DNA of 48,935 nt from Gammaproteobacteria bacterium. GTDB taxonomy: Bacteria; Pseudomonadota; Gammaproteobacteria; SZUA-152. The position numbers and the translations under genes are program-made. Every line of letters begins with the position of its first letter. Positions within the stretch are counted from its first letter, which is position 1. The stretch lies in NCBI GenBank assembly GCA_021647705.1, contig JAKIUF010000034.1, positions 1-48,935 of the forward strand, written 5' to 3'. A model generated the notes under the pieces. It did not search any database and had not been told where the DNA came from. It saw only the letters and a program-made list of their open reading frames with translations. This document shows positions 1 through 48,935 of the stretch, piece after piece.

Positions 1-90
1 ATACAACAAGCTCATCATTTTTTAGTAAAAAATCTTTCATGGTCATGAAGGATAATCAATAACACTTTATTTTTCAAGAAAATGGAATGT

Positions 91-125
91 GGTTTAAGCC
101 TAATTCTCAATCGCTATGGGTATAT
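91..125. repeat. Terminal-inverted-repeat-like copy truncating the adjacent gene
   Basis: This stretch matches, with substitutions, the terminal inverted repeat of the element at 31084-31261; the shared core reads like CTCAATCGCTATGGGTATAT here and CTCAATTGCTACGGGTATAT there. The minus-strand gene that starts at 503 runs into it and stops on a TAG lying inside it, so the repeat appears to have cut the gene. Only one arm is recognisable in the window, and bases 1-90 show no clear second arm. The match is seen directly; the insertion history is inferred. Confidence 0.6.
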
Positions 126-503
126 AACTGAGAATCTTGATGATTTATCTTCAAGTTCTTTTAATGGTTCAACCTCACCTACCATCCATAGCCTTGGGCC
201 ATAGTGAAAGAACCCAACACCAAGTGTTTTTTCAAATAGCTGAATATCGTTTTTAATCCAAACTGATGGAGTAATACTCGTTTGTTGATGCTGATTGAAT
301 TGAACCACTGGCGCAGCCCCATAATCACACCGGTGAAACGTTCCCCAAACGAAGAAACGATGCGCAAGCTCTTCTATCCGGAATTTATCTAGCTTTCGGC
401 CTTCTGAGCTTCCACAGTTATCACACTGCTCATTGTTATCTGAACCCATTTGGTAAGCACTTAGCTTTAAACCTTCATCGTAAAAACACTCAGAACAAAG
501 CAC
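114..503 (-). pseudogene. Truncated N-terminal part of a RES/HEPN-type protein
   Basis: The 129 codons begin at a GTG preceded by AGGAG nine bases upstream. The product has two CxxC pairs near the N-terminus (CSEC and CDNC, residues 3-30), as in a zinc ribbon, followed by the blocks EELAHRFFVWGTFHR and VGFFHYGPRLWMVGEVEP. I recognise these as the N-terminal domain that precedes RES domains (NAD-degrading toxins of Xre-RES type systems) in longer proteins. The RES domain itself is absent: the frame ends in a terminal-repeat copy at 91-125 that provides the stop codon. The fragment is therefore probably a dead gene. The family assignment is from memory and moderately sure; it could instead be an intact small zinc-ribbon protein. 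Confidence 0.5.
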
Positions 504-555
504 TACCCGTTACTCCTACGACGTATTTGGCGCCTAACATCTGTATATCGAGCAC

Positions 556-782
556 GCTCACTTTGCGGCCTCGGTTATTTTTTGAGCAGTACCGTAAGTT
601 TATGATTTTATAAAATTTTAGCCAACATACCTTAGATTCCCGCTATTGCAAAGTGAGCATGCACCCTATTTCTATAAATGGGGTTCAATACCTACCACTA
701 AATCTCAGTAATCTATTGTATTTATTAAGTTTTATTCGATCACACAGAGAGAAAGTGAGCCGCGAGACACTGCAAAGTGAGC
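556..782. repeat. Cluster of 11-bp GCAAAGTGAGC repeats
   Basis: GCAAAGTGAGC occurs exactly at 648-658 and 772-782 and inverted at 556-566; a degenerate copy (GAAAGTGAGC) lies at 751-760. The surrounding 504-1120 interval is AT-rich and has no convincing gene. The repeats could be binding sites or the ends of small mobile sequences; neither can be decided from the sequence. Confidence 0.5.
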
Positions 783-1124
783 GAAACATTTGACGCATCC
801 AAAATAAACTGAATAAAAAAACAGTATTTTTAACCATCGGGAGGATTGTGAGCCGTCTTTTTGTTGAGCCTGCTCATACAGAAATTACAGTGCATTCTGC
901 GTGAGTATGTTTTGTTGGTTAATCATGTGGGGAGGGATACTTTCTCGCAAAGGGAGTGGGGTGATTGATTTTTATGCCATTTTACGATGTGCTTATTAGG
1001 ATACTTGACCGCTTTAATGTATGCGAAAGGATTTGCGATAATTGATGGGTGCCTTGGTTTTCGATTTTTTGTTAATAAACATTCATTTAATGTGTGAAAA
1101 TTAGTTGGATTTGCCATTTTTCAT

Positions 1125-1142
1125 GTTATCAATTATGATAAC
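1125..1142. promoter_or_regulatory. Palindromic operator upstream of the toxin-antitoxin pair
   Basis: GTTATCA-ATTA-TGATAAC is a perfect 7-4-7 palindrome ending six bases before the toxin start codon. Type II antitoxins with a helix-turn-helix domain normally bind such palindromes to repress their own operon, so this is the probable HigA-like operator. No clear Shine-Dalgarno is visible between it and the ATG. Confidence 0.6.
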
Positions 1143-1148
1143 TCTTGT

Positions 1149-1472
1149 ATGAAATGGAGAATTACATTCTACAGTGAAAAAGTTGAGACCCAAACTCTAA
1201 AATTACCAACGGGTATTTTAACTAACTTCTTACATATTGCTGAAATGATTGAATATTTAGGACCAAACTTAGGTAAACCATACGTTGGAAGGCTAGATTC
1301 GGGTCTTTATGAAATCAGGGCAAAAGGTAAGGAGGGAATTGCTAGATCTGTATATTGTACGGTAAAAGGAAAAGAAATCGTTATACTCCATTCATTTATT
1401 AAGAAGTCCCAGAAAACGCCGAAGAAAGATTTGGATTTAGCCAAAAAACGAATGAAAGAGGTTGTAAGATGA
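1149..1472 (+). CDS. HigB/RelE-superfamily toxin (phage Gp49-like)
   Basis: The 107-residue basic protein has the pattern of the Gp49-like HigB toxins of the RelE/ParE fold: a central beta-sheet stretch with LDSGLYEIRAKGKEG, then YCTVKGKEIVILHSFIKKS and the typical C-terminal KTPKKDLDLAKKRMKE helix. Such toxins are ribosome-dependent mRNA endonucleases. It overlaps the downstream antitoxin gene by four bases (ATGA at 1469-1472), the usual toxin-first HigBA arrangement, and a palindromic operator precedes it at 1125-1142. Codon use is AT-rich compared with the housekeeping genes nearby, consistent with transfer. The family call is firm; activity is inferred. Confidence 0.85.
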   Translation: MKWRITFYSEKVETQTLKLPTGILTNFLHIAEMIEYLGPNLGKPYVGRLDSGLYEIRAKGKEGIARSVYCTVKGKEIVILHSFIKKSQKTPKKDLDLAKKRMKEVVR

Positions 1473-1780
1473 GTAGACCAACATTAGCAGATTTTAAGAA
1501 AAAGGCACTTTCAAAACCAGCGGTTAAAAAAGAATATGAGTCTTTATCTGCTGCGTATGCCTTGCGAAAAAAATTAATCGCGTTAAGACAAAAAGCAGGG
1601 TTTACACAAGAACAAATTGCCGACGTTTTACATACAAATAAAAGTAATATTTCTCGCTTAGAAAATGCAAACTCTGTGAATTCACCAAAATTATCAACCA
1701 TAGAGCAGTATGCACATGCCGTCGGTTACGATATTGAAATTAAGTTTGTACGCAAATCAACATATAACAAGAGAAAATAA
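1469..1780 (+). CDS. HigA-like XRE-family antitoxin
   Basis: The product is 103 residues long with an XRE helix-turn-helix at about residues 37-90: LRQKAGFTQEQIADVLHTNK followed by SNISRLEN. The N-terminus LADFKKKALSKPAVKKEYE is typical of antitoxins paired with Gp49-like toxins. It should neutralise the toxin encoded just upstream and, with it, repress the operon through the palindrome at 1125-1142. Translation is coupled by the ATGA overlap. A GC-rich dispersed hairpin follows five bases after the stop and may end transcription. The pair is complete and likely functional. Confidence 0.87.
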   Translation: MSRPTLADFKKKALSKPAVKKEYESLSAAYALRKKLIALRQKAGFTQEQIADVLHTNKSNISRLENANSVNSPKLSTIEQYAHAVGYDIEIKFVRKSTYNKRK

Positions 1781-1784
1781 ACAA

Positions 1785-1826
1785 CCCCGCAGCAAACTGC
1801 GGGGAATTAAACCCAAAGAGATTAAC
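1785..1826 (+). repeat. Dispersed CCCCGCAGC hairpin repeat, copy 1
   Basis: The arms CCCCGCAG and CTGCGGGG enclose CAAA, followed by a conserved tail GAATTAAACCCAAAGAG. Copies with the same hairpin and tail occur at 21092-21132 and 37816-37855. There is no T-run after the stem, so it is a poor intrinsic terminator by itself, but its place right after higA fits a transcript-end role. Confidence 0.7.
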
Positions 1827-1916
1827 TCGGACAATTTACAGCAATAGGCAAGGAGCATTCTTGCTCACATGACAACCAGCAAGACATACCTGCCCGGAAC
1901 GCGCTAGACTCTCCAT

Positions 1917-2576
1917 ATGAATAAATCTGACCCGACAAACCGCCAGTACTCCCCATTGGATCAACTGCTAATGGGAGTCGATGTGGGCATGCGTACCCTG
2001 TTCGGCCAACCGAAAATCACCGAACGGACAAACCCGGCTCAAAACGAAGCGGAGGCTGAACTCAGTGAAGCCGAACGCCAGCTGGCCGGTCGCCTGATGC
2101 GCATCAACCATGCCGGTGAGGTGGCCGCACAGGGTTTGTATCAGGGACAGGCACTTACCGCACGCTTGCCGCAGGTTCGTCAACAGATGGAACGTGCGGC
2201 ACTGGAAGAAAATGATCACCTCGATTGGTGTGAAAAACGCGCCAAAGAACTAGGCACGCACGTCAGCGTATTCAATCCCGTCTGGTATGCCGGCTCTGCG
2301 GCCATCGGGGCACTGGCCGGCCTGGCGGGTGACAAGTGGAGTCTGGGTTTTGTTGCAGAAACCGAAAAACAGGTGGTGAAACACCTCGAAGAACATCTCG
2401 TACAATTGCCCGAACACGATGACAAAAGTCGCGCCATTCTCGAACAGATGAAAGAGGATGAAGGCCACCACGCCACAGTGGCACTGGAAGCCGGGGGTAC
2501 AGAGTTACCTCTCCCTGTGAAAAAACTCATGGGGATCACCTCAAAAATTATGACGCGCACTGCTTTTTGGTTATAA
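1917..2576 (+). CDS. coq7: 2-polyprenyl-3-methyl-6-methoxy-1,4-benzoquinone monooxygenase Coq7
   Basis: This 219-residue protein is the di-iron hydroxylase that adds the C6 hydroxyl group in ubiquinone biosynthesis at the inner membrane, replacing the flavin enzyme UbiF of enterics. The ferritin-like iron ligands are visible in order: the E and ExxH-type blocks [13 protein letters not shown] and EENDHLDWC, then [16 protein letters not shown] and the final [13 protein letters not shown]. The length is normal for bacterial Coq7. It stands alone on the plus strand, between the toxin-antitoxin pair and a long composite repeat. In Pseudomonas, as I recall, coq7 also lies near vfr and an osmC-like gene, as here, though speD is not present in this window. 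Confidence 0.95.
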
Positions 2577-2628
2577 GAAAGAGTACGGAATTTGCCTGAA
2601 CAGCGTATCCCCTGTTCAAGCCCGGTGC

Positions 2629-2920
2629 TGCAAACACAGAGGTCGCAGAGACGCGAAGAACACAGAGAAAAACATGAAAAGTTCGATGGGCTTGCGCGAC
2701 AAACTCAATGTTTCCTGTTTCCACATTCTGCGATGCATACTGAACACCTGAATCTTCTTTCTCTGCGTCCTCTGCGCCTTTGCGAACTCTGCATTTATAA
2801 CACATCACTTGTCAGTAGCACGACAACATAAGCGCCCAATGTACTGGAGCGATTGTCCCGGGATTTAAACCTCTGGATTTCGGCTAACAGCATGCCGGAA
2901 TAACGGTATTTTCAGGAAAA
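2629..2920. repeat. Composite repeat: GCAGAG inverted repeat plus hairpin tail, copy 1
   Basis: Arms rich in GCAGAG/GCAAAG heptamers (2629-2672 and about 2757-2800) face each other around a loop of roughly 85 bases. A tail of about 120 bases follows, ending in a hairpin with TTCGGC and GCCGGAA. The same order, arms then TTATAACAC then the tail with a CCGGC hairpin, recurs at 41431-41635. Open frames across this interval are products of the low-complexity arms and not genes. Confidence 0.75.
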
Positions 2921-2935
2921 AGTGCTTAATTCATA

Positions 2936-3328
2936 TTAAATTTGTTGCTGCGGTGGATGAAAAATCATCTGCACCGTATTGCCATCGGGATCAAGACAAT
3001 AAAAACTGCGTGCGCCATCACGGTGAGTGCGTGGTTCTGTTTTCATTTTGATATCGTGGCCTCGTAAAAAATCAAACCACTGATCCACGTCTTCCGGTGT
3101 ATTCAGAAAAAAACCGATGTGGTCCAGGTGCTGTTCTTCAGCGAAATCATGCTCAACACGGTGTAACGCAAGATTGTCATTACCTGACGTTAAATAGACA
3201 GCATTGGCATCTGGTCGCCATTCCACACTCATGCCCAGCAGTTCCACATAAAATTGTTCGGTGGCTTCGTAGTTTTTCACAAACAGCGCAACATGGCGCA
3301 TGCCGGTAGTCGGGTTGGGTTTGATCAT
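2936..3328 (-). CDS. VOC-family (glyoxalase/dioxygenase-fold) protein
   Basis: The 130-residue protein has the paired beta-alpha-beta-beta-beta modules of the vicinal oxygen chelate fold: MRHVALFVKNYEATEQFY at the start and LDHIGFFLNTPEDVDQW in the middle, ending in FYCLDPDGNTVQMIFHPP. Metal-ligand positions carry His in the first strand and His in the second module, but the usual last Glu (DGNxxE) reads Gln here, so metal binding may differ. The substrate is unknown. The start lies three bases after the stop of the OsmC-like gene, so the two are almost certainly co-transcribed and may both act in detoxification. Confidence 0.85.
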   Translation of the reverse strand: MIKPNPTTGMRHVALFVKNYEATEQFYVELLGMSVEWRPDANAVYLTSGNDNLALHRVEHDFAEEQHLDHIGFFLNTPEDVDQWFDFLRGHDIKMKTEPRTHRDGARSFYCLDPDGNTVQMIFHPPQQQI

Positions 3329-3331
3329 TTT

Positions 3332-3748
3332 TCAGTCCTCGCGCAATTCGTAATCATGAGTAATCTCCGCTACCTGACCCAGCATGATGGAGGCGGAACA
3401 ATATTTTTCGGCGGACAGTTTAATCGCCCGTTGCAGGTGTTTTTCACTCACCCCTGCACCAGTCACAATGAAATGAATATGGATTTTGGTGAATACCTTC
3501 GGCTCGGTTTCGGCACGTTGCGCTTCCAGTTCCACCACGCAATCCTGTACGGGCTGTCGTGCTTTTTTCAGCATCATCATCACATCAAACGCCGTGCAAC
3601 CACCCAGCCCTTGCAACAACAACTCCATGGGACGAATGCCCATATTGCGCCCGCCATGTTCCGGTGGCCCGTCAATGACCAGGCTGTGACCACTGCCGGA
3701 TTCACCGATAAACATAACCTCTTCCACCCATTTTATTCTGGCTTTCAT
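3332..3748 (-). CDS. OsmC/Ohr-family protein
   Basis: The 138-residue product carries the two conserved cysteines of OsmC/Ohr peroxidase-fold proteins: one in LQGLGGCTAFDVMMML and one in EKYCSASIML. The family reduces organic hydroperoxides in its characterised members; the YhfA-like branch, which this resembles by its MGIRPMELLLQGLGGC block, has no settled substrate. The ATG at 3748 was chosen because GGGAG precedes it and the N-terminal MKARIKW is typical; upstream in-frame codons look unlike coding sequence. It is divergent from crp and forms a two-gene unit with the VOC gene. Confidence 0.88.
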   Translation of the reverse strand: MKARIKWVEEVMFIGESGSGHSLVIDGPPEHGGRNMGIRPMELLLQGLGGCTAFDVMMMLKKARQPVQDCVVELEAQRAETEPKVFTKIHIHFIVTGAGVSEKHLQRAIKLSAEKYCSASIMLGQVAEITHDYELRED

Positions 3749-3914
3749 CTCTATTGCTCCCTGGTTTTGGTCGGTGATTATAAACCGCATCACACCTGTA
3801 CATAACACCCTCTGATGGTTAAGTATTTACAACCGTCTGCCGATAGAGACTGTGTCACGCCCGGAGATGCGGGCCAAGCAAGACATTATGCAGCCTTTCA
3901 TGAGTAAAAAAACC

Positions 3915-4553
3915 ATGAGCACAATACCCAATGTTGTCCAGACTCCCCCCACCATCGAGCGCTTTCTGGAGCACTGTCATCGACGCCAGTACCCGGCCAA
4001 AAGCCTGATTATTTACGCGGGTGACAAACCCGATGTGTTGTATTACATCGTCGAGGGCTCGGTGTCTGTGCTCATTGAAGATGAAACCGGTCGTGAAATC
4101 GTGCTGGCTTATCTTAACCCAGGCGATTTCTTTGGTGAAATGGGTCTGTTTGGTGGTGAAACCAACCGTAGCGCTTTTGTACGCGCCAAGAGTAAATGTG
4201 AATTGGCGGAAATCAGCTACAATCGTTTCCGCCAACTGAGCGAAAAAGACCCGGATATTCTTTTTGAGCTGGCTTCGCAAATGGCGCTGCGCCTGCGCAA
4301 GACCAGCCAGAAAGTTGGCAACCTTGCCTTTATGGACGTTACCGGCCGTATTGCCCGCACGCTGATGGATCTCAGCAAGGAACCCGATGCCATGACTCAT
4401 CCCGATGGTATGCAGATCCGCATCACCCGGCAGGAGCTGGGACGCATTGTGGGCTGTTCACGGGAAATGGTCGGACGTGTGTTAAAGAACCTGGAAGAAC
4501 AGGGACTGATTACTGCGCAAGGGAAAACGATTGTGGTGTTTGGGGCACGCTAA
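3915..4553 (+). CDS. crp: Vfr/CRP-type cyclic AMP receptor regulator
   Basis: The 212-residue regulator resembles E. coli CRP and Pseudomonas Vfr throughout. The cAMP pocket is intact: [12 protein letters not shown] and the Arg-Ser pair in [18 protein letters not shown], plus Thr-Ser in [14 protein letters not shown] on the long dimer helix. The winged helix includes [19 protein letters not shown], with the recognition helix Arg and Glu of CRP. The start at 3915 is chosen by alignment of length with Vfr; in-frame ATG and GTG codons upstream (3852, 3867, 3888, 3900) would add up to 21 residues. It is divergent from the OsmC-like gene. The DNA sites controlled cannot be told from here. Confidence 0.95.
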
Positions 4554-4630
4554 AAATGTTCAACTGAATGAAGTCATTAGCTTACATTCGCTGAAACAGA
4601 TTGTTCCTCGGTCACGAATCACAGAGTCAT

Positions 4631-4758
4631 AAAATCTAACGCAAAGGCGCAAAGAACGCAGAGGTCCACAGTATTTGAGATTTTTTATCGCTTTGTGCTC
4701 GTTATCCTCACAACCCTTTGCGCTCTCTGCATCTTCGCGCCTTTGCGTTGGGTTTTTA
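4631..4758. repeat. GCAAAG/GCAGAG inverted repeat element
   Basis: The left arm AAAATCTAACGCAAAGGCGC and its continuation face the right arm ending GCGCCTTTGCGTTGGGTTTT, with about 50 unrelated bases between. It belongs to the family also seen at 2629, 5872, 7641, 7949, 10788, 41431 and 48552. It sits downstream of crp and has no coding content. Confidence 0.8.
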
Positions 4759-4770
4759 TTATTCAGCTGA

Positions 4771-5013
4771 GTAGGGTGGGCACGTTTTTTTGCCCACGCG
4801 GAAAATAAACCCAATCCAAAAAATTAATTTTCATAACAATCCGGTGAAACACGGTTTGTGTGAAAGATCGATTCAATGGCCATATTCAACATTGCACCGG
4901 TATGTCAAAGAAGAAAAATATTCTGTGGATTGGGCAGCATGTGATTCAGATGTTGATGGTTTGAGTTGTGGAGAGTGATCTCCGCGTGGGCACAAAAAAC
5001 GTGCCCACCCTAC
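4771..5013. mobile_element. REP-bounded element with transposase remnant
   Basis: Two nearly perfect inverted arms of 31-32 bases lie at 4771-4801 and 4982-5013; each is itself a GTGGGCA...TGCCCAC hairpin beginning GTAGGGTGGGCACG. Between them is the 3' end of a REP-associated tyrosine transposase gene. This is the layout of a REP-RAYT unit that has lost most of its transposase. Shorter GTGGGCA REP pairs in the window (6986-7053 and 10049-10116) are likely relatives. Confidence 0.75.
4820..4978 (+). pseudogene. C-terminal remnant of a REP-associated tyrosine transposase (RAYT)
   Basis: About 52 codons read FHNNPVKHGLCE, WPYSTLHRYVKE and KYSVDWA, which is the recognisable C-terminal region of Y1/HUH transposases of the RAYT group (commonly NPVKHG...DWPYSSFHRYV...YPxDW). 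The HUH motif and catalytic tyrosine are missing, so the fragment cannot be active. It ends at a TGA four bases before the right REP arm, as intact RAYT genes commonly do next to their REPs. The identification is from motif recall and fairly sure. Confidence 0.75.
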
Positions 5014-5050
5014 ATGGCTTGCCCGGGGAAACAGGCACGCGAACATCAAA

Positions 5051-5851
5051 TTAACCGGCAAACAACGTTGCCAGCTGAGCCCCCGGATCTTCGGCGCGCA
5101 TAAACGCCTCTCCCACCAAAAATGCATTCACTGCATGCTTACGCATCAGAGCCACATCTTCCGCAGAATGAATCGCACTTTCGGTGACCACAATACGGTC
5201 ATCGGGAATGGATTCCAGCATACCCAACGTCGTTTGCAGGCTTACTTCAAAAGTACGCAGGTTACGGTTGTTGATACCCATCAGCGGCAGATTCAACGGC
5301 AGTGCCCGCGCCAGCTCATCCACATCGTGCACCTCTACCAGCACATCCATGCCCAGCTTTGTGGCCAGCGCCGCAAGTTCGTGCAGTTGTGCATCATCCA
5401 GTGCTGCAACAATCAACAAAATGCAATCGGCAGCGATAGCGCGTGCTTCATACACCTGATACGGATCAACAATAAAATCCTTGCGAATGACCGGCAACGT
5501 GCAGGCGGCACGGGCCTGTTGCAAATACGCTTCCGAGCCCTGAAAAAAGTCCTTATCAGTGAGCACCGACAAACAGGCTGCACCACCCTTTTCGTATGAA
5601 GCAGCAATCTCGGCTGGTACAAAATGCTCGCGTATCACACCCTTGCTGGGTGACGCTTTTTTGATTTCGGCAATCACGGCGGCATCACCCGCAGTTATTT
5701 TGCTTTTCATTGCATCCACAAAACCACGACAGGCGTCTGCCGCTTTGGCACGCTCAATCATTTCCGCCAGACGGGTCTGCTGGCTACGGCTGGCAATTTC
5801 TTCATGCTTGCGGGCAATGATTTTTTTGAGAATATCGGGCGTGTTGCTCAT
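5051..5851 (-). CDS. trpC: Indole-3-glycerol phosphate synthase
   Basis: The 266-residue monofunctional TrpC closes the indole ring from CdRP, releasing CO2 and water, the fourth step of the tryptophan pathway. The catalytic Lys block [14 protein letters not shown], the [11 protein letters not shown] strand, the second Lys in VIRKDFI and the phosphate loop [10 protein letters not shown], with VTESAI and VGEAFMRA at the end, are all in place. The start at 5851 ([11 protein letters not shown]) follows a GGA six bases upstream; codons further out lie inside a repeat. It is the last gene of trpG-trpD-trpC on this strand, separated from trpD by a GCAGAG repeat instead of the tight overlap usual in relatives. 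Confidence 0.97.
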
Positions 5852-5871
5852 TTTTCCAGACTCTGCATGTT

Positions 5872-5950
5872 GACACAGAGGTCGCAAAGACACAGAGGCA
5901 TAGCGTTTTTATTTCTCTGTGCCTCTGTGTCTCTGCGATCTCTGCGTTTA
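5872..5950. repeat. GCAGAG inverted repeat between trpD and trpC
   Basis: The arms ACACAGAGGTCGCAAAGACA and TGTCTCTGCGATCTCTGCGT face each other around a short AT-rich loop. The element fills the trpD-trpC gap and contributes the TAA stop codon of trpD (5948-5950). It could form a long stable hairpin in the mRNA and alter the trpC:trpD ratio. Confidence 0.8.
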
Positions 5951-6967
5951 CAACACTTCATTAGAAACATTGACCAAGGCCTCCAGTTTGGCCAGCGCCT
6001 TACCACTGGCCAGCACTTCACCAGCCTTGGCAATACCGACAGCCAGTGATTCTGCCAACCCTGCCACATACAACGCAGCACCGGCATTTAATTGCACGAT
6101 ATCGCGGGCCGGGCCCGGCTGATTTTCCAGCACGCTTTTCACCACGGTTAACGACTGCGCAGCATCCTCTACTTTTAGTGAGGCAAGACCCGCTCGCTCC
6201 AATGAAAAATCTTCCGGCTGGATAGTGTATGTAGTCACTTCACCGTTTTTCAGCTCCGCCACAAAAGTCGGTGCAGCGATGCTGATTTCATCCATGCCAT
6301 CTTCCGAATGTACGACCAGTACATGGTGGCTACCCAGGTTAGCCAACACATGAGCCAGCGGCTCCACCAGTTCTTTGCTGAACACACCCAGCAACTGATT
6401 GGGCGCACCCGCAGGATTGGTCAACGGCCCCAGTACATTAAAAACCGTGCGCACGCCCATTTCCTTGCGTGGCCCGATGGCATGTTTCATGGCACCGTGA
6501 TGTTTGGGGGCAAACATAAAACCTACCCCCACTTCATTCACACACTTCGCAACCTGCTCGGGACCCAAGTCCAGATTGACTCCGGCGGCTTCCAGTAAAT
6601 CAGCACTGCCGGATTTGCTGGAAATGGAACGGTTACCATGTTTTGCCACCGTGCCTCCGGCGGCGGCCACCACAAAACAACTTGCGGTGGAAATATTAAA
6701 CGTACCACTGCCGTCACCACCTGTGCCGACGATGTCCACAATGTGCTCGCCGCTGATATTCACTTTGGTGGCTAGCTCACGCATCACCTGTGCAGCGGCG
6801 GTGATTTCATCGATGGTTTCACCTTTCATGCGCAAACCGACAAGAAAACCGCCGATCTGTGCAGGCGTCGCTGCACCGGTCATGATGGTATTCATCACTG
6901 ATTGCATTTCTTCTTGTGTCAGATCACGGCGTTCAGTGACGGCGCGAATAGCAGCTGGCATATCCAT
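5948..6967 (-). CDS. trpD: Anthranilate phosphoribosyltransferase
   Basis: This 339-residue enzyme transfers the phosphoribosyl group of PRPP to anthranilate. The signature loops are visible: [14 protein letters not shown] for pyrophosphate, [18 protein letters not shown], the anthranilate-binding [12 protein letters not shown], and [19 protein letters not shown]. The length is normal. The start [17 protein letters not shown] lies just after a GTGGGCA REP pair that separates it from trpG. Its stop codon TAA is the first part of the following repeat, so the last residues (NEVL) may differ from the ancestral C-terminus. Confidence 0.97.
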
Positions 6968-6985
6968 CGAGTTTTTCCTTTATCT

Positions 6986-7053
6986 TGGGTGGGCATTGCC
7001 CACCATAAACAGATTTGCAAAAACAGCGTATTGGTGGGCAATGCCCACCCTAC
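6986..7053. repeat. Inverted GTGGGCA REP pair between trpG and trpD
   Basis: GGGTGGGCATTGCCCACCAT (6987-7006) and TTGGTGGGCAATGCCCACCC (7031-7050, continuing TAC) are inverted copies around 24 bases. Each is also palindromic, giving a cloverleaf-like or long hairpin structure, as in BIME repeats. A near-identical pair lies at 10049-10116. Confidence 0.85.
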
Positions 7054-7056
7054 ATT

Positions 7057-7635
7057 TTAACGCTGTAAAAAATTCTTCAGCAGGTCGTGGCCGTACTGCG
7101 TCAAAATTGACTCAGGATGAAATTGCACACCTTCTACATCCAGCTCTTTGTGGCGTACTCCCATGATTTCATCCAGTTCACCATTTTCGGTTTCTGTCCA
7201 TGCCGTCACTTCCAGGCAATCCGGCAGGCTGTCTTTTTCGATCACCAGTGAATGGTAGCGTGTGGCTTCGAAAGGGTTATCCAGACCGGCAAATACACCC
7301 TTGTTTTTATGATGCATCATTGAGGTTTTGCCGTGCATGATTTCACCCGCATGCACAACCTTGCCACCAAAAGCCTGACCGATACTCTGGTGACCCAGGC
7401 ATACGCCCAGCAATGGCACTTTACCGGCAAAGTGTTTGATCATTTCCAGCGAGATACCTGCCTCGTTGGGGGTGCATGGCCCGGGGGAAATAACGATGCG
7501 TTCAGGGTTCAGTGCCACTGCCTCGTCTAATGTGATTTGGTCATTGCGATGTACCTGCACATCGACACCCAGCTCGCCAAAGTATTGCACCAGGTTGTAG
7601 GTGAAGGAATCGTAATTGTCGATCATTAACAGCAT
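7057..7635 (-). CDS. trpG: Anthranilate synthase glutamine amidotransferase subunit
   Basis: The 192-residue class I amidotransferase supplies ammonia from glutamine to TrpE. It begins [19 protein letters not shown], has the nucleophile Cys in [15 protein letters not shown], the HGKTS block, and the His-Glu pair in VQFHPESIL. The same subunit could also serve PabB in folate synthesis. The start at 7635 fits the family N-terminus; codons upstream are within a repeat. The trpE-trpG junction has been opened up by a tandem duplication and repeat cassettes at 7641-8421, so coupling with trpE may be weak. Confidence 0.96.
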
Positions 7636-7640
7636 GGCTA

Positions 7641-7868
7641 AAAATCCAACGCAAAGGCGCAAAGACGCTGAGAACGCAAAGGTTTATAATTTATTAACAA
7701 CACGTTTTATTCCATCCTTCAACACAGGCACATTAATCAACAAAACCAATCCCTAAAACAGGATACACTTCGATTTCTACACCAACAATGTCACCAGAAA
7801 TCATATTCTCATTCATAAGCCATCTTTCTCTGCGTGCTTTGCGACTCAGCGTCTTTGCGTTAGATTTT
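7641..7868. repeat. GCAAAG inverted-repeat cassette, deleted copy
   Basis: The left arm (7641-7682) has AACGCAAAGGCGCAAAGACG and the right arm (about 7824-7868) CTCAGCGTCTTTGCGTTAGA, an inverted pair. They enclose only a deleted GxxExxY remnant. The arms match those at 7949-7990 and 8384-8421. Confidence 0.8.
7684..7816 (-). pseudogene. Internally deleted GxxExxY remnant
   Basis: The remnant keeps about 27 N-terminal codons (MNENMISGDIVG, then EIEVYPVLGIG) and the last 20 or so codons of the gene intact in DNA, but lacks the middle, including the GxxExxY motif and the nuclease-like core. Comparison with the fuller copy at 7992-8369 places the deletion between two short TTAGG/TTAGGT stretches, after which the frame shifts to an early TAA. 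It is non-functional. Confidence 0.75.
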
Positions 7869-7943
7869 TTCTTTATGTTGTCCGACAATACCATTCAACC
7901 CAACCATGGTGACGAAATCATAGCTGTCGATCATTAACAGCAT
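7860..7943 (-). pseudogene. Chimeric trpG-start/trpE-end fragment
   Basis: This 27-codon open frame begins MLLMIDSYDF, matching the true TrpG start [11 protein letters not shown], and continues VTMVGLNGIVGQH, matching the TrpE C-terminus [15 protein letters not shown]. The join lies at an ACC codon present in both parents (trpG ttcACC, trpE gttACC). It is the scar at the middle of the tandem duplication and has no plausible function, but its substitutions show the duplication is not recent. Confidence 0.8.
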
Positions 7944-7948
7944 AGCTA

Positions 7949-8421
7949 AAAACCCAACGCAAAGGCGCAAAGACGCTGAGAACGCAAAGGTTTATAATTT
8001 ATTAACAACACGTTTTATTCCATCCTTCAACACAGGCACATTAAAGTTAATCAACAAACCTAACTTTTTATTCATTAACCGCAAATAAGAAAGCAGCTGG
8101 GCTTAATGAACAGGCAGCATTTTTTCAACAACCTTCATTTCAACAACCACCTTACCCTCCACTAACAAATCAGTTCGGTAAACCACATCAAACTTTAATC
8201 CCTTATAGTCAGCCGATATAGGTACTTCTGATATCACCAGAACTCCTTGAAGTTCCAATTCACGCACAAGACATTGCTGGTATACAGACTCCAGTAATCC
8301 TGCCCCTAAAACACGATGCACTTCGATTGCTGCACCAATAATTTTTCCAGAAATCGTATTCTCATCCATGAATCACCTTTCTCTGCGTCCTTTGCGTCTT
8401 AGCGCCTTTGCGTTAGATTTT
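7949..8421. mobile_element. GCAAAG-arm cassette carrying a GxxExxY gene
   Basis: Inverted arms at 7949-7990 (CCAACGCAAAGGCGCAAAGA) and 8384-8421 (TTAGCGCCTTTGCGTTAGAT) bracket a near-complete GxxExxY reading frame that ends two bases from the left arm. The arms are the same family found without cargo elsewhere in the window. The unit as a whole looks like a discrete insertion between trpE and trpG. Mobility is inferred; no transposase is present. Confidence 0.6.
7992..8369 (-). pseudogene. GxxExxY protein (PD-(D/E)XK-like) with one in-frame stop
   Basis: The first 88 codons read MDENTISGKIIGAAIEVHR, then the name motif in LGAGLLESVY, and the nuclease-like signature RTDLLVEGKVVVEMK (D...ExK). 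A TAA at codon 89 interrupts the frame, but the same frame goes straight on with [34 protein letters not shown] and a natural stop, which is the normal end of this family (about 125 residues). So a single substitution, probably AAA or AAG to TAA, has broken it, or the C-terminal part is made by read-through. The biochemical role of the family is unknown to me. Confidence 0.8.
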
Positions 8422-8425
8422 TTCT

Positions 8426-9928
8426 TTAATGCAGCCTGACAACACCATCCAACCCAGCCTCGGCCATGGTAACGGCACGAAACACAGCACGTCCCTTGTT
8501 CATGGTTTCTTTCCATTCCAGTTTGGGCTGTGAATCATAAACCACCCCTGCTCCGGCCTGAATATGCAATTTTCCGGATTTGATCACCGCTGTACGAATC
8601 GCAATCGCGGTATCCATATTGCCATTCCAGCCAAGGTATCCCACAGCACCGGCATACACACCGCGCTTCACAGGCTCCAGTTCGTCGATGATTTCCATGG
8701 CCCGAATTTTCGGAGCCCCGCTCACCGTGCCTGCCGGAAAAGTTGCCCGCAACACATCCATCGCGCTCATGCCCGGTTTCAGTTTGCCTTCAACATTGGA
8801 AACAATGTGCATTACATGGGAGTAACGCTCCACCAGCATTTTTTCTGTCAGTTCAACACTGCCTGTTTCGCTGATGCGCCCTACGTCGTTGCGGCCCAGG
8901 TCAATGAGCATTAAATGCTCGGCCAGTTCTTTGGGGTCGGCCAGCAATTCCGTTTCCATGGCACGATCTTCAACGTCGTCATGGCCACGGCGGCGGGTAC
9001 CAGCGATGGGACGTACGGTCACTACGTCGCCTTCCAGTCGCGTTAGAATTTCCGGTGAAGAACCCGCAATGTGGAAATCATCCAGGTCGAGATAAAACAT
9101 GTAGGGCGATGGGTTGAGACTGCGCAGGGCACGATACAGGTCCAGTGGCGGCGCAGAATAAGGGACTGATAAGCGCTGCGATAACACTACCTGCATAACG
9201 TCGCCATCAACAATGTATTGCCGTGCGGCTTCCACTGCCTGTTTGAAGCCGGTTTCGGTGAAGCCGGAAACAAAGTCGGCTTCGTTAACCTCATTACCTG
9301 CTCGTGGCTCAGCGCGCGGTGTCGCTTCACGTAATCGTGCTTCCAGCTCATCAAGGCGTTGCTGACCCAAGGCAAAAGCATCCGCCTGTGCCGGGTTCAC
9401 ATGGACAATGAGATACAGCTTACCGCTGAGGTTGTCGAACACCACAACTTCTTCGGACACCATCAACAGAATGTCCGGCGTATTCAGTTCGTCAGGATTA
9501 GGGCAATTGGATAGCTTCGGTTCAATGTACCGAATCGTGTCGTAACCAAAATAACCCACCAGCCCACCGGTGAAACGTGGCAAATCATCTACCTCAGCCA
9601 CCTGATAACGGGCCTGGAAGTTCTCGATCCAGGTCAGCGGGTCATCACTGTGCAATGACTCGACGATTTTGCCATCGGTTTCCACTTCGATGAGTTTGCC
9701 CGATACCTTGAGCAAGGTGCGACAGGGCAAGCCAATAATAGAATACCGCCCCCATTTTTCACCGCCCTGCACGGATTCAAACAAATAGGAATAAGGACCA
9801 TTGGCTAACTTGAGGTAGGTGCTTAATGGTGTATCGAGATCGGCCAGCACTTCGCGCATCAGCGGGATGCGGTTAATATTTTGTGCCTTGCTTTGGGACG
9901 CAAGGGCGGCAAATTGTTCTTCATTCAT
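8426..9928 (-). CDS. trpE: Anthranilate synthase component I
   Basis: The 500-residue chorismate-utilising subunit makes anthranilate from chorismate and ammonia. Visible are the feedback-tryptophan site region ([20 protein letters not shown]), [45 protein letters not shown] and [16 protein letters not shown]. The ATG at 9928 is preceded by AGGTGAT at good spacing; a GTG three codons upstream is less likely. It is followed by repeat cassettes before trpG. A small open frame with two Trp codons lies just upstream (9979-10029). Confidence 0.97.
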
Positions 9929-9978
9929 GTTTATCACCTACAAAGTCAAACAGACAGGACATTTCACAGACATCGACT

Positions 9979-10029
9979 TCAGCCGCGCCATCGTTCCTTT
10001 CGCCAATTGATTTGCAGGGTATAAAACAT
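9979..10029 (-). promoter_or_regulatory. Candidate trp leader peptide
   Basis: A 16-codon frame reads MFYTLQINWRKERWRG and stops about 50 bases before the trpE start. Two Trp codons in 16 is suggestive of a trpL leader, and trpE of some pseudomonads is attenuated. However no terminator hairpin with a T-run is visible before trpE, and the leader has only a weak Shine-Dalgarno. It is a candidate only. Confidence 0.3.
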
Positions 10030-10048
10030 ATTAACTCTTTTGTATTTT

Positions 10049-10116
10049 GTAGGGTGGGCATTGCCCACCATTACGGTTTATCTAAAAGTACAGCTGGTGG
10101 GCAATGCCCACCCTAC
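10049..10116. repeat. Inverted GTGGGCA REP pair between gph and trpE
   Basis: GTAGGGTGGGCATTGCCCAC (10049-10068) and its inverted partner ending GCAATGCCCACCCTAC (10101-10116) enclose 22 bases. Each arm is itself a palindrome. On the minus strand the TAG of TAGGGTGGGCA is the stop codon of gph (10113-10115). It is the same repeat type as 6986-7053. Confidence 0.85.
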
Positions 10117-10778
10117 AACAGGTCTTTCAATTCCACCATGGAATCAATCACCGCATCAGGATCTGATTCCCGAATATCCACGCCATGATTATAACCATAG
10201 CTCATGCAAATAATCTGAAAACCGGCAGCGCGTGCCGCTTTCACATCACTCACCGAATCACCCAGCATCAGGGATTTTTCAGGAGAGACGCCTAACACCT
10301 CTGCCGAATGCAATAATGGCAATGGGTCCGGTTTCTTTTTGGCAAGAGTATCACCACAGACGATGTTCGCAAAGTCGTCATGAATACCAAGATCCTTGAG
10401 CAACGGAATGGTGAACTGCGCCGCCTTGTTGGTCACACAGCCCAGCACATAATGTGCTGATTTCATATATTCCAAGCCTTCGCGCACACCGGGATACAGA
10501 CAACTGCGCTGACTGGTGTTAACGGCGTACAAATCAAGAAACAGCGGACAAGCCTTTTCAAACAGTGCTTCGTCCGGTTCACCCTCAAGCTGGCCGATGA
10601 GCGCGCGACGCACCAGCCGTTCCACACCATTGCCTACCCAGTTGCGCACGGCGGCTTCGCCACGCACCGGCATGTCCAACGCTTTCATCATTTCATCAAC
10701 GCAATAGGCAAGGTCCGGCACGCTATCGACCAGAGTGCCGTCAACGTCAATGAGGATCATTTCGGGTTTGTTGAGCAT
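10113..10778 (-). CDS. gph: Phosphoglycolate phosphatase (HAD family)
   Basis: The 221-residue HAD hydrolase removes phosphate from 2-phosphoglycolate. Motif I is LIDVDGTLVDS with the nucleophile Asp, motif II lies in GCVTNK, motif III in KKPDPLPLL and motif IV in MLGDSVSDVKAARAAG; the helical cap is of the Gph size. It lies between rpe and trpE, the order known in Pseudomonas, where Gph and Rpe are encoded next to trpE. A repeat separates it from rpe upstream, and its stop codon comes from a REP sequence. Confidence 0.93.
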   Translation of the reverse strand: MLNKPEMILIDVDGTLVDSVPDLAYCVDEMMKALDMPVRGEAAVRNWVGNGVERLVRRALIGQLEGEPDEALFEKACPLFLDLYAVNTSQRSCLYPGVREGLEYMKSAHYVLGCVTNKAAQFTIPLLKDLGIHDDFANIVCGDTLAKKKPDPLPLLHSAEVLGVSPEKSLMLGDSVSDVKAARAAGFQIICMSYGYNHGVDIRESDPDAVIDSMVELKDLL

Positions 10779-10787
10779 TTATTTGTT

Positions 10788-10874
10788 CTGCGTATTAACG
10801 CAGAGGACGCAGAATTTTTATGACTTAAATTCTCTGCGCCTCTGCGCCTCTGCGTCTTTGTGAACTCTGCGTTA
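10788..10874. repeat. GCAGAG inverted repeat between rpe and gph
   Basis: Alternating GCAGAG and CTCTGCG blocks (TTAACGCAGAGGACGCAGAA and CTCTGCGCCTCTGCGCCTCT) fill nearly the whole gap from the rpe stop to the gph start. The rpe stop TAA (10872-10874) is the first part of the repeat, which on that strand begins TAACGCAGAG. Confidence 0.8.
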
Positions 10875-11564
10875 AATAGCGGCCTTGGCTAATTCCGCAC
10901 GAAAAGCAGCAATAACGGAGTCATAGGTATTGGCATCAGCATCAGACTTCGCACCAAACACCGCAGAACCGGCAACAAACATATCAGCACCGGCTTCGGC
11001 GATTTCACGAATGTTATCCACTTTCACGCCACCATCGATTTCCAGTCGAATATCGCGACCGGAAGCATCGATGATTTTGCGGGCTTCGCGCAATTTATTC
11101 AGTGTTTCGGGAATAAAGCTTTGTCCGCCAAAACCGGGGTTGACCGACATCAGCAACACAATGTCCACTTTGTCGATAACATGTTTCAGCACATCCAGCG
11201 GCGTGGCGGGATTAAACACCAGCCCGGATTTACAGCCTTCGCCCTGAATCAGTTGCAATGTACGGTCGATGTGCTCGGAGGCTTCCGGATGAAAGGTGAT
11301 GTACGAGGCACCGGCAGCGGCAAAATCAGGGATAATGCGATCCACTGGTTTGACCATCAAATGCACGTCAATGTCGGCAGTCACTCCATGCTTGCGCAGC
11401 GCATCACACACCAGCGGACCAATGGTGAGGTTGGGCACGTAGTGATTGTCCATGACATCAAAGTGAACCACATCGGCACCGGATTTGAGCACATTGTCCA
11501 CTTCCTCGCCAAGGCGGGCGAAGTCTGCGGATAAAATGGACGGGGCTATTTTAAAATCTGGCAT
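10872..11564 (-). CDS. rpe: Ribulose-phosphate 3-epimerase
   Basis: The 230-residue TIM-barrel enzyme interconverts ribulose 5-phosphate and xylulose 5-phosphate in the pentose phosphate pathway. Metal and catalytic residues are seen in [53 protein letters not shown] and LEIDGGVK. It heads the minus-strand series rpe, gph, trpE. Its last residues run into a repeat that supplies the stop codon, giving a C-terminus a few residues longer than usual. Confidence 0.96.
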
Positions 11565-11610
11565 GGTTTTGGTCTCTCAATTCTAGTCTTTCAAAAATAT
11601 ATTCTGGCTC

Positions 11611-11642
11611 TGCGGTCATTTACCGCACAAGACAAATTTGTC
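11611..11642. promoter_or_regulatory. Two adjacent palindromes in the rpe divergent promoter region
   Basis: TGCGGT-CATTT-ACCGCA (11611-11627) and the perfect 12-mer GACAAATTTGTC (11631-11642) lie side by side in the 185-base gap between rpe and the divergent hydrolase gene. Either could be a regulator site or a small hairpin; no known consensus is matched with confidence. Confidence 0.3.
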
Positions 11643-11749
11643 AGGATCGAGGACTTTACCTTATTGGCGATGACATTTCAGCCATACTTGGCCTCAGTGA
11701 ACGAAGTCAATATGCTCAAAACCGTCATTTTTGAAGAGGAATACATACC

Positions 11750-12589
11750 ATGCGGGCTGGTTTTCCATTTTTGCTGACACTTCAAACGGGACTGGTGGCC
11801 CTGCTGGGGCTTGCAGTAGCGGGTACAACAGCGGCTTCGGATATCGACAAGGAGCGACGCTGGGCAGAGCAACTGCAAGATCAGCTGGTCGTGGGAGAAC
11901 CCGTACGACTTATCGCTGAACAACAAGACTTTTTTGCCCTGTATACCCCTGCTGTCGGCAAAGTGCAGCGAGGCGGGGTTATCTTGCTACATGGGTTGGG
12001 CGCACACCCTGACTGGCCTGATGTCATTTCTCCCCTGCGAAAGAACCTGCCCGACGCAGGCTGGAGCACGCTCTCGATTCAGCTGCCCATACGTCCCAAC
12101 GAAGCAGGTTTTGCGGATTATCCCCCTTTATTCCCCGAGGCCAACGTGCGTATTTCTGCGGCCATTCGTTACCTGAAAAAACAGGGTTTGAGTAATATCG
12201 TATTGGTAGGACACAGCCTGGGTGCGGCCATGGGAGCTTACTTTCTGGCACAAAAAACACCAGACAACGAGGCTGTCCGCGCCTTCGTGGGCATCGGCAT
12301 GGGGCACGCACCGGGTACGGTGGCACATACGCCGGATGCCTTGGCGAAAATGACATTACCGGTACTGGATTTATACGGGACACAGGATTTGCGCGGTGTG
12401 CTGGGCTCGACCAAAGCGCGGGCAGTCAGTCAGGTCAATAATACTGGCTACCGGCAGCTCGCCATCGCCGGGGCCGATCATTTTTTTCGGGGGCTGGAGA
12501 CTACGTTGGTAAAACGGGTATCCAGCTGGTTAAACCGTGCCCTGTCCGATGTGAAAAATAACGCCGATACCAGCGCCTCATCAAGGTAG
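11750..12589 (+). CDS. DUF3530-like alpha/beta hydrolase, secreted
   Basis: The 279-residue protein has an N-terminal hydrophobic signal (TLQTGLVALLGLAVAGTTAA) and an alpha/beta-hydrolase body. GVILLHGLGAHPDWP is the oxyanion region, VLVGHSLGAAMG the nucleophile elbow (Ser in GHSLG), VLDLYGTQD a likely acid strand and GADHFFRG the His. This pattern, with its Asp/Trp-rich LHG loop, fits the DUF3530 family of gammaproteobacterial envelope proteins of unknown substrate. AGAGGA precedes the start at good distance. It is convergent with the outer-membrane gene after it. Confidence 0.8.
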   Translation: MRAGFPFLLTLQTGLVALLGLAVAGTTAASDIDKERRWAEQLQDQLVVGEPVRLIAEQQDFFALYTPAVGKVQRGGVILLHGLGAHPDWPDVISPLRKNLPDAGWSTLSIQLPIRPNEAGFADYPPLFPEANVRISAAIRYLKKQGLSNIVLVGHSLGAAMGAYFLAQKTPDNEAVRAFVGIGMGHAPGTVAHTPDALAKMTLPVLDLYGTQDLRGVLGSTKARAVSQVNNTGYRQLAIAGADHFFRGLETTLVKRVSSWLNRALSDVKNNADTSASSR

Positions 12590-12603
12590 CAGTATTGATG
12601 GGC

Positions 12604-13578
12604 TCAGTTGGCAAAATCCTTGCTCAAAATAAAATTAATGCTGTTCGATGACCAGTTGACTTCATTGAGTCTGGCCACACCTATGCGGCCATCAGAAAAG
12701 AAAACCCTACTAATACCGGAGTCGGTACTCCAGGACTGCACAACAATACTCACGCCCCATGTCCAGTACACACGAGAAGATACGCTCTGCCAACCCAGCT
12801 CCAACACCTGCCCCCAACCATCGGCTCTGTGCTCAAAACTCACCGGATGGGCAAAGTCGCTACGCAGATTCCAGTTGGCCTGGGCAGAGTAACGCACCCG
12901 ATGAACCTCCAGACGGACAAATGCCGTACCGCCAGCCCGCAAATCCAGAAAAATATCCGCCCCCAGCCAGGGGCCATACCATTTTGCATCATAAGTTGAA
13001 TTAAGCCCGGCAAAGGGGCCCAAAGGCACCACTCCTACAGCACCTGGACTGATAATTTGTAAATTTGCCAGATTAGACAATTGCTGATTACCGTTGCGCA
13101 TACGCAAATCCTGGTGGTGCCAGGAATAACCCGCGATAGGAACAATCTGCCATTGATCCGCTGCACCGGCAGAAAATATCATCCCCAGCCCGGCGGACAA
13201 ATCCAGCATCTTGCTACCATCCACACTGTTACTCGAACGGGAAAACTCCAGACTGCGGTTATCTCCGGCATAATCAGAATCCCGATTCCGCCCGTCCCAC
13301 ACCCAGCCGTAGCTTGCCTGGCCACGGAAATAAATGTTTGCATCATTACTGCCCGACAATTCGCCCCGAAGCTGTGAAATATCCATGTCTTTCCACTCCA
13401 GCTCGGAAAGAATATTGGGGCCAGCACCCTCGACACGAATATTCCAGTCCAGTGAATCCACACGATACCCGAGGCTCAATGATCCACTCGTCTGTTTGGC
13501 TGCTGCCAATATCGTACCCGAAAGAAGTCCCAACAATACAAACAGGAAAACATGACGCGCATACACCAAAAAGTTCAC
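12604..13578 (-). CDS. Outer-membrane beta-barrel protein, omptin-like fold suspected
   Basis: The 324-residue protein starts with GTG (13578) overlapping the djlA stop by one base. A signal peptide (VFLFVLLGLLSGTILAAA) is followed by LSLGYRVDSLDWNI and PNILSELEWKDMDISQL, then alternating amphipathic strands rich in Trp, Tyr, Gly and ending in an aromatic-containing strand. The opening blocks resemble omptin-like barrels annotated as Protochlamydia-type outer membrane proteins. Omptin catalytic Asp/His residues cannot be assigned safely, so protease activity is not claimed. Translational coupling to djlA suggests envelope-related co-expression. Confidence 0.65.
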   Translation of the reverse strand: MNFLVYARHVFLFVLLGLLSGTILAAAKQTSGSLSLGYRVDSLDWNIRVEGAGPNILSELEWKDMDISQLRGELSGSNDANIYFRGQASYGWVWDGRNRDSDYAGDNRSLEFSRSSNSVDGSKMLDLSAGLGMIFSAGAADQWQIVPIAGYSWHHQDLRMRNGNQQLSNLANLQIISPGAVGVVPLGPFAGLNSTYDAKWYGPWLGADIFLDLRAGGTAFVRLEVHRVRYSAQANWNLRSDFAHPVSFEHRADGWGQVLELGWQSVSSRVYWTWGVSIVVQSWSTDSGISRVFFSDGRIGVARLNEVNWSSNSINFILSKDFAN

Positions 13579-14375
13579 TATTTAGTCCCTCGTGCTTCGC
13601 GTATCCGTTCATAGGCAGCACGAATTTCGTGAGTTTTTTCTTCTGCCAGTTTCATCATTTCTTCCGGCAGCCCTTTGGCCACCAGTTTGTCCGGGTGATG
13701 CTGATTAGTTAGTTTGCGATAGGCACGTTTTACTTCGGCATCGCTGGACTCACTGGTCACATTGAGAATCGCGTAAGCATCATCCAGCGAAACCTGCTCA
13801 ACTCTGCCACCTTTTGCCGCGTGTTGCTCGGCGCGCACCATGGCCTCCAGGCGATCAAAATCAGCGGCTGAAAACCCCAGCGCATCACAAATAATCAGCA
13901 GCAGTTTTTTTTCGGCAGGATTCAACTCACCATCCGCATAAGCGGCATGCAGTTGAATTTCGATGAACATTTGTTGCAGATTACGTGCGCGTCGTGTCGC
14001 GTTATGAAAACGCGTCAGCATATCCTCCAGAACAAAATCACTTTCTTTGCCTTTGGAAAAAAGTGTGATGGCTTCGTGACGCGCCTGCTCAGACAACCCC
14101 ATACGTGCCATAACATGCCGCGCCAGGGCAATCTCTTCTTCAGAGACCCGTCCATCGGCCTTGGCCAGATGTCCCATCACGGAAAAGGTGGCTTCAAAAA
14201 AAGCGCGTTGAATCTCTCCATGGCTGAGACCACCCAGACCTGCGGAGAAATTACCACTGAAATTCGCCAGCCCGCGATCAAACTGATGCCCCAATAAGGC
14301 TCCGACAAGTCCTCCGAAGAGGCCACCCATCATATAACCCAACACACCACCAATTAATTTACCCCAGAAATTCAA
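13578..14375 (-). CDS. djlA: Co-chaperone DjlA
   Basis: The 265-residue protein has the three-part DjlA structure. A glycine-rich membrane segment at the N-terminus (GGVLGYMMGGLFGGLVGALL) is followed by a TerB-like helical domain (about 45-170) with FSVMGHLAKADGRVSEEEI and AYADGELNPAEKKLL. The C-terminal J domain (about 200-265) carries the HPD tripeptide in NQHHPDKLVAKG. DjlA recruits DnaK at the inner membrane in stress and capsule signalling in E. coli. It shares its stop with the start of the barrel gene downstream. Confidence 0.95.
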   Translation of the reverse strand: MNFWGKLIGGVLGYMMGGLFGGLVGALLGHQFDRGLANFSGNFSAGLGGLSHGEIQRAFFEATFSVMGHLAKADGRVSEEEIALARHVMARMGLSEQARHEAITLFSKGKESDFVLEDMLTRFHNATRRARNLQQMFIEIQLHAAYADGELNPAEKKLLLIICDALGFSAADFDRLEAMVRAEQHAAKGGRVEQVSLDDAYAILNVTSESSDAEVKRAYRKLTNQHHPDKLVAKGLPEEMMKLAEEKTHEIRAAYERIREARGTK

Positions 14376-14566
14376 ACACCCTCTCCCAGACTATGCATTT
14401 CTCTTCTTTTCAGTTGTTTAAAGCACGTTACGGCCAACAGGTACTGTTATTGGGGATGAAGTATACCGTGAATACGGCGGAAGGTTTAAGCGTGTCACCG
14501 TGCAGAAATTGTGACGGAAGAGAACAGTTATTTAACGTAATGAAAATATGGCCAAACCTGAACGGA

Positions 14567-14591
14567 AAACGGGGTGCAAAGCACCCCGTTT
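14567..14591 (-). terminator. Hairpin terminator after the small peptide gene
   Basis: The perfect stem AAACGGGGTGC / GCACCCCGTTT encloses AAA. It begins 13 bases after the stop codon of the 27-codon minus-strand frame at 14604-14687 and ends in a short T-run on that strand, so it probably ends that transcript; the A-rich side could also terminate plus-strand transcripts. Confidence 0.6.
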
Positions 14592-14603
14592 AAAAAACCG
14601 TCT

Positions 14604-14687
14604 TTAGATGCTGGCGGCATCAATCATAAAACCCACCATGACAACAATAGCCAGTATGTTCGCAAACAACGTTGCTTTAAGCTCCAT
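14604..14687 (-). CDS. 27-residue single-span membrane peptide
   Basis: The frame encodes MELKAT, then the hydrophobic span LFANILAIVVMVGFM, and ends IDAASI. An unusually strong AGGGGG ribosome site lies about eight bases before the ATG, and a perfect GC-rich hairpin follows 13 bases after the stop, so this short frame has the signals of its own transcription unit. A possible sigma-70 promoter lies at 14795-14822. It resembles other bacterial membrane micropeptides in build only; I recognise no named family and infer no function. It is convergent with nothing and lies between djlA and argA. Confidence 0.55.
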   Translation of the reverse strand: MELKATLFANILAIVVMVGFMIDAASI

Positions 14688-14794
14688 AATAATTCCCCCT
14701 CCGAAAAGTTTGATGGTAAACGCATCTAATTTCCCGATCGTTAACACCGAAACCAGACAGAAATTAATGCGAGGCCAAACCTTAGCAAATTACC

Positions 14795-14822
14795 CAGATA
14801 TTTATCAAGGCAATTTAGTCAA
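14795..14822 (-). promoter_or_regulatory. Possible sigma-70 promoter for the small peptide
   Basis: On the minus strand TTGACT and TATCTG are separated by 16 bases, giving a leader of roughly 100 bases before the peptide start. The -10 match is poor, so this is tentative. Confidence 0.3.
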
Positions 14823-15013
14823 GTATTGACCCTGTATTTTATACGCCTAATATTCACATGGATTACCCGGCCAGCCAGCAAAATATCCTTTGCTGCCATA
14901 AAGATAAGCGTGGGTTACAATGCTGAACAGTAACTTTACAGCGGCAAACCTCAATGGACAGAAAACACCGCCGCTAAAAATAATCGACCAAATATGTTTC
15001 AGGAGTGTCCCTG

Positions 15014-16369
15014 GTGACTGCATCCAATAAAAAATCAGCCGCCCACAAACCACACAGCGACAAACATTTTGTGTCGTGGTTTCGCGATGCCGCACCCTAC
15101 ATCAACGCCTTTCGCGGGCGTACCTTTGTGGTGGTGTTTGGTGGAGAGGCGGTGCAGGACAAAAATTTCTCCGGGCTGATCCATGATTTCGCCCTGCTCA
15201 ACAGTCTGGGCATTCGTCTGGTGCTGGTACATGGCAGTTATCCGCAAATAGAGGCTCGTCTCAAGGCACAGACAAACAAGACCGCCTTTCACCAGGGTTT
15301 GCGCATCACCGACGACACTGCGCTGGCCTGTGTGAAAGAGGCTGTGGGTACCGTGCGTGTGGAAATCGAAGCACTGCTTTCCATGGGACTGGCGCATTCT
15401 CCCATGGCCGGGGCGCATATTCGCGTGGCCTCGGGCAATGTGGTGACTGCGCGTCCACTGGGCGTGCATGATGGTGTGGATTACCTGCACACCGGCGAGG
15501 TACGGCGTATCGATGCCGAAGCCATTCATCATCAGCTCGACCAAAATGCTGTGGTGCTGCTCTCACCACTGGGGTACTCACCCACCGGTGAAGTATTTAA
15601 TCTCAATGCCGAAGATGTGGCCACCTCGGCGGCCATCGCCCTGCATGCCCACAAAGTGATTTATCTGGCTGAGGGGCCTGGATTGCAGGATGCGCGCAAA
15701 CGCCTGACCCGCGAACTCACCTTCAGCGCAGCACAGCAACTGCTCGACTCACGACGGCGTTTGCCCGACAACATACGGCGCATTTTGAGCAGCGCGGTAA
15801 ACCTGTGCCTCAATGGCATTCCGCGCGTGCATATTCTCAACCGGCAAATTGATGGTGCCCTGTTGCAGGAGTTGTTCACCCGCGATGGCGTGGGTACGTT
15901 AATCAGTGCCGATGCTTACGAAGGCACCCGTCAAGCGAGCATTGATGATGTGGGTGGCATTCTGGAATTAATCAGCCCGCTGGAACAGGCCGATGTACTG
16001 GTGCGCCGTTCACGCGAACGCATCGAAATGGAAATCGACCGTTTCACCATCGTCGAGCGTGATGGCATGGTCATCGCCTGCGTTGCACTCAACCCGTTTA
16101 GCGAAAACAAAATGGCCGAGCTGACCTGTCTTGCGGTACACCCGGACTATCGGGGTGCAGTACGCGGCAACACCCTGCTGCAATTCATCGAGCAAAATGC
16201 CATGCAACAGGGCATTCAGCAATTGTTTGTGTTATCCACCAAAACCTCGCACTGGTTTCTGGAACGCGGCTTCAAAAAGGCAGACATCAAAATCCTGCCC
16301 ATGAAACGGCGGGCATTGTACAACTACCGGCGTAATTCAAAAGTGTTTATCAAAACGTTAACCGAGTAG
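15014..16369 (+). CDS. argA: Amino-acid N-acetyltransferase (N-acetylglutamate synthase)
   Basis: The 451-residue enzyme makes N-acetylglutamate from glutamate and acetyl-CoA, the first step of arginine synthesis. Residues 30-290 form the amino-acid-kinase-like domain that normally binds arginine (TFVVVFGGEAVQD, LVLVHGSYPQIEARL, VVLLSPLGYSPTGEVFNLN). The C-terminal GNAT domain has ELTCLAVHPDYRG and the FLERGFKKADI block; the acetyl-CoA loop reads RGAVRGNTLL. The GTG at 15014 is preferred because AGGAG ends eight bases upstream; a GTG at 15005 overlaps that ribosome site. About 250 bases with a GC-rich hairpin (16471-16484) follow before the CLC gene. Confidence 0.94.
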   Translation: MTASNKKSAAHKPHSDKHFVSWFRDAAPYINAFRGRTFVVVFGGEAVQDKNFSGLIHDFALLNSLGIRLVLVHGSYPQIEARLKAQTNKTAFHQGLRITDDTALACVKEAVGTVRVEIEALLSMGLAHSPMAGAHIRVASGNVVTARPLGVHDGVDYLHTGEVRRIDAEAIHHQLDQNAVVLLSPLGYSPTGEVFNLNAEDVATSAAIALHAHKVIYLAEGPGLQDARKRLTRELTFSAAQQLLDSRRRLPDNIRRILSSAVNLCLNGIPRVHILNRQIDGALLQELFTRDGVGTLISADAYEGTRQASIDDVGGILELISPLEQADVLVRRSRERIEMEIDRFTIVERDGMVIACVALNPFSENKMAELTCLAVHPDYRGAVRGNTLLQFIEQNAMQQGIQQLFVLSTKTSHWFLERGFKKADIKILPMKRRALYNYRRNSKVFIKTLTE

Positions 16370-16622
16370 TTAGCTAGAGGGTATTAACACAAGAAACTAT
16401 CCCGCTGTGCCGTTGTTATGCGGGAATGCACAAGCGGAAACCAAAAAATACAAAAAATGTACAAAAAAAAGCGGCCGCAGCCGCCTTCGAATATTTTATG
16501 ATTATTTTTATATAAGCACCTGCTGCCCGAACCAGAGGTCCGCTCAACAAGTGCATGGGAATTTAATGCAAGCCCTTAACAGAGTCAAGTGGCAGTTATC
16601 ATATGAATAGAACATTTGCATC

Positions 16623-18374
16623 ATGTTAAAGCGTTTCCGTACACGACTCGCCGATGTCGATGCCTTGCCACAACTGGCCATACTGGGTTTACTCAGCGGC
16701 CTGCTCGCCGGTGGTGTTATCATTTTATTTCGACTCACCATTGAATATATTCAAGCCGGTTTTTTACCCGGTGGTGATACTGAAAATTATGAAGCCCTGC
16801 CAGCCACCCTGCGTTTTTTATTACCCACCGCAGGAGGCTTGCTCATCGGCCTGATTTTTCATGCACTCAACACCGCAGGTGGCGGCAGCATACAAGTCGG
16901 TATTGTGCATGTACTGGAACGAGTGGCCTATCACCAAAGTCACCTGCCACTGCGCAATCTTGTTTTACAATTTGTAGGCGCTACCATCAGCCTTGTCAGC
17001 GGGCACTCTGTAGGCCGTGAAGGCCCAGGCGTACACTTGGGTGCGGCCAGCAGCAGCCTGCTGGGTCAAAGTCTGCATCTGCCCAACAACAGCATTCAAA
17101 CCCTGGTCGCATGCGGTGCTGCTGCCTCAATTGCCGCCTCATTTAACACCCCCCTCGCCGGGGTCGTGTTTGCTATGGAAGTCATCCTGCTCGAATATAC
17201 CATTGCGGGTTTTACCCCTGTGATTCTCGCCGCAGTGAGCGCCACAGTACTGACCCGATTTGTATTTGGCGCTGACCCCGCCTTCTCCGTACCCACATTA
17301 CAACTCGCCTCATTGTATGAGTTGCCGTATCTACTGCTGATGGGACTGGTCATCGGCGCACTGGCGGCCGGGTTTATTGTTTCCCTAAAGTGGATTACCG
17401 AAGCCAGTAGCAAAATCGTCATCTGGCAACGCATGACCCTGGCTGGGGCATTAACCGGGTTATGCGCATTAATCGTACCGGAAATTATGGGCGTGGGTTA
17501 CGATACGGTTAATCAGGCCATGCTCGGACAAATTGGCCTTGGCGTACTATTTATGGTTGTGCTGTTTAAAATGCTCGCAACCACCATTGGCCTCGGAATG
17601 GGATTGCCCGGCGGCCTGATTGGCCCCACACTGATTATTGGTGCCGCTGCTGGTGGCATGCTCGGCCATTTCGCCGAAATGCTGTTTCCCGGCCAAGTGG
17701 CATCACTAGGTTTTTACGCCATGCTTGGCATGGGCGCAATGATGGGTGCCACATTACAGGCACCGCTCGCTGCACTGCTGGCCATGCTGGAGCTGACCGC
17801 CAATCCGAATATTATTTTACCCGGTATGTTAGCGGTAGTGGTATCCGGCATTGTCAGCAGTCATTTGTTTGGACGGGAATCAGTATTCCTTACCCTGTTA
17901 AAAGCTCGCGGACTGGATATGCGCAACGATCCGGTGGCACAATCACTGCGCCGTGTCGGCGTCGCCAGCGCACTGGACCCTTCATTCGTGCATGCGCCGC
18001 GCGAATTAAGCATCACGGCAGCAGACCGTTTATTGGAACATCAACCGCAATGGGTCATCATCAACGATGATGACAAAGATGAAAAACTGGTTTTACTGGC
18101 CGCAGCAGATCTAGCATTATTTATCAAAACACAGCGGGAAACTTTCGATGGGAAAATTGACTTGCTGGAAATTCCTGCTCAACGTGAAAACGTGGCCGGT
18201 ATCCCGCAACAGGCCACATTGCAGGAAGCACAGGATTTGATGAATGAAAAAAGTGTTGATGTCCTGTGTATCAACATCACGCCTGCAAATAACACGTTCA
18301 AAAACAAAAAAGCAGACATTATTGGTATCCTCACACGAAAAAATATTGAAGCCCATTACCAGCGCAACATTTAA
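16623..18374 (+). CDS. CLC-family chloride channel/transporter
   Basis: This 583-residue integral membrane protein has the CLC core: GHSVGREGPGVHLGA with the gating Glu, a first filter stretch AGGGSIQVGIVHV replacing the usual GSGIP, and GLPGGLIGPTLIIGAA for the GxxxP helix. About a dozen hydrophobic helices span residues 15-410, followed by a soluble C-terminal domain (about 420-583) that has CBS-like secondary structure but weak sequence. The unusual first filter motif means ion selectivity (chloride, fluoride or other) cannot be read directly. It is followed by hemJ 33 bases on. Confidence 0.9.
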   Translation: MLKRFRTRLADVDALPQLAILGLLSGLLAGGVIILFRLTIEYIQAGFLPGGDTENYEALPATLRFLLPTAGGLLIGLIFHALNTAGGGSIQVGIVHVLERVAYHQSHLPLRNLVLQFVGATISLVSGHSVGREGPGVHLGAASSSLLGQSLHLPNNSIQTLVACGAAASIAASFNTPLAGVVFAMEVILLEYTIAGFTPVILAAVSATVLTRFVFGADPAFSVPTLQLASLYELPYLLLMGLVIGALAAGFIVSLKWITEASSKIVIWQRMTLAGALTGLCALIVPEIMGVGYDTVNQAMLGQIGLGVLFMVVLFKMLATTIGLGMGLPGGLIGPTLIIGAAAGGMLGHFAEMLFPGQVASLGFYAMLGMGAMMGATLQAPLAALLAMLELTANPNIILPGMLAVVVSGIVSSHLFGRESVFLTLLKARGLDMRNDPVAQSLRRVGVASALDPSFVHAPRELSITAADRLLEHQPQWVIINDDDKDEKLVLLAAADLALFIKTQRETFDGKIDLLEIPAQRENVAGIPQQATLQEAQDLMNEKSVDVLCINITPANNTFKNKKADIIGILTRKNIEAHYQRNI

Positions 18375-18407
18375 AATACAACATCACTAATCAAACGGAC
18401 GCAAAAC

Positions 18408-18833
18408 ATGTTATGGATTAAAAGTTTTCACATTATTTTTATGGTGACCTGGTTTGCCGGGTTATTTTATTTACCACGGCTGTTTGTGTATCACGCAGCA
18501 AGCGATGACCAGATCAGCAATGAACGTTTCAAGATTATGGAGCGAAAACTATTTTTTGGCATCATGACCCCCGGAGGCATACTCACCATTATTTTTGGCT
18601 TCATCCTGTTACAGGGTTATGCGTGGGAAGCCTATTCCAGCCAGATGTGGCTGCATGCTAAATTGGGGTTAGTCGCCATACTGGTGGTTTACCATATTTA
18701 CTGTGCCAAACTGGTAAAAGATTTCAAACTCGACCGCAATAAAAAAAGCCATGTATTTTACCGCTGGTTTAACGAGTTCCCGGTCATCCTGTTAATGGTC
18801 ATCATCATTCTGGTTATAGTCAGGCCGGGTTAG
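18408..18833 (+). CDS. hemJ: Protoporphyrinogen IX oxidase HemJ
   Basis: The 141-residue membrane protein oxidises protoporphyrinogen IX to protoporphyrin IX in haem synthesis. It has four hydrophobic helices with the conserved N-terminal block KSFHIIFMVTWFAGLFYLPR (haem-ligand His and the Arg), FVYH, and WLHAKLGLVAILVVYH. The length is typical. It overlaps tail to tail by 14 bases with the gene on the other strand. Confidence 0.93.
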   Translation: MLWIKSFHIIFMVTWFAGLFYLPRLFVYHAASDDQISNERFKIMERKLFFGIMTPGGILTIIFGFILLQGYAWEAYSSQMWLHAKLGLVAILVVYHIYCAKLVKDFKLDRNKKSHVFYRWFNEFPVILLMVIIILVIVRPG

Positions 18834-19362
18834 CTGCCAGCAGACTGGCATTAGGCCACCACCATTCAGGCAGAAGTGCTGGTTCATTACCAGACTCCAC
18901 AGCGCGCAACCAGCATTCGGCATCCAGTAAATGTTTGCCCCAATGCGAATAAAAACTGTATTGCCAGTTTTCAGATGCACGCTGTGGATTCTCCCACAAC
19001 AAATCAAGCCCATGTTTAAGATCAAAATACATATCCGCAAGATTATCAGCCATGCGCTCACAAAGTTGTGGCCACCGATACGGTTCTACCGACATCATCA
19101 CGTAAGCTGCATAAAGTGTGTGGTCAGCCTGCAAATCATTACTCAAACATAAAAACATTTCGCAGCGTTTTTCATCATCATAAATAAGCGTCGCACGACC
19201 TTCACTGGAAGGTGCCGACAATGCCGTTACCGCCACATGCAAACGCGGTAATAATTTTGCGAGCCGCTGAATCCAGTCAGCATCTCGCTCACCATCAATC
19301 AGCGCGCAATATTCCCGCGCCACAGACGCCATACGCGCACATTGCAAAGGCATCTTTTTCAT
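18820..19362 (-). CDS. DUF5063-like protein
   Basis: The 180-residue soluble protein has the features of DUF5063: AREYCALIDG near the start, LAKLLPRLHVAVTAL, the aromatic RWPQLCERMADNLADMYFDL block and a C-terminal YSFYSHWGKHLLDAECWLRA. No enzymatic role is known to me. The start at 19362 is chosen since GGAG lies ten bases upstream; the frame is open 15 codons further. Its 3' end overlaps hemJ, so transcripts of the two genes are antisense there. Confidence 0.7.
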   Translation of the reverse strand: MKKMPLQCARMASVAREYCALIDGERDADWIQRLAKLLPRLHVAVTALSAPSSEGRATLIYDDEKRCEMFLCLSNDLQADHTLYAAYVMMSVEPYRWPQLCERMADNLADMYFDLKHGLDLLWENPQRASENWQYSFYSHWGKHLLDAECWLRAVESGNEPALLPEWWWPNASLLAANPA

Positions 19363-19592
19363 AAGGCTTCTCCGTAACCCTGCATTTATCAAGTTAAATA
19401 TCGGCATTGATCATTAACGACAAAATAAGTGTAGTCGAAGCCTTATCCATCTGCCGAACCTGCTCGCATAAATTTGTGGGGAAGACAACCAATCCCAGGC
19501 AAATACAAATAATCAATGTGCGCATTAGTTTACTGCTGGGGTGTTACACTTTGGTATAAATAACTACTACGCCCACCAAGGAGCGCGCAGTC

Positions 19593-20423
19593 ATGAATGA
19601 AATCACCAGCACACCTGTGGTAATGAGTTTTGCCGGTACCGACCCCAGTGGTGGTGCAGGTCTTCAGGCCGACATTGAAACCCTGATCAGCATGGGCTGT
19701 CACGCCGCATCGGTGGTCACCGCCGTTACCGTACAAGACACTCAACAACTGTTTCGTTATCAAGCCATGAGCCCCACCCTGCTCATTGAGCAGGCACGCG
19801 CTGTGCTGGAAGATATTCCTGTCTCTGCTTTTAAAATTGGTATGATTGGCAGTGCGGAAAATGCCGAGGCTATCCAGAGTATTTTACTTGATTACCCCGA
19901 TGTGCCTGTCGTACTGGACCCGTTAATCAGTGCAGGCGGTGGCGGTGAACTGGCCAATGACGAGCTTATCGACGCCATGGTCAATCTTTTGTTCCCCCTC
20001 ACGACAGTGCTCACCCCCAACAGTGAAGAAGCCCGAGCTTTCGCTCCTGAAGCCGATACATTGGATGCCTGTGCACAGGAATTGCTGGAACTGGGCAGCG
20101 AATTTATTCTCATCACCGGCAGCCACGAAAACACACCGCACGTTATCAACAACCTGTATAGCGAGAGCCGTTTATTGGAGAGCTACACATGGGATCGCCT
20201 GCCCGGCAGCTTTCACGGTACCGGCTGCACCCTGGCCGCTGCCATCGCTGGATTGCTGGCACAAGACCTGCCCATGACCAGTGCCATACTTGAAGCGCAG
20301 GAGTTCACTTGGGAAACACTCAATAACAGTTACCGCGTTGGCATGGGACAAAATATTCCCAACCGGTTATTCTGGGCGCGTGATGATGATGACGAAAAAG
20401 AACAACCGCAACAATTACATTAA
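19593..20423 (+). CDS. thiD: Hydroxymethylpyrimidine (phosphate) kinase
   Basis: The 276-residue ribokinase-fold enzyme phosphorylates HMP and HMP-P for thiamine synthesis. Family motifs are FAGTDPSGGAGLQADI at the N-terminus, TAVTVQDT, FKIGMIGS, VVLDPLISAGGGGEL, LTPNSEEA and the anion hole HGTGCTLAAAIAG. AAGGAG lies close before the ATG. It is followed 18 bases later by thiE. No TPP riboswitch (for example CTGAGA) is visible in the upstream gap 19408-19592. Confidence 0.94.
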   Translation: MNEITSTPVVMSFAGTDPSGGAGLQADIETLISMGCHAASVVTAVTVQDTQQLFRYQAMSPTLLIEQARAVLEDIPVSAFKIGMIGSAENAEAIQSILLDYPDVPVVLDPLISAGGGGELANDELIDAMVNLLFPLTTVLTPNSEEARAFAPEADTLDACAQELLELGSEFILITGSHENTPHVINNLYSESRLLESYTWDRLPGSFHGTGCTLAAAIAGLLAQDLPMTSAILEAQEFTWETLNNSYRVGMGQNIPNRLFWARDDDDEKEQPQQLH

Positions 20424-20441
20424 CAATGTAAAAGCCATAAA

Positions 20442-21074
20442 ATGTATAACCATAAGTTGACGGGCCTTTATGCCATCACCGACGCTGCGCAAAATGACCA
20501 GCAACAACTCATCACCGATGTTGAACAAGCGTTGCTCGGTGGTGCTCGTATTATTCAATACCGGGATAAAACCACACAGCATGATCAACGTTGCGATACC
20601 GCCAAGCAGCTACGCAAACTCACCCGGCAATATGATGCTTTGCTCATCATCAATGACGATGTAAACCTTGCCAGTGACAGCCATGCCGATGGTGTACACC
20701 TCGGCTGTGATGACATGCCAATCTCTGCTGCGCGCGCACAACTTGGCTCTGATGCCATTATTGGTGTCTCATGTTACAACGATTTTTCACTGGCAAAACA
20801 AGCGGCCAGTAATGGTGTCGATTACATTGCCTTTGGCCGTTTTTTTCCTTCATGCACCAAACCCGATGCCATACAGGCAAGCATAGAAACACTGAAAATG
20901 GCCAAACATGAATTAGACATTCCTGTCGTCGCCATTGGCGGCATTACCACAGAAAATGCAGCCACACTCATCAATGCCGGTGCTGACATGCTTGCGATAG
21001 TCAACGACGTTTTTTCACAAGCTGATATCAAAGCCGCTGCACAGCACTACCAAAAGTTCTTTACCGAAAGATAA
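20442..21074 (+). CDS. thiE: Thiamine-phosphate synthase
   Basis: This 210-residue TIM-barrel enzyme joins HMP-PP and HET-P to make thiamine phosphate. Key parts are IIQYRDKT, LIINDDVNLA, ADGVHLGCDDM, IGVSCYN, AFGRFFPSCTKPD (with the family's pyrophosphate Thr-Lys) and VVAIGGITTENAATLI. It forms a two-gene unit with thiD. A dispersed CCCCGCAGC hairpin follows 17 bases after the stop and lies between it and the convergent lipoprotein gene. Confidence 0.95.
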   Translation: MYNHKLTGLYAITDAAQNDQQQLITDVEQALLGGARIIQYRDKTTQHDQRCDTAKQLRKLTRQYDALLIINDDVNLASDSHADGVHLGCDDMPISAARAQLGSDAIIGVSCYNDFSLAKQAASNGVDYIAFGRFFPSCTKPDAIQASIETLKMAKHELDIPVVAIGGITTENAATLINAGADMLAIVNDVFSQADIKAAAQHYQKFFTER

Positions 21075-21091
21075 AAATGAGTGACAAAAGA

Positions 21092-21132
21092 CCCCGCAGC
21101 AAGCTGCGGGGAATTGAATCCTCAAGAGGTTA
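21092..21132. repeat. Dispersed CCCCGCAGC hairpin repeat, copy 2
   Basis: CCCCGCAGCAAGCTGCGGGG is a self-complementary stem, followed by GAATTGAATCCTCAAGAGGT. It lies between the convergent stops of thiE and the lipoprotein gene and matches copies at 1785 and 37816. Confidence 0.75.
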
Positions 21133-22773
21133 AAAGAATAACGGGGCTTCGTTTTTATCTCCTGTGTTCGTCACCCGCGCCAACGAACCAGCCGTTGCCG
21201 AGTTGATAAAAAAAACATCGCTTTGAAACGGCAACGCAGGCAAAGCTGGTGCTGGGGTAATATTAACCGAGGCACTGCACAGCACGTTATTCTCATAACC
21301 ACCACAGAAAAAAGTAGGCAGGTCAGCCGATGTCGGTAACGTCCCCAAGGTCACACTCTCCACGCCACTTGCCGCGTCAAACAATTTGAGCGTGGCACCG
21401 GAAAAATCATTGCCATCACCTTCTGCCAGAATCACTCCCACGGGGTCATCAAACCGGTTAATTGAATCATTTAAGTCAAATGACGTAGAGAACGTTGTTC
21501 CCACCCAGGCGGCATCCAGAAATTCCAACTCGACATTGCCGTTTTCGTCAACGATGCCTGCTTTGATAATGTCATTTCCCATGGGTATTACCAAAGATTT
21601 GGTATTGAAAATACTGTAATAAATACGACTACCCGTAATGAAAAAATAGACATTATCATCACTGGCCGCAGAGACCAGCAGGTTTATCGGACCACCAGTT
21701 TTGTCAACCGATTTTATTTCCGCGCCGATTTGATAAATCACTTTGCTGTCAGTCAATTCCATGACAGCGATACGATCTGTCTCAGCAATAAACTCGACGG
21801 CCATACTGCTGCCATCCACCGGAATCTGGTAGACCGATGTTTCATAGCTAAAATAAACCATCGTGCCATCAGTAACCGGAGAGCCTACGAATGACCCCGA
21901 AGATATCGCCAGTAACGGCGCAGATAACGTCTTGGTATTCGCATCGTACACAAACAACTGGTCGTCGATTTCCATGAGATAGCGCTGCCCAAGAATGTCG
22001 ATCTCCAACAGTACATTGGCATCACTGACAATCGATGTCACCGATACTCCACAATTGGCGAAGTTGGCATCACAATGTTTCAAGCCACCAGCATCGTTCA
22101 CCATCCACCCTGAAATTGCACCTGTGGCATAATCAGTCAACACTTGGAGAGACAGCTTTGCATGCACAGGCGCATCACCAGCGCCCATTCCCAGGCGGAT
22201 CATCTTCCATTCGTCGTCTCCCGTTCCACAGTTGTTGTCCATGCCCGGCAGGGAATAAACATATTGAGAATTGTCAGGGTTGGCTAAATCAGAAATCACA
22301 GTATCTCCATCCAGCAGGATGCGGCCTCCTACATTTGTACAGAGTTGATTCGCCTTGCTCTCGTTGGACACTTGTACGGGCGTTAACGAACCACTCTTGA
22401 GTGCGCTTATCCGATAAAACCGGCCGTCGGTTTTGGCATAAATCAATGCATACGAATGAGCGTCGCTGATTGTTTGCGTGGTACCGTTGTAGCTGCCGGA
22501 CCTAATGGTACGAATGGTCCCCATGATGGCATTCTCACCCGCTTCCACCGCGACAGGCGAGGTGGGATTAGCAGGATCCACGGCATACAAAACACCTGAA
22601 TTGGAACCTCCCACACCCAAAAGACCGGAATAAAACAGATAACCAGACCCGGTAGCCCCGCCCCCGCCACCTGCCCCTATAGTCGGTGTGTCACTCCCCG
22701 CTCCACCACCACAAGCCGCCAGCAATGTTGCTGCAAGGAATGTCGCTCCGAAAAGATAGCTGTTCGATTTCAC
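21130..22773 (-). CDS. Lipoprotein of unknown function
   Basis: The 547-residue protein starts with GTG preceded by AGGAG at five bases. The signal FLAATLLAACGGG has a lipobox (LAAC), so it should be lipid-anchored in the envelope. The mature part starts with a glycine-rich linker and then short beta-rich units with recurring patterns like GVLYAVDPANP, RFYRISAL, QYVYSLPG and DQLFVYDANTK, suggestive of a beta-propeller read-out of values. Several Cys residues in the mature part may pair. I recognise no named family. It is divergent from the PadR operon. Confidence 0.7.
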   Translation of the reverse strand: MKSNSYLFGATFLAATLLAACGGGAGSDTPTIGAGGGGGATGSGYLFYSGLLGVGGSNSGVLYAVDPANPTSPVAVEAGENAIMGTIRTIRSGSYNGTTQTISDAHSYALIYAKTDGRFYRISALKSGSLTPVQVSNESKANQLCTNVGGRILLDGDTVISDLANPDNSQYVYSLPGMDNNCGTGDDEWKMIRLGMGAGDAPVHAKLSLQVLTDYATGAISGWMVNDAGGLKHCDANFANCGVSVTSIVSDANVLLEIDILGQRYLMEIDDQLFVYDANTKTLSAPLLAISSGSFVGSPVTDGTMVYFSYETSVYQIPVDGSSMAVEFIAETDRIAVMELTDSKVIYQIGAEIKSVDKTGGPINLLVSAASDDNVYFFITGSRIYYSIFNTKSLVIPMGNDIIKAGIVDENGNVELEFLDAAWVGTTFSTSFDLNDSINRFDDPVGVILAEGDGNDFSGATLKLFDAASGVESVTLGTLPTSADLPTFFCGGYENNVLCSASVNITPAPALPALPFQSDVFFINSATAGSLARVTNTGDKNEAPLFF

Positions 22774-22951
22774 TAAAACTCCTCCCCTATTTATTACATT
22801 TATTGATTTGATTTTGTCCTGGAGACATCATCTAATAGCGCCACTATACTAAAATGTAAGATATTATTCAAAATGAAGACGGCCAAGCGATTTCCCATAA
22901 ATTCCGATAAACTGCAAACCGCAATCACATGAGGCGCAGAAATAACATTCC

Positions 22952-23290
22952 ATGGACCACCCACCCGTCAAAAAACTCAGCCTGACCGAGGCAGTGATCG
23001 CCCATTTATTGCGGGACAGTACAGCACCGCTGTTTGGCCTTGAATTGATCCGCCGCTCATCTTCCGGCAAGCTCAAGCTTAAAAAGGGAACCATTTACGT
23101 TACCCTGGAGCGCATGGAAAAAAAGGGTTTAGTGTCTTCTGAGCGCGAAACATCACCGCCGCCACACATCAAAGAAGGGGACTTTTATATCCCACGAAGA
23201 CTGTATACGCTCACGCCCCGGGGTTTACAGGCGCTGACACTTTTGGAAGAAGCGGTTGCACAAATCCCCGGTTTTCTGGTGAGATCCTGA
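22952..23290 (+). CDS. PadR-family transcriptional regulator
   Basis: The 112-residue protein has the PadR winged helix: SLTEAVIAHLLRD, LFGLELIRRSSS, KKGTIYVTLERMEKKGLVSSE and RRLYTLTPRGLQALTLLEE. The C-terminal dimer helix is short, as in the subgroup-2 members. Such regulators often control the membrane protein genes that follow them. The next gene starts one base after its stop, so they are translated as a unit. Confidence 0.85.
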   Translation: MDHPPVKKLSLTEAVIAHLLRDSTAPLFGLELIRRSSSGKLKLKKGTIYVTLERMEKKGLVSSERETSPPPHIKEGDFYIPRRLYTLTPRGLQALTLLEEAVAQIPGFLVRS

Positions 23291-23291
23291 G

Positions 23292-23729
23292 ATGAGCAAT
23301 TATTGTACACAAACCGGAACACATGCCCACCCTGATTTCGACAACCTGGATCGCGGTGTGCTTTTTGCCACTGTTGGTGGAGTCATCTTCAACGGGCTGG
23401 AGGCTTCCCTGCCCGGCATTCTATTAACAATAACGGCAACCATACTGTACGGGCTGGCGCGCAACCGCATCGCCAACATAAATGCGTTTGAGGACATGGA
23501 TACCCCGCCCACACACCTGAGCAATGAAATTCAATACTTCACCCTGTGCTGCCAATGGTTAGCGAGCAGGCAATTACGTGACGGTTTGCTCGGTGATCTG
23601 GTTGATCCCGCTATTGGTGGCTCACCCGCAGCAGCACGTCAATACCTGCGCGAAACACTTTGTCTGGCCACCTGGACTCGCGCCAAGGAAAAAATGTTGA
23701 CCTTGCTGTGGCTTGACCGCCACCTCTGA
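23292..23729 (+). CDS. Small protein with permease-prefix-like C-terminus
   Basis: The 145-residue product has one hydrophobic segment (GILLTITATILYGLA, about residues 42-57) and a C-terminal part (CQWLASRQLRDGLLGDLVDP and YLRETLCLATW) that resembles the permease prefix domain found at the start of ABC-type permeases placed after PadR genes. The permease itself is lacking; a different polytopic protein follows. It probably acts with the neighbours in one membrane process. The resemblance is from memory and moderate. Confidence 0.55.
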   Translation: MSNYCTQTGTHAHPDFDNLDRGVLFATVGGVIFNGLEASLPGILLTITATILYGLARNRIANINAFEDMDTPPTHLSNEIQYFTLCCQWLASRQLRDGLLGDLVDPAIGGSPAAARQYLRETLCLATWTRAKEKMLTLLWLDRHL

Positions 23730-23742
23730 ATCACCCGACACG

Positions 23743-24735
23743 ATGCCCCCGCCGCACAAAAGGCACGATTTTTTCCCCTACGTGCTCGTCATGCTGCTCG
23801 TGGCAACCTTGTTTTTCCTCCTGTTGCTGGACCGACGTTCACCTATTTTTTCCACGCCTTCGGGCATGCTGCCTTTTTTCTTCATCGTCCTGGCCATTGC
23901 AGCGGTACTCGCCCACTATGCAATGAGCTCACCCGCGCCCGGAAGAGAAGATACCCACAGACTTTGGTTACCGTGGCAACGCTCAGGCCCCATCGGCGGA
24001 GCGCTGACAGGCCTCATTTTTCTGGGCACCTACTGGGCTTACGACTGGCCAGCACCGAACCGGACTGAAATCAGTGAACGGCAAGTCAATGAAATGTGTA
24101 CATTGAGCCAAGCAGTGCCAGACGAATTGATCATTTGGGGAACACCCGACCCGGTGGGGCTCATTCCAGGGTTTATGCTGGTGGGTTTAGCACTTGGCCT
24201 GGTGGTCGGCCAGGCTTTTCCACGTTGGCACAAGTTCATTCACCAACAAACACAGGCAACGCCCACATTACAATGGTTGGCTGCCCCCTACCCTTCGGGA
24301 CTGGCATTTGGTTTGATTTTTGGTGCTTTGATTGGTGCCTGGCTGTGTCCGCTGATTTTCAGCATCAGCGACGGACGGCCCTTCATTCGGGTTTCGACCT
24401 CCGCCATTTCCGTATTTCTCGCTGTCGGTTTTTACCTGCTTTTCGAGGTAGCACGCCATCGCCACGCCATGACCCGTGCAGCTTACGCAACGCTGGCGAC
24501 GGTACTCCTTGTTGGCGCACTGCTCAGCAGCTTAGTCTGGTTTCTCGATGCTCAACTGGGCATATCCGCCACAGCCTACTGTCTTTTTTATACCACCTGG
24601 AATACACAACTCAACGAACTGCAACCGGGATGGCTACCCGCCATCGTCGGTGCTGGTTATGGTGCCATGTGCGGTGCCATAACCATGTCAGTGGCTTCGG
24701 GTTACTTGATTATTCGCGCAGCGGTCAAATCATAA
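23743..24735 (+). CDS. Polytopic membrane protein of unknown function
   Basis: The 330-residue protein has about eight hydrophobic spans, among them YVLVMLLVATLFFLLLL, MLPFFFIVLAIAAVLAHY, GGALTGLIFLGTYWAYDW, GFMLVGLALGLVVGQAF and AYATLATVLLVGALLSSLVW. No transporter signature was recognised. The ATG at 23743 is 13 bases after the previous stop; a TTG at 23713 would overlap that gene. It is the third gene of the PadR unit and likely its regulatory target. Confidence 0.65.
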   Translation: MPPPHKRHDFFPYVLVMLLVATLFFLLLLDRRSPIFSTPSGMLPFFFIVLAIAAVLAHYAMSSPAPGREDTHRLWLPWQRSGPIGGALTGLIFLGTYWAYDWPAPNRTEISERQVNEMCTLSQAVPDELIIWGTPDPVGLIPGFMLVGLALGLVVGQAFPRWHKFIHQQTQATPTLQWLAAPYPSGLAFGLIFGALIGAWLCPLIFSISDGRPFIRVSTSAISVFLAVGFYLLFEVARHRHAMTRAAYATLATVLLVGALLSSLVWFLDAQLGISATAYCLFYTTWNTQLNELQPGWLPAIVGAGYGAMCGAITMSVASGYLIIRAAVKS

Positions 24736-25128
24736 ACAAAAGCCTTTAATCCGATTCAACAACCCATAGTAAAGTAATTGTATGCACGTTTCTGACAGAG
24801 ACTATGGCCTCAGTGGTAACAACCCCTGCCCTATTAAATTTTCAGACTAAAACAAGACTGTGCTAACGGGAAAAAGTGCAGCTAACATAACTTTTTTTGT
24901 CTTACAACAGACTGATTACCAAGACAAGAAAGAGTCATTCATGACATTATGTGCTCGCGTGCTGAGAAATTCTTTCCCGCTAGGGGTAGCAACAGGGAGG
25001 GGCAAGAAGAATTTATCGCTTTAGCGGGGGCAAGCCATGTTTAATCGGCTTCCCATCGTTCCCGTTGAGCACTGTTCTTTCCTGGCAAAGCAAAAAATCA
25101 ATAACAATTATTATAAGGCACCTTCTTC
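24736..25128. other. Intergenic stretch, no gene seen
   Basis: These 393 bases separate the PadR unit from the secreted Ig-like protein. No coding pattern, tRNA-like fold or matched riboswitch consensus was found; a c-di-GMP aptamer was looked for and not recognised. The 3' half presumably holds the promoter for the gene at 25144. Confidence 0.5.
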
Positions 25129-25143
25129 GTGCCGGGGCATGCC

Positions 25144-25782
25144 ATGAAATTACGTCGAATGATGTTAGTCGCGCTGTTGAGTGTCTTTTTCATTTTGTTC
25201 CCCATTGTACAGGCTGCCGAGCTGGCACTGCCGTCCGGTGATCTGATCGCTCCAGCCATCAAACATACACCCATTGAAAAAGATATTTACGCGGGTCAGC
25301 AGGTTGACATAAAAGCCACCGTTACTGATAACGTGGGGGTCAAAAACGTCATCCTGTTTTATCGTGATGCCAATGCCGTCGAATTCAAACGTCTGAAAAT
25401 GAACCGCGATCTGGATTCATTTGTTTATACCACCCAACTTACGGCCACCGACTCAGCCGGTCTGGAATATTACATCCAGGCAACAGACCTGGCTGGAAAT
25501 ACACTGTTATTTGGTTATTCATTTTCACCGTTGACCGTCGCAGTGCTACCCTCAGCAGATAACATTGCTGCAAGTGATAATAGTGATGCCAATGCCACCA
25601 TGGCCACCGCTACCGTCAAGGCTGGTGAAGAAAAGAAAAAATCCGGCATCAGCAAATGGGTGTGGATCGGACTGGGTGTAGTGGTAGCTGGCGCAGCATT
25701 ATCTGGCGGAGGTGGTGGCGGCAATGATTCAACCCCACCCCCAACCACAGGCAGCCTGACCATTTCGGGGCCAACACCTTAG
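25144..25782 (+). CDS. Secreted Ig-like protein with C-terminal anchor
   Basis: The 212-residue product begins with a signal peptide (MLVALLSVFFILFPIVQA). The region 30-130 resembles a bacterial Ig-like domain (VDIKATVTDNVGVKNVILFY, then YYIQATDLAGNTLLFGY). After a Ala/Asp-rich linker comes KKKSGISKWVWIGLGVVV, a basic then hydrophobic span, and a run of six glycines before a Pro/Thr-rich end. The pattern of Ig-like part, single span, poly-Gly and short tail recurs in gammaproteobacterial envelope proteins whose role I do not know. It lies just before the giant lipoprotein and may be expressed with it. Confidence 0.6.
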   Translation: MKLRRMMLVALLSVFFILFPIVQAAELALPSGDLIAPAIKHTPIEKDIYAGQQVDIKATVTDNVGVKNVILFYRDANAVEFKRLKMNRDLDSFVYTTQLTATDSAGLEYYIQATDLAGNTLLFGYSFSPLTVAVLPSADNIAASDNSDANATMATATVKAGEEKKKSGISKWVWIGLGVVVAGAALSGGGGGGNDSTPPPTTGSLTISGPTP

Positions 25783-25970
25783 TGAGTTTTTATTAACTAA
25801 CCCCCACCAATTTGCTGCGGAAAAATGTATTCATCACCACTTTTGACAATAATAAAAATCATCTAAAAACCCTGTTTTCGCATCACGAAAAATCGGGCCA
25901 CTGTAAAAAGGCTTGCTTTGGAAGGAAGGTAGAAAGGGGAATTTCGATAGAAAATAAACAGGCAAGGGAT

Positions 25971-28900
25971 ATGCAAACTCAAATTAAAACTCGGCAAAAA
26001 CAAATCATCTGGAGCAAATTATGCCAGTGTCTGGGATTGCTGCTTTTCAGCTTCATTTTAACCGCTTGTGGTCAGAGTGCTAACCCACAACAAGGCGTTA
26101 TTTCTGACGACAAACTCAGTGCCCCCTTGCCCAAAGCCATTACCGCGCTTTTGGTTGATGATACCAGTCTCATTGTGGACGTGGTGGTAAATGGAGACAC
26201 TGATAATCCATTGCGGGTTAAAAATCTTGCCGTTGATACAGTTGATACAACGGCGGGCACTTTTTCCGGTGATGTATCCGGAGTCCCAACAGGTACATCT
26301 ACCTTGTCATTGGTGTATTCAATCATTGATCCCACCTTCGGAACCATTGAAGTCATCAGAACTGCAGATATTACCGTCAATGTTATTGCTAATGAAGATA
26401 CACCCGCCGATTTTTCTTCTGCCGAAATTACTTATACCGATACAGATGGGGACGGCATTAGTAATCTGGGTGAGCTGGATGCTGGCACCGATCCTAGAAC
26501 TCCCAATTATACTGTGGGCGGACAGGTCGAAGGGCTAACGGGAAGTGGGCTCGTCTTGCAAAACAACGGCAGTGACAACCTGACAATCAGTGCAAATGGC
26601 GTTTTCAGTTTTAGTCCCACGGCAATTGATGGTGATGAATATACCGTTAGTGTACTGACTCAGCCCGGCAATCCAAACCAGATTTGTATCGTCAATAATG
26701 ACAATGGCACCATCCGTGATGCTGCGGTATCCAATGTCACCGTTATCTGTTCGACGATTTCTTACACCGTTGGCGGAACCGTTTCCGGATATACAGGCGG
26801 CGGTCTGGTTTTACAAAATAATGGTAGTGATGATCTGACAATCAGCAAAAATGGCACCTTCACCTTTAGTTCCGCGATAATCGATGGGAGTGAATATGCC
26901 GTTAGTGTACAGACCCTACCCAATAGTCCAAATCAGATCTGTAGTGTCAGCAATGGCAGTGGCACCCTCGGTGGTGCTGCGATATCCAATGTTGCCATTA
27001 CCTGTTCGACAAATGCTTACACCGTTAGCGGTACGGTTTCCGGATATGCAGGTAGTGGTCTGGTTTTACAAAATAATGACAGTGATAATCTGACAATCAA
27101 TACCGAAGGGAACTTCATCTTTGGTAGCGCCGTGGCCGATGGTAGTGAATATACTGTCACTGTACTGGCCCAGCCCAATAGTCCAAACCAAGTCTGTACC
27201 GTCAACAATGGCAGTGGCTCCATCAGTGGTGCTGCGGTATCCGATGTTGCCGTTACCTGTTTAACAACGTCTTACACAATTGGCGGTACGGTTTCCGGAT
27301 ATACCGGCAGTGGTCTGGTTTTACAAAATAACGATGGCGATGATTTGCCGGTGAGTGCCGATGGTACTTTCAGCTTCAGTAACGCACTGGTCGACGGTAG
27401 TGAGTATGCCGTTAGCGTACAAACTCAACCGAGTAGTCCGAACCAGACCTGTACTGTCAGTAATGACAGTGGCTCCATCAGTGGTGCTCCGGTTTCCGAT
27501 GTTGCCGTAACCTGTTTAACAACCTCTTACACGGTTGGTGGCACCATCTCCGGATATACCGGCAGCGGTCTGGTTTTACAAAATAACGATGGTGATGATT
27601 TGCCAATGAGTGCCGATGGTACTTTCAGCTTCAGTAACGCACTGGTCGACGGTAGTGGGTATTCCGTTAGCGTACAAACTCAACCGAGCAGTCCGAACCA
27701 GATCTGTACTGTCAGTAATGGCAGTGGCACCATCAGTGGTGCTCCGGTATCCAATGTTGCCGTTGCCTGCTTAACAACCTCTTACTTGATTGGCGGCACC
27801 GTCTCCGGATATACCGGTAGCGGTCTGGTTTTACAAATTAATGACAGTGATGAGCTGGCAATTAATGCTGAGGAGAACTTCACCTTTGGTAGCGCAGTGG
27901 CCGACGGTGGTGAATATACCGTCACTGTACTGACCCAGCCCAATAGTCCAAACCAAGCCTGTACCGTCAGCAATGATAATGGCACCATCCGTGGTGCTCC
28001 GGTATCCGATGTTGCCGTTACCTGTTTAACAACCTCTTACTCGGTTGGCGGCACCGTCTCCGGATATACCGGTAGTGGTCTGGTTTTACAAAATAACGAT
28101 GGCGATGATTTGCTAGTGAGTACCGATGGTGCTTTTAGCTTCAGTAATGCACTGCCCGACGGTAGTGAGTATGTCGTTAGCATACAAACTCAACCCGGTA
28201 GTCCGAACCAAATCTGTACCGTCAGCAATGGCAGTGGCACCCTCAATGGTGCTGCGGTATCCGATGTCGCCATTATCTGTTCGGCAGATGCTTACACGAT
28301 TGGTGGCACTGTCTCCGGGTATGATAGTAGTGGTCTGGTTTTACAAAATAATGGTCGTAATGATCTGGCAATTACTGCTGAGGGGAGCTTTACCTTCAGC
28401 AGTGCGGTGGCCAATGGCAGTAACTATACCGTCACTGTACTGACCCAGCCCGATAACCTGAACCAGATATGTACTGTCAGTGATGTCAGCGGCATCGTCA
28501 GTGATGCTGCGGTATCCAGCGTCAGTGTCATTTGTAATACCAATGCTGCTCCCACATCCACCAGTGTCAATATTGACGATGTTAATGGTGGCAACACTGC
28601 GGTGGGTAAGCTTTTGCAGGGCAGCTATGTGTATAGCGATGCAGAAAGCGATCCCGAAGGTGAAAGTACCTTTCGCTGGCTGGCTGATGATGTCGCCATT
28701 GCCAACGCTACAACAACCAGCTATACCCCGGTTACCATTGACATCGGTAAAACGATCACCTTTGAAGTCACACCGGTTGCATCATCAGGTGTCCTCACTG
28801 GCGCTCCCGTCCGCTCTAATGGTCTCAAGGTAGTGACGAACAATCCCCCCTTTTTTACCAGTGGGTCGGCTATTGGTGTGGCAGAAGACATCATACTGAC

Positions 28901-30911
28901 CGGCTACACTGCCACAGCAAAGGATGCGGATGGTGACACGATCACTTTCAGCCTGAGCGGTGGAACAGATCAGGCGGTACTCAGTATTGACAGCGACAGC
29001 GGTGTACTGAGTTTCAACATACCCACCCGGTTTAAGGCCCCTGCTGATAGCGATGGCAATAACACATATGTGGTGGAAATCACGGCAACGGATGGCATTC
29101 ACTCGATTAGCAGAAGCGTTATTGTCACGGTGAGGATGGCCATACTTGAAGTGAGTGTCAGTACTGCGAACATCAAAACAGTCCGGTTTGAATGGCCTGC
29201 CTATGTTGATGCCACGCATTACAAACTGTTTGTCAATCCTGATGTTGTCTCCGGTTTCAGTCCGGTGCAGGATAGTTTTTCGGAGACCAGTATCACAATC
29301 ACTTTACCGGTTCATTTGACCGACTGGATCAATGCTCGTTATATCCTCGAAGCGTATGATGCCTCGGACAACAAGTTGACGGAATCCGCTTCCGTGAGTA
29401 TCGAACCAGTGATGCTGAGCAGTATTGGTTATTTCAAGGCCAGCAATACCGGGGAAGGTGATGGGTTCGGTGGTGCCATCAGTCTGTCCGCCGACGGCAA
29501 CACGTTGGCGGTGGGGGCAATCAAGGAGGACAGCATTGCCTCTGGTGTCTGTCCCGGTAGCAGTTGCAGTGGCGGAGCTGACAACACAGCAAGTGACCCC
29601 GGGGCAGTCTATGTGTTCAGCCGCAATAACGGTGTCTGGGAGCAGCAGGCCTATGTCAAGGCCAGCAATACCGAGGGAGGTGACGGGTTCGGCCATGCCG
29701 TGAGCCTATCCAGAGATGGCAATACGCTGGCGGTGGGCGCACATGGCGAGGACAGTACTGCCACTGGCGTCAGTACTGATGGCAGTGGCGAGGATGACAA
29801 TACGGCAATTAATTCCGGGGCGGTCTATGTATTCAGCCGCAGTGATGGAGTCTGGAGCCAGCAGGCCTATGTCAAGGCCAGCAATACCGGGGCAAGTGAC
29901 TCTTTCGGCGAGGTCGTGAGCCTGTCCACCGACGGCAACACGCTGGCAGTAGGAGTGCGCCTTGAGGACAGCGCCGCGACTGGTGTGAGTAACGATGGTA
30001 GTGGCGAGGATGACAATACAGCAAGTGGTTCCGGGGCGGTCTATGTGTTTAGTCGCAGTGGCAGTGCTTGGAGTCAGCAGGCCTATGTCAAGGCCAGCAA
30101 TACTGAGGGAGGTGACTTGTTTGGCTTTGCCGTGAGCCTGTCTAGCGACGCTAACACTCTGGCGGTGGGGGCAGATGGGGAGGACAGCGCTGCCACTGGT
30201 GCCAGCACTGACGGCAGTGGCGAAAATGACAATACGGCAATTAATTCCGGGGCGGTCTATGTATTCAGCCGCAATGGCGGTGTCTGGGAGCAGCAGGCCT
30301 ATGTCAAGGCCAGCAATTCCGAGAAATTTGACGGGTTCGGCCATGCCGTGAGCCTGTCTAGCGACGGTAACACGCTGGCGGTGGGTGCTTTCGTGGAAGA
30401 CAGCGCTGCGACTGGTGTGAGTAGCGATGGTAGTGGCGAGAATGACAATACAGCAAGGGGTTCCGGGGCGGCCTATGTATTCAGCCGCAGTGATGGCTTT
30501 TGGAGTCAACAGGCCTACGTTAAAGCCAGTAATACCGGGGCAAGTGACCAGTTCGGCGATGTCGTGAGCCTGTCCGGCAACGGCAACATACTGGCGGTGG
30601 GCACAAATTGGGAGGACAGCGCTGCCACCGGCACCAGAACCGACGGTAGTGGCGAAGCTGACAATGCCGCATTCAATGCCGGAGCGGTCTATGTGTTCAG
30701 CCGTAATGGTAACACTTGGAGTCAGCAAGCCTATATCAAGGCCAGCAATACCGAGGAAGATGACGGGTTTGGCTTTGCCGTGAGCCTGTCTGGCGATGGC
30801 AACATGCTGGCGGTGGGGGCAATCAAGGAGGACAGCAGCACCACCGGCATCAGCACTGGTGGTAGCACCAACAATTCGGCAAATGACGCAGGTGCTGTGT
30901 ATCTGTACTAA
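25971..30911 (+). CDS. Giant repeat lipoprotein with seven-blade propeller
   Basis: The 1646-residue protein starts at the ATG at 25971, after AAGGGA. The signal LGLLLFSFILTACGQS has a lipobox (LTAC), so it is lipid-anchored. A calcium-type DTDGDGISNLGELDAGTDP segment precedes eight tandem 85-residue repeats (26508-28547), each with GGTVSGYTGSGLVLQNN and two Cys in a NQ[IVAT]C...VTC pattern. Then come an Ig/cadherin-like region (AKDADGDTITFSLSGG, VVEITATDG), an FN3-like segment and seven 72-residue FG-GAP-type units with FGHAVSLSSDGNTLAVGA and SGAVYVFSR. It is likely a surface adhesin or matrix protein. The upstream in-frame codons from 25812 are poor coding sequence. Confidence 0.85.
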   Translation: MQTQIKTRQKQIIWSKLCQCLGLLLFSFILTACGQSANPQQGVISDDKLSAPLPKAITALLVDDTSLIVDVVVNGDTDNPLRVKNLAVDTVDTTAGTFSGDVSGVPTGTSTLSLVYSIIDPTFGTIEVIRTADITVNVIANEDTPADFSSAEITYTDTDGDGISNLGELDAGTDPRTPNYTVGGQVEGLTGSGLVLQNNGSDNLTISANGVFSFSPTAIDGDEYTVSVLTQPGNPNQICIVNNDNGTIRDAAVSNVTVICSTISYTVGGTVSGYTGGGLVLQNNGSDDLTISKNGTFTFSSAIIDGSEYAVSVQTLPNSPNQICSVSNGSGTLGGAAISNVAITCSTNAYTVSGTVSGYAGSGLVLQNNDSDNLTINTEGNFIFGSAVADGSEYTVTVLAQPNSPNQVCTVNNGSGSISGAAVSDVAVTCLTTSYTIGGTVSGYTGSGLVLQNNDGDDLPVSADGTFSFSNALVDGSEYAVSVQTQPSSPNQTCTVSNDSGSISGAPVSDVAVTCLTTSYTVGGTISGYTGSGLVLQNNDGDDLPMSADGTFSFSNALVDGSGYSVSVQTQPSSPNQICTVSNGSGTISGAPVSNVAVACLTTSYLIGGTVSGYTGSGLVLQINDSDELAINAEENFTFGSAVADGGEYTVTVLTQPNSPNQACTVSNDNGTIRGAPVSDVAVTCLTTSYSVGGTVSGYTGSGLVLQNNDGDDLLVSTDGAFSFSNALPDGSEYVVSIQTQPGSPNQICTVSNGSGTLNGAAVSDVAIICSADAYTIGGTVSGYDSSGLVLQNNGRNDLAITAEGSFTFSSAVANGSNYTVTVLTQPDNLNQICTVSDVSGIVSDAAVSSVSVICNTNAAPTSTSVNIDDVNGGNTAVGKLLQGSYVYSDAESDPEGESTFRWLADDVAIANATTTSYTPVTIDIGKTITFEVTPVASSGVLTGAPVRSNGLKVVTNNPPFFTSGSAIGVAEDIILTGYTATAKDADGDTITFSLSGGTDQAVLSIDSDSGVLSFNIPTRFKAPADSDGNNTYVVEITATDGIHSISRSVIVTVRMAILEVSVSTANIKTVRFEWPAYVDATHYKLFVNPDVVSGFSPVQDSFSETSITITLPVHLTDWINARYILEAYDASDNKLTESASVSIEPVMLSSIGYFKASNTGEGDGFGGAISLSADGNTLAVGAIKEDSIASGVCPGSSCSGGADNTASDPGAVYVFSRNNGVWEQQAYVKASNTEGGDGFGHAVSLSRDGNTLAVGAHGEDSTATGVSTDGSGEDDNTAINSGAVYVFSRSDGVWSQQAYVKASNTGASDSFGEVVSLSTDGNTLAVGVRLEDSAATGVSNDGSGEDDNTASGSGAVYVFSRSGSAWSQQAYVKASNTEGGDLFGFAVSLSSDANTLAVGADGEDSAATGASTDGSGENDNTAINSGAVYVFSRNGGVWEQQAYVKASNSEKFDGFGHAVSLSSDGNTLAVGAFVEDSAATGVSSDGSGENDNTARGSGAAYVFSRSDGFWSQQAYVKASNTGASDQFGDVVSLSGNGNILAVGTNWEDSAATGTRTDGSGEADNAAFNAGAVYVFSRNGNTWSQQAYIKASNTEEDDGFGFAVSLSGDGNMLAVGAIKEDSSTTGISTGGSTNNSANDAGAVYLY
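26508..28547 (+). repeat. Eight tandem 255-bp coding repeats
   Basis: Eight consecutive units of exactly 255 bases (85 codons) fill this interval with no linker and no length change. Units 3 to 7 are the most alike, with repeated blocks such as GGTCTGGTTTTACAAAATAA, while the first and last units diverge more. Such phase-perfect repeats can gain or lose units by recombination, so the copy number may vary between strains. Confidence 0.9.
29429..30911 (+). repeat. Seven tandem FG-GAP-type propeller blades
   Basis: Seven units of about 216 bases each start with Y[FVI]KASN and end with AVYVFSR; the last is shorter and ends the protein at AVYLY. Seven copies fit a closed seven-blade propeller. 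The repeat bias also creates a long antisense open frame that is not a gene. Confidence 0.85.
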
Positions 30912-31083
30912 GCAGAAAATAAAGACGCCCATTAAATGAAAGCCCTATTCAAATCCACCTCCCAAAAATATTCGCAACAACAAAATTAGAAATTTATGGT
31001 TTTCACCAAATGGGATGGCAATTCCCTCCTCTCGTGATAACCAGTCGATGAATCTTCACGAACATCGATTTCAAGGCGCATAC

Positions 31084-31261
31084 GTCCTGGATATACCCGT
31101 AGCGTTTGGGATTTAGGTTTAAGTGTGCGTCATATTTTCTCCATGGCAAGGCGAAATGACGCGGAATAGTCGTTCTATTGCAAGGAGTTTCAACGCAGCC
31201 ATGGGGTAAATAGGGCGTGTAATTAGACCTAAATCTCAATTGCTACGGGTATATGCAGGAC
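31084..31261. mobile_element. 178-bp element with imperfect terminal inverted repeats
   Basis: The ends are GTCCTGGATATACCCGTAGC and its inverted partner GCTACGGGTATATGCAGGAC, and the match goes on for another dozen bases (GATTTAGGTT). The centre, with AAGGCGAAATGACGC, ATAGTCGTTCTAT and CAACGCAG, can fold on itself. No coding content. A single related arm truncates the gene at 114-503. No target duplication is obvious. Confidence 0.65.
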
Positions 31262-31342
31262 AATTTAACGAATATCATTCGTATTCAAAACTCAACCAAC
31301 CATTGAACACCTTAAAAGGCGAACATCTTCTCGACATAATAG

Positions 31343-31378
31343 GCGAATAATGATACATCAGTATCAGCGACTATTCGC
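31343..31378. promoter_or_regulatory. Nested palindromic operator upstream of fic
   Basis: An inner perfect palindrome TGATAC-ATCA-GTATCA (31351-31366) sits inside the outer inverted pair GCGAATA (31343-31349) and TATTCGC (31372-31378), 28 bases before the fic start. Further GGCGAA and GCGAAC copies lie around it. This is a probable operator for the Fic protein's own N-terminal DNA-binding domain or another regulator. Confidence 0.5.
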
Positions 31379-31405
31379 ACGACACATAAAGCGAACAATA
31401 AAACA

Positions 31406-32980
31406 ATGGCGCAGCCATCAGAAAAATTAGCCGGATCCCTCGAACATCTCCATGCACTCCAGAAACGTGGAGTTGTCGCCATTCGTTCTGGTGATCTGAC
31501 AAGGACCCATCGAGAACGCCTGCTTCAGAACGGCTTCTTGCAAGAAGTGATCAAGGGTTGGTATGTTTCCACTCGTCCGGATGAAACCGTCGGCGAAAGC
31601 ACGGCGTGGTATGCCTCATTCTGGCCGTTCTGCGCAGCTTATCTTCAACACCTTAAAGACAAGGACTGGTGTCTGTCACCGGAACAATCCCTGTCACTGC
31701 ACGCAGAGAACTGGACTGTTCCAAAACAACTGCTGGTCCGTGCCATCAAGGCACGCAACAATATTACAAGCCTGCCTCACAATACATCACTTCTCGTTAT
31801 TCGTGCCACGATGCCAGAAGATGAGGATGTCATCGAAAAAGACGGACTGCGATTATTCTCATTATCAGCGGCACTGATTGCTTGTACACCAGGGAATTTC
31901 AGACAGAATCCAACCGATATGCGTGCAGCATTGTCAATGGTACGCGACGCTTCCGAAGTCCTTGCCCGGCTTCTGGAAGGTGGACACAGCACGATTGCCG
32001 GACGTTTGGCGGGAGCATTTCGTAACATTGGACGAGACCAGATTGCGAATGACATTGTGCAAACCATGCGTATGACGGGATACGATGTACGGGAAAACGA
32101 CCCGTTTGAGACACAGTTTCCTGTCATTTCACCACCACAGCTACAATCTCCGTATGTGATGCGCATCCGGTTAATGTGGCAGGAAATGCGGGAACGGATT
32201 GTTGAGCAATTCCCGGAAGCTCCTGGCTTGCCAAAAGATAAAAAAGCCTATCTGAAACGTATTGAAGATATTTACGTCACGGATGCCTATCACTCCTTGT
32301 CGATCGAAGGCTATCGTGTCAGCCCGGAACTCATTGAGCGCGTCCGTAGCGGCATCTGGAACCCAGATGCCAATGAAGATGACCGCAACCTCCATAATGC
32401 GCTTGCCGCACGCGGCTACTGGCAAACCTATCAGGCCGTGCGAGAGAGCGTTGGCAAGGTACTTCACAGCGATAACCCGGGAGCTGTAGCTGATGACGAC
32501 CATCGCACATGGTATCGAGAAATGTTCACACCGGGAGTAACAGCAGGATTACTCCGTCCTGCCGACCTTGCCGGTTATCGTAATAGCCCCGTTTATATTC
32601 GCCGATCAATGCACGTCCCGCCAAGCTGTGAAGCAATGCGTAATGCCATGCCCGCTTTCTTTGATTTACTGCGCGAAGAAACGGAATCCTCTGTTCGTGT
32701 TGTGCTTGGGCATTTTATTTTTGTTTATATTCATCCCTATATGGATGGCAACGGACGCATGGGGCGGTTTTTAATGAATGTGATGCTGGCCGGTGGTGGC
32801 TATCCGTGGACCGTCGTTCCCCTGGAAGAACGAGATGCTTACATGGCGGCATTGGAGGATGCCAGCGTGAATCAGAATATAGTCCCTTTTACTCATTTCC
32901 TGGCACGCCTTGTCACGACCGGACTGGAAGGAAAACCCGGACCCGCACTTCCCTCCACTTCGACAACCACATGCCATTAA
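31406..32980 (+). CDS. Fic-domain protein with AbiEi-like N-terminal domain
   Basis: The 524-residue protein joins an N-terminal winged-helix segment like the AbiEi antitoxins (LHALQKRGVVAIRSGDLTRT, then LLQNGFLQEVIKGWYV) to a C-terminal Fic domain. The Fic active site is HPYMDGNGRMGRFL, matching HPFx[D/E]GNGRxxR with Tyr for Phe, and an inhibitory helix motif [S/T]xxxE[G/N] appears as SLSIEG about 160 residues before it. Fic enzymes transfer AMP or other groups to protein side chains. The N-terminal part suggests self-regulation through the palindromes upstream. It lies alone between a repeat element and amrS, as accessory genes do. Confidence 0.87.
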   Translation: MAQPSEKLAGSLEHLHALQKRGVVAIRSGDLTRTHRERLLQNGFLQEVIKGWYVSTRPDETVGESTAWYASFWPFCAAYLQHLKDKDWCLSPEQSLSLHAENWTVPKQLLVRAIKARNNITSLPHNTSLLVIRATMPEDEDVIEKDGLRLFSLSAALIACTPGNFRQNPTDMRAALSMVRDASEVLARLLEGGHSTIAGRLAGAFRNIGRDQIANDIVQTMRMTGYDVRENDPFETQFPVISPPQLQSPYVMRIRLMWQEMRERIVEQFPEAPGLPKDKKAYLKRIEDIYVTDAYHSLSIEGYRVSPELIERVRSGIWNPDANEDDRNLHNALAARGYWQTYQAVRESVGKVLHSDNPGAVADDDHRTWYREMFTPGVTAGLLRPADLAGYRNSPVYIRRSMHVPPSCEAMRNAMPAFFDLLREETESSVRVVLGHFIFVYIHPYMDGNGRMGRFLMNVMLAGGGYPWTVVPLEERDAYMAALEDASVNQNIVPFTHFLARLVTTGLEGKPGPALPSTSTTTCH

Positions 32981-33115
32981 CCAGCCTACAGCGTGAATAT
33001 GGGGCGAATTGTTTATAATACCTAAATGCTGCAAGTGCTCGCACTCACTCAGCACAAGCTCTTGATCCATATCGCAAGATGAAACTTTTGTGCAATCACA
33101 ATAAGGCACAAACTC

Positions 33116-34228
33116 TCAACCCGCAAAATCATCCAGACGCACCGGTTGCCGTTTAGCACCCCAGTCTCCGGGCGGGCCATCAAAAACACCCGCACACTGC
33201 GCACCGCAAGATTTACAATGGCCATCGTCCGTGAGATGCCACCGGGATAACACATACCAATCCCGGCCCATCAATACTGTTCCACATTGGTGACAATAAG
33301 TGCTCTCGCCTTTGGCATCATGCACGTTGCCAGTGTAGGCGTAACGCACACCGTTTTTGAGCGCGATTTCACGCGCCTGCACCAGCTTTTCAAACGGTGT
33401 CGAGGGCACATTCTGCATTTTCCAGTCGGGATGAAAAGCGGTGAAATGCATGGGCACATCCGGCCCCAGTTCTTTCACGACCCATTGAGTCATGTCATCA
33501 ATCTCCTGCGCGGAGTCATTGTAGCCGGGAATCAATAACGTGGTGGTTTCCAGCCACACACTGGTTTCATGTTTAATGTATTTCAGCGTATCCAGAACTG
33601 GTTGCAGGTGGCTGCCGGTAACTTTGTGATAAAAATCATCCGTGAAGGCCTTGAGATCCACATTGGCAGCATCTATGTTTTCGAAAAATTCGATGCGTGG
33701 CTCTTCGCAAATATAACCCGCCGTAACAGCCACATTTTTGATACCCAGTTTGCGGCATTCTTTCGCCACGTCTACGGCATATTCAAGAAAAATAACCGGA
33801 TCATTGTAGGTATAGGCCACACTGCGACAATCCAATGCTTTGGCAGCACGGGCCAGGGTTTCCGGCGCAGCACTGTCAGCCAGCGTATCCATCTCGCGGG
33901 ACTTGCTCATGTCCCAGTTTTGACAGTATTTGCAGGCCAAATTGCAGCCAGCTGTGCCAAAAGACAGCACCGGTGTGCCCGGCAAAAAATGGTTAAGTGG
34001 CTTTTTTTCGATGGGATCAATGCAAAACCCACTGGAGCGACCATAGGTGGTGAGTACCATTTCATCGCCCTGCCGGGCACGTACAAAACACAGTCCCTGC
34101 TGGTTTTCATGCAGTTTGCAAAAACGTGGGCAGAGGTCACATTGTAGGCGACCGTCATCCAGCGGGTGCCAGTAACGGGCGGGTACCACTGACGATGATA
34201 GTTGTGCTGAGCGTTGCGTCGTTGTCAT
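33116..34228 (-). CDS. amrS: AmmeMemoRadiSam system radical SAM enzyme
   Basis: The 370-residue protein has an N-terminal Cys pair region (LQCDLCPRFCKLHENQQGLC) and the radical SAM cluster motif CNLACKYCQNW (CxxxCxxC), followed by SVAYTYNDPVIFLEYA and NVAVTAGYICEEP. A C-terminal zinc-like segment has CHQCGTVLMG and HCKSCGAQCAG. The reaction of this system is not established to my knowledge. GGAGAG lies six bases before the ATG at 34228. It is divergent from the MEMO and AMMECR1 genes, the other two parts of the conserved trio, with a structured repeat between. Confidence 0.9.
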   Translation of the reverse strand: MTTTQRSAQLSSSVVPARYWHPLDDGRLQCDLCPRFCKLHENQQGLCFVRARQGDEMVLTTYGRSSGFCIDPIEKKPLNHFLPGTPVLSFGTAGCNLACKYCQNWDMSKSREMDTLADSAAPETLARAAKALDCRSVAYTYNDPVIFLEYAVDVAKECRKLGIKNVAVTAGYICEEPRIEFFENIDAANVDLKAFTDDFYHKVTGSHLQPVLDTLKYIKHETSVWLETTTLLIPGYNDSAQEIDDMTQWVVKELGPDVPMHFTAFHPDWKMQNVPSTPFEKLVQAREIALKNGVRYAYTGNVHDAKGESTYCHQCGTVLMGRDWYVLSRWHLTDDGHCKSCGAQCAGVFDGPPGDWGAKRQPVRLDDFAG

Positions 34229-34274
34229 GTTGAACTCTCCCCATGCTGCACGTTCTATACTCACAGTATAGGCG

Positions 34275-34424
34275 GGTGAGCATCATTATTTTAACCCATT
34301 TTTCGCAGGATATTTTTTGGCCTTCAAGGCGCTGCGAAGATGAGCATAGTGGGCTATGTGATCGTAGCAGCAACGCAGAAGGCCGGAAAATAGACAAGAA
34401 AATGTTAAAATAATGACGCTCACC
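34275..34424. mobile_element. 150-bp inverted-repeat element in the amrS/memo promoter gap
   Basis: The 21-base ends GGTGAGCATCATTATTTTAA(C) and (G)TTAAAATAATGACGCTCACC are inverted with one mismatch. The centre has an inner stem GGCCTTC/GAAGGCC and a tip GCATAGTGGGCTATGT. The build (ends, AAGGCG, ATAG...CTAT, CAACGCAG) resembles the element at 31084-31261. It fills the space where both promoters should lie. Confidence 0.7.
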
Positions 34425-34450
34425 TGCTGGGTTAACGGGAATTAAATGAC

Positions 34451-35278
34451 ATGGCGACAAACGATCCTGCAAACGACTCTACAAACAAAAACACGGTACG
34501 ACCACCCGCTGTAGCGGGTCTGTTTTACCCCGCCGACCCTGCACAATTGCATACAGATGTGCAGACGTATCTTGGCGCCAGCCATACATCCGACACAGAG
34601 CAGCCTCCCAAAGCCATCATCGTACCGCATGCCGGTTATGTGTATTCCGGCCCGGTGGCTGCCAGCGCCTACTCACAGCTGTTGCCCGCGCGAAAACGCA
34701 TTCAGCGCGTAGTATTGCTTGGCCCCTCACACCGGGTACCGTTTCATGGTTTGGCCACCAGCAAGGCCGACACATTCCACACCCCGCTGGGCGATATCCC
34801 TCTCGACCGAACCGCCATCAACGCACTTGAAGAACTACCGCAGGTACAGTGTCTTGACACCGCTCACGCCGAAGAACACAGCCTGGAAGTTCATCTGCCC
34901 TTTTTGCAGGAGACTATCGACAATTTCCAGTTAGTGCCACTGGTGGTGGGTGATGCCCAGCCCGCCGAAGTGGCCGAGGTGCTGGAACATCTGTGGGGTG
35001 GCGAGGAAACCCTCATCGTCATCAGTTCAGACCTCAGCCATTATCACGATTACGCCACGGCCCAGCGCCTGGACCGTGATACCTCAGTCGCTATCGAACA
35101 TCTACAGGCAGAAATCATACACCCCGAACATGCCTGCGGTTGCGTGCCCGTCTCCGGCCTGCTGTATCTGGCGCGTAAACGTGGCCTGCACGCCCGTACC
35201 GTGGATTTGCGCAACTCGGGAGATACTGCGGGACCACGAGACAGAGTGGTAGGATATGGTGCCTATGTCTTCCACTGA
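34451..35278 (+). CDS. amrB: MEMO1-family protein (AmmeMemoRadiSam protein B)
   Basis: The 275-residue protein is of the MEMO family, related in fold to class III extradiol dioxygenases. The conserved metal-site-like residues are in IIVPHAGYVYSGPVA, LLGPSHRVPFHG, AEEHSLEVHLPFLQE, VISSDLSHYHDY and the Cys of EHACGCVPVSGLL. The N-terminal VRPPAVAGLFYPADPAQL is typical. It is followed by, and overlaps, the AMMECR1 gene, and faces amrS. Function is not known; the trio's constant co-occurrence suggests a shared modification pathway. Confidence 0.92.
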   Translation: MATNDPANDSTNKNTVRPPAVAGLFYPADPAQLHTDVQTYLGASHTSDTEQPPKAIIVPHAGYVYSGPVAASAYSQLLPARKRIQRVVLLGPSHRVPFHGLATSKADTFHTPLGDIPLDRTAINALEELPQVQCLDTAHAEEHSLEVHLPFLQETIDNFQLVPLVVGDAQPAEVAEVLEHLWGGEETLIVISSDLSHYHDYATAQRLDRDTSVAIEHLQAEIIHPEHACGCVPVSGLLYLARKRGLHARTVDLRNSGDTAGPRDRVVGYGAYVFH

Positions 35279-35846
35279 TACCAATGCACCCGGTGGCCTC
35301 TGTGAGGAGGAGAAAACCCTGCTGCACCGGGTGGCTCGGGATGCCATAGAACATACACTACAGCACGGCACGCCATACAGCATTGACACCGCACGCTACC
35401 CACGCCCGCTACGCGAGCCCGCTGCCAGTTTTGTCACCCTGAAAAAACACGGCAAACTGCGCGGCTGTATCGGCTCGCTGGAAGCGCGTCGGCCATTGGT
35501 GGAGGACGTGCTCCACAATGCTCATGCCGCTGCTTTTGCTGACCCACGTTTTCCACCGGTTTCTGCGCAGGAACTGCCTGAACTAGAGTTTCATCTCTCC
35601 ATACTCACACCCGCTGAGCCTCTGCAATTCACCTCGGAAACGGATTTATTACAGCAGATACGGCCCGGCATCGACGGACTGGTATTGGAGGATGATTTAC
35701 ACCGGAGCACATTTTTACCCGCAGTATGGGAATCATTGCCCGACGCCGTGCAATTTTTACAACACCTGAAACAAAAAGCAGGATTACCTGCGAATTATTG
35801 GTCCGACACGTTAAAAATATCGCGTTACACCACAGAGTCATTTTAA
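35265..35846 (+). CDS. amrA: AMMECR1-domain protein (AmmeMemoRadiSam protein A)
   Basis: The 193-residue AMMECR1 protein has the invariant LRGCIGSLEARRPLVEDV block, AAFADPRFPPVSAQEL, EFHLSILTP, GLVLEDDLHRSTFLPAVWE and PANYWSDTLKISRYT. The start at 35265 overlaps the MEMO gene by 14 bases; an ATG three codons earlier (35256) sits very close behind an AGGA and is the alternative. It completes the trio with amrS and MEMO. Confidence 0.92.
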   Translation: MSSTDTNAPGGLCEEEKTLLHRVARDAIEHTLQHGTPYSIDTARYPRPLREPAASFVTLKKHGKLRGCIGSLEARRPLVEDVLHNAHAAAFADPRFPPVSAQELPELEFHLSILTPAEPLQFTSETDLLQQIRPGIDGLVLEDDLHRSTFLPAVWESLPDAVQFLQHLKQKAGLPANYWSDTLKISRYTTESF

Positions 35847-35870
35847 TCTGAATCAGCGCCACGGAGTGAG

Positions 35871-35925
35871 CACCAAACAACATAGTCCAGTCTCGTTTGG
35901 TGGAACAAGCGCAGCGGTTCCACCA
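35871..35925. other. Two overlapping, mutually exclusive hairpins
   Basis: CACCAAAC (35871-35878) pairs with GTTTGGTG (35895-35902), while TGGTGGAAC (35898-35906) pairs with GTTCCACCA (35917-35925). Since 35898-35902 is shared, only one stem can form. The site lies between the convergent ends of the AMMECR1 gene and the response regulator. It may act as a bidirectional terminator or be a small repeat. Confidence 0.5.
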
Positions 35926-36025
35926 TGACTCAGGTGATTGAATAATGAAAATCTTCATTATAAATAATTACATTATTGCTTAGTCTGACCGCTTTGCATC
36001 GTTCAAGACATTATTTTCTCTGCAA

Positions 36026-36625
36026 TTAACAGGCTTTTACAGCCGCACACTCTTTCGATATATCCATAGACAAGCCCATCGCTTTAAAAAGTTTTTGATG
36101 GTCGAGCGGCTTAGCAAGACAGGCTTCTGCACCCAGCATCAGGCTACGCTGGATTTGTTCAGCATTCAGGTAATCCACCATCGTCACCAGACGCACATGC
36201 CGGGTTGCATGATCACTCTTGATGCGGCGGCACATTTCAATACCTTCCTGGTTCGACAACATCAAATCCATAAGCACAATATCGGAGCCACCTCGTTGTA
36301 AATGCTGACCGGCCTCAAAGGCCGTGTGTACGGCGGTGGCAACAACCGTTTCTGACAGGGTGTCAAACAGATCCACGAGAAAACGAGTGAGTCGCGGATC
36401 ACTGTCAACAATCAGAATACGTTGCTTGCCTTTATCAGGACGACTGATATTCAAGCCACGCATTTGTGCGAAGAAGCGCAAGTCTTCACGGGAAAAGACG
36501 GTATCCAACCCGTCTTGCAAATGTACATGCAACCTGCCCTGTTGCACCCATTCAAAAACGCGGAGCGGCGAAGTCATGAGTAATTCCGTGACTTCGTCCG
36601 CAGAGAGCTTTGTTTTTTCTGCCAT
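36026..36625 (-). CDS. Response regulator with N-terminal helix-turn-helix-like domain
   Basis: The 199-residue protein has an N-terminal excisionase/MerR-like segment (about 5-55: LSADEVTELLMTSPLRVFEW, LDTVFSREDLRFFA) and a receiver domain (about 68-190). The receiver has the acidic pair in ILIVDSDPRLTRF, the phospho-acceptor Asp in DIVLMDLMLSNQ, Thr in LVTMVDY and Lys in LAKPLDHQ. No output domain follows, so the order (DNA-binding-like first, receiver last) is unusual. No kinase gene is nearby; it is likely an orphan. Confidence 0.75.
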   Translation of the reverse strand: MAEKTKLSADEVTELLMTSPLRVFEWVQQGRLHVHLQDGLDTVFSREDLRFFAQMRGLNISRPDKGKQRILIVDSDPRLTRFLVDLFDTLSETVVATAVHTAFEAGQHLQRGGSDIVLMDLMLSNQEGIEMCRRIKSDHATRHVRLVTMVDYLNAEQIQRSLMLGAEACLAKPLDHQKLFKAMGLSMDISKECAAVKAC

Positions 36626-36920
36626 GAGATACGACCATATCGAGGGGTACGACGGTGATACCGCTTAAAAAACCGTCTTCCTACATAACGTGTCGTAACA
36701 GTGATTCTTTAGCGGATATTGACAGTTTTTTATACCAATTTTTGGTAGCCGTTGATTAACACCAAACCTCAAAACATTGCCGTCTACTTCCCTTTTGCGT
36801 CAAAACAGTTGTCGTCCTTGCTGAAATATATCTCGTCATCTTCGGTATTTGATCAATGCTAGGGAAGGAATTTTAACCTGAACCACACAACAAAGAATAA
36901 TGTCTCTTTTTACTTGTGCG

Positions 36921-37730
36921 TTATATTGATTTTGGTTCGTACTTTAGAGCAGAACCAAGTAACTTTGAGAACTGGGATTGGAGATTGTTAATTTGTTCAT
37001 CTGAATTAGAAACAATTACTGTGGGGTTTACTTTTTGCACAGATATATGAACGCTCACATTATGTTCTTTAACAACGGTGAAATCCTGGCAAAATTCTTT
37101 AAAATCCAGGTTATCCTTCATACACCAAAATACTTTTGTATCCGCTTCTACAAGCTTATCCATAACATCAGTCATGGCCACAAATTGCTCTATGCTGTCA
37201 TACACAAATATTCTTCTTATTTTCACCCCCTCTTTTGCCTTTTCTACATTAACATTTAAATACCCATGATTGTACTTCCAAATATCCGGATCTACCAACA
37301 TGCAGACACCATCAAAGGTATCTCCTTTCCCCAAAGCACCCAGCAAAGTCTTGTTTGTTTCTGCTATGTCATTTATACGAAAATCAGCACTATTCGATGC
37401 AAATGATAATGCATTTTTGGCGTGATCAAATTGATCCACAGCCAGAACATAACTTGCATTTTTTTTGTTTTTTCTCAGTTCATGGAGAAACAACATTAAT
37501 TCATATCCTTCTTTTTGCTCTTCTGTTGGTAAAGATAGCGTGGGACGAATTAATTTAATATCCCTGTGTAGCAAAAAGATAGAAGTAAGCACATTCATTA
37601 ACAATGTGGAAACCATCAATAAAATCGAAGAAATAGTTTGCTCTTGCAATGAAAACCCATATTCCCCTGAAAGCCAAAGAAACAAAACCACCGACAAAAC
37701 CCCAATAACTCCTATTATAATATTAACCAT
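36921..37730 (-). CDS. Unidentified two-span membrane protein
   Basis: The 269-residue protein has two hydrophobic spans at the N-terminus (NIIIGVIGVLSVVLFLWLS and ISSILLMVSTLLMNVLTSIF), then a soluble domain. That domain contains YVLAVDQFDHAK, VCMLVDPDIWKYNHGYLNVN and the block EGVKIRRIFVYDSIEQF, a pattern I have seen in other membrane-tethered proteins of unknown role. Codon use is AT-rich, like the toxin-antitoxin region, suggesting acquisition. There is no obvious partner gene. A C-terminal stretch with INNLQSQFSKLL may be a short coiled coil. Confidence 0.6.
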   Translation of the reverse strand: MVNIIIGVIGVLSVVLFLWLSGEYGFSLQEQTISSILLMVSTLLMNVLTSIFLLHRDIKLIRPTLSLPTEEQKEGYELMLFLHELRKNKKNASYVLAVDQFDHAKNALSFASNSADFRINDIAETNKTLLGALGKGDTFDGVCMLVDPDIWKYNHGYLNVNVEKAKEGVKIRRIFVYDSIEQFVAMTDVMDKLVEADTKVFWCMKDNLDFKEFCQDFTVVKEHNVSVHISVQKVNPTVIVSNSDEQINNLQSQFSKLLGSALKYEPKSI

Positions 37731-37815
37731 ATTCTATCGAGCCCTGTTTGAAACCAATCCAGCCTAACCTGTTATTGATAAATAATTTTTTATCTTCTCA
37801 TAACCTAATAAACTA

Positions 37816-37855
37816 CCCGTAGCAAGCTGCGGGAAACTCAACCTGGAAAGATCAA
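37816..37855. repeat. Dispersed CCCGTAGC hairpin repeat, copy 3
   Basis: CCCGTAGCAAGCTGCGGG with tail AAACTCAACCTGGAAAGATC is a diverged copy of the repeats at 1785 and 21092. It lies in the 489-base gap 37731-38219. That gap otherwise has a hairpin CGGGAGCAGT/ACTGCTCCCG (38119-38148) and short open frames with no recognised match. Confidence 0.6.
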
Positions 37856-38219
37856 AATACCACAAAAACAATATCTTGTGATTGTTGTGCTTACTTTACG
37901 AAACCCGAGGTTTCGACACTAAATCACGAAGAAGGAGATGCCGTATTTTTTCTCATATGATGTTTGATTTCAGCTGGCAGGTTATTCAACCAGAAGCTGT
38001 TGCACAGAAGTGTTGTTTCAGCCAGTAAGGTTGGAAACATACTGAATTACCAGAGGACGTTATCCTGGCCGCCGAGGTGGCAAAACCAAAAGCGATTGGC
38101 TGTGGATCAGTTTAAGCCCGGGAGCAGTGTATGCAACAACTGCTCCCGATGAAAAATAACAGGAGTCACCAAACTCGGTGTATATTGATAGTTTTTACTC
38201 TGCTTGCAATAGCTATTAA

Positions 38220-38636
38220 TCAACGCCTGACTTCAAACCGTTTGCCTCTGGCCTTACGCAAATCCACACGGACACGTTGTTTGCTCCAGCCATGCAATTT
38301 GTCATGCGCCTCGATAAAAACAATGACGGTATCCGCAGGAATACGCAAATCACGCAGATTACGTGTGACGGGTTGTTCCTTTTCATGCGGGTGATACAAA
38401 GTGCGCGCGCCCAACACCTTGCCTTTTTCATCCACAACCCGCCATGCATCTGCGTAATGTGACCAGCCGGTATCGGCGTGACGCAGCGTAGTGTTGACAT
38501 TCCAGCTGTCACCCTGTTGTTCAAAATGCACTTTCATGATGGCGACATCACCCGCAAGTACGGTGCTGCCAAAAAGACCGCAAAGCAAAAGCCACACGAC
38601 AATAGCTGTACCTGTAAACCACTTTTTCATGTTCAT
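38220..38636 (-). CDS. Small secreted protein of unknown function
   Basis: The 138-residue product has a signal peptide (TAIVVWLLLCGLFGSTVLAG) and a small beta-rich body with HFEQQGDSWNVNTTLRHADT, WSHYADAWRVVDEKGKVLG and LRDLRIPADTVIVFIEAHDK, ending in a very basic tail (KARGKRFEVRR). It begins four bases after the pgpA stop, so it is the tail gene of the thiL-pgpA unit. The pattern fits a periplasmic domain of unknown role often seen next to pgpA. Confidence 0.6.
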   Translation of the reverse strand: MNMKKWFTGTAIVVWLLLCGLFGSTVLAGDVAIMKVHFEQQGDSWNVNTTLRHADTGWSHYADAWRVVDEKGKVLGARTLYHPHEKEQPVTRNLRDLRIPADTVIVFIEAHDKLHGWSKQRVRVDLRKARGKRFEVRR

Positions 38637-38640
38637 GCTC

Positions 38641-39126
38641 CTAATATACTAATATAAATGCCACACCTTGCAATACCACCCAGGCCAGCACCGCCGCCAG
38701 CACATCGTCCAGCATAATGCCCAGACCACCGTGTACACGCCGGTCAGCCCAGCCAATGGGCCAGGGTTTGATAATGTCAAAAAAACGAAACAGGACAAAG
38801 CCTGCAACCATCCATTGCCAGCCTGGAGGTGCGGCGATCATGGTGATGAGATAACCGACAATTTCATCCCATACGATACCTCCGTGATCATGCACACCCA
38901 GATCCCGGCTGGTAACATGGCACAGCCAGACACCCAGCAATGTCATCACCACTACTACGGCCAGATATGCCCATAAACTTAGCGGCACCATCAACAGATA
39001 AATCGGCAACGCTGCCAGGGTACCAAAGGTTCCGGGAGCAAACGGCATCGCACCGCTGCCAAAACCAAAGGCCAGAAAATGAATCGGATTGCGCCAGACA
39101 CTGCGCGGCGCGCTATTTTTGCTCAT
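38641..39126 (-). CDS. pgpA: Phosphatidylglycerophosphatase A
   Basis: The 161-residue membrane enzyme removes the terminal phosphate from phosphatidylglycerol phosphate. It shows FGSGAMPFAPGTFGTLAALP, the acidic VHDHGGIVWDEIVGYL active-site block, FRFFDIIKPWPIGWAD and GGLGIMLDDVLAAVLA. Its start overlaps the thiL stop (ATGA), and thiL-pgpA is a widespread pair. A small secreted-protein gene follows. Confidence 0.96.
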   Translation of the reverse strand: MSKNSAPRSVWRNPIHFLAFGFGSGAMPFAPGTFGTLAALPIYLLMVPLSLWAYLAVVVVMTLLGVWLCHVTSRDLGVHDHGGIVWDEIVGYLITMIAAPPGWQWMVAGFVLFRFFDIIKPWPIGWADRRVHGGLGIMLDDVLAAVLAWVVLQGVAFILVY

Positions 39127-40094
39127 TGTGACGTCCCGGAAGTAAAGTGATCAAACCCCGTATTATCCAAAGTCAGTTGCTGATCATTGGCATCCCGCCA
39201 GCGCAATCCCGGGCTTGCCGTTATTTCACCAATGCGTGTGCAGGTGCAGTTCAGCCCAGCCAATGCCTCAATTTCCTGTCCGGCTGGCAGAGTAAAACAT
39301 AACTCGTAATCGTCACCCGCACTCACTGCTGCCCGCCAATTATTCTCTGGAGCAAGCAAGCGGTATGCCGATGACAGTGGCAGTTGATCAACATGGATAT
39401 CGGCTCCTACATTGCTGGCTGTCAGCACATGTCCAAGATCGGCTGCCAGTCCATCAGATACATCAATGGCACTGCTGGCACGTCCACGCAAAGCAAGACC
39501 CGCAGCAATACGGGGTGTTGGGAATTCCAATCGATGAATGAGGTGCATTGTGGCATCACAATGCGTATCAGACGGTTGCTGATACAAACGCAGGCCCAGC
39601 CCGGCATCACCCACCGTGCCGGTTAAAAAAATACCATCACCCGGTTGCGCGCCACTGCGTAAGAGCGCCTGCTCCCGCGACATAAAACCCGTCACCTGCA
39701 CGGTAATGCTCAACGGCCCGCGTGTGGTATCTCCCCCCACCAGTTGCACATTGTGCGTACTGGCCAGATCAAAAAAACCCTGGGCAAAATCGCTCAGCCA
39801 TGAAGTGTCTGCCTTGGGCAAGGTCAATGCCAGAGTAGCCCAAGCAGGCTCGGCTCCCATGGCCGCCAGATCACTGAAATTGACAGCCAGTGCTTTGTAA
39901 CCCACCGCTCGTGCAGCGGTGTCTAACGGGAAATGGACACCCGCAATTAGCGTATCCATCGACACCGCCAGCAGACTGTCTGCCGGAGGTGCAAGTAACG
40001 CAGCATCGTCGCCAATGCCCAGCGGGACATCCACACGCCGGGTGGGTTGTTCGGTAAAAAAATGCCGAATCAGATCAAATTCGGAACAGGTCAT
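39123..40094 (-). CDS. thiL: Thiamine-monophosphate kinase
   Basis: The 323-residue kinase makes thiamine pyrophosphate, the active coenzyme, from the product of ThiE, which is encoded in this same window. The N-terminal LGIGDDAALLAPP, VSMDTLIAGVHFP, NFSDLAAMGAEPAWATLAL, VGGDTTRGPLSITVQVTG and AIDVSDGLAADLGHVL blocks are all present. The start at 40094 (MTCSEFDLIRHF) fits the family; six codons upstream are open but unlikely. It lies between nusB and pgpA. Confidence 0.96.
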   Translation of the reverse strand: MTCSEFDLIRHFFTEQPTRRVDVPLGIGDDAALLAPPADSLLAVSMDTLIAGVHFPLDTAARAVGYKALAVNFSDLAAMGAEPAWATLALTLPKADTSWLSDFAQGFFDLASTHNVQLVGGDTTRGPLSITVQVTGFMSREQALLRSGAQPGDGIFLTGTVGDAGLGLRLYQQPSDTHCDATMHLIHRLEFPTPRIAAGLALRGRASSAIDVSDGLAADLGHVLTASNVGADIHVDQLPLSSAYRLLAPENNWRAAVSAGDDYELCFTLPAGQEIEALAGLNCTCTRIGEITASPGLRWRDANDQQLTLDNTGFDHFTSGTSQ

Positions 40095-40127
40095 GGGAAG
40101 ACAGTACAGCAACGCAAAGTATAAAAA

Positions 40128-40595
40128 CTACTGGTCTGCGGGTTTATTTTTGGGCTTGTTTTTATATTTTTCAGTGCCATTGATTTCCGTGGCACGCAAT
40201 TTTTTGGCCACACCATCCAGAATGCCATTGACGTATTTATGGCTCTGGTCTGCACCAAAGGTCTTGGCCAGTTTGACCGACTCATTAATCACCACACGAT
40301 AAGGAACATCCAACCGATGTGCCAGCTCATAACACCCCAGCCGTAAAATCGCACGTTCAACACCATCAACTTCTTCAATGGTACGATCCAGCAAAGGCAC
40401 CAAATGCCCATCCAGCTCATCAAGATGGGCAGGGACTTTGTGCAACAGTTCATGAAAATAGTCACCATCGACTTTTTTCATATCGTGATCGAGACAATAT
40501 TCCGTCTCGATATCGGTAAGGCTTTGTCCTGCTACTTGCCAGGTGTAAAGCGCCTGAGTGGCGAGACGTCGTGCCTTGTGTCGGGTTTGGCTCAT
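40128..40595 (-). CDS. nusB: Transcription antitermination factor NusB
   Basis: The 155-residue all-helical RNA-binding protein acts with NusE in rRNA antitermination. It shows ARRLATQALYTWQVAG, FHELLHKVPAHLDELD, DGVERAILRLGCYEL and PYRVVINESVKLAKTFG, with YVNGILDGVAKKLR near the end. A Lys/Asn-rich tail (KYKNKPKNKPADQ) is extra to the fold. It follows ribH by 15 bases, the common ribH-nusB arrangement. Confidence 0.95.
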   Translation of the reverse strand: MSQTRHKARRLATQALYTWQVAGQSLTDIETEYCLDHDMKKVDGDYFHELLHKVPAHLDELDGHLVPLLDRTIEEVDGVERAILRLGCYELAHRLDVPYRVVINESVKLAKTFGADQSHKYVNGILDGVAKKLRATEINGTEKYKNKPKNKPADQ

Positions 40596-40610
40596 TTCAA
40601 TTCACTCATT

Positions 40611-41084
40611 TCAACTTAAGGCCTTTAATAAATTAACCATCTCAATGGCGGACATCGCCGCTTCCACACCCTTATTGCCTGCCTTGGTGCCAGCCCGTTC
40701 TATGGCTTGTTCAATAGTGTCTACCGTCAACACACCAAAAGCCACCGGTACATCATATTGCGCAGAAACTGCCGCCAGCCCTTTAGTGCATTCACCCGCC
40801 ACGTATTCAAAGTGTGGCGTGCCGCCCCGAATCACTGCACCCAGTGCAATGATTGCATCATATTCCTTTTTGGCAGCCATACGTGCAGCCACCAACGGCA
40901 TTTCAAAAGCACCGGGTACTTTCACTAACTGCAAGTCGCTGTCATTAGCACCGTGGCGTTTCAGTGCATCAATGGCACCTTCCACCAGACTGTCTACCAC
41001 GAAGCTGTTAAACCGCCCGGCGATAATGCCGAAGCGTGCGCCGTGTACGGTGAGGTTACCTTCGATTGTTTTTATATGATTCAT
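40611..41084 (-). CDS. ribH: 6,7-dimethyl-8-ribityllumazine synthase
   Basis: The 157-residue enzyme condenses the ribityl pyrimidine with dihydroxybutanone phosphate. Family blocks are [48 protein letters not shown] and [20 protein letters not shown], with the catalytic His in HFEYV. It is 616 bases from ribB upstream, a gap occupied by mobile-looking repeats instead of the short junction usual in relatives. Confidence 0.96.
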
Positions 41085-41201
41085 AATATTTTCCGTTCCT
41101 GCAAAAAATTGTAGGGATGCCCCACTGGCTAAAAACTGGATTGGAGTGAGAATTAAAGTGAGAGCCTATGAAACAACCTCTGTGCATGACACCCCTCATC
41201 C

Positions 41202-41345
41202 CAATGTCATTAAGTTAAAGCCAAACTTCCGGCCTGTTGTAGGTTGGTGGTGAGCCTGCGAACCCCAACATCGTCGATTCCGTTGGGGTTCGCAAGCTCA
41301 CCGCCAACCTACGGTACGCTGCTTTTTGTTAACTTAATGGCATTG
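41202..41345. mobile_element. 144-bp MITE-like palindrome with 10-bp flanking direct repeats
   Basis: The ends CAATGTCATTAAGTTAA (41202-41218) and TTAACTTAATGGCATTG (41329-41345) are inverted with one mismatch. An inner long stem of 31 bases (41239-41269 against 41282-41312) includes GCGAACCCCAAC. Immediately outside, CCCCTCATCC occurs on both sides (41192-41201 and 41346-41355), which looks like a target-site duplication. No coding content. Confidence 0.75.
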
Positions 41346-41430
41346 CCCCTCATCCCGACTTTCTTCCCTCAAATGTGAATATAAGTGCTAAAAACACTCT
41401 GTTTTTAAAAAATCACCGGATATTCATATT

Positions 41431-41635
41431 TAACGCAGAGAACTCAAAAGTTTTTAGTGTTTTTCTCTGCGTCCTTTGCGTCTCTGCGACCTCTGCGTTT
41501 ATAACACGCTCCTTATCAAGGTCACTACAACATAACCTCCCACTGTACTGAAACACTTGCCCAAGGATTTATACCTCTGGATTCCGGCTAAAAACGTGCC
41601 GGAATGACGGTGCTTTCAGTAATAAAGGGACTAAC
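41431..41635. repeat. Composite repeat: GCAGAG inverted repeat plus hairpin tail, copy 2
   Basis: TAACGCAGAGAACTC and the opposing CGTCTCTGCGACCTCTGCGT (41431-41503) are followed by TTATAACAC and a tail that matches 2801-2920, ending in the hairpin ATTCCGGC...GCCGGAAT. It lies in the ribB-ribH gap next to the MITE-like element. Confidence 0.75.
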
Positions 41636-41700
41636 AGAGTAGTTTAGCCCTTAATTCACACTCAAGGGGAGAAGAAGCAAAACCTCTTCTGAATTTATCG

Positions 41701-42819
41701 CTAATCATGATTGATGTATTCAACCACCTCCAGCCCGAAACCGGAAAGCCCGTGCATGCGTTTAGGCGCACTGAGCACCCGCATTTTTCGCACTTCCAGA
41801 TCCAGCAATATTTGCGCACCGACACCATAAGTACGCAAATCAGGGTTGGACTCACGCCTGAGCGCAATCTCGCCCGCATCTTCCGCCTGATAGTGTGTAA
41901 TACGGTTCAATAATTCGTTTTCCCCTTCCGTCTGCCCCAGCAATACAATAACACCTTCACCGGCCTCATGAATGTAACGCATGGCATTTTCCAACGGCCA
42001 GCTCACATCCGAACGCTGCATGCCCAGTACATCAGCAAGATAATGCGGCATATGTACCCGCACCAGCGCAGGCTGATCACGTTTGATCTGCCCCTTCACC
42101 AACGCAAAATGCACACCACCGTCAAGCCGGTCGCGATACGTCACCAAACGAAAACTGCCAATGTCATTTTTTAATTCACACTCGGAAACACGCTCAACAC
42201 TGCGCTCATTTTCCAGCCGATAACGAATCAGGTCAGCAATGGTACCGATTTTGAGATCAAACTCAGCCGCAAATTTTTCCAGCTCAGGACGGCGCGCCAT
42301 ACTGCCATCTTCATTGAGAATTTCCACGATGACCGATGCGGGCTCCAGCCCGGCCAATCGCGCCAGATCACAACCGGCCTCGGTATGCCCCGCCCGCGTC
42401 AGCACGCCACCCGCTTGCGCCTTGATGGGAAAAATATGCCCCGGCTGCACAATATCTTCCGGCATGGCATTTTCTGCCACCGCCGCCTGTATCGTCACCG
42501 CACGGTCTGCCGCCGAAATACCTGTGGTCACACCCTCCGCGGCCTCGATGGAAACCGTGAAATTGGTGGAATAGGCCGCATTATTGTCACTGACCATCAG
42601 CGGCAAACGCAATTGTTCACAACGTTTCTGACTCAGGGTCAGACAAATCAGCCCGCGCCCGTGGCGGGCCATGAAATTGATATCTTCAGCCCGCACCAGA
42701 CTGGCGGCCATAATCAAATCACCCTCGTTCTCACGGTCTTCGTCATCCATCAGAATGACCATCTTGCCATCGCGCATATCGGCAACGATTTCTTCAATAC
42801 TGTTCAATGTGTTATCCAT
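41701..42819 (-). CDS. ribB: 3,4-dihydroxy-2-butanone 4-phosphate synthase with degenerate RibA domain
   Basis: The 372-residue fusion has a complete N-terminal RibB domain (to about residue 205): [41 protein letters not shown] and [16 protein letters not shown]. The C-terminal domain resembles GTP cyclohydrolase II but has lost the zinc Cys residues: the usual RVHSE...C...CDC region reads [19 protein letters not shown]. It therefore should not make the pyrimidine precursor, and a true RibA must be encoded elsewhere. This layout is known in other gammaproteobacteria. It follows ribE by 13 bases. Confidence 0.94.
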
Positions 42820-42832
42820 GTGTTTCCAATAC

Positions 42833-43483
42833 TCAAAAAAAGCCGCGTGATTTCAGTAATTCACGGGTAACCCCTGAACCCTCAGAATCCGCAGCAGAAG
42901 ACAACAGGCGCTCCAGATAACGCGCAATAATATCCACTTCCAGATTCACTTTCTCTCCGACCTGGTAACTGCCCATGGTAGTGGCTGTCAACGTATGTGG
43001 CACGATATTTAATTCAAATTCGTTGCCATCCACAGCGTTGACGGTAAGGCTGATACCGTCCACACAAATCGACCCTTTGGCAGCAATGTATTTCGCCAGC
43101 GCACCCGGTGCCTGAATGCAAAAGCGTTCCGAACGCGCATCACGCCAACGGCGTTTGATTTCGCCCACACCGTCCACATGCCCGCTCACCAGATGCCCAC
43201 CCAAACGGGTGGTAGGCAGCATGGCCATTTCCAGGTTCACCGGAGTGCCCACAGTAAAACCGGCCACAGTGGTGCAGGCCACCGTTTCGGAGGAAACATC
43301 GGCGGTAAAACCGTTTGCGTTAAATTCAACAACGGTCAGACAAACGCCATTCACTGCGATACTATCGCCCAGAGCAACCGCGCCCATTTCAAGGTCACCA
43401 CAGTCAACCACCACACGCAAATCACCACGGCATGGAGTCAGGTTACGAATTTCGCCAACAGCTTCTATTATTCCGGTGAACAT
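42833..43483 (-). CDS. ribE: Riboflavin synthase alpha subunit
   Basis: The 216-residue enzyme dismutates lumazine to riboflavin. It consists of two similar barrels: [15 protein letters not shown] with [14 protein letters not shown] in the first and [13 protein letters not shown] with [17 protein letters not shown] in the second, followed by a C-terminal trimerising helix ([16 protein letters not shown]). It lies before ribB, but the ribD gene that normally precedes it is separated by a three-gene Hcp/lysozyme/lipoprotein insert. Confidence 0.96.
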
Positions 43484-43541
43484 ATAAATTAAGCACCCAA
43501 TAAAAACACTAAAAAATGTTAACTAACATACCCTGGATTTT

Positions 43542-44294
43542 CTAATAAGCTCGCGAATATTCCCTGACAAGGGTAATCGGGTTGTTGACATCTATTTTTG
43601 TGACCCAAAAAAGTCTGAATGCCGTGTAAGTTCCACCAACAACATGAGCTTGTGCGTAAAGTAACAGATCTTCAATATTGTCGTGATTAAAATCACCGCG
43701 TGCAATAAGTGATATCTCTTGAGAAGCACCTTCCATTGCGTATTTGGCCTGATACTCGCCCTCCTTTGAAACAAATTTTACCGCCTCTGCCTGGGCCCAG
43801 CTCACAATTGCGTCATCCTGTAAAACCCGTTCTGTTTCGGAAAGAGAAATCATTAGCGTCATATTTTTCGGTGCCTGATGGGGAAAGTCGGCGTCCAACT
43901 TAAAATCAGACAAGGCGCTATATTGGGCGGGACGCGCTTTGGCAATAGACTCCGCAGCAACACACATGGCGGTCTGATACAGATAAGGGCGAGACTCATA
44001 GGGGAGATCGGTTCCTATTTGCCTGATATCCGGGAGAATTTGGCTACAACGATCCGCACTAAACACCTCTTGTGTTTGGAAATTAATAAGTTTGAAAGGA
44101 TACTCCCAGGGTTTATCTAACAATGCCTGTATGTCTTCCTGATCATATATCGGAGTCTTCCCCCCCCATTGCGCCATAAGAGAAACGGGAAACCATTGTA
44201 CTGGGTAGACCTTCGTTAATGATGAAGTGCCTTTAGCAGTGCATGCTGTTATAAGCAAAATGCCAAACAATAAAACAGTATTTTGAAGATTCAT
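43542..44294 (-). CDS. Lipoprotein, candidate immunity protein
   Basis: The 250-residue protein has a signal with lipobox (VLLFGILLITACTAKG), so it should be anchored in the periplasm. Its body is unrecognised; two Cys residues (DRCSQIL and AMCVAAES) may pair, and RGDFNHDNIEDLLLYAQ near the C-terminus resembles a calcium-loop/FG-GAP piece. It is directly after a cytoplasmic-type GH24 lysozyme and an Hcp gene, 20 bases from the lysozyme stop. In type VI loci a periplasmic lipoprotein after a cell-wall effector is a common immunity partner. That role is inferred from position only. Confidence 0.55.
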   Translation of the reverse strand: MNLQNTVLLFGILLITACTAKGTSSLTKVYPVQWFPVSLMAQWGGKTPIYDQEDIQALLDKPWEYPFKLINFQTQEVFSADRCSQILPDIRQIGTDLPYESRPYLYQTAMCVAAESIAKARPAQYSALSDFKLDADFPHQAPKNMTLMISLSETERVLQDDAIVSWAQAEAVKFVSKEGEYQAKYAMEGASQEISLIARGDFNHDNIEDLLLYAQAHVVGGTYTAFRLFWVTKIDVNNPITLVREYSRAY

Positions 44295-44314
44295 CGACTG
44301 ATTCTCATATAGAT

Positions 44315-44911
44315 TTATGGGTTTGCATTTCGGTTTTCGGTGGATACATTTTCGGCTACAACCTCGAACAGCTCTCTGACATATTTATTGCGAGGCGGCT
44401 GGATATCGGGGCGATTTGATTCCACTGCCGCCGCAGCCCAGTTTTTTTCCTTGACCGCTTTACAAAACTTGGGAAATCGACCTTTCAATCGTGTCATCCC
44501 CAGATTAAAAATCATATCCAACAACCCTAACCGCGCCTCGGTTGGGTAGTCATCAAAATCCGGGAAAAGTTTTTTTAACTCTTTACAAAAGGTCTTTATG
44601 TGTTTATTTGTTAGTCTGTTTACCTCAACCCCTGTCATAATTAGTTGGGTATATTTTTTATAGGTATAGGCAATACCACCTTTTGGTTGTTTCTTAACGC
44701 TTTCATAATCTATTGTTATTTGCGCTTCAGTCGCTATCGCACCTGTTTTCCCTACCACCAAATTCAGCTTCAACGCCGCTGCCAAATTGGGAACCAGGTG
44801 CCCCACACCAATAGTGACGTATCCTTCTGTATCAAGATACATATGCCGCACATCCCCTTCATAACGAATGAGATTTTTCCTGAGCGTCTGTTTTTCCTTT
44901 TCTGTCAACAT
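44315..44911 (-). CDS. GH24 (T4-type) lysozyme, candidate type VI effector
   Basis: The 198-residue protein carries the T4 lysozyme catalytic triad: Glu in IRYEGDVRHMY, Asp-Thr in YLDTEGYVTIGVGHL (E...D...T), and the fold's C-terminal blocks ARLGLLDMIFNLG and RFPKFCKAVKEKNW. It would cleave peptidoglycan. There is no signal peptide, holin or Rz gene, so it is not an ordinary phage lysis module; its neighbour upstream is an Hcp gene. The ATG at 44911 is chosen; an ATG ten codons upstream (44941) lacks a ribosome site. It is inferred to be carried to rival cells with Hcp. Confidence 0.8.
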   Translation of the reverse strand: MLTEKEKQTLRKNLIRYEGDVRHMYLDTEGYVTIGVGHLVPNLAAALKLNLVVGKTGAIATEAQITIDYESVKKQPKGGIAYTYKKYTQLIMTGVEVNRLTNKHIKTFCKELKKLFPDFDDYPTEARLGLLDMIFNLGMTRLKGRFPKFCKAVKEKNWAAAAVESNRPDIQPPRNKYVRELFEVVAENVSTENRNANP

Positions 44912-44982
44912 GTTATTTTTCCATCTGCTGGTTTTGTCCATTGATCTGATCAGTCGCGTTATAAGATATATCTCGATTCACG

Positions 44983-45465
44983 TTACAACGGTTTGGCGGT
45001 GGTCAGATCATATCCCGTTCGCTGCGGGCTACCGGCTGTGTTGGTGGCATTATGGTCTTTGTAACTCACTACAATTTGGGAAAAACTCAGACTAATGGTC
45101 TCTTCCATTTCTCCTGTGTCGTCTGCTTCAATGTCATAACGACTGATCAGGCAGTTTTCCAGGGTGTAACTCATAAACTCTTCTACGTTGTTACTGCCAG
45201 TGCGCACAAATCTGAGCACGGCTTTTTTTCCTGAAGAGCCACCAACAGACGCCCTGAAAAACTGACTGACCGAGGCATCAATGGTTTTGCTTAAGCTCAC
45301 TTCATTTAGTATGGGAATACCAACTTCACGATTGCTGAGCTTGCCCGGCTCCATGGAAATTTCCCGGCAGGTAGCAAAGTCCACGCTATTGATTGCGATG
45401 TGGTTTTTATACGCTTCTGCGGTCACGTTTCCCTTAATACCGTCATATTCCAGATAAATTGCCAT
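44983..45465 (-). CDS. hcp: Type VI secretion tube protein Hcp
   Basis: The 160-residue protein fits the Hcp1 family: MAIYLEYDGIKGN at the start (compare MxxxxFIKIGDVKGE), an extended middle with SLSKTIDASVSQFFRASVGG, and EETISLSFSQIVVSYKDH with a late Gly-Tyr motif. Hcp forms the hexameric rings of the T6SS tube and can carry small effectors in its lumen. AAGGAAA precedes the start closely. No other T6SS gene is in the window, so it is an orphan hcp, placed 74 bases after ribD and just before a lysozyme gene. Confidence 0.85.
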   Translation of the reverse strand: MAIYLEYDGIKGNVTAEAYKNHIAINSVDFATCREISMEPGKLSNREVGIPILNEVSLSKTIDASVSQFFRASVGGSSGKKAVLRFVRTGSNNVEEFMSYTLENCLISRYDIEADDTGEMEETISLSFSQIVVSYKDHNATNTAGSPQRTGYDLTTAKPL

Positions 45466-45539
45466 GGTGTTTCCTTTTGTTTTTTACGATCCTTATTGAA
45501 GAGGAAAAGAGGCCGCGAATCACGAACGGTGGAAATTTT

Positions 45540-46631
45540 CTACCGACATTTTACGGTCATTCTCCAATCACTTCCGACAGCGCGCATATCAATTATTTTG
45601 AGTTGGGTCACTTGGCTCATTTTTTCCACGCCGGGCAGATTCAACAATCCGCGAGCCTCGCTGCCCATAAACAAGGGGGCCATATAAATGACCAGTTCAT
45701 CGAACAACTCCGCTTGCAGGAAGGCTCCACACAAAGTTGCTCCAGCTTCTATCAACACTTCGTTGATTTCGTGACGGGCCAAACAATCCAGCACCGCTGG
45801 CAAATCCGGGCGACCATTGTCTGATGCCACCACTTCAACTTCTGCACCAGCATCACGCAAAACAGTCGCTTTTTGTTCGTCGGTAGTGACCGTCAACACC
45901 AGCGTACGCCCCGGTAGCGATAACATTTTTGCCGTCGGCAGCATTTGCAGGCGACTGTCCAGCACGACCCGTAACGGCTGTTCCACATCATCATCCAGAC
46001 GCGCCGTCAGCGAAGGATCATCGGCCAGTACGGTGCCAATGCCGGTTACAATCGCGGCACTGCGGGCACGCAAGCGATGTACATCATGTCGTGCATCGTT
46101 GCCGGTAATCCATTGGCTTTCACCCGAGGCCATGGCGGTGCGGCCATCCAGGCTCATGGCCATTTTGCCGCGCACAAAAGGTCGGCCCGTGCGCATGCGT
46201 TTGATAAAACCGGGATTCAGCGCTTCGGCCTGGGTCTGCAACACACCGCTGTGTGTTTCGATACCGGCCTTTTGAAGTTGGCTCAGCCCCTGCCCTGCCA
46301 CCTGTGGATTCGGGTCTTGCATGGCGACTACCACTCGCGATATACCCGCAGCAACCAGGGCATCACTACATGGCGGCGTACGGCCATGATGACAACAGGG
46401 TTCTAACGTAATATAGGCAGTCGCCCCTTTTGCCCCATTTTTTGCCAAACGACCTGCCGCTTGCAGGGCGTTGATTTCGGCATGAGGCTTACCAGCGCGT
46501 TGATGCCAGCCTTCACCCACGATGTTGTTATTTTTAACCAGTACACAACCGACACGTGGATTGGGATCAGTGGTAAACAGACCGTGTTCGGCCAATTGCA
46601 ACGCCCTGCTCATGAAGCGTCTGTCAGTCAT
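45540..46631 (-). CDS. ribD: Bifunctional pyrimidine deaminase/reductase
   Basis: The 363-residue enzyme carries out the second and third steps of riboflavin synthesis. The N-terminal deaminase (to about 145) has the zinc site [10 protein letters not shown] and [16 protein letters not shown]. The reductase domain has [38 protein letters not shown] and a C-terminal [15 protein letters not shown]. The start at 46631 overlaps nrdR by eight bases; an ATG three codons earlier is the alternative. In the normal cluster ribE follows; here the hcp cassette intervenes. Confidence 0.96.
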
Positions 46632-47130
46632 CCTTGTCATCCAGCAGATTCATTTGATTGCGACGCTGCTCTGCTGTCGGGGCTTTTTCCAGTCGTTCAA
46701 TTTCTTCGCGGAAGGCATTCACATCTTCAAAGCTTCGGTACACCGAAGCAAAACGTACATAACCGACATGGTCCAGGTCTCGCAGCTCGTCCATCACCCA
46801 GTGCCCTACCTTTTGTGCGGGCACTTCACGGTCACCGGTACTGCGCAGATTTTTTTTGATGCGTTCCACGGCAGATTCGATATCTTCAGAACTCACCGGG
46901 CGTTTTTCCAGTGCGCGCACGATACCGGCACGTAGTTTATCTTCGTTGAAGGGTTCACGACGACCGTCGTTTTTCACCAGCTTGGGCATCACCAGTTCGG
47001 CGGACTCAAAGGTGGTAAAGCGCTCGCTGCACGTCAGGCATTCACGACGACGACGCACTTCAAAGCCCTGATTCGCCAGACGCGAATCAATGACTTTGGT
47101 ATCTTCAGCGTCACAGAAAGGGCAGTGCAT
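46624..47130 (-). CDS. nrdR: Transcriptional repressor NrdR
   Basis: The 168-residue repressor of ribonucleotide reductase genes starts [17 protein letters not shown] with the zinc ribbon (CPFC and CLTC) and continues [18 protein letters not shown] into the ATP-cone domain ([20 protein letters not shown]). The start at 47130 is the family N-terminus; codons upstream belong to the gap. It lies between glyA and ribD, an order shared with many gammaproteobacteria. Confidence 0.97.
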
Positions 47131-47140
47131 ATTTCCCTTT

Positions 47141-48397
47141 TTATTTGCCGTAAACCGGCAAACGTTTGCAGATAGCCAGCACCTGCTGTTTGACCCGTTC
47201 AATGGTGGCAGTATTGTTCACGTCATCCAGCACGTCACATATCCAGCCTGCCAGTTCAGCAGCATCACCTTCCATAAATCCGCGTGTGGTCAACGCCGGG
47301 GTACCAATGCGAATACCGCTGGTGACAAAGGGTGACTGCGGATCATTGGGCACACTGTTTTTGTTGACGGTGATATTAGCGGCACCCAGTGCAGCATCGG
47401 CTTCTTTGCCGGTGATGCCTTTATCAATGAGGTCCACCAGAAACAAATGATTGTCAGTACCGCCGGAGACAATATTGTATCCACGATCTTGCAGGGTGCT
47501 GGCCATGGCGCGGGCATTTTTGATGACCTGTGCCTGATAGATTTTGAATTCAGGCTCCAGCGCTTCTTTGAAGGCCACGGCCTTGCCAGCAATGACGTGC
47601 ATCAGCGGTCCGCCCTGGGAGCCAGGGAATACCGCAGAATTAAATTTTTTCTCAATGTCCGGGTTTGCTTTGGCCAGAATCAGACCACCGCGTGGGCCGC
47701 GCAAGGTTTTGTGGGTAGTGGTGGTAGTCACGTCAGCAATGGCCACCGGGCTGGGGTATTCACCCGCAGCGATAAGACCGGCAACGTGCGCCATATCCAC
47801 AAACAAATACGCACCGACAGCGTCGGCAATGTCACGAAAACGCTGCCAGTCCACCACCCGAGAATAGGCAGAAAAACCGGCGACGATCATTTTTGGCTGG
47901 TGCTCTTTGGCCAGTGCTTCCACTTGCGCATAATCAATCTCGCCCGTGCTCTCCTCCAGGCCGTATTGAATGGCATTGTACAATTTGCCGGACGAGCTGA
48001 CTTTGGAACCGTGAGTAAGGTGGCCGCCATGGGCCAGACTCATACCGAGAATAGTATCGCCAGGCTGTAACAGAGCCAGATACACAGCGGCATTGGCCTG
48101 GGAGCCGGAGTGAGGCTGCACATTGGCGTAATCAGCGCCGAACAGTTCTTTAGCACGATCAATGGCCAGTTGCTCGGCCACATCCACATGCTCGCATCCC
48201 CCGTAATAACGTTTGGCGGGGTAACCCTCAGCATATTTATTGGTCAGCACACTCCCTTGTGCCTGCATTACCCGGGGGCTGGTGTAATTTTCAGAGGCAA
48301 TGAGTTCAATGTGCTCCTCCTGCCGGACTTCCTCAGCCTGCATAGCAGCCCACAACTCGTTGTCAAAACCCGAAATTTGCATATCTTTGCTGAACAT
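47141..48397 (-). CDS. glyA: Serine hydroxymethyltransferase
   Basis: The 418-residue PLP enzyme interconverts serine and glycine, feeding one-carbon units to folate. It shows [46 protein letters not shown], the PLP lysine in [14 protein letters not shown], and a C-terminal [24 protein letters not shown] precedes the ATG at 48397. It is the first gene of the long minus-strand series ending with pgpA. No glycine riboswitch was recognised upstream. Confidence 0.98.
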
Positions 48398-48551
48398 TAC
48401 TCTTCCCCTGCCTGAAATATGTTTTGTCGTTGAGCGTCTTTTTCACCAAAACTTTGTTGGAAAAAACGCTAAAAAAGGGCACTGATTGTAGCACATATCA
48501 TTCTTTGGCCAGTCTGCATCAGACAAAAATCACCCACCATATGCCGGACTA

Positions 48552-48642
48552 TAAAATCTAACGCAAAGGCGCAAAGGCGCAAAGAACGCAAAGATATCTC
48601 GATTTACCCTTTGCGTTCTTTGCGCCTTTGCGTTGGGTTTTC
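48552..48642. repeat. GCAAAG inverted repeat upstream of glyA
   Basis: AAAATCTAACGCAAAGGCGC and a further GCAAAG unit face GCGCCTTTGCGTTGGGTTTT, with a loop of about 15 bases. The hairpin is the most compact copy of this family in the window. It lies between the glyA promoter region and the secF terminator. Confidence 0.8.
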
Positions 48643-48732
48643 ATTATCCAAACCCCGACAACCTGTGTTGACATGAGTTTTCTCGTCCTCACGAAAACCC
48701 TGGAAGCCAAAAAATCAACATGCCACAAAAAA

Positions 48733-48750
48733 GGCCGCAAATTTGCGGCC
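48733..48750 (-). terminator. Intrinsic terminator after secF
   Basis: GGCCGCAAATTTGCGGCC is a perfect palindrome followed on the minus strand by a T-run (CTTTTTT), 29 bases after the secF stop. It has the form of a rho-independent terminator. Confidence 0.8.
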
Positions 48751-48778
48751 TTTCTATCCGGTCATGACATACAAACCA

Positions 48779-48935
48779 TCAGGGAATATGATCCAGGTCT
48801 TCGCCTTCTTTTTCCACGGGCATCAGGTCTTCCTTGCTGATCCCCAAGCTCAAAGCACTGGCACTGGCTACATAAATCGATGAATAAGTCCCCAAAAACA
48901 CGCCAATAATCAAAGCTGTGGCAAAACCATGAAAC
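48779..48935 (-). CDS. secF: Protein translocase subunit SecF, C-terminal part
   Basis: The last 51 codons read IIGVFLGTYSSIYVASA followed by ALSLGISKEDLMPVEK and an acidic tail. GTYSSIYVASA is the conserved end of the last SecF membrane helix. SecDF uses the proton gradient to aid late protein export in the inner membrane. The 5' part lies outside the window. secD and yajC probably precede it, but cannot be seen. A terminator follows. Confidence 0.88.
   Translation of the reverse strand, partial: FHGFATALIIGVFLGTYSSIYVASASALSLGISKEDLMPVEKEGEDLDHIP

Follow-up and report, generated by a model that had tools for sequence, protein, structure and literature searches.

A conserved 27-codon gene divergent from argA encodes a predicted single-pass membrane peptide in Gammaproteobacteria

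Results

A small gene with its own signals opposite argA

The window, by which we mean the whole 48,935-nucleotide stretch of DNA analysed here, carries on its minus strand a frame of 27 codons, MELKATLFANILAIVVMVGFMIDAASI (14604..14687), that reads from an ATG at 14687 to a stop codon at 14606-14604 and encodes a peptide with one hydrophobic span. An initial annotation made from the letters alone had placed such a frame between djlA and argA, and this is what the minus strand holds at 14687-14604. On the plus strand, divergent from the micropeptide gene, lies argA (15005..16369), which encodes N-acetylglutamate synthase and matches the NCBIfam models PRK05279 and TIGR01890 above cut-off. The next gene on the peptide's own strand, in the window's family, is djlA (13578..14375, minus; NCBIfam PRK09430, co-chaperone DjlA, above cut-off). 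Directly after djlA, a 324-residue frame (12604-13578, minus) belongs to Pfam PF17251 (Pom, Protochlamydia outer membrane protein; E 3e-58, above cut-off) and has no NCBIfam match at E<=1e-5. At the other end of the locus, the ArgA proteins of other families mostly begin to match that of the window at query residues 7-24 (window 15005-15060), so the genus may have an N-terminal extension of ArgA.

Seven nucleotides before the micropeptide's ATG stands the Shine-Dalgarno sequence GGAGGGGG (14695..14702, minus), which pairs with the anti-Shine-Dalgarno at -11.2 kcal/mol. Ten of the 1915 ATGs of the window, this one included, reach that energy, which bears out the initial description of the site as unusually strong, and a G-rich ribosome site lies 5' of the ATG in 12/12 carriers of the window's family.

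Farther upstream, comparison with relatives points to a promoter at 14776..14809 (minus), composed of TTGATA (14808-14803), 18 nt and TG-C-TAAGGT (14784-14779). Within this block 29-34 of 34 aligned bases are identical among the eight carriers of the genus, in all of which it stands 84-91 nt before the ATG; against G010 or G011 the window's block is 29/34 (85%) identical, whereas the coding DNA is only 68-69% identical. A matrix built from the genus carriers locates the two elements, equally spaced, 80-104 nt upstream of the start codon in G263, G338, G123, G358 and G150, so that it passes in 5/12 other genomes (P<=0.023 against shuffles) and fails in 7/12.

Twelve nucleotides after the stop codon, an 11-pair stem with a short U run (14567..14591, minus) forms a hairpin that is a likely terminator. 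It folds at -19.1 kcal/mol (z -4.63; 0/200 shuffles as stable), and the stem is kept in 8/8 genus carriers, where 98.9% of the 88 cells are paired. Evidence of covariation is weak: a single pair has changed on both sides, a count that 327/500 shuffles also reach, and the test says little here because the stem hardly varies. The hairpin follows the stop by 12-22 nt in seven genus carriers and stands about 50 nt further in G011, and the T run after the stem has four T in four of the seven other genus carriers and five in the remaining three (G005, G010, G011). A crude pattern search over 600 nt recovered the hairpin in 8/8 genus carriers against 0/8 genomes of the family without the frame, so that a terminator kept where the frame is lost, which would have spoken against the gene, was not seen. 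A crude scan behind the frame in four carriers of other genera found no terminator-like hairpin.

Both flanking signals had been proposed initially, and both come through with a qualification. Simple scans of the window called neither a promoter nor a terminator at the micropeptide, where the U run after the stem is UUUU only; the two elements therefore rest on folding and comparison, that is, on an alignment block (14809-14776) kept in 8/8 genus carriers and on a stable hairpin conserved in the same eight.

The whole transcript predicted from these signals, about 205-206 nt, gives only a weak folding signal (z -1.77; 6/200 shuffles as stable). In its predicted fold the start codon and some of the ribosome site are base-paired, so that some translational masking of the micropeptide may occur. 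Alignment of the intergenic region brings out a second conserved block at 14880..14923 (plus), within which lies the likely argA promoter (CTGCCA, 17 nt, TACAAT at 14893-14921). It is identical at 38-43 of 44 bases in six genus relatives, though the micropeptide frame drops to 69% in the most distant of them, and at 29/44 in G010. Across 20 intergenic regions no arginine-repressor box between peptide and argA rose clearly above shuffles (the lowest P values being 0.05 and 0.08), and Rfam matched nothing in the window at gathering thresholds.

The minus-strand frame is kept by selection

Conservation of the peptide in relatives, with a bias towards synonymous change, had been suggested as the check on this gene. 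The frame is indeed kept, with pairwise pN/pS from 0 to 0.42 within the genus. When the observed substitutions were scattered at random over the window's frame, amino-acid changes proved fewer than under random placement in six of the seven window comparisons at P<=0.043 and in five of them at P<=0.006 (G002, none of 5000 trials; G005, 0.001; G011, 0.004; G010, 0.005; G003, 0.006; G007, 0.043; G004, 0.51). Third codon positions vary most, in 22/27 columns as against 13 for first and 10 for second positions, and start, stop and length hold even where DNA identity is down to 58%. In family f128 (families are given throughout as tool labels), which carries the gene in two copies, pN/pS is 0.42 for copy A (8/9 copies, leaving out that of G263, whose start is unclear) and 0.37 for copy B (9/9). 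Synonymous bias and a constant start, stop and length together indicate a frame maintained by selection.

Which strand is being maintained? A plus-strand frame of 73 codons (14608-14829) overlaps the micropeptide and shares its wobble positions, so the codon-bias test cannot tell the strands apart. This frame is stop-free over 81 bases in 7/8 genus genomes, and in four distant comparisons its identity is 0.77, 0.58, 0.65 and 0.65, as against 0.85, 0.67, 0.63 and 0.63 for the peptide, so that in two of the four it slightly exceeds the peptide. It has, however, no common start, stop or length, its open stretches running from 19 to 97 residues in 19 genomes, and the ribosome site, the promoter and the profile matches all belong to the minus frame. 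The constant start, stop and length thus mark the minus strand as the coding one, and we regard it as next to impossible that the plus-strand frame is the real gene.

The gene recurs beside argA in six families

When proteins were searched in 57 genomes, among them that of the window, the peptide turned up in 8/12 genomes of the genus, 63-100% identical across all 27 residues; the only other matches had E 0.7 and 1.2. Weak matches from this search (L010, L011) and from a profile search (L076-L079) were left out for E-values of 0.18-1.2. True argA was present in 22/24 genomes of the family (G001 gave no match and G008 only an argB-like one, E 3.6e-32), and G006 and G015 were set aside because their loci meet contig ends. 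The frame stands opposite argA in 12 of the 20 readable genomes: eight of the genus, and G012, G014, G016 and G018, which belong to three other genera and whose peptides are 22-33% identical to that of the window. All 12 copies start with ATG and have exactly 27 codons. The eight family genomes without the frame, G009 and all seven of the sister genus g3, have no profile match anywhere.

Profile searches carried the family further. A first profile of 11 distinct sequences, run over 369 genomes of the class, gave two weak matches outside the family (E 0.0015 and 0.0054), both of them 26-residue frames divergent from argA, and the next profile added two more carriers, again divergent from argA. 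argA itself is found at E<=1e-80 in 243/369 class genomes. Its upstream regions were surveyed in 140 cases, taken from the best matches listed among those 243 genomes and not a random draw; three are shortened by contig ends (G059, G229, G115). Further carriers came to light in f37 and f128. A scan of the 140 regions for micro-frames gave matches on the divergent strand in 12 regions versus three on argA's strand; among the 12, G339, G289 and G240 look like noise and five (f22 and f144) hold other frames. Those of f22 (G044, G191 and G298; L108, L110 and L113) are 36-37-residue single-span frames, MKSATKGDMLIPAYLFGMVSFLYMVGMSLAHFPAGH and variants, which are divergent from argA, have a good ribosome site and are not matched by the profile. 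Those of f144 (G278 and G373; L224 and L230), also divergent from argA, are 33-residue single-span frames, MSDKHPQAREIIFTGLFLLGCIIATVLLMIKHA and a variant, which the profile matches just weakly and in part (E 4.9 and 13).

Over 166 upstream regions (the 140 surveyed, 22 from the family and four known to match), a 19-sequence profile found 24 places at E<=1e-4, spread over 20 genomes; every one lies opposite argA, and argA's own strand gave none. Most were already in the profile, and the new ones are second copies in G263 and G324. Genome-wide searches, which did not require argA nearby, agree. Profile A4 gave 15 places in 11 of the 369 class genomes at E<=1.1e-5, 15/15 beside argA, and six weaker places at about chance level (E 0.0026-0.0097) inside frames of 187-473 residues. 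Carriers make up 9/11 genomes of the order of G263, each with two tandem copies, 5/20 of the order of G324 and 1/3 of the order of G059; in the first two orders (31 genomes), 24/24 places in 14 carriers adjoin argA (G150, G263, G324 and G358 are counted in both the class set and the order sets). Matches L089-L095 and L280-L284 were left uncounted as partial or lying in frames of 187-613 residues, the exception being the 17-residue frame L092, and none has argA beside it. Viral contigs yielded five pattern matches, none confirmed, and plasmid records no match to the locus.

In total the gene is found in 30 genomes as 40 copies, across six families of the class (12 genomes in f1, nine in f128, five in f71, two in f101 and one each in f34 and f37). 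The relatives that bear names, Gammaproteobacteria bacterium S013_42, a Chromatiales bacterium and HyVt-444, are metagenome assemblies. The distribution is patchy, with 11/369 class genomes carrying the peptide, and the recurrence of relatives divergent from argA in several distant bacterial groups argues that they are kept by selection. All 40 copies adjoin argA, on the opposite strand. The other flank changes: the peptide is followed by djlA in f1 and f34, by a MoeA-like gene in f101 (MoeA is its best NCBIfam model, though below cut-off), by Ppnp in G324 of f71 (Pfam above cut-off, NCBIfam below), with ttcA beyond, and by convergent ttcA in f128, where G358, G150 and G263 were examined. The initial placing between djlA and argA thus holds in f1 and f34, but the neighbour constant across families is argA, not djlA.

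All nine f128 carriers have two tandem paralogues, a copy A of 27 residues and a copy B of 36 with an MYxxIKKP-type start in 8/9. A hairpin and T run, judged by eye, follow copy B in 9/9. G324 also has two copies.

A predicted membrane helix without a named family

By hydropathy alone, each of the 38 distinct cores has one hydrophobic span (17-residue hydropathy at least 2.14), in a protein of fewer than 50 residues. Glu occupies position 2 in 36/38 (it is missing from copy A of G263), and small residues occur at positions 6, 10, 13 and 17 in 37, 38, 32 and 25 of the 38 cores. Tested on 37 sequences (copy A of G263 left out), the helical periodicity of this small-residue stripe gives P=0.04 at helical angles chosen after the data were seen and P=0.14 when the angle may vary; nor do conserved positions gather on a single face of the helix (P=0.86). 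The hydrophobic span, Glu 2 and the small residues suggest a helix built for close packing in the membrane, and the sequence predicts a single-pass membrane peptide, its translation, membrane insertion and orientation being predictions of the same kind.

The peptide of the window and two others matched no Pfam or NCBIfam family at E<=5, and among 18 members none of the Pfam, NCBIfam or PHROGs families drew more than a single one (best single-match E 0.0024 in Pfam and 0.015 in NCBIfam). Among PDB sequences the profile found one chance match, to residues 7-25 of a nitrite reductase (E 3.1), and a search with one member found none. A possible likeness of one member to the Escherichia coli oxidase helix CydH/YnhF was dropped, as neither profile nor member found such a chain at E<=10 in PDB sequences. 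In the literature, nothing among the matches listed concerned the peptide or an argA-linked small protein, and argA is absent from the main text of PMC10903887.

Discussion

We consider it close to certain that this free-standing micropeptide gene is real. The initial claim of a gene missed by the usual length limits finds its support in a frame that is conserved in relatives and changes there mostly at synonymous sites. What does so small a product do? The family is new, and small single-pass membrane proteins are an already known kind. One of them, KdpF, is an accessory helix: a single short helix set against a larger membrane protein. AcrZ (PMC7267776) works in this way too, which is also the one that we propose for the micropeptide. 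CydX, a cytochrome bd oxidase subunit of 37 residues, few of them highly conserved, has been traced by locus over many species, with 80 unannotated among over 300 genes (PMC4325964). The micropeptide is likewise small, has few conserved residues and was traced by its locus (compare PMC4325964), but CydX is encoded in the operon of its partner, whereas the micropeptide gene lies opposite in strand to its constant neighbour. The E. coli proteins YohP (27 residues) and YkgR (33 residues) are small inner-membrane proteins, too short for cotranslational targeting, and fall in the micropeptide's size class; they differ in being described as induced in stationary phase, not as argA neighbours (PMC10502375). 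Because CydX and AcrZ, both accessory helices, and the stress-linked YohP are of like build, we favour an accessory helix for the micropeptide.

On balance, then, our analysis favours a gene that is neither a leader nor a by-product, and whose peptide probably acts as an accessory helix with a membrane partner. Transcription would start near 14772 and end at the hairpin, giving an RNA of ~205 nt, both ends being placed from the sequence. A near-perfect ribosome site would then direct synthesis of the 27-residue peptide, which would cross the inner membrane once. There the small residues at positions 6, 10, 13 and 17 could pack against another membrane helix, whether from the peptide itself, its paralogue or some larger membrane protein, and the packed helix might tune or stabilise that partner. 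The peptide gene and argA have the intergenic region in common; the peptide would be made under conditions tied to argA, and we read the linkage as shared regulation or a shared need.

The same linkage could be taken more literally, with a peptide specific to arginine metabolism that serves as a membrane tether or sensor for ArgA or for an arginine/glutamate transporter. That argA keeps its place beside every copy in six families while the other flank changes speaks for this; yet ArgA is a soluble enzyme, argA occurs in 243/369 class genomes and the peptide in just 11/369, no repressor box stands out, and divergent genes may have a common regulatory region without a common pathway. We consider this reading unlikely, and hold as rather doubtful the related idea that the peptide, which some lineages have as a 27/36-residue pair, is a membrane regulator with both its partner and its expression linked to argA, and so ties arginine synthesis to the membrane. 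To our knowledge, control of N-acetylglutamate synthase by a membrane peptide has not been described. It is also improbable that the peptide is a type I hydrophobic toxin, one that damages membranes and is held in check by an antisense RNA. Its size and hydrophobicity, the tandem copies in f128 and G324, and a transcript fold that engages the start codon along with part of the ribosome site in pairing, as in translation-blocked toxin mRNAs (weakly, at z -1.77), would fit such a toxin. A mobile or multi-locus distribution is, however, common though not strictly defining for type I toxins, and here all counted copies occupy one chromosomal place, beside argA, with no confirmed relative in viral contigs.

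Two further readings shift the function from the peptide to its transcript. A small regulatory RNA, to which the frame is secondary, would agree with a small transcript that appears to have its own promoter and hairpin, and with the conserved upstream block. The absence of any Rfam match in the window at gathering thresholds, the modest whole-transcript fold, the excess of variation at third codon positions and the retention of length, start and stop down to 58% DNA identity make this quite improbable. Alternatively, translation of a leader peptide could control read-through of the hairpin into a downstream gene, as the order of peptide, hairpin and djlA on one strand of the window would allow. 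An attenuator would be expected to keep the same gene downstream on the same strand, but the next gene varies from djlA (f1, f34) to the MoeA-like gene, Ppnp or convergent ttcA, and the peptide of the window contains neither an arginine codon nor a run of a single residue. With argA constant and the next gene changing, it is very improbable that the peptide serves as the leader of one downstream gene. The accessory helix remains the reading we favour.

This locus shows clearly that a conserved gene can be too short for the size limit of annotation, and its promoter, ribosome site and hairpin can each be tested. With the profile, the family can be sought in gammaproteobacteria that are culturable and genetically tractable, and the strict linkage to argA, a feature worth following, offers a first handle on function.
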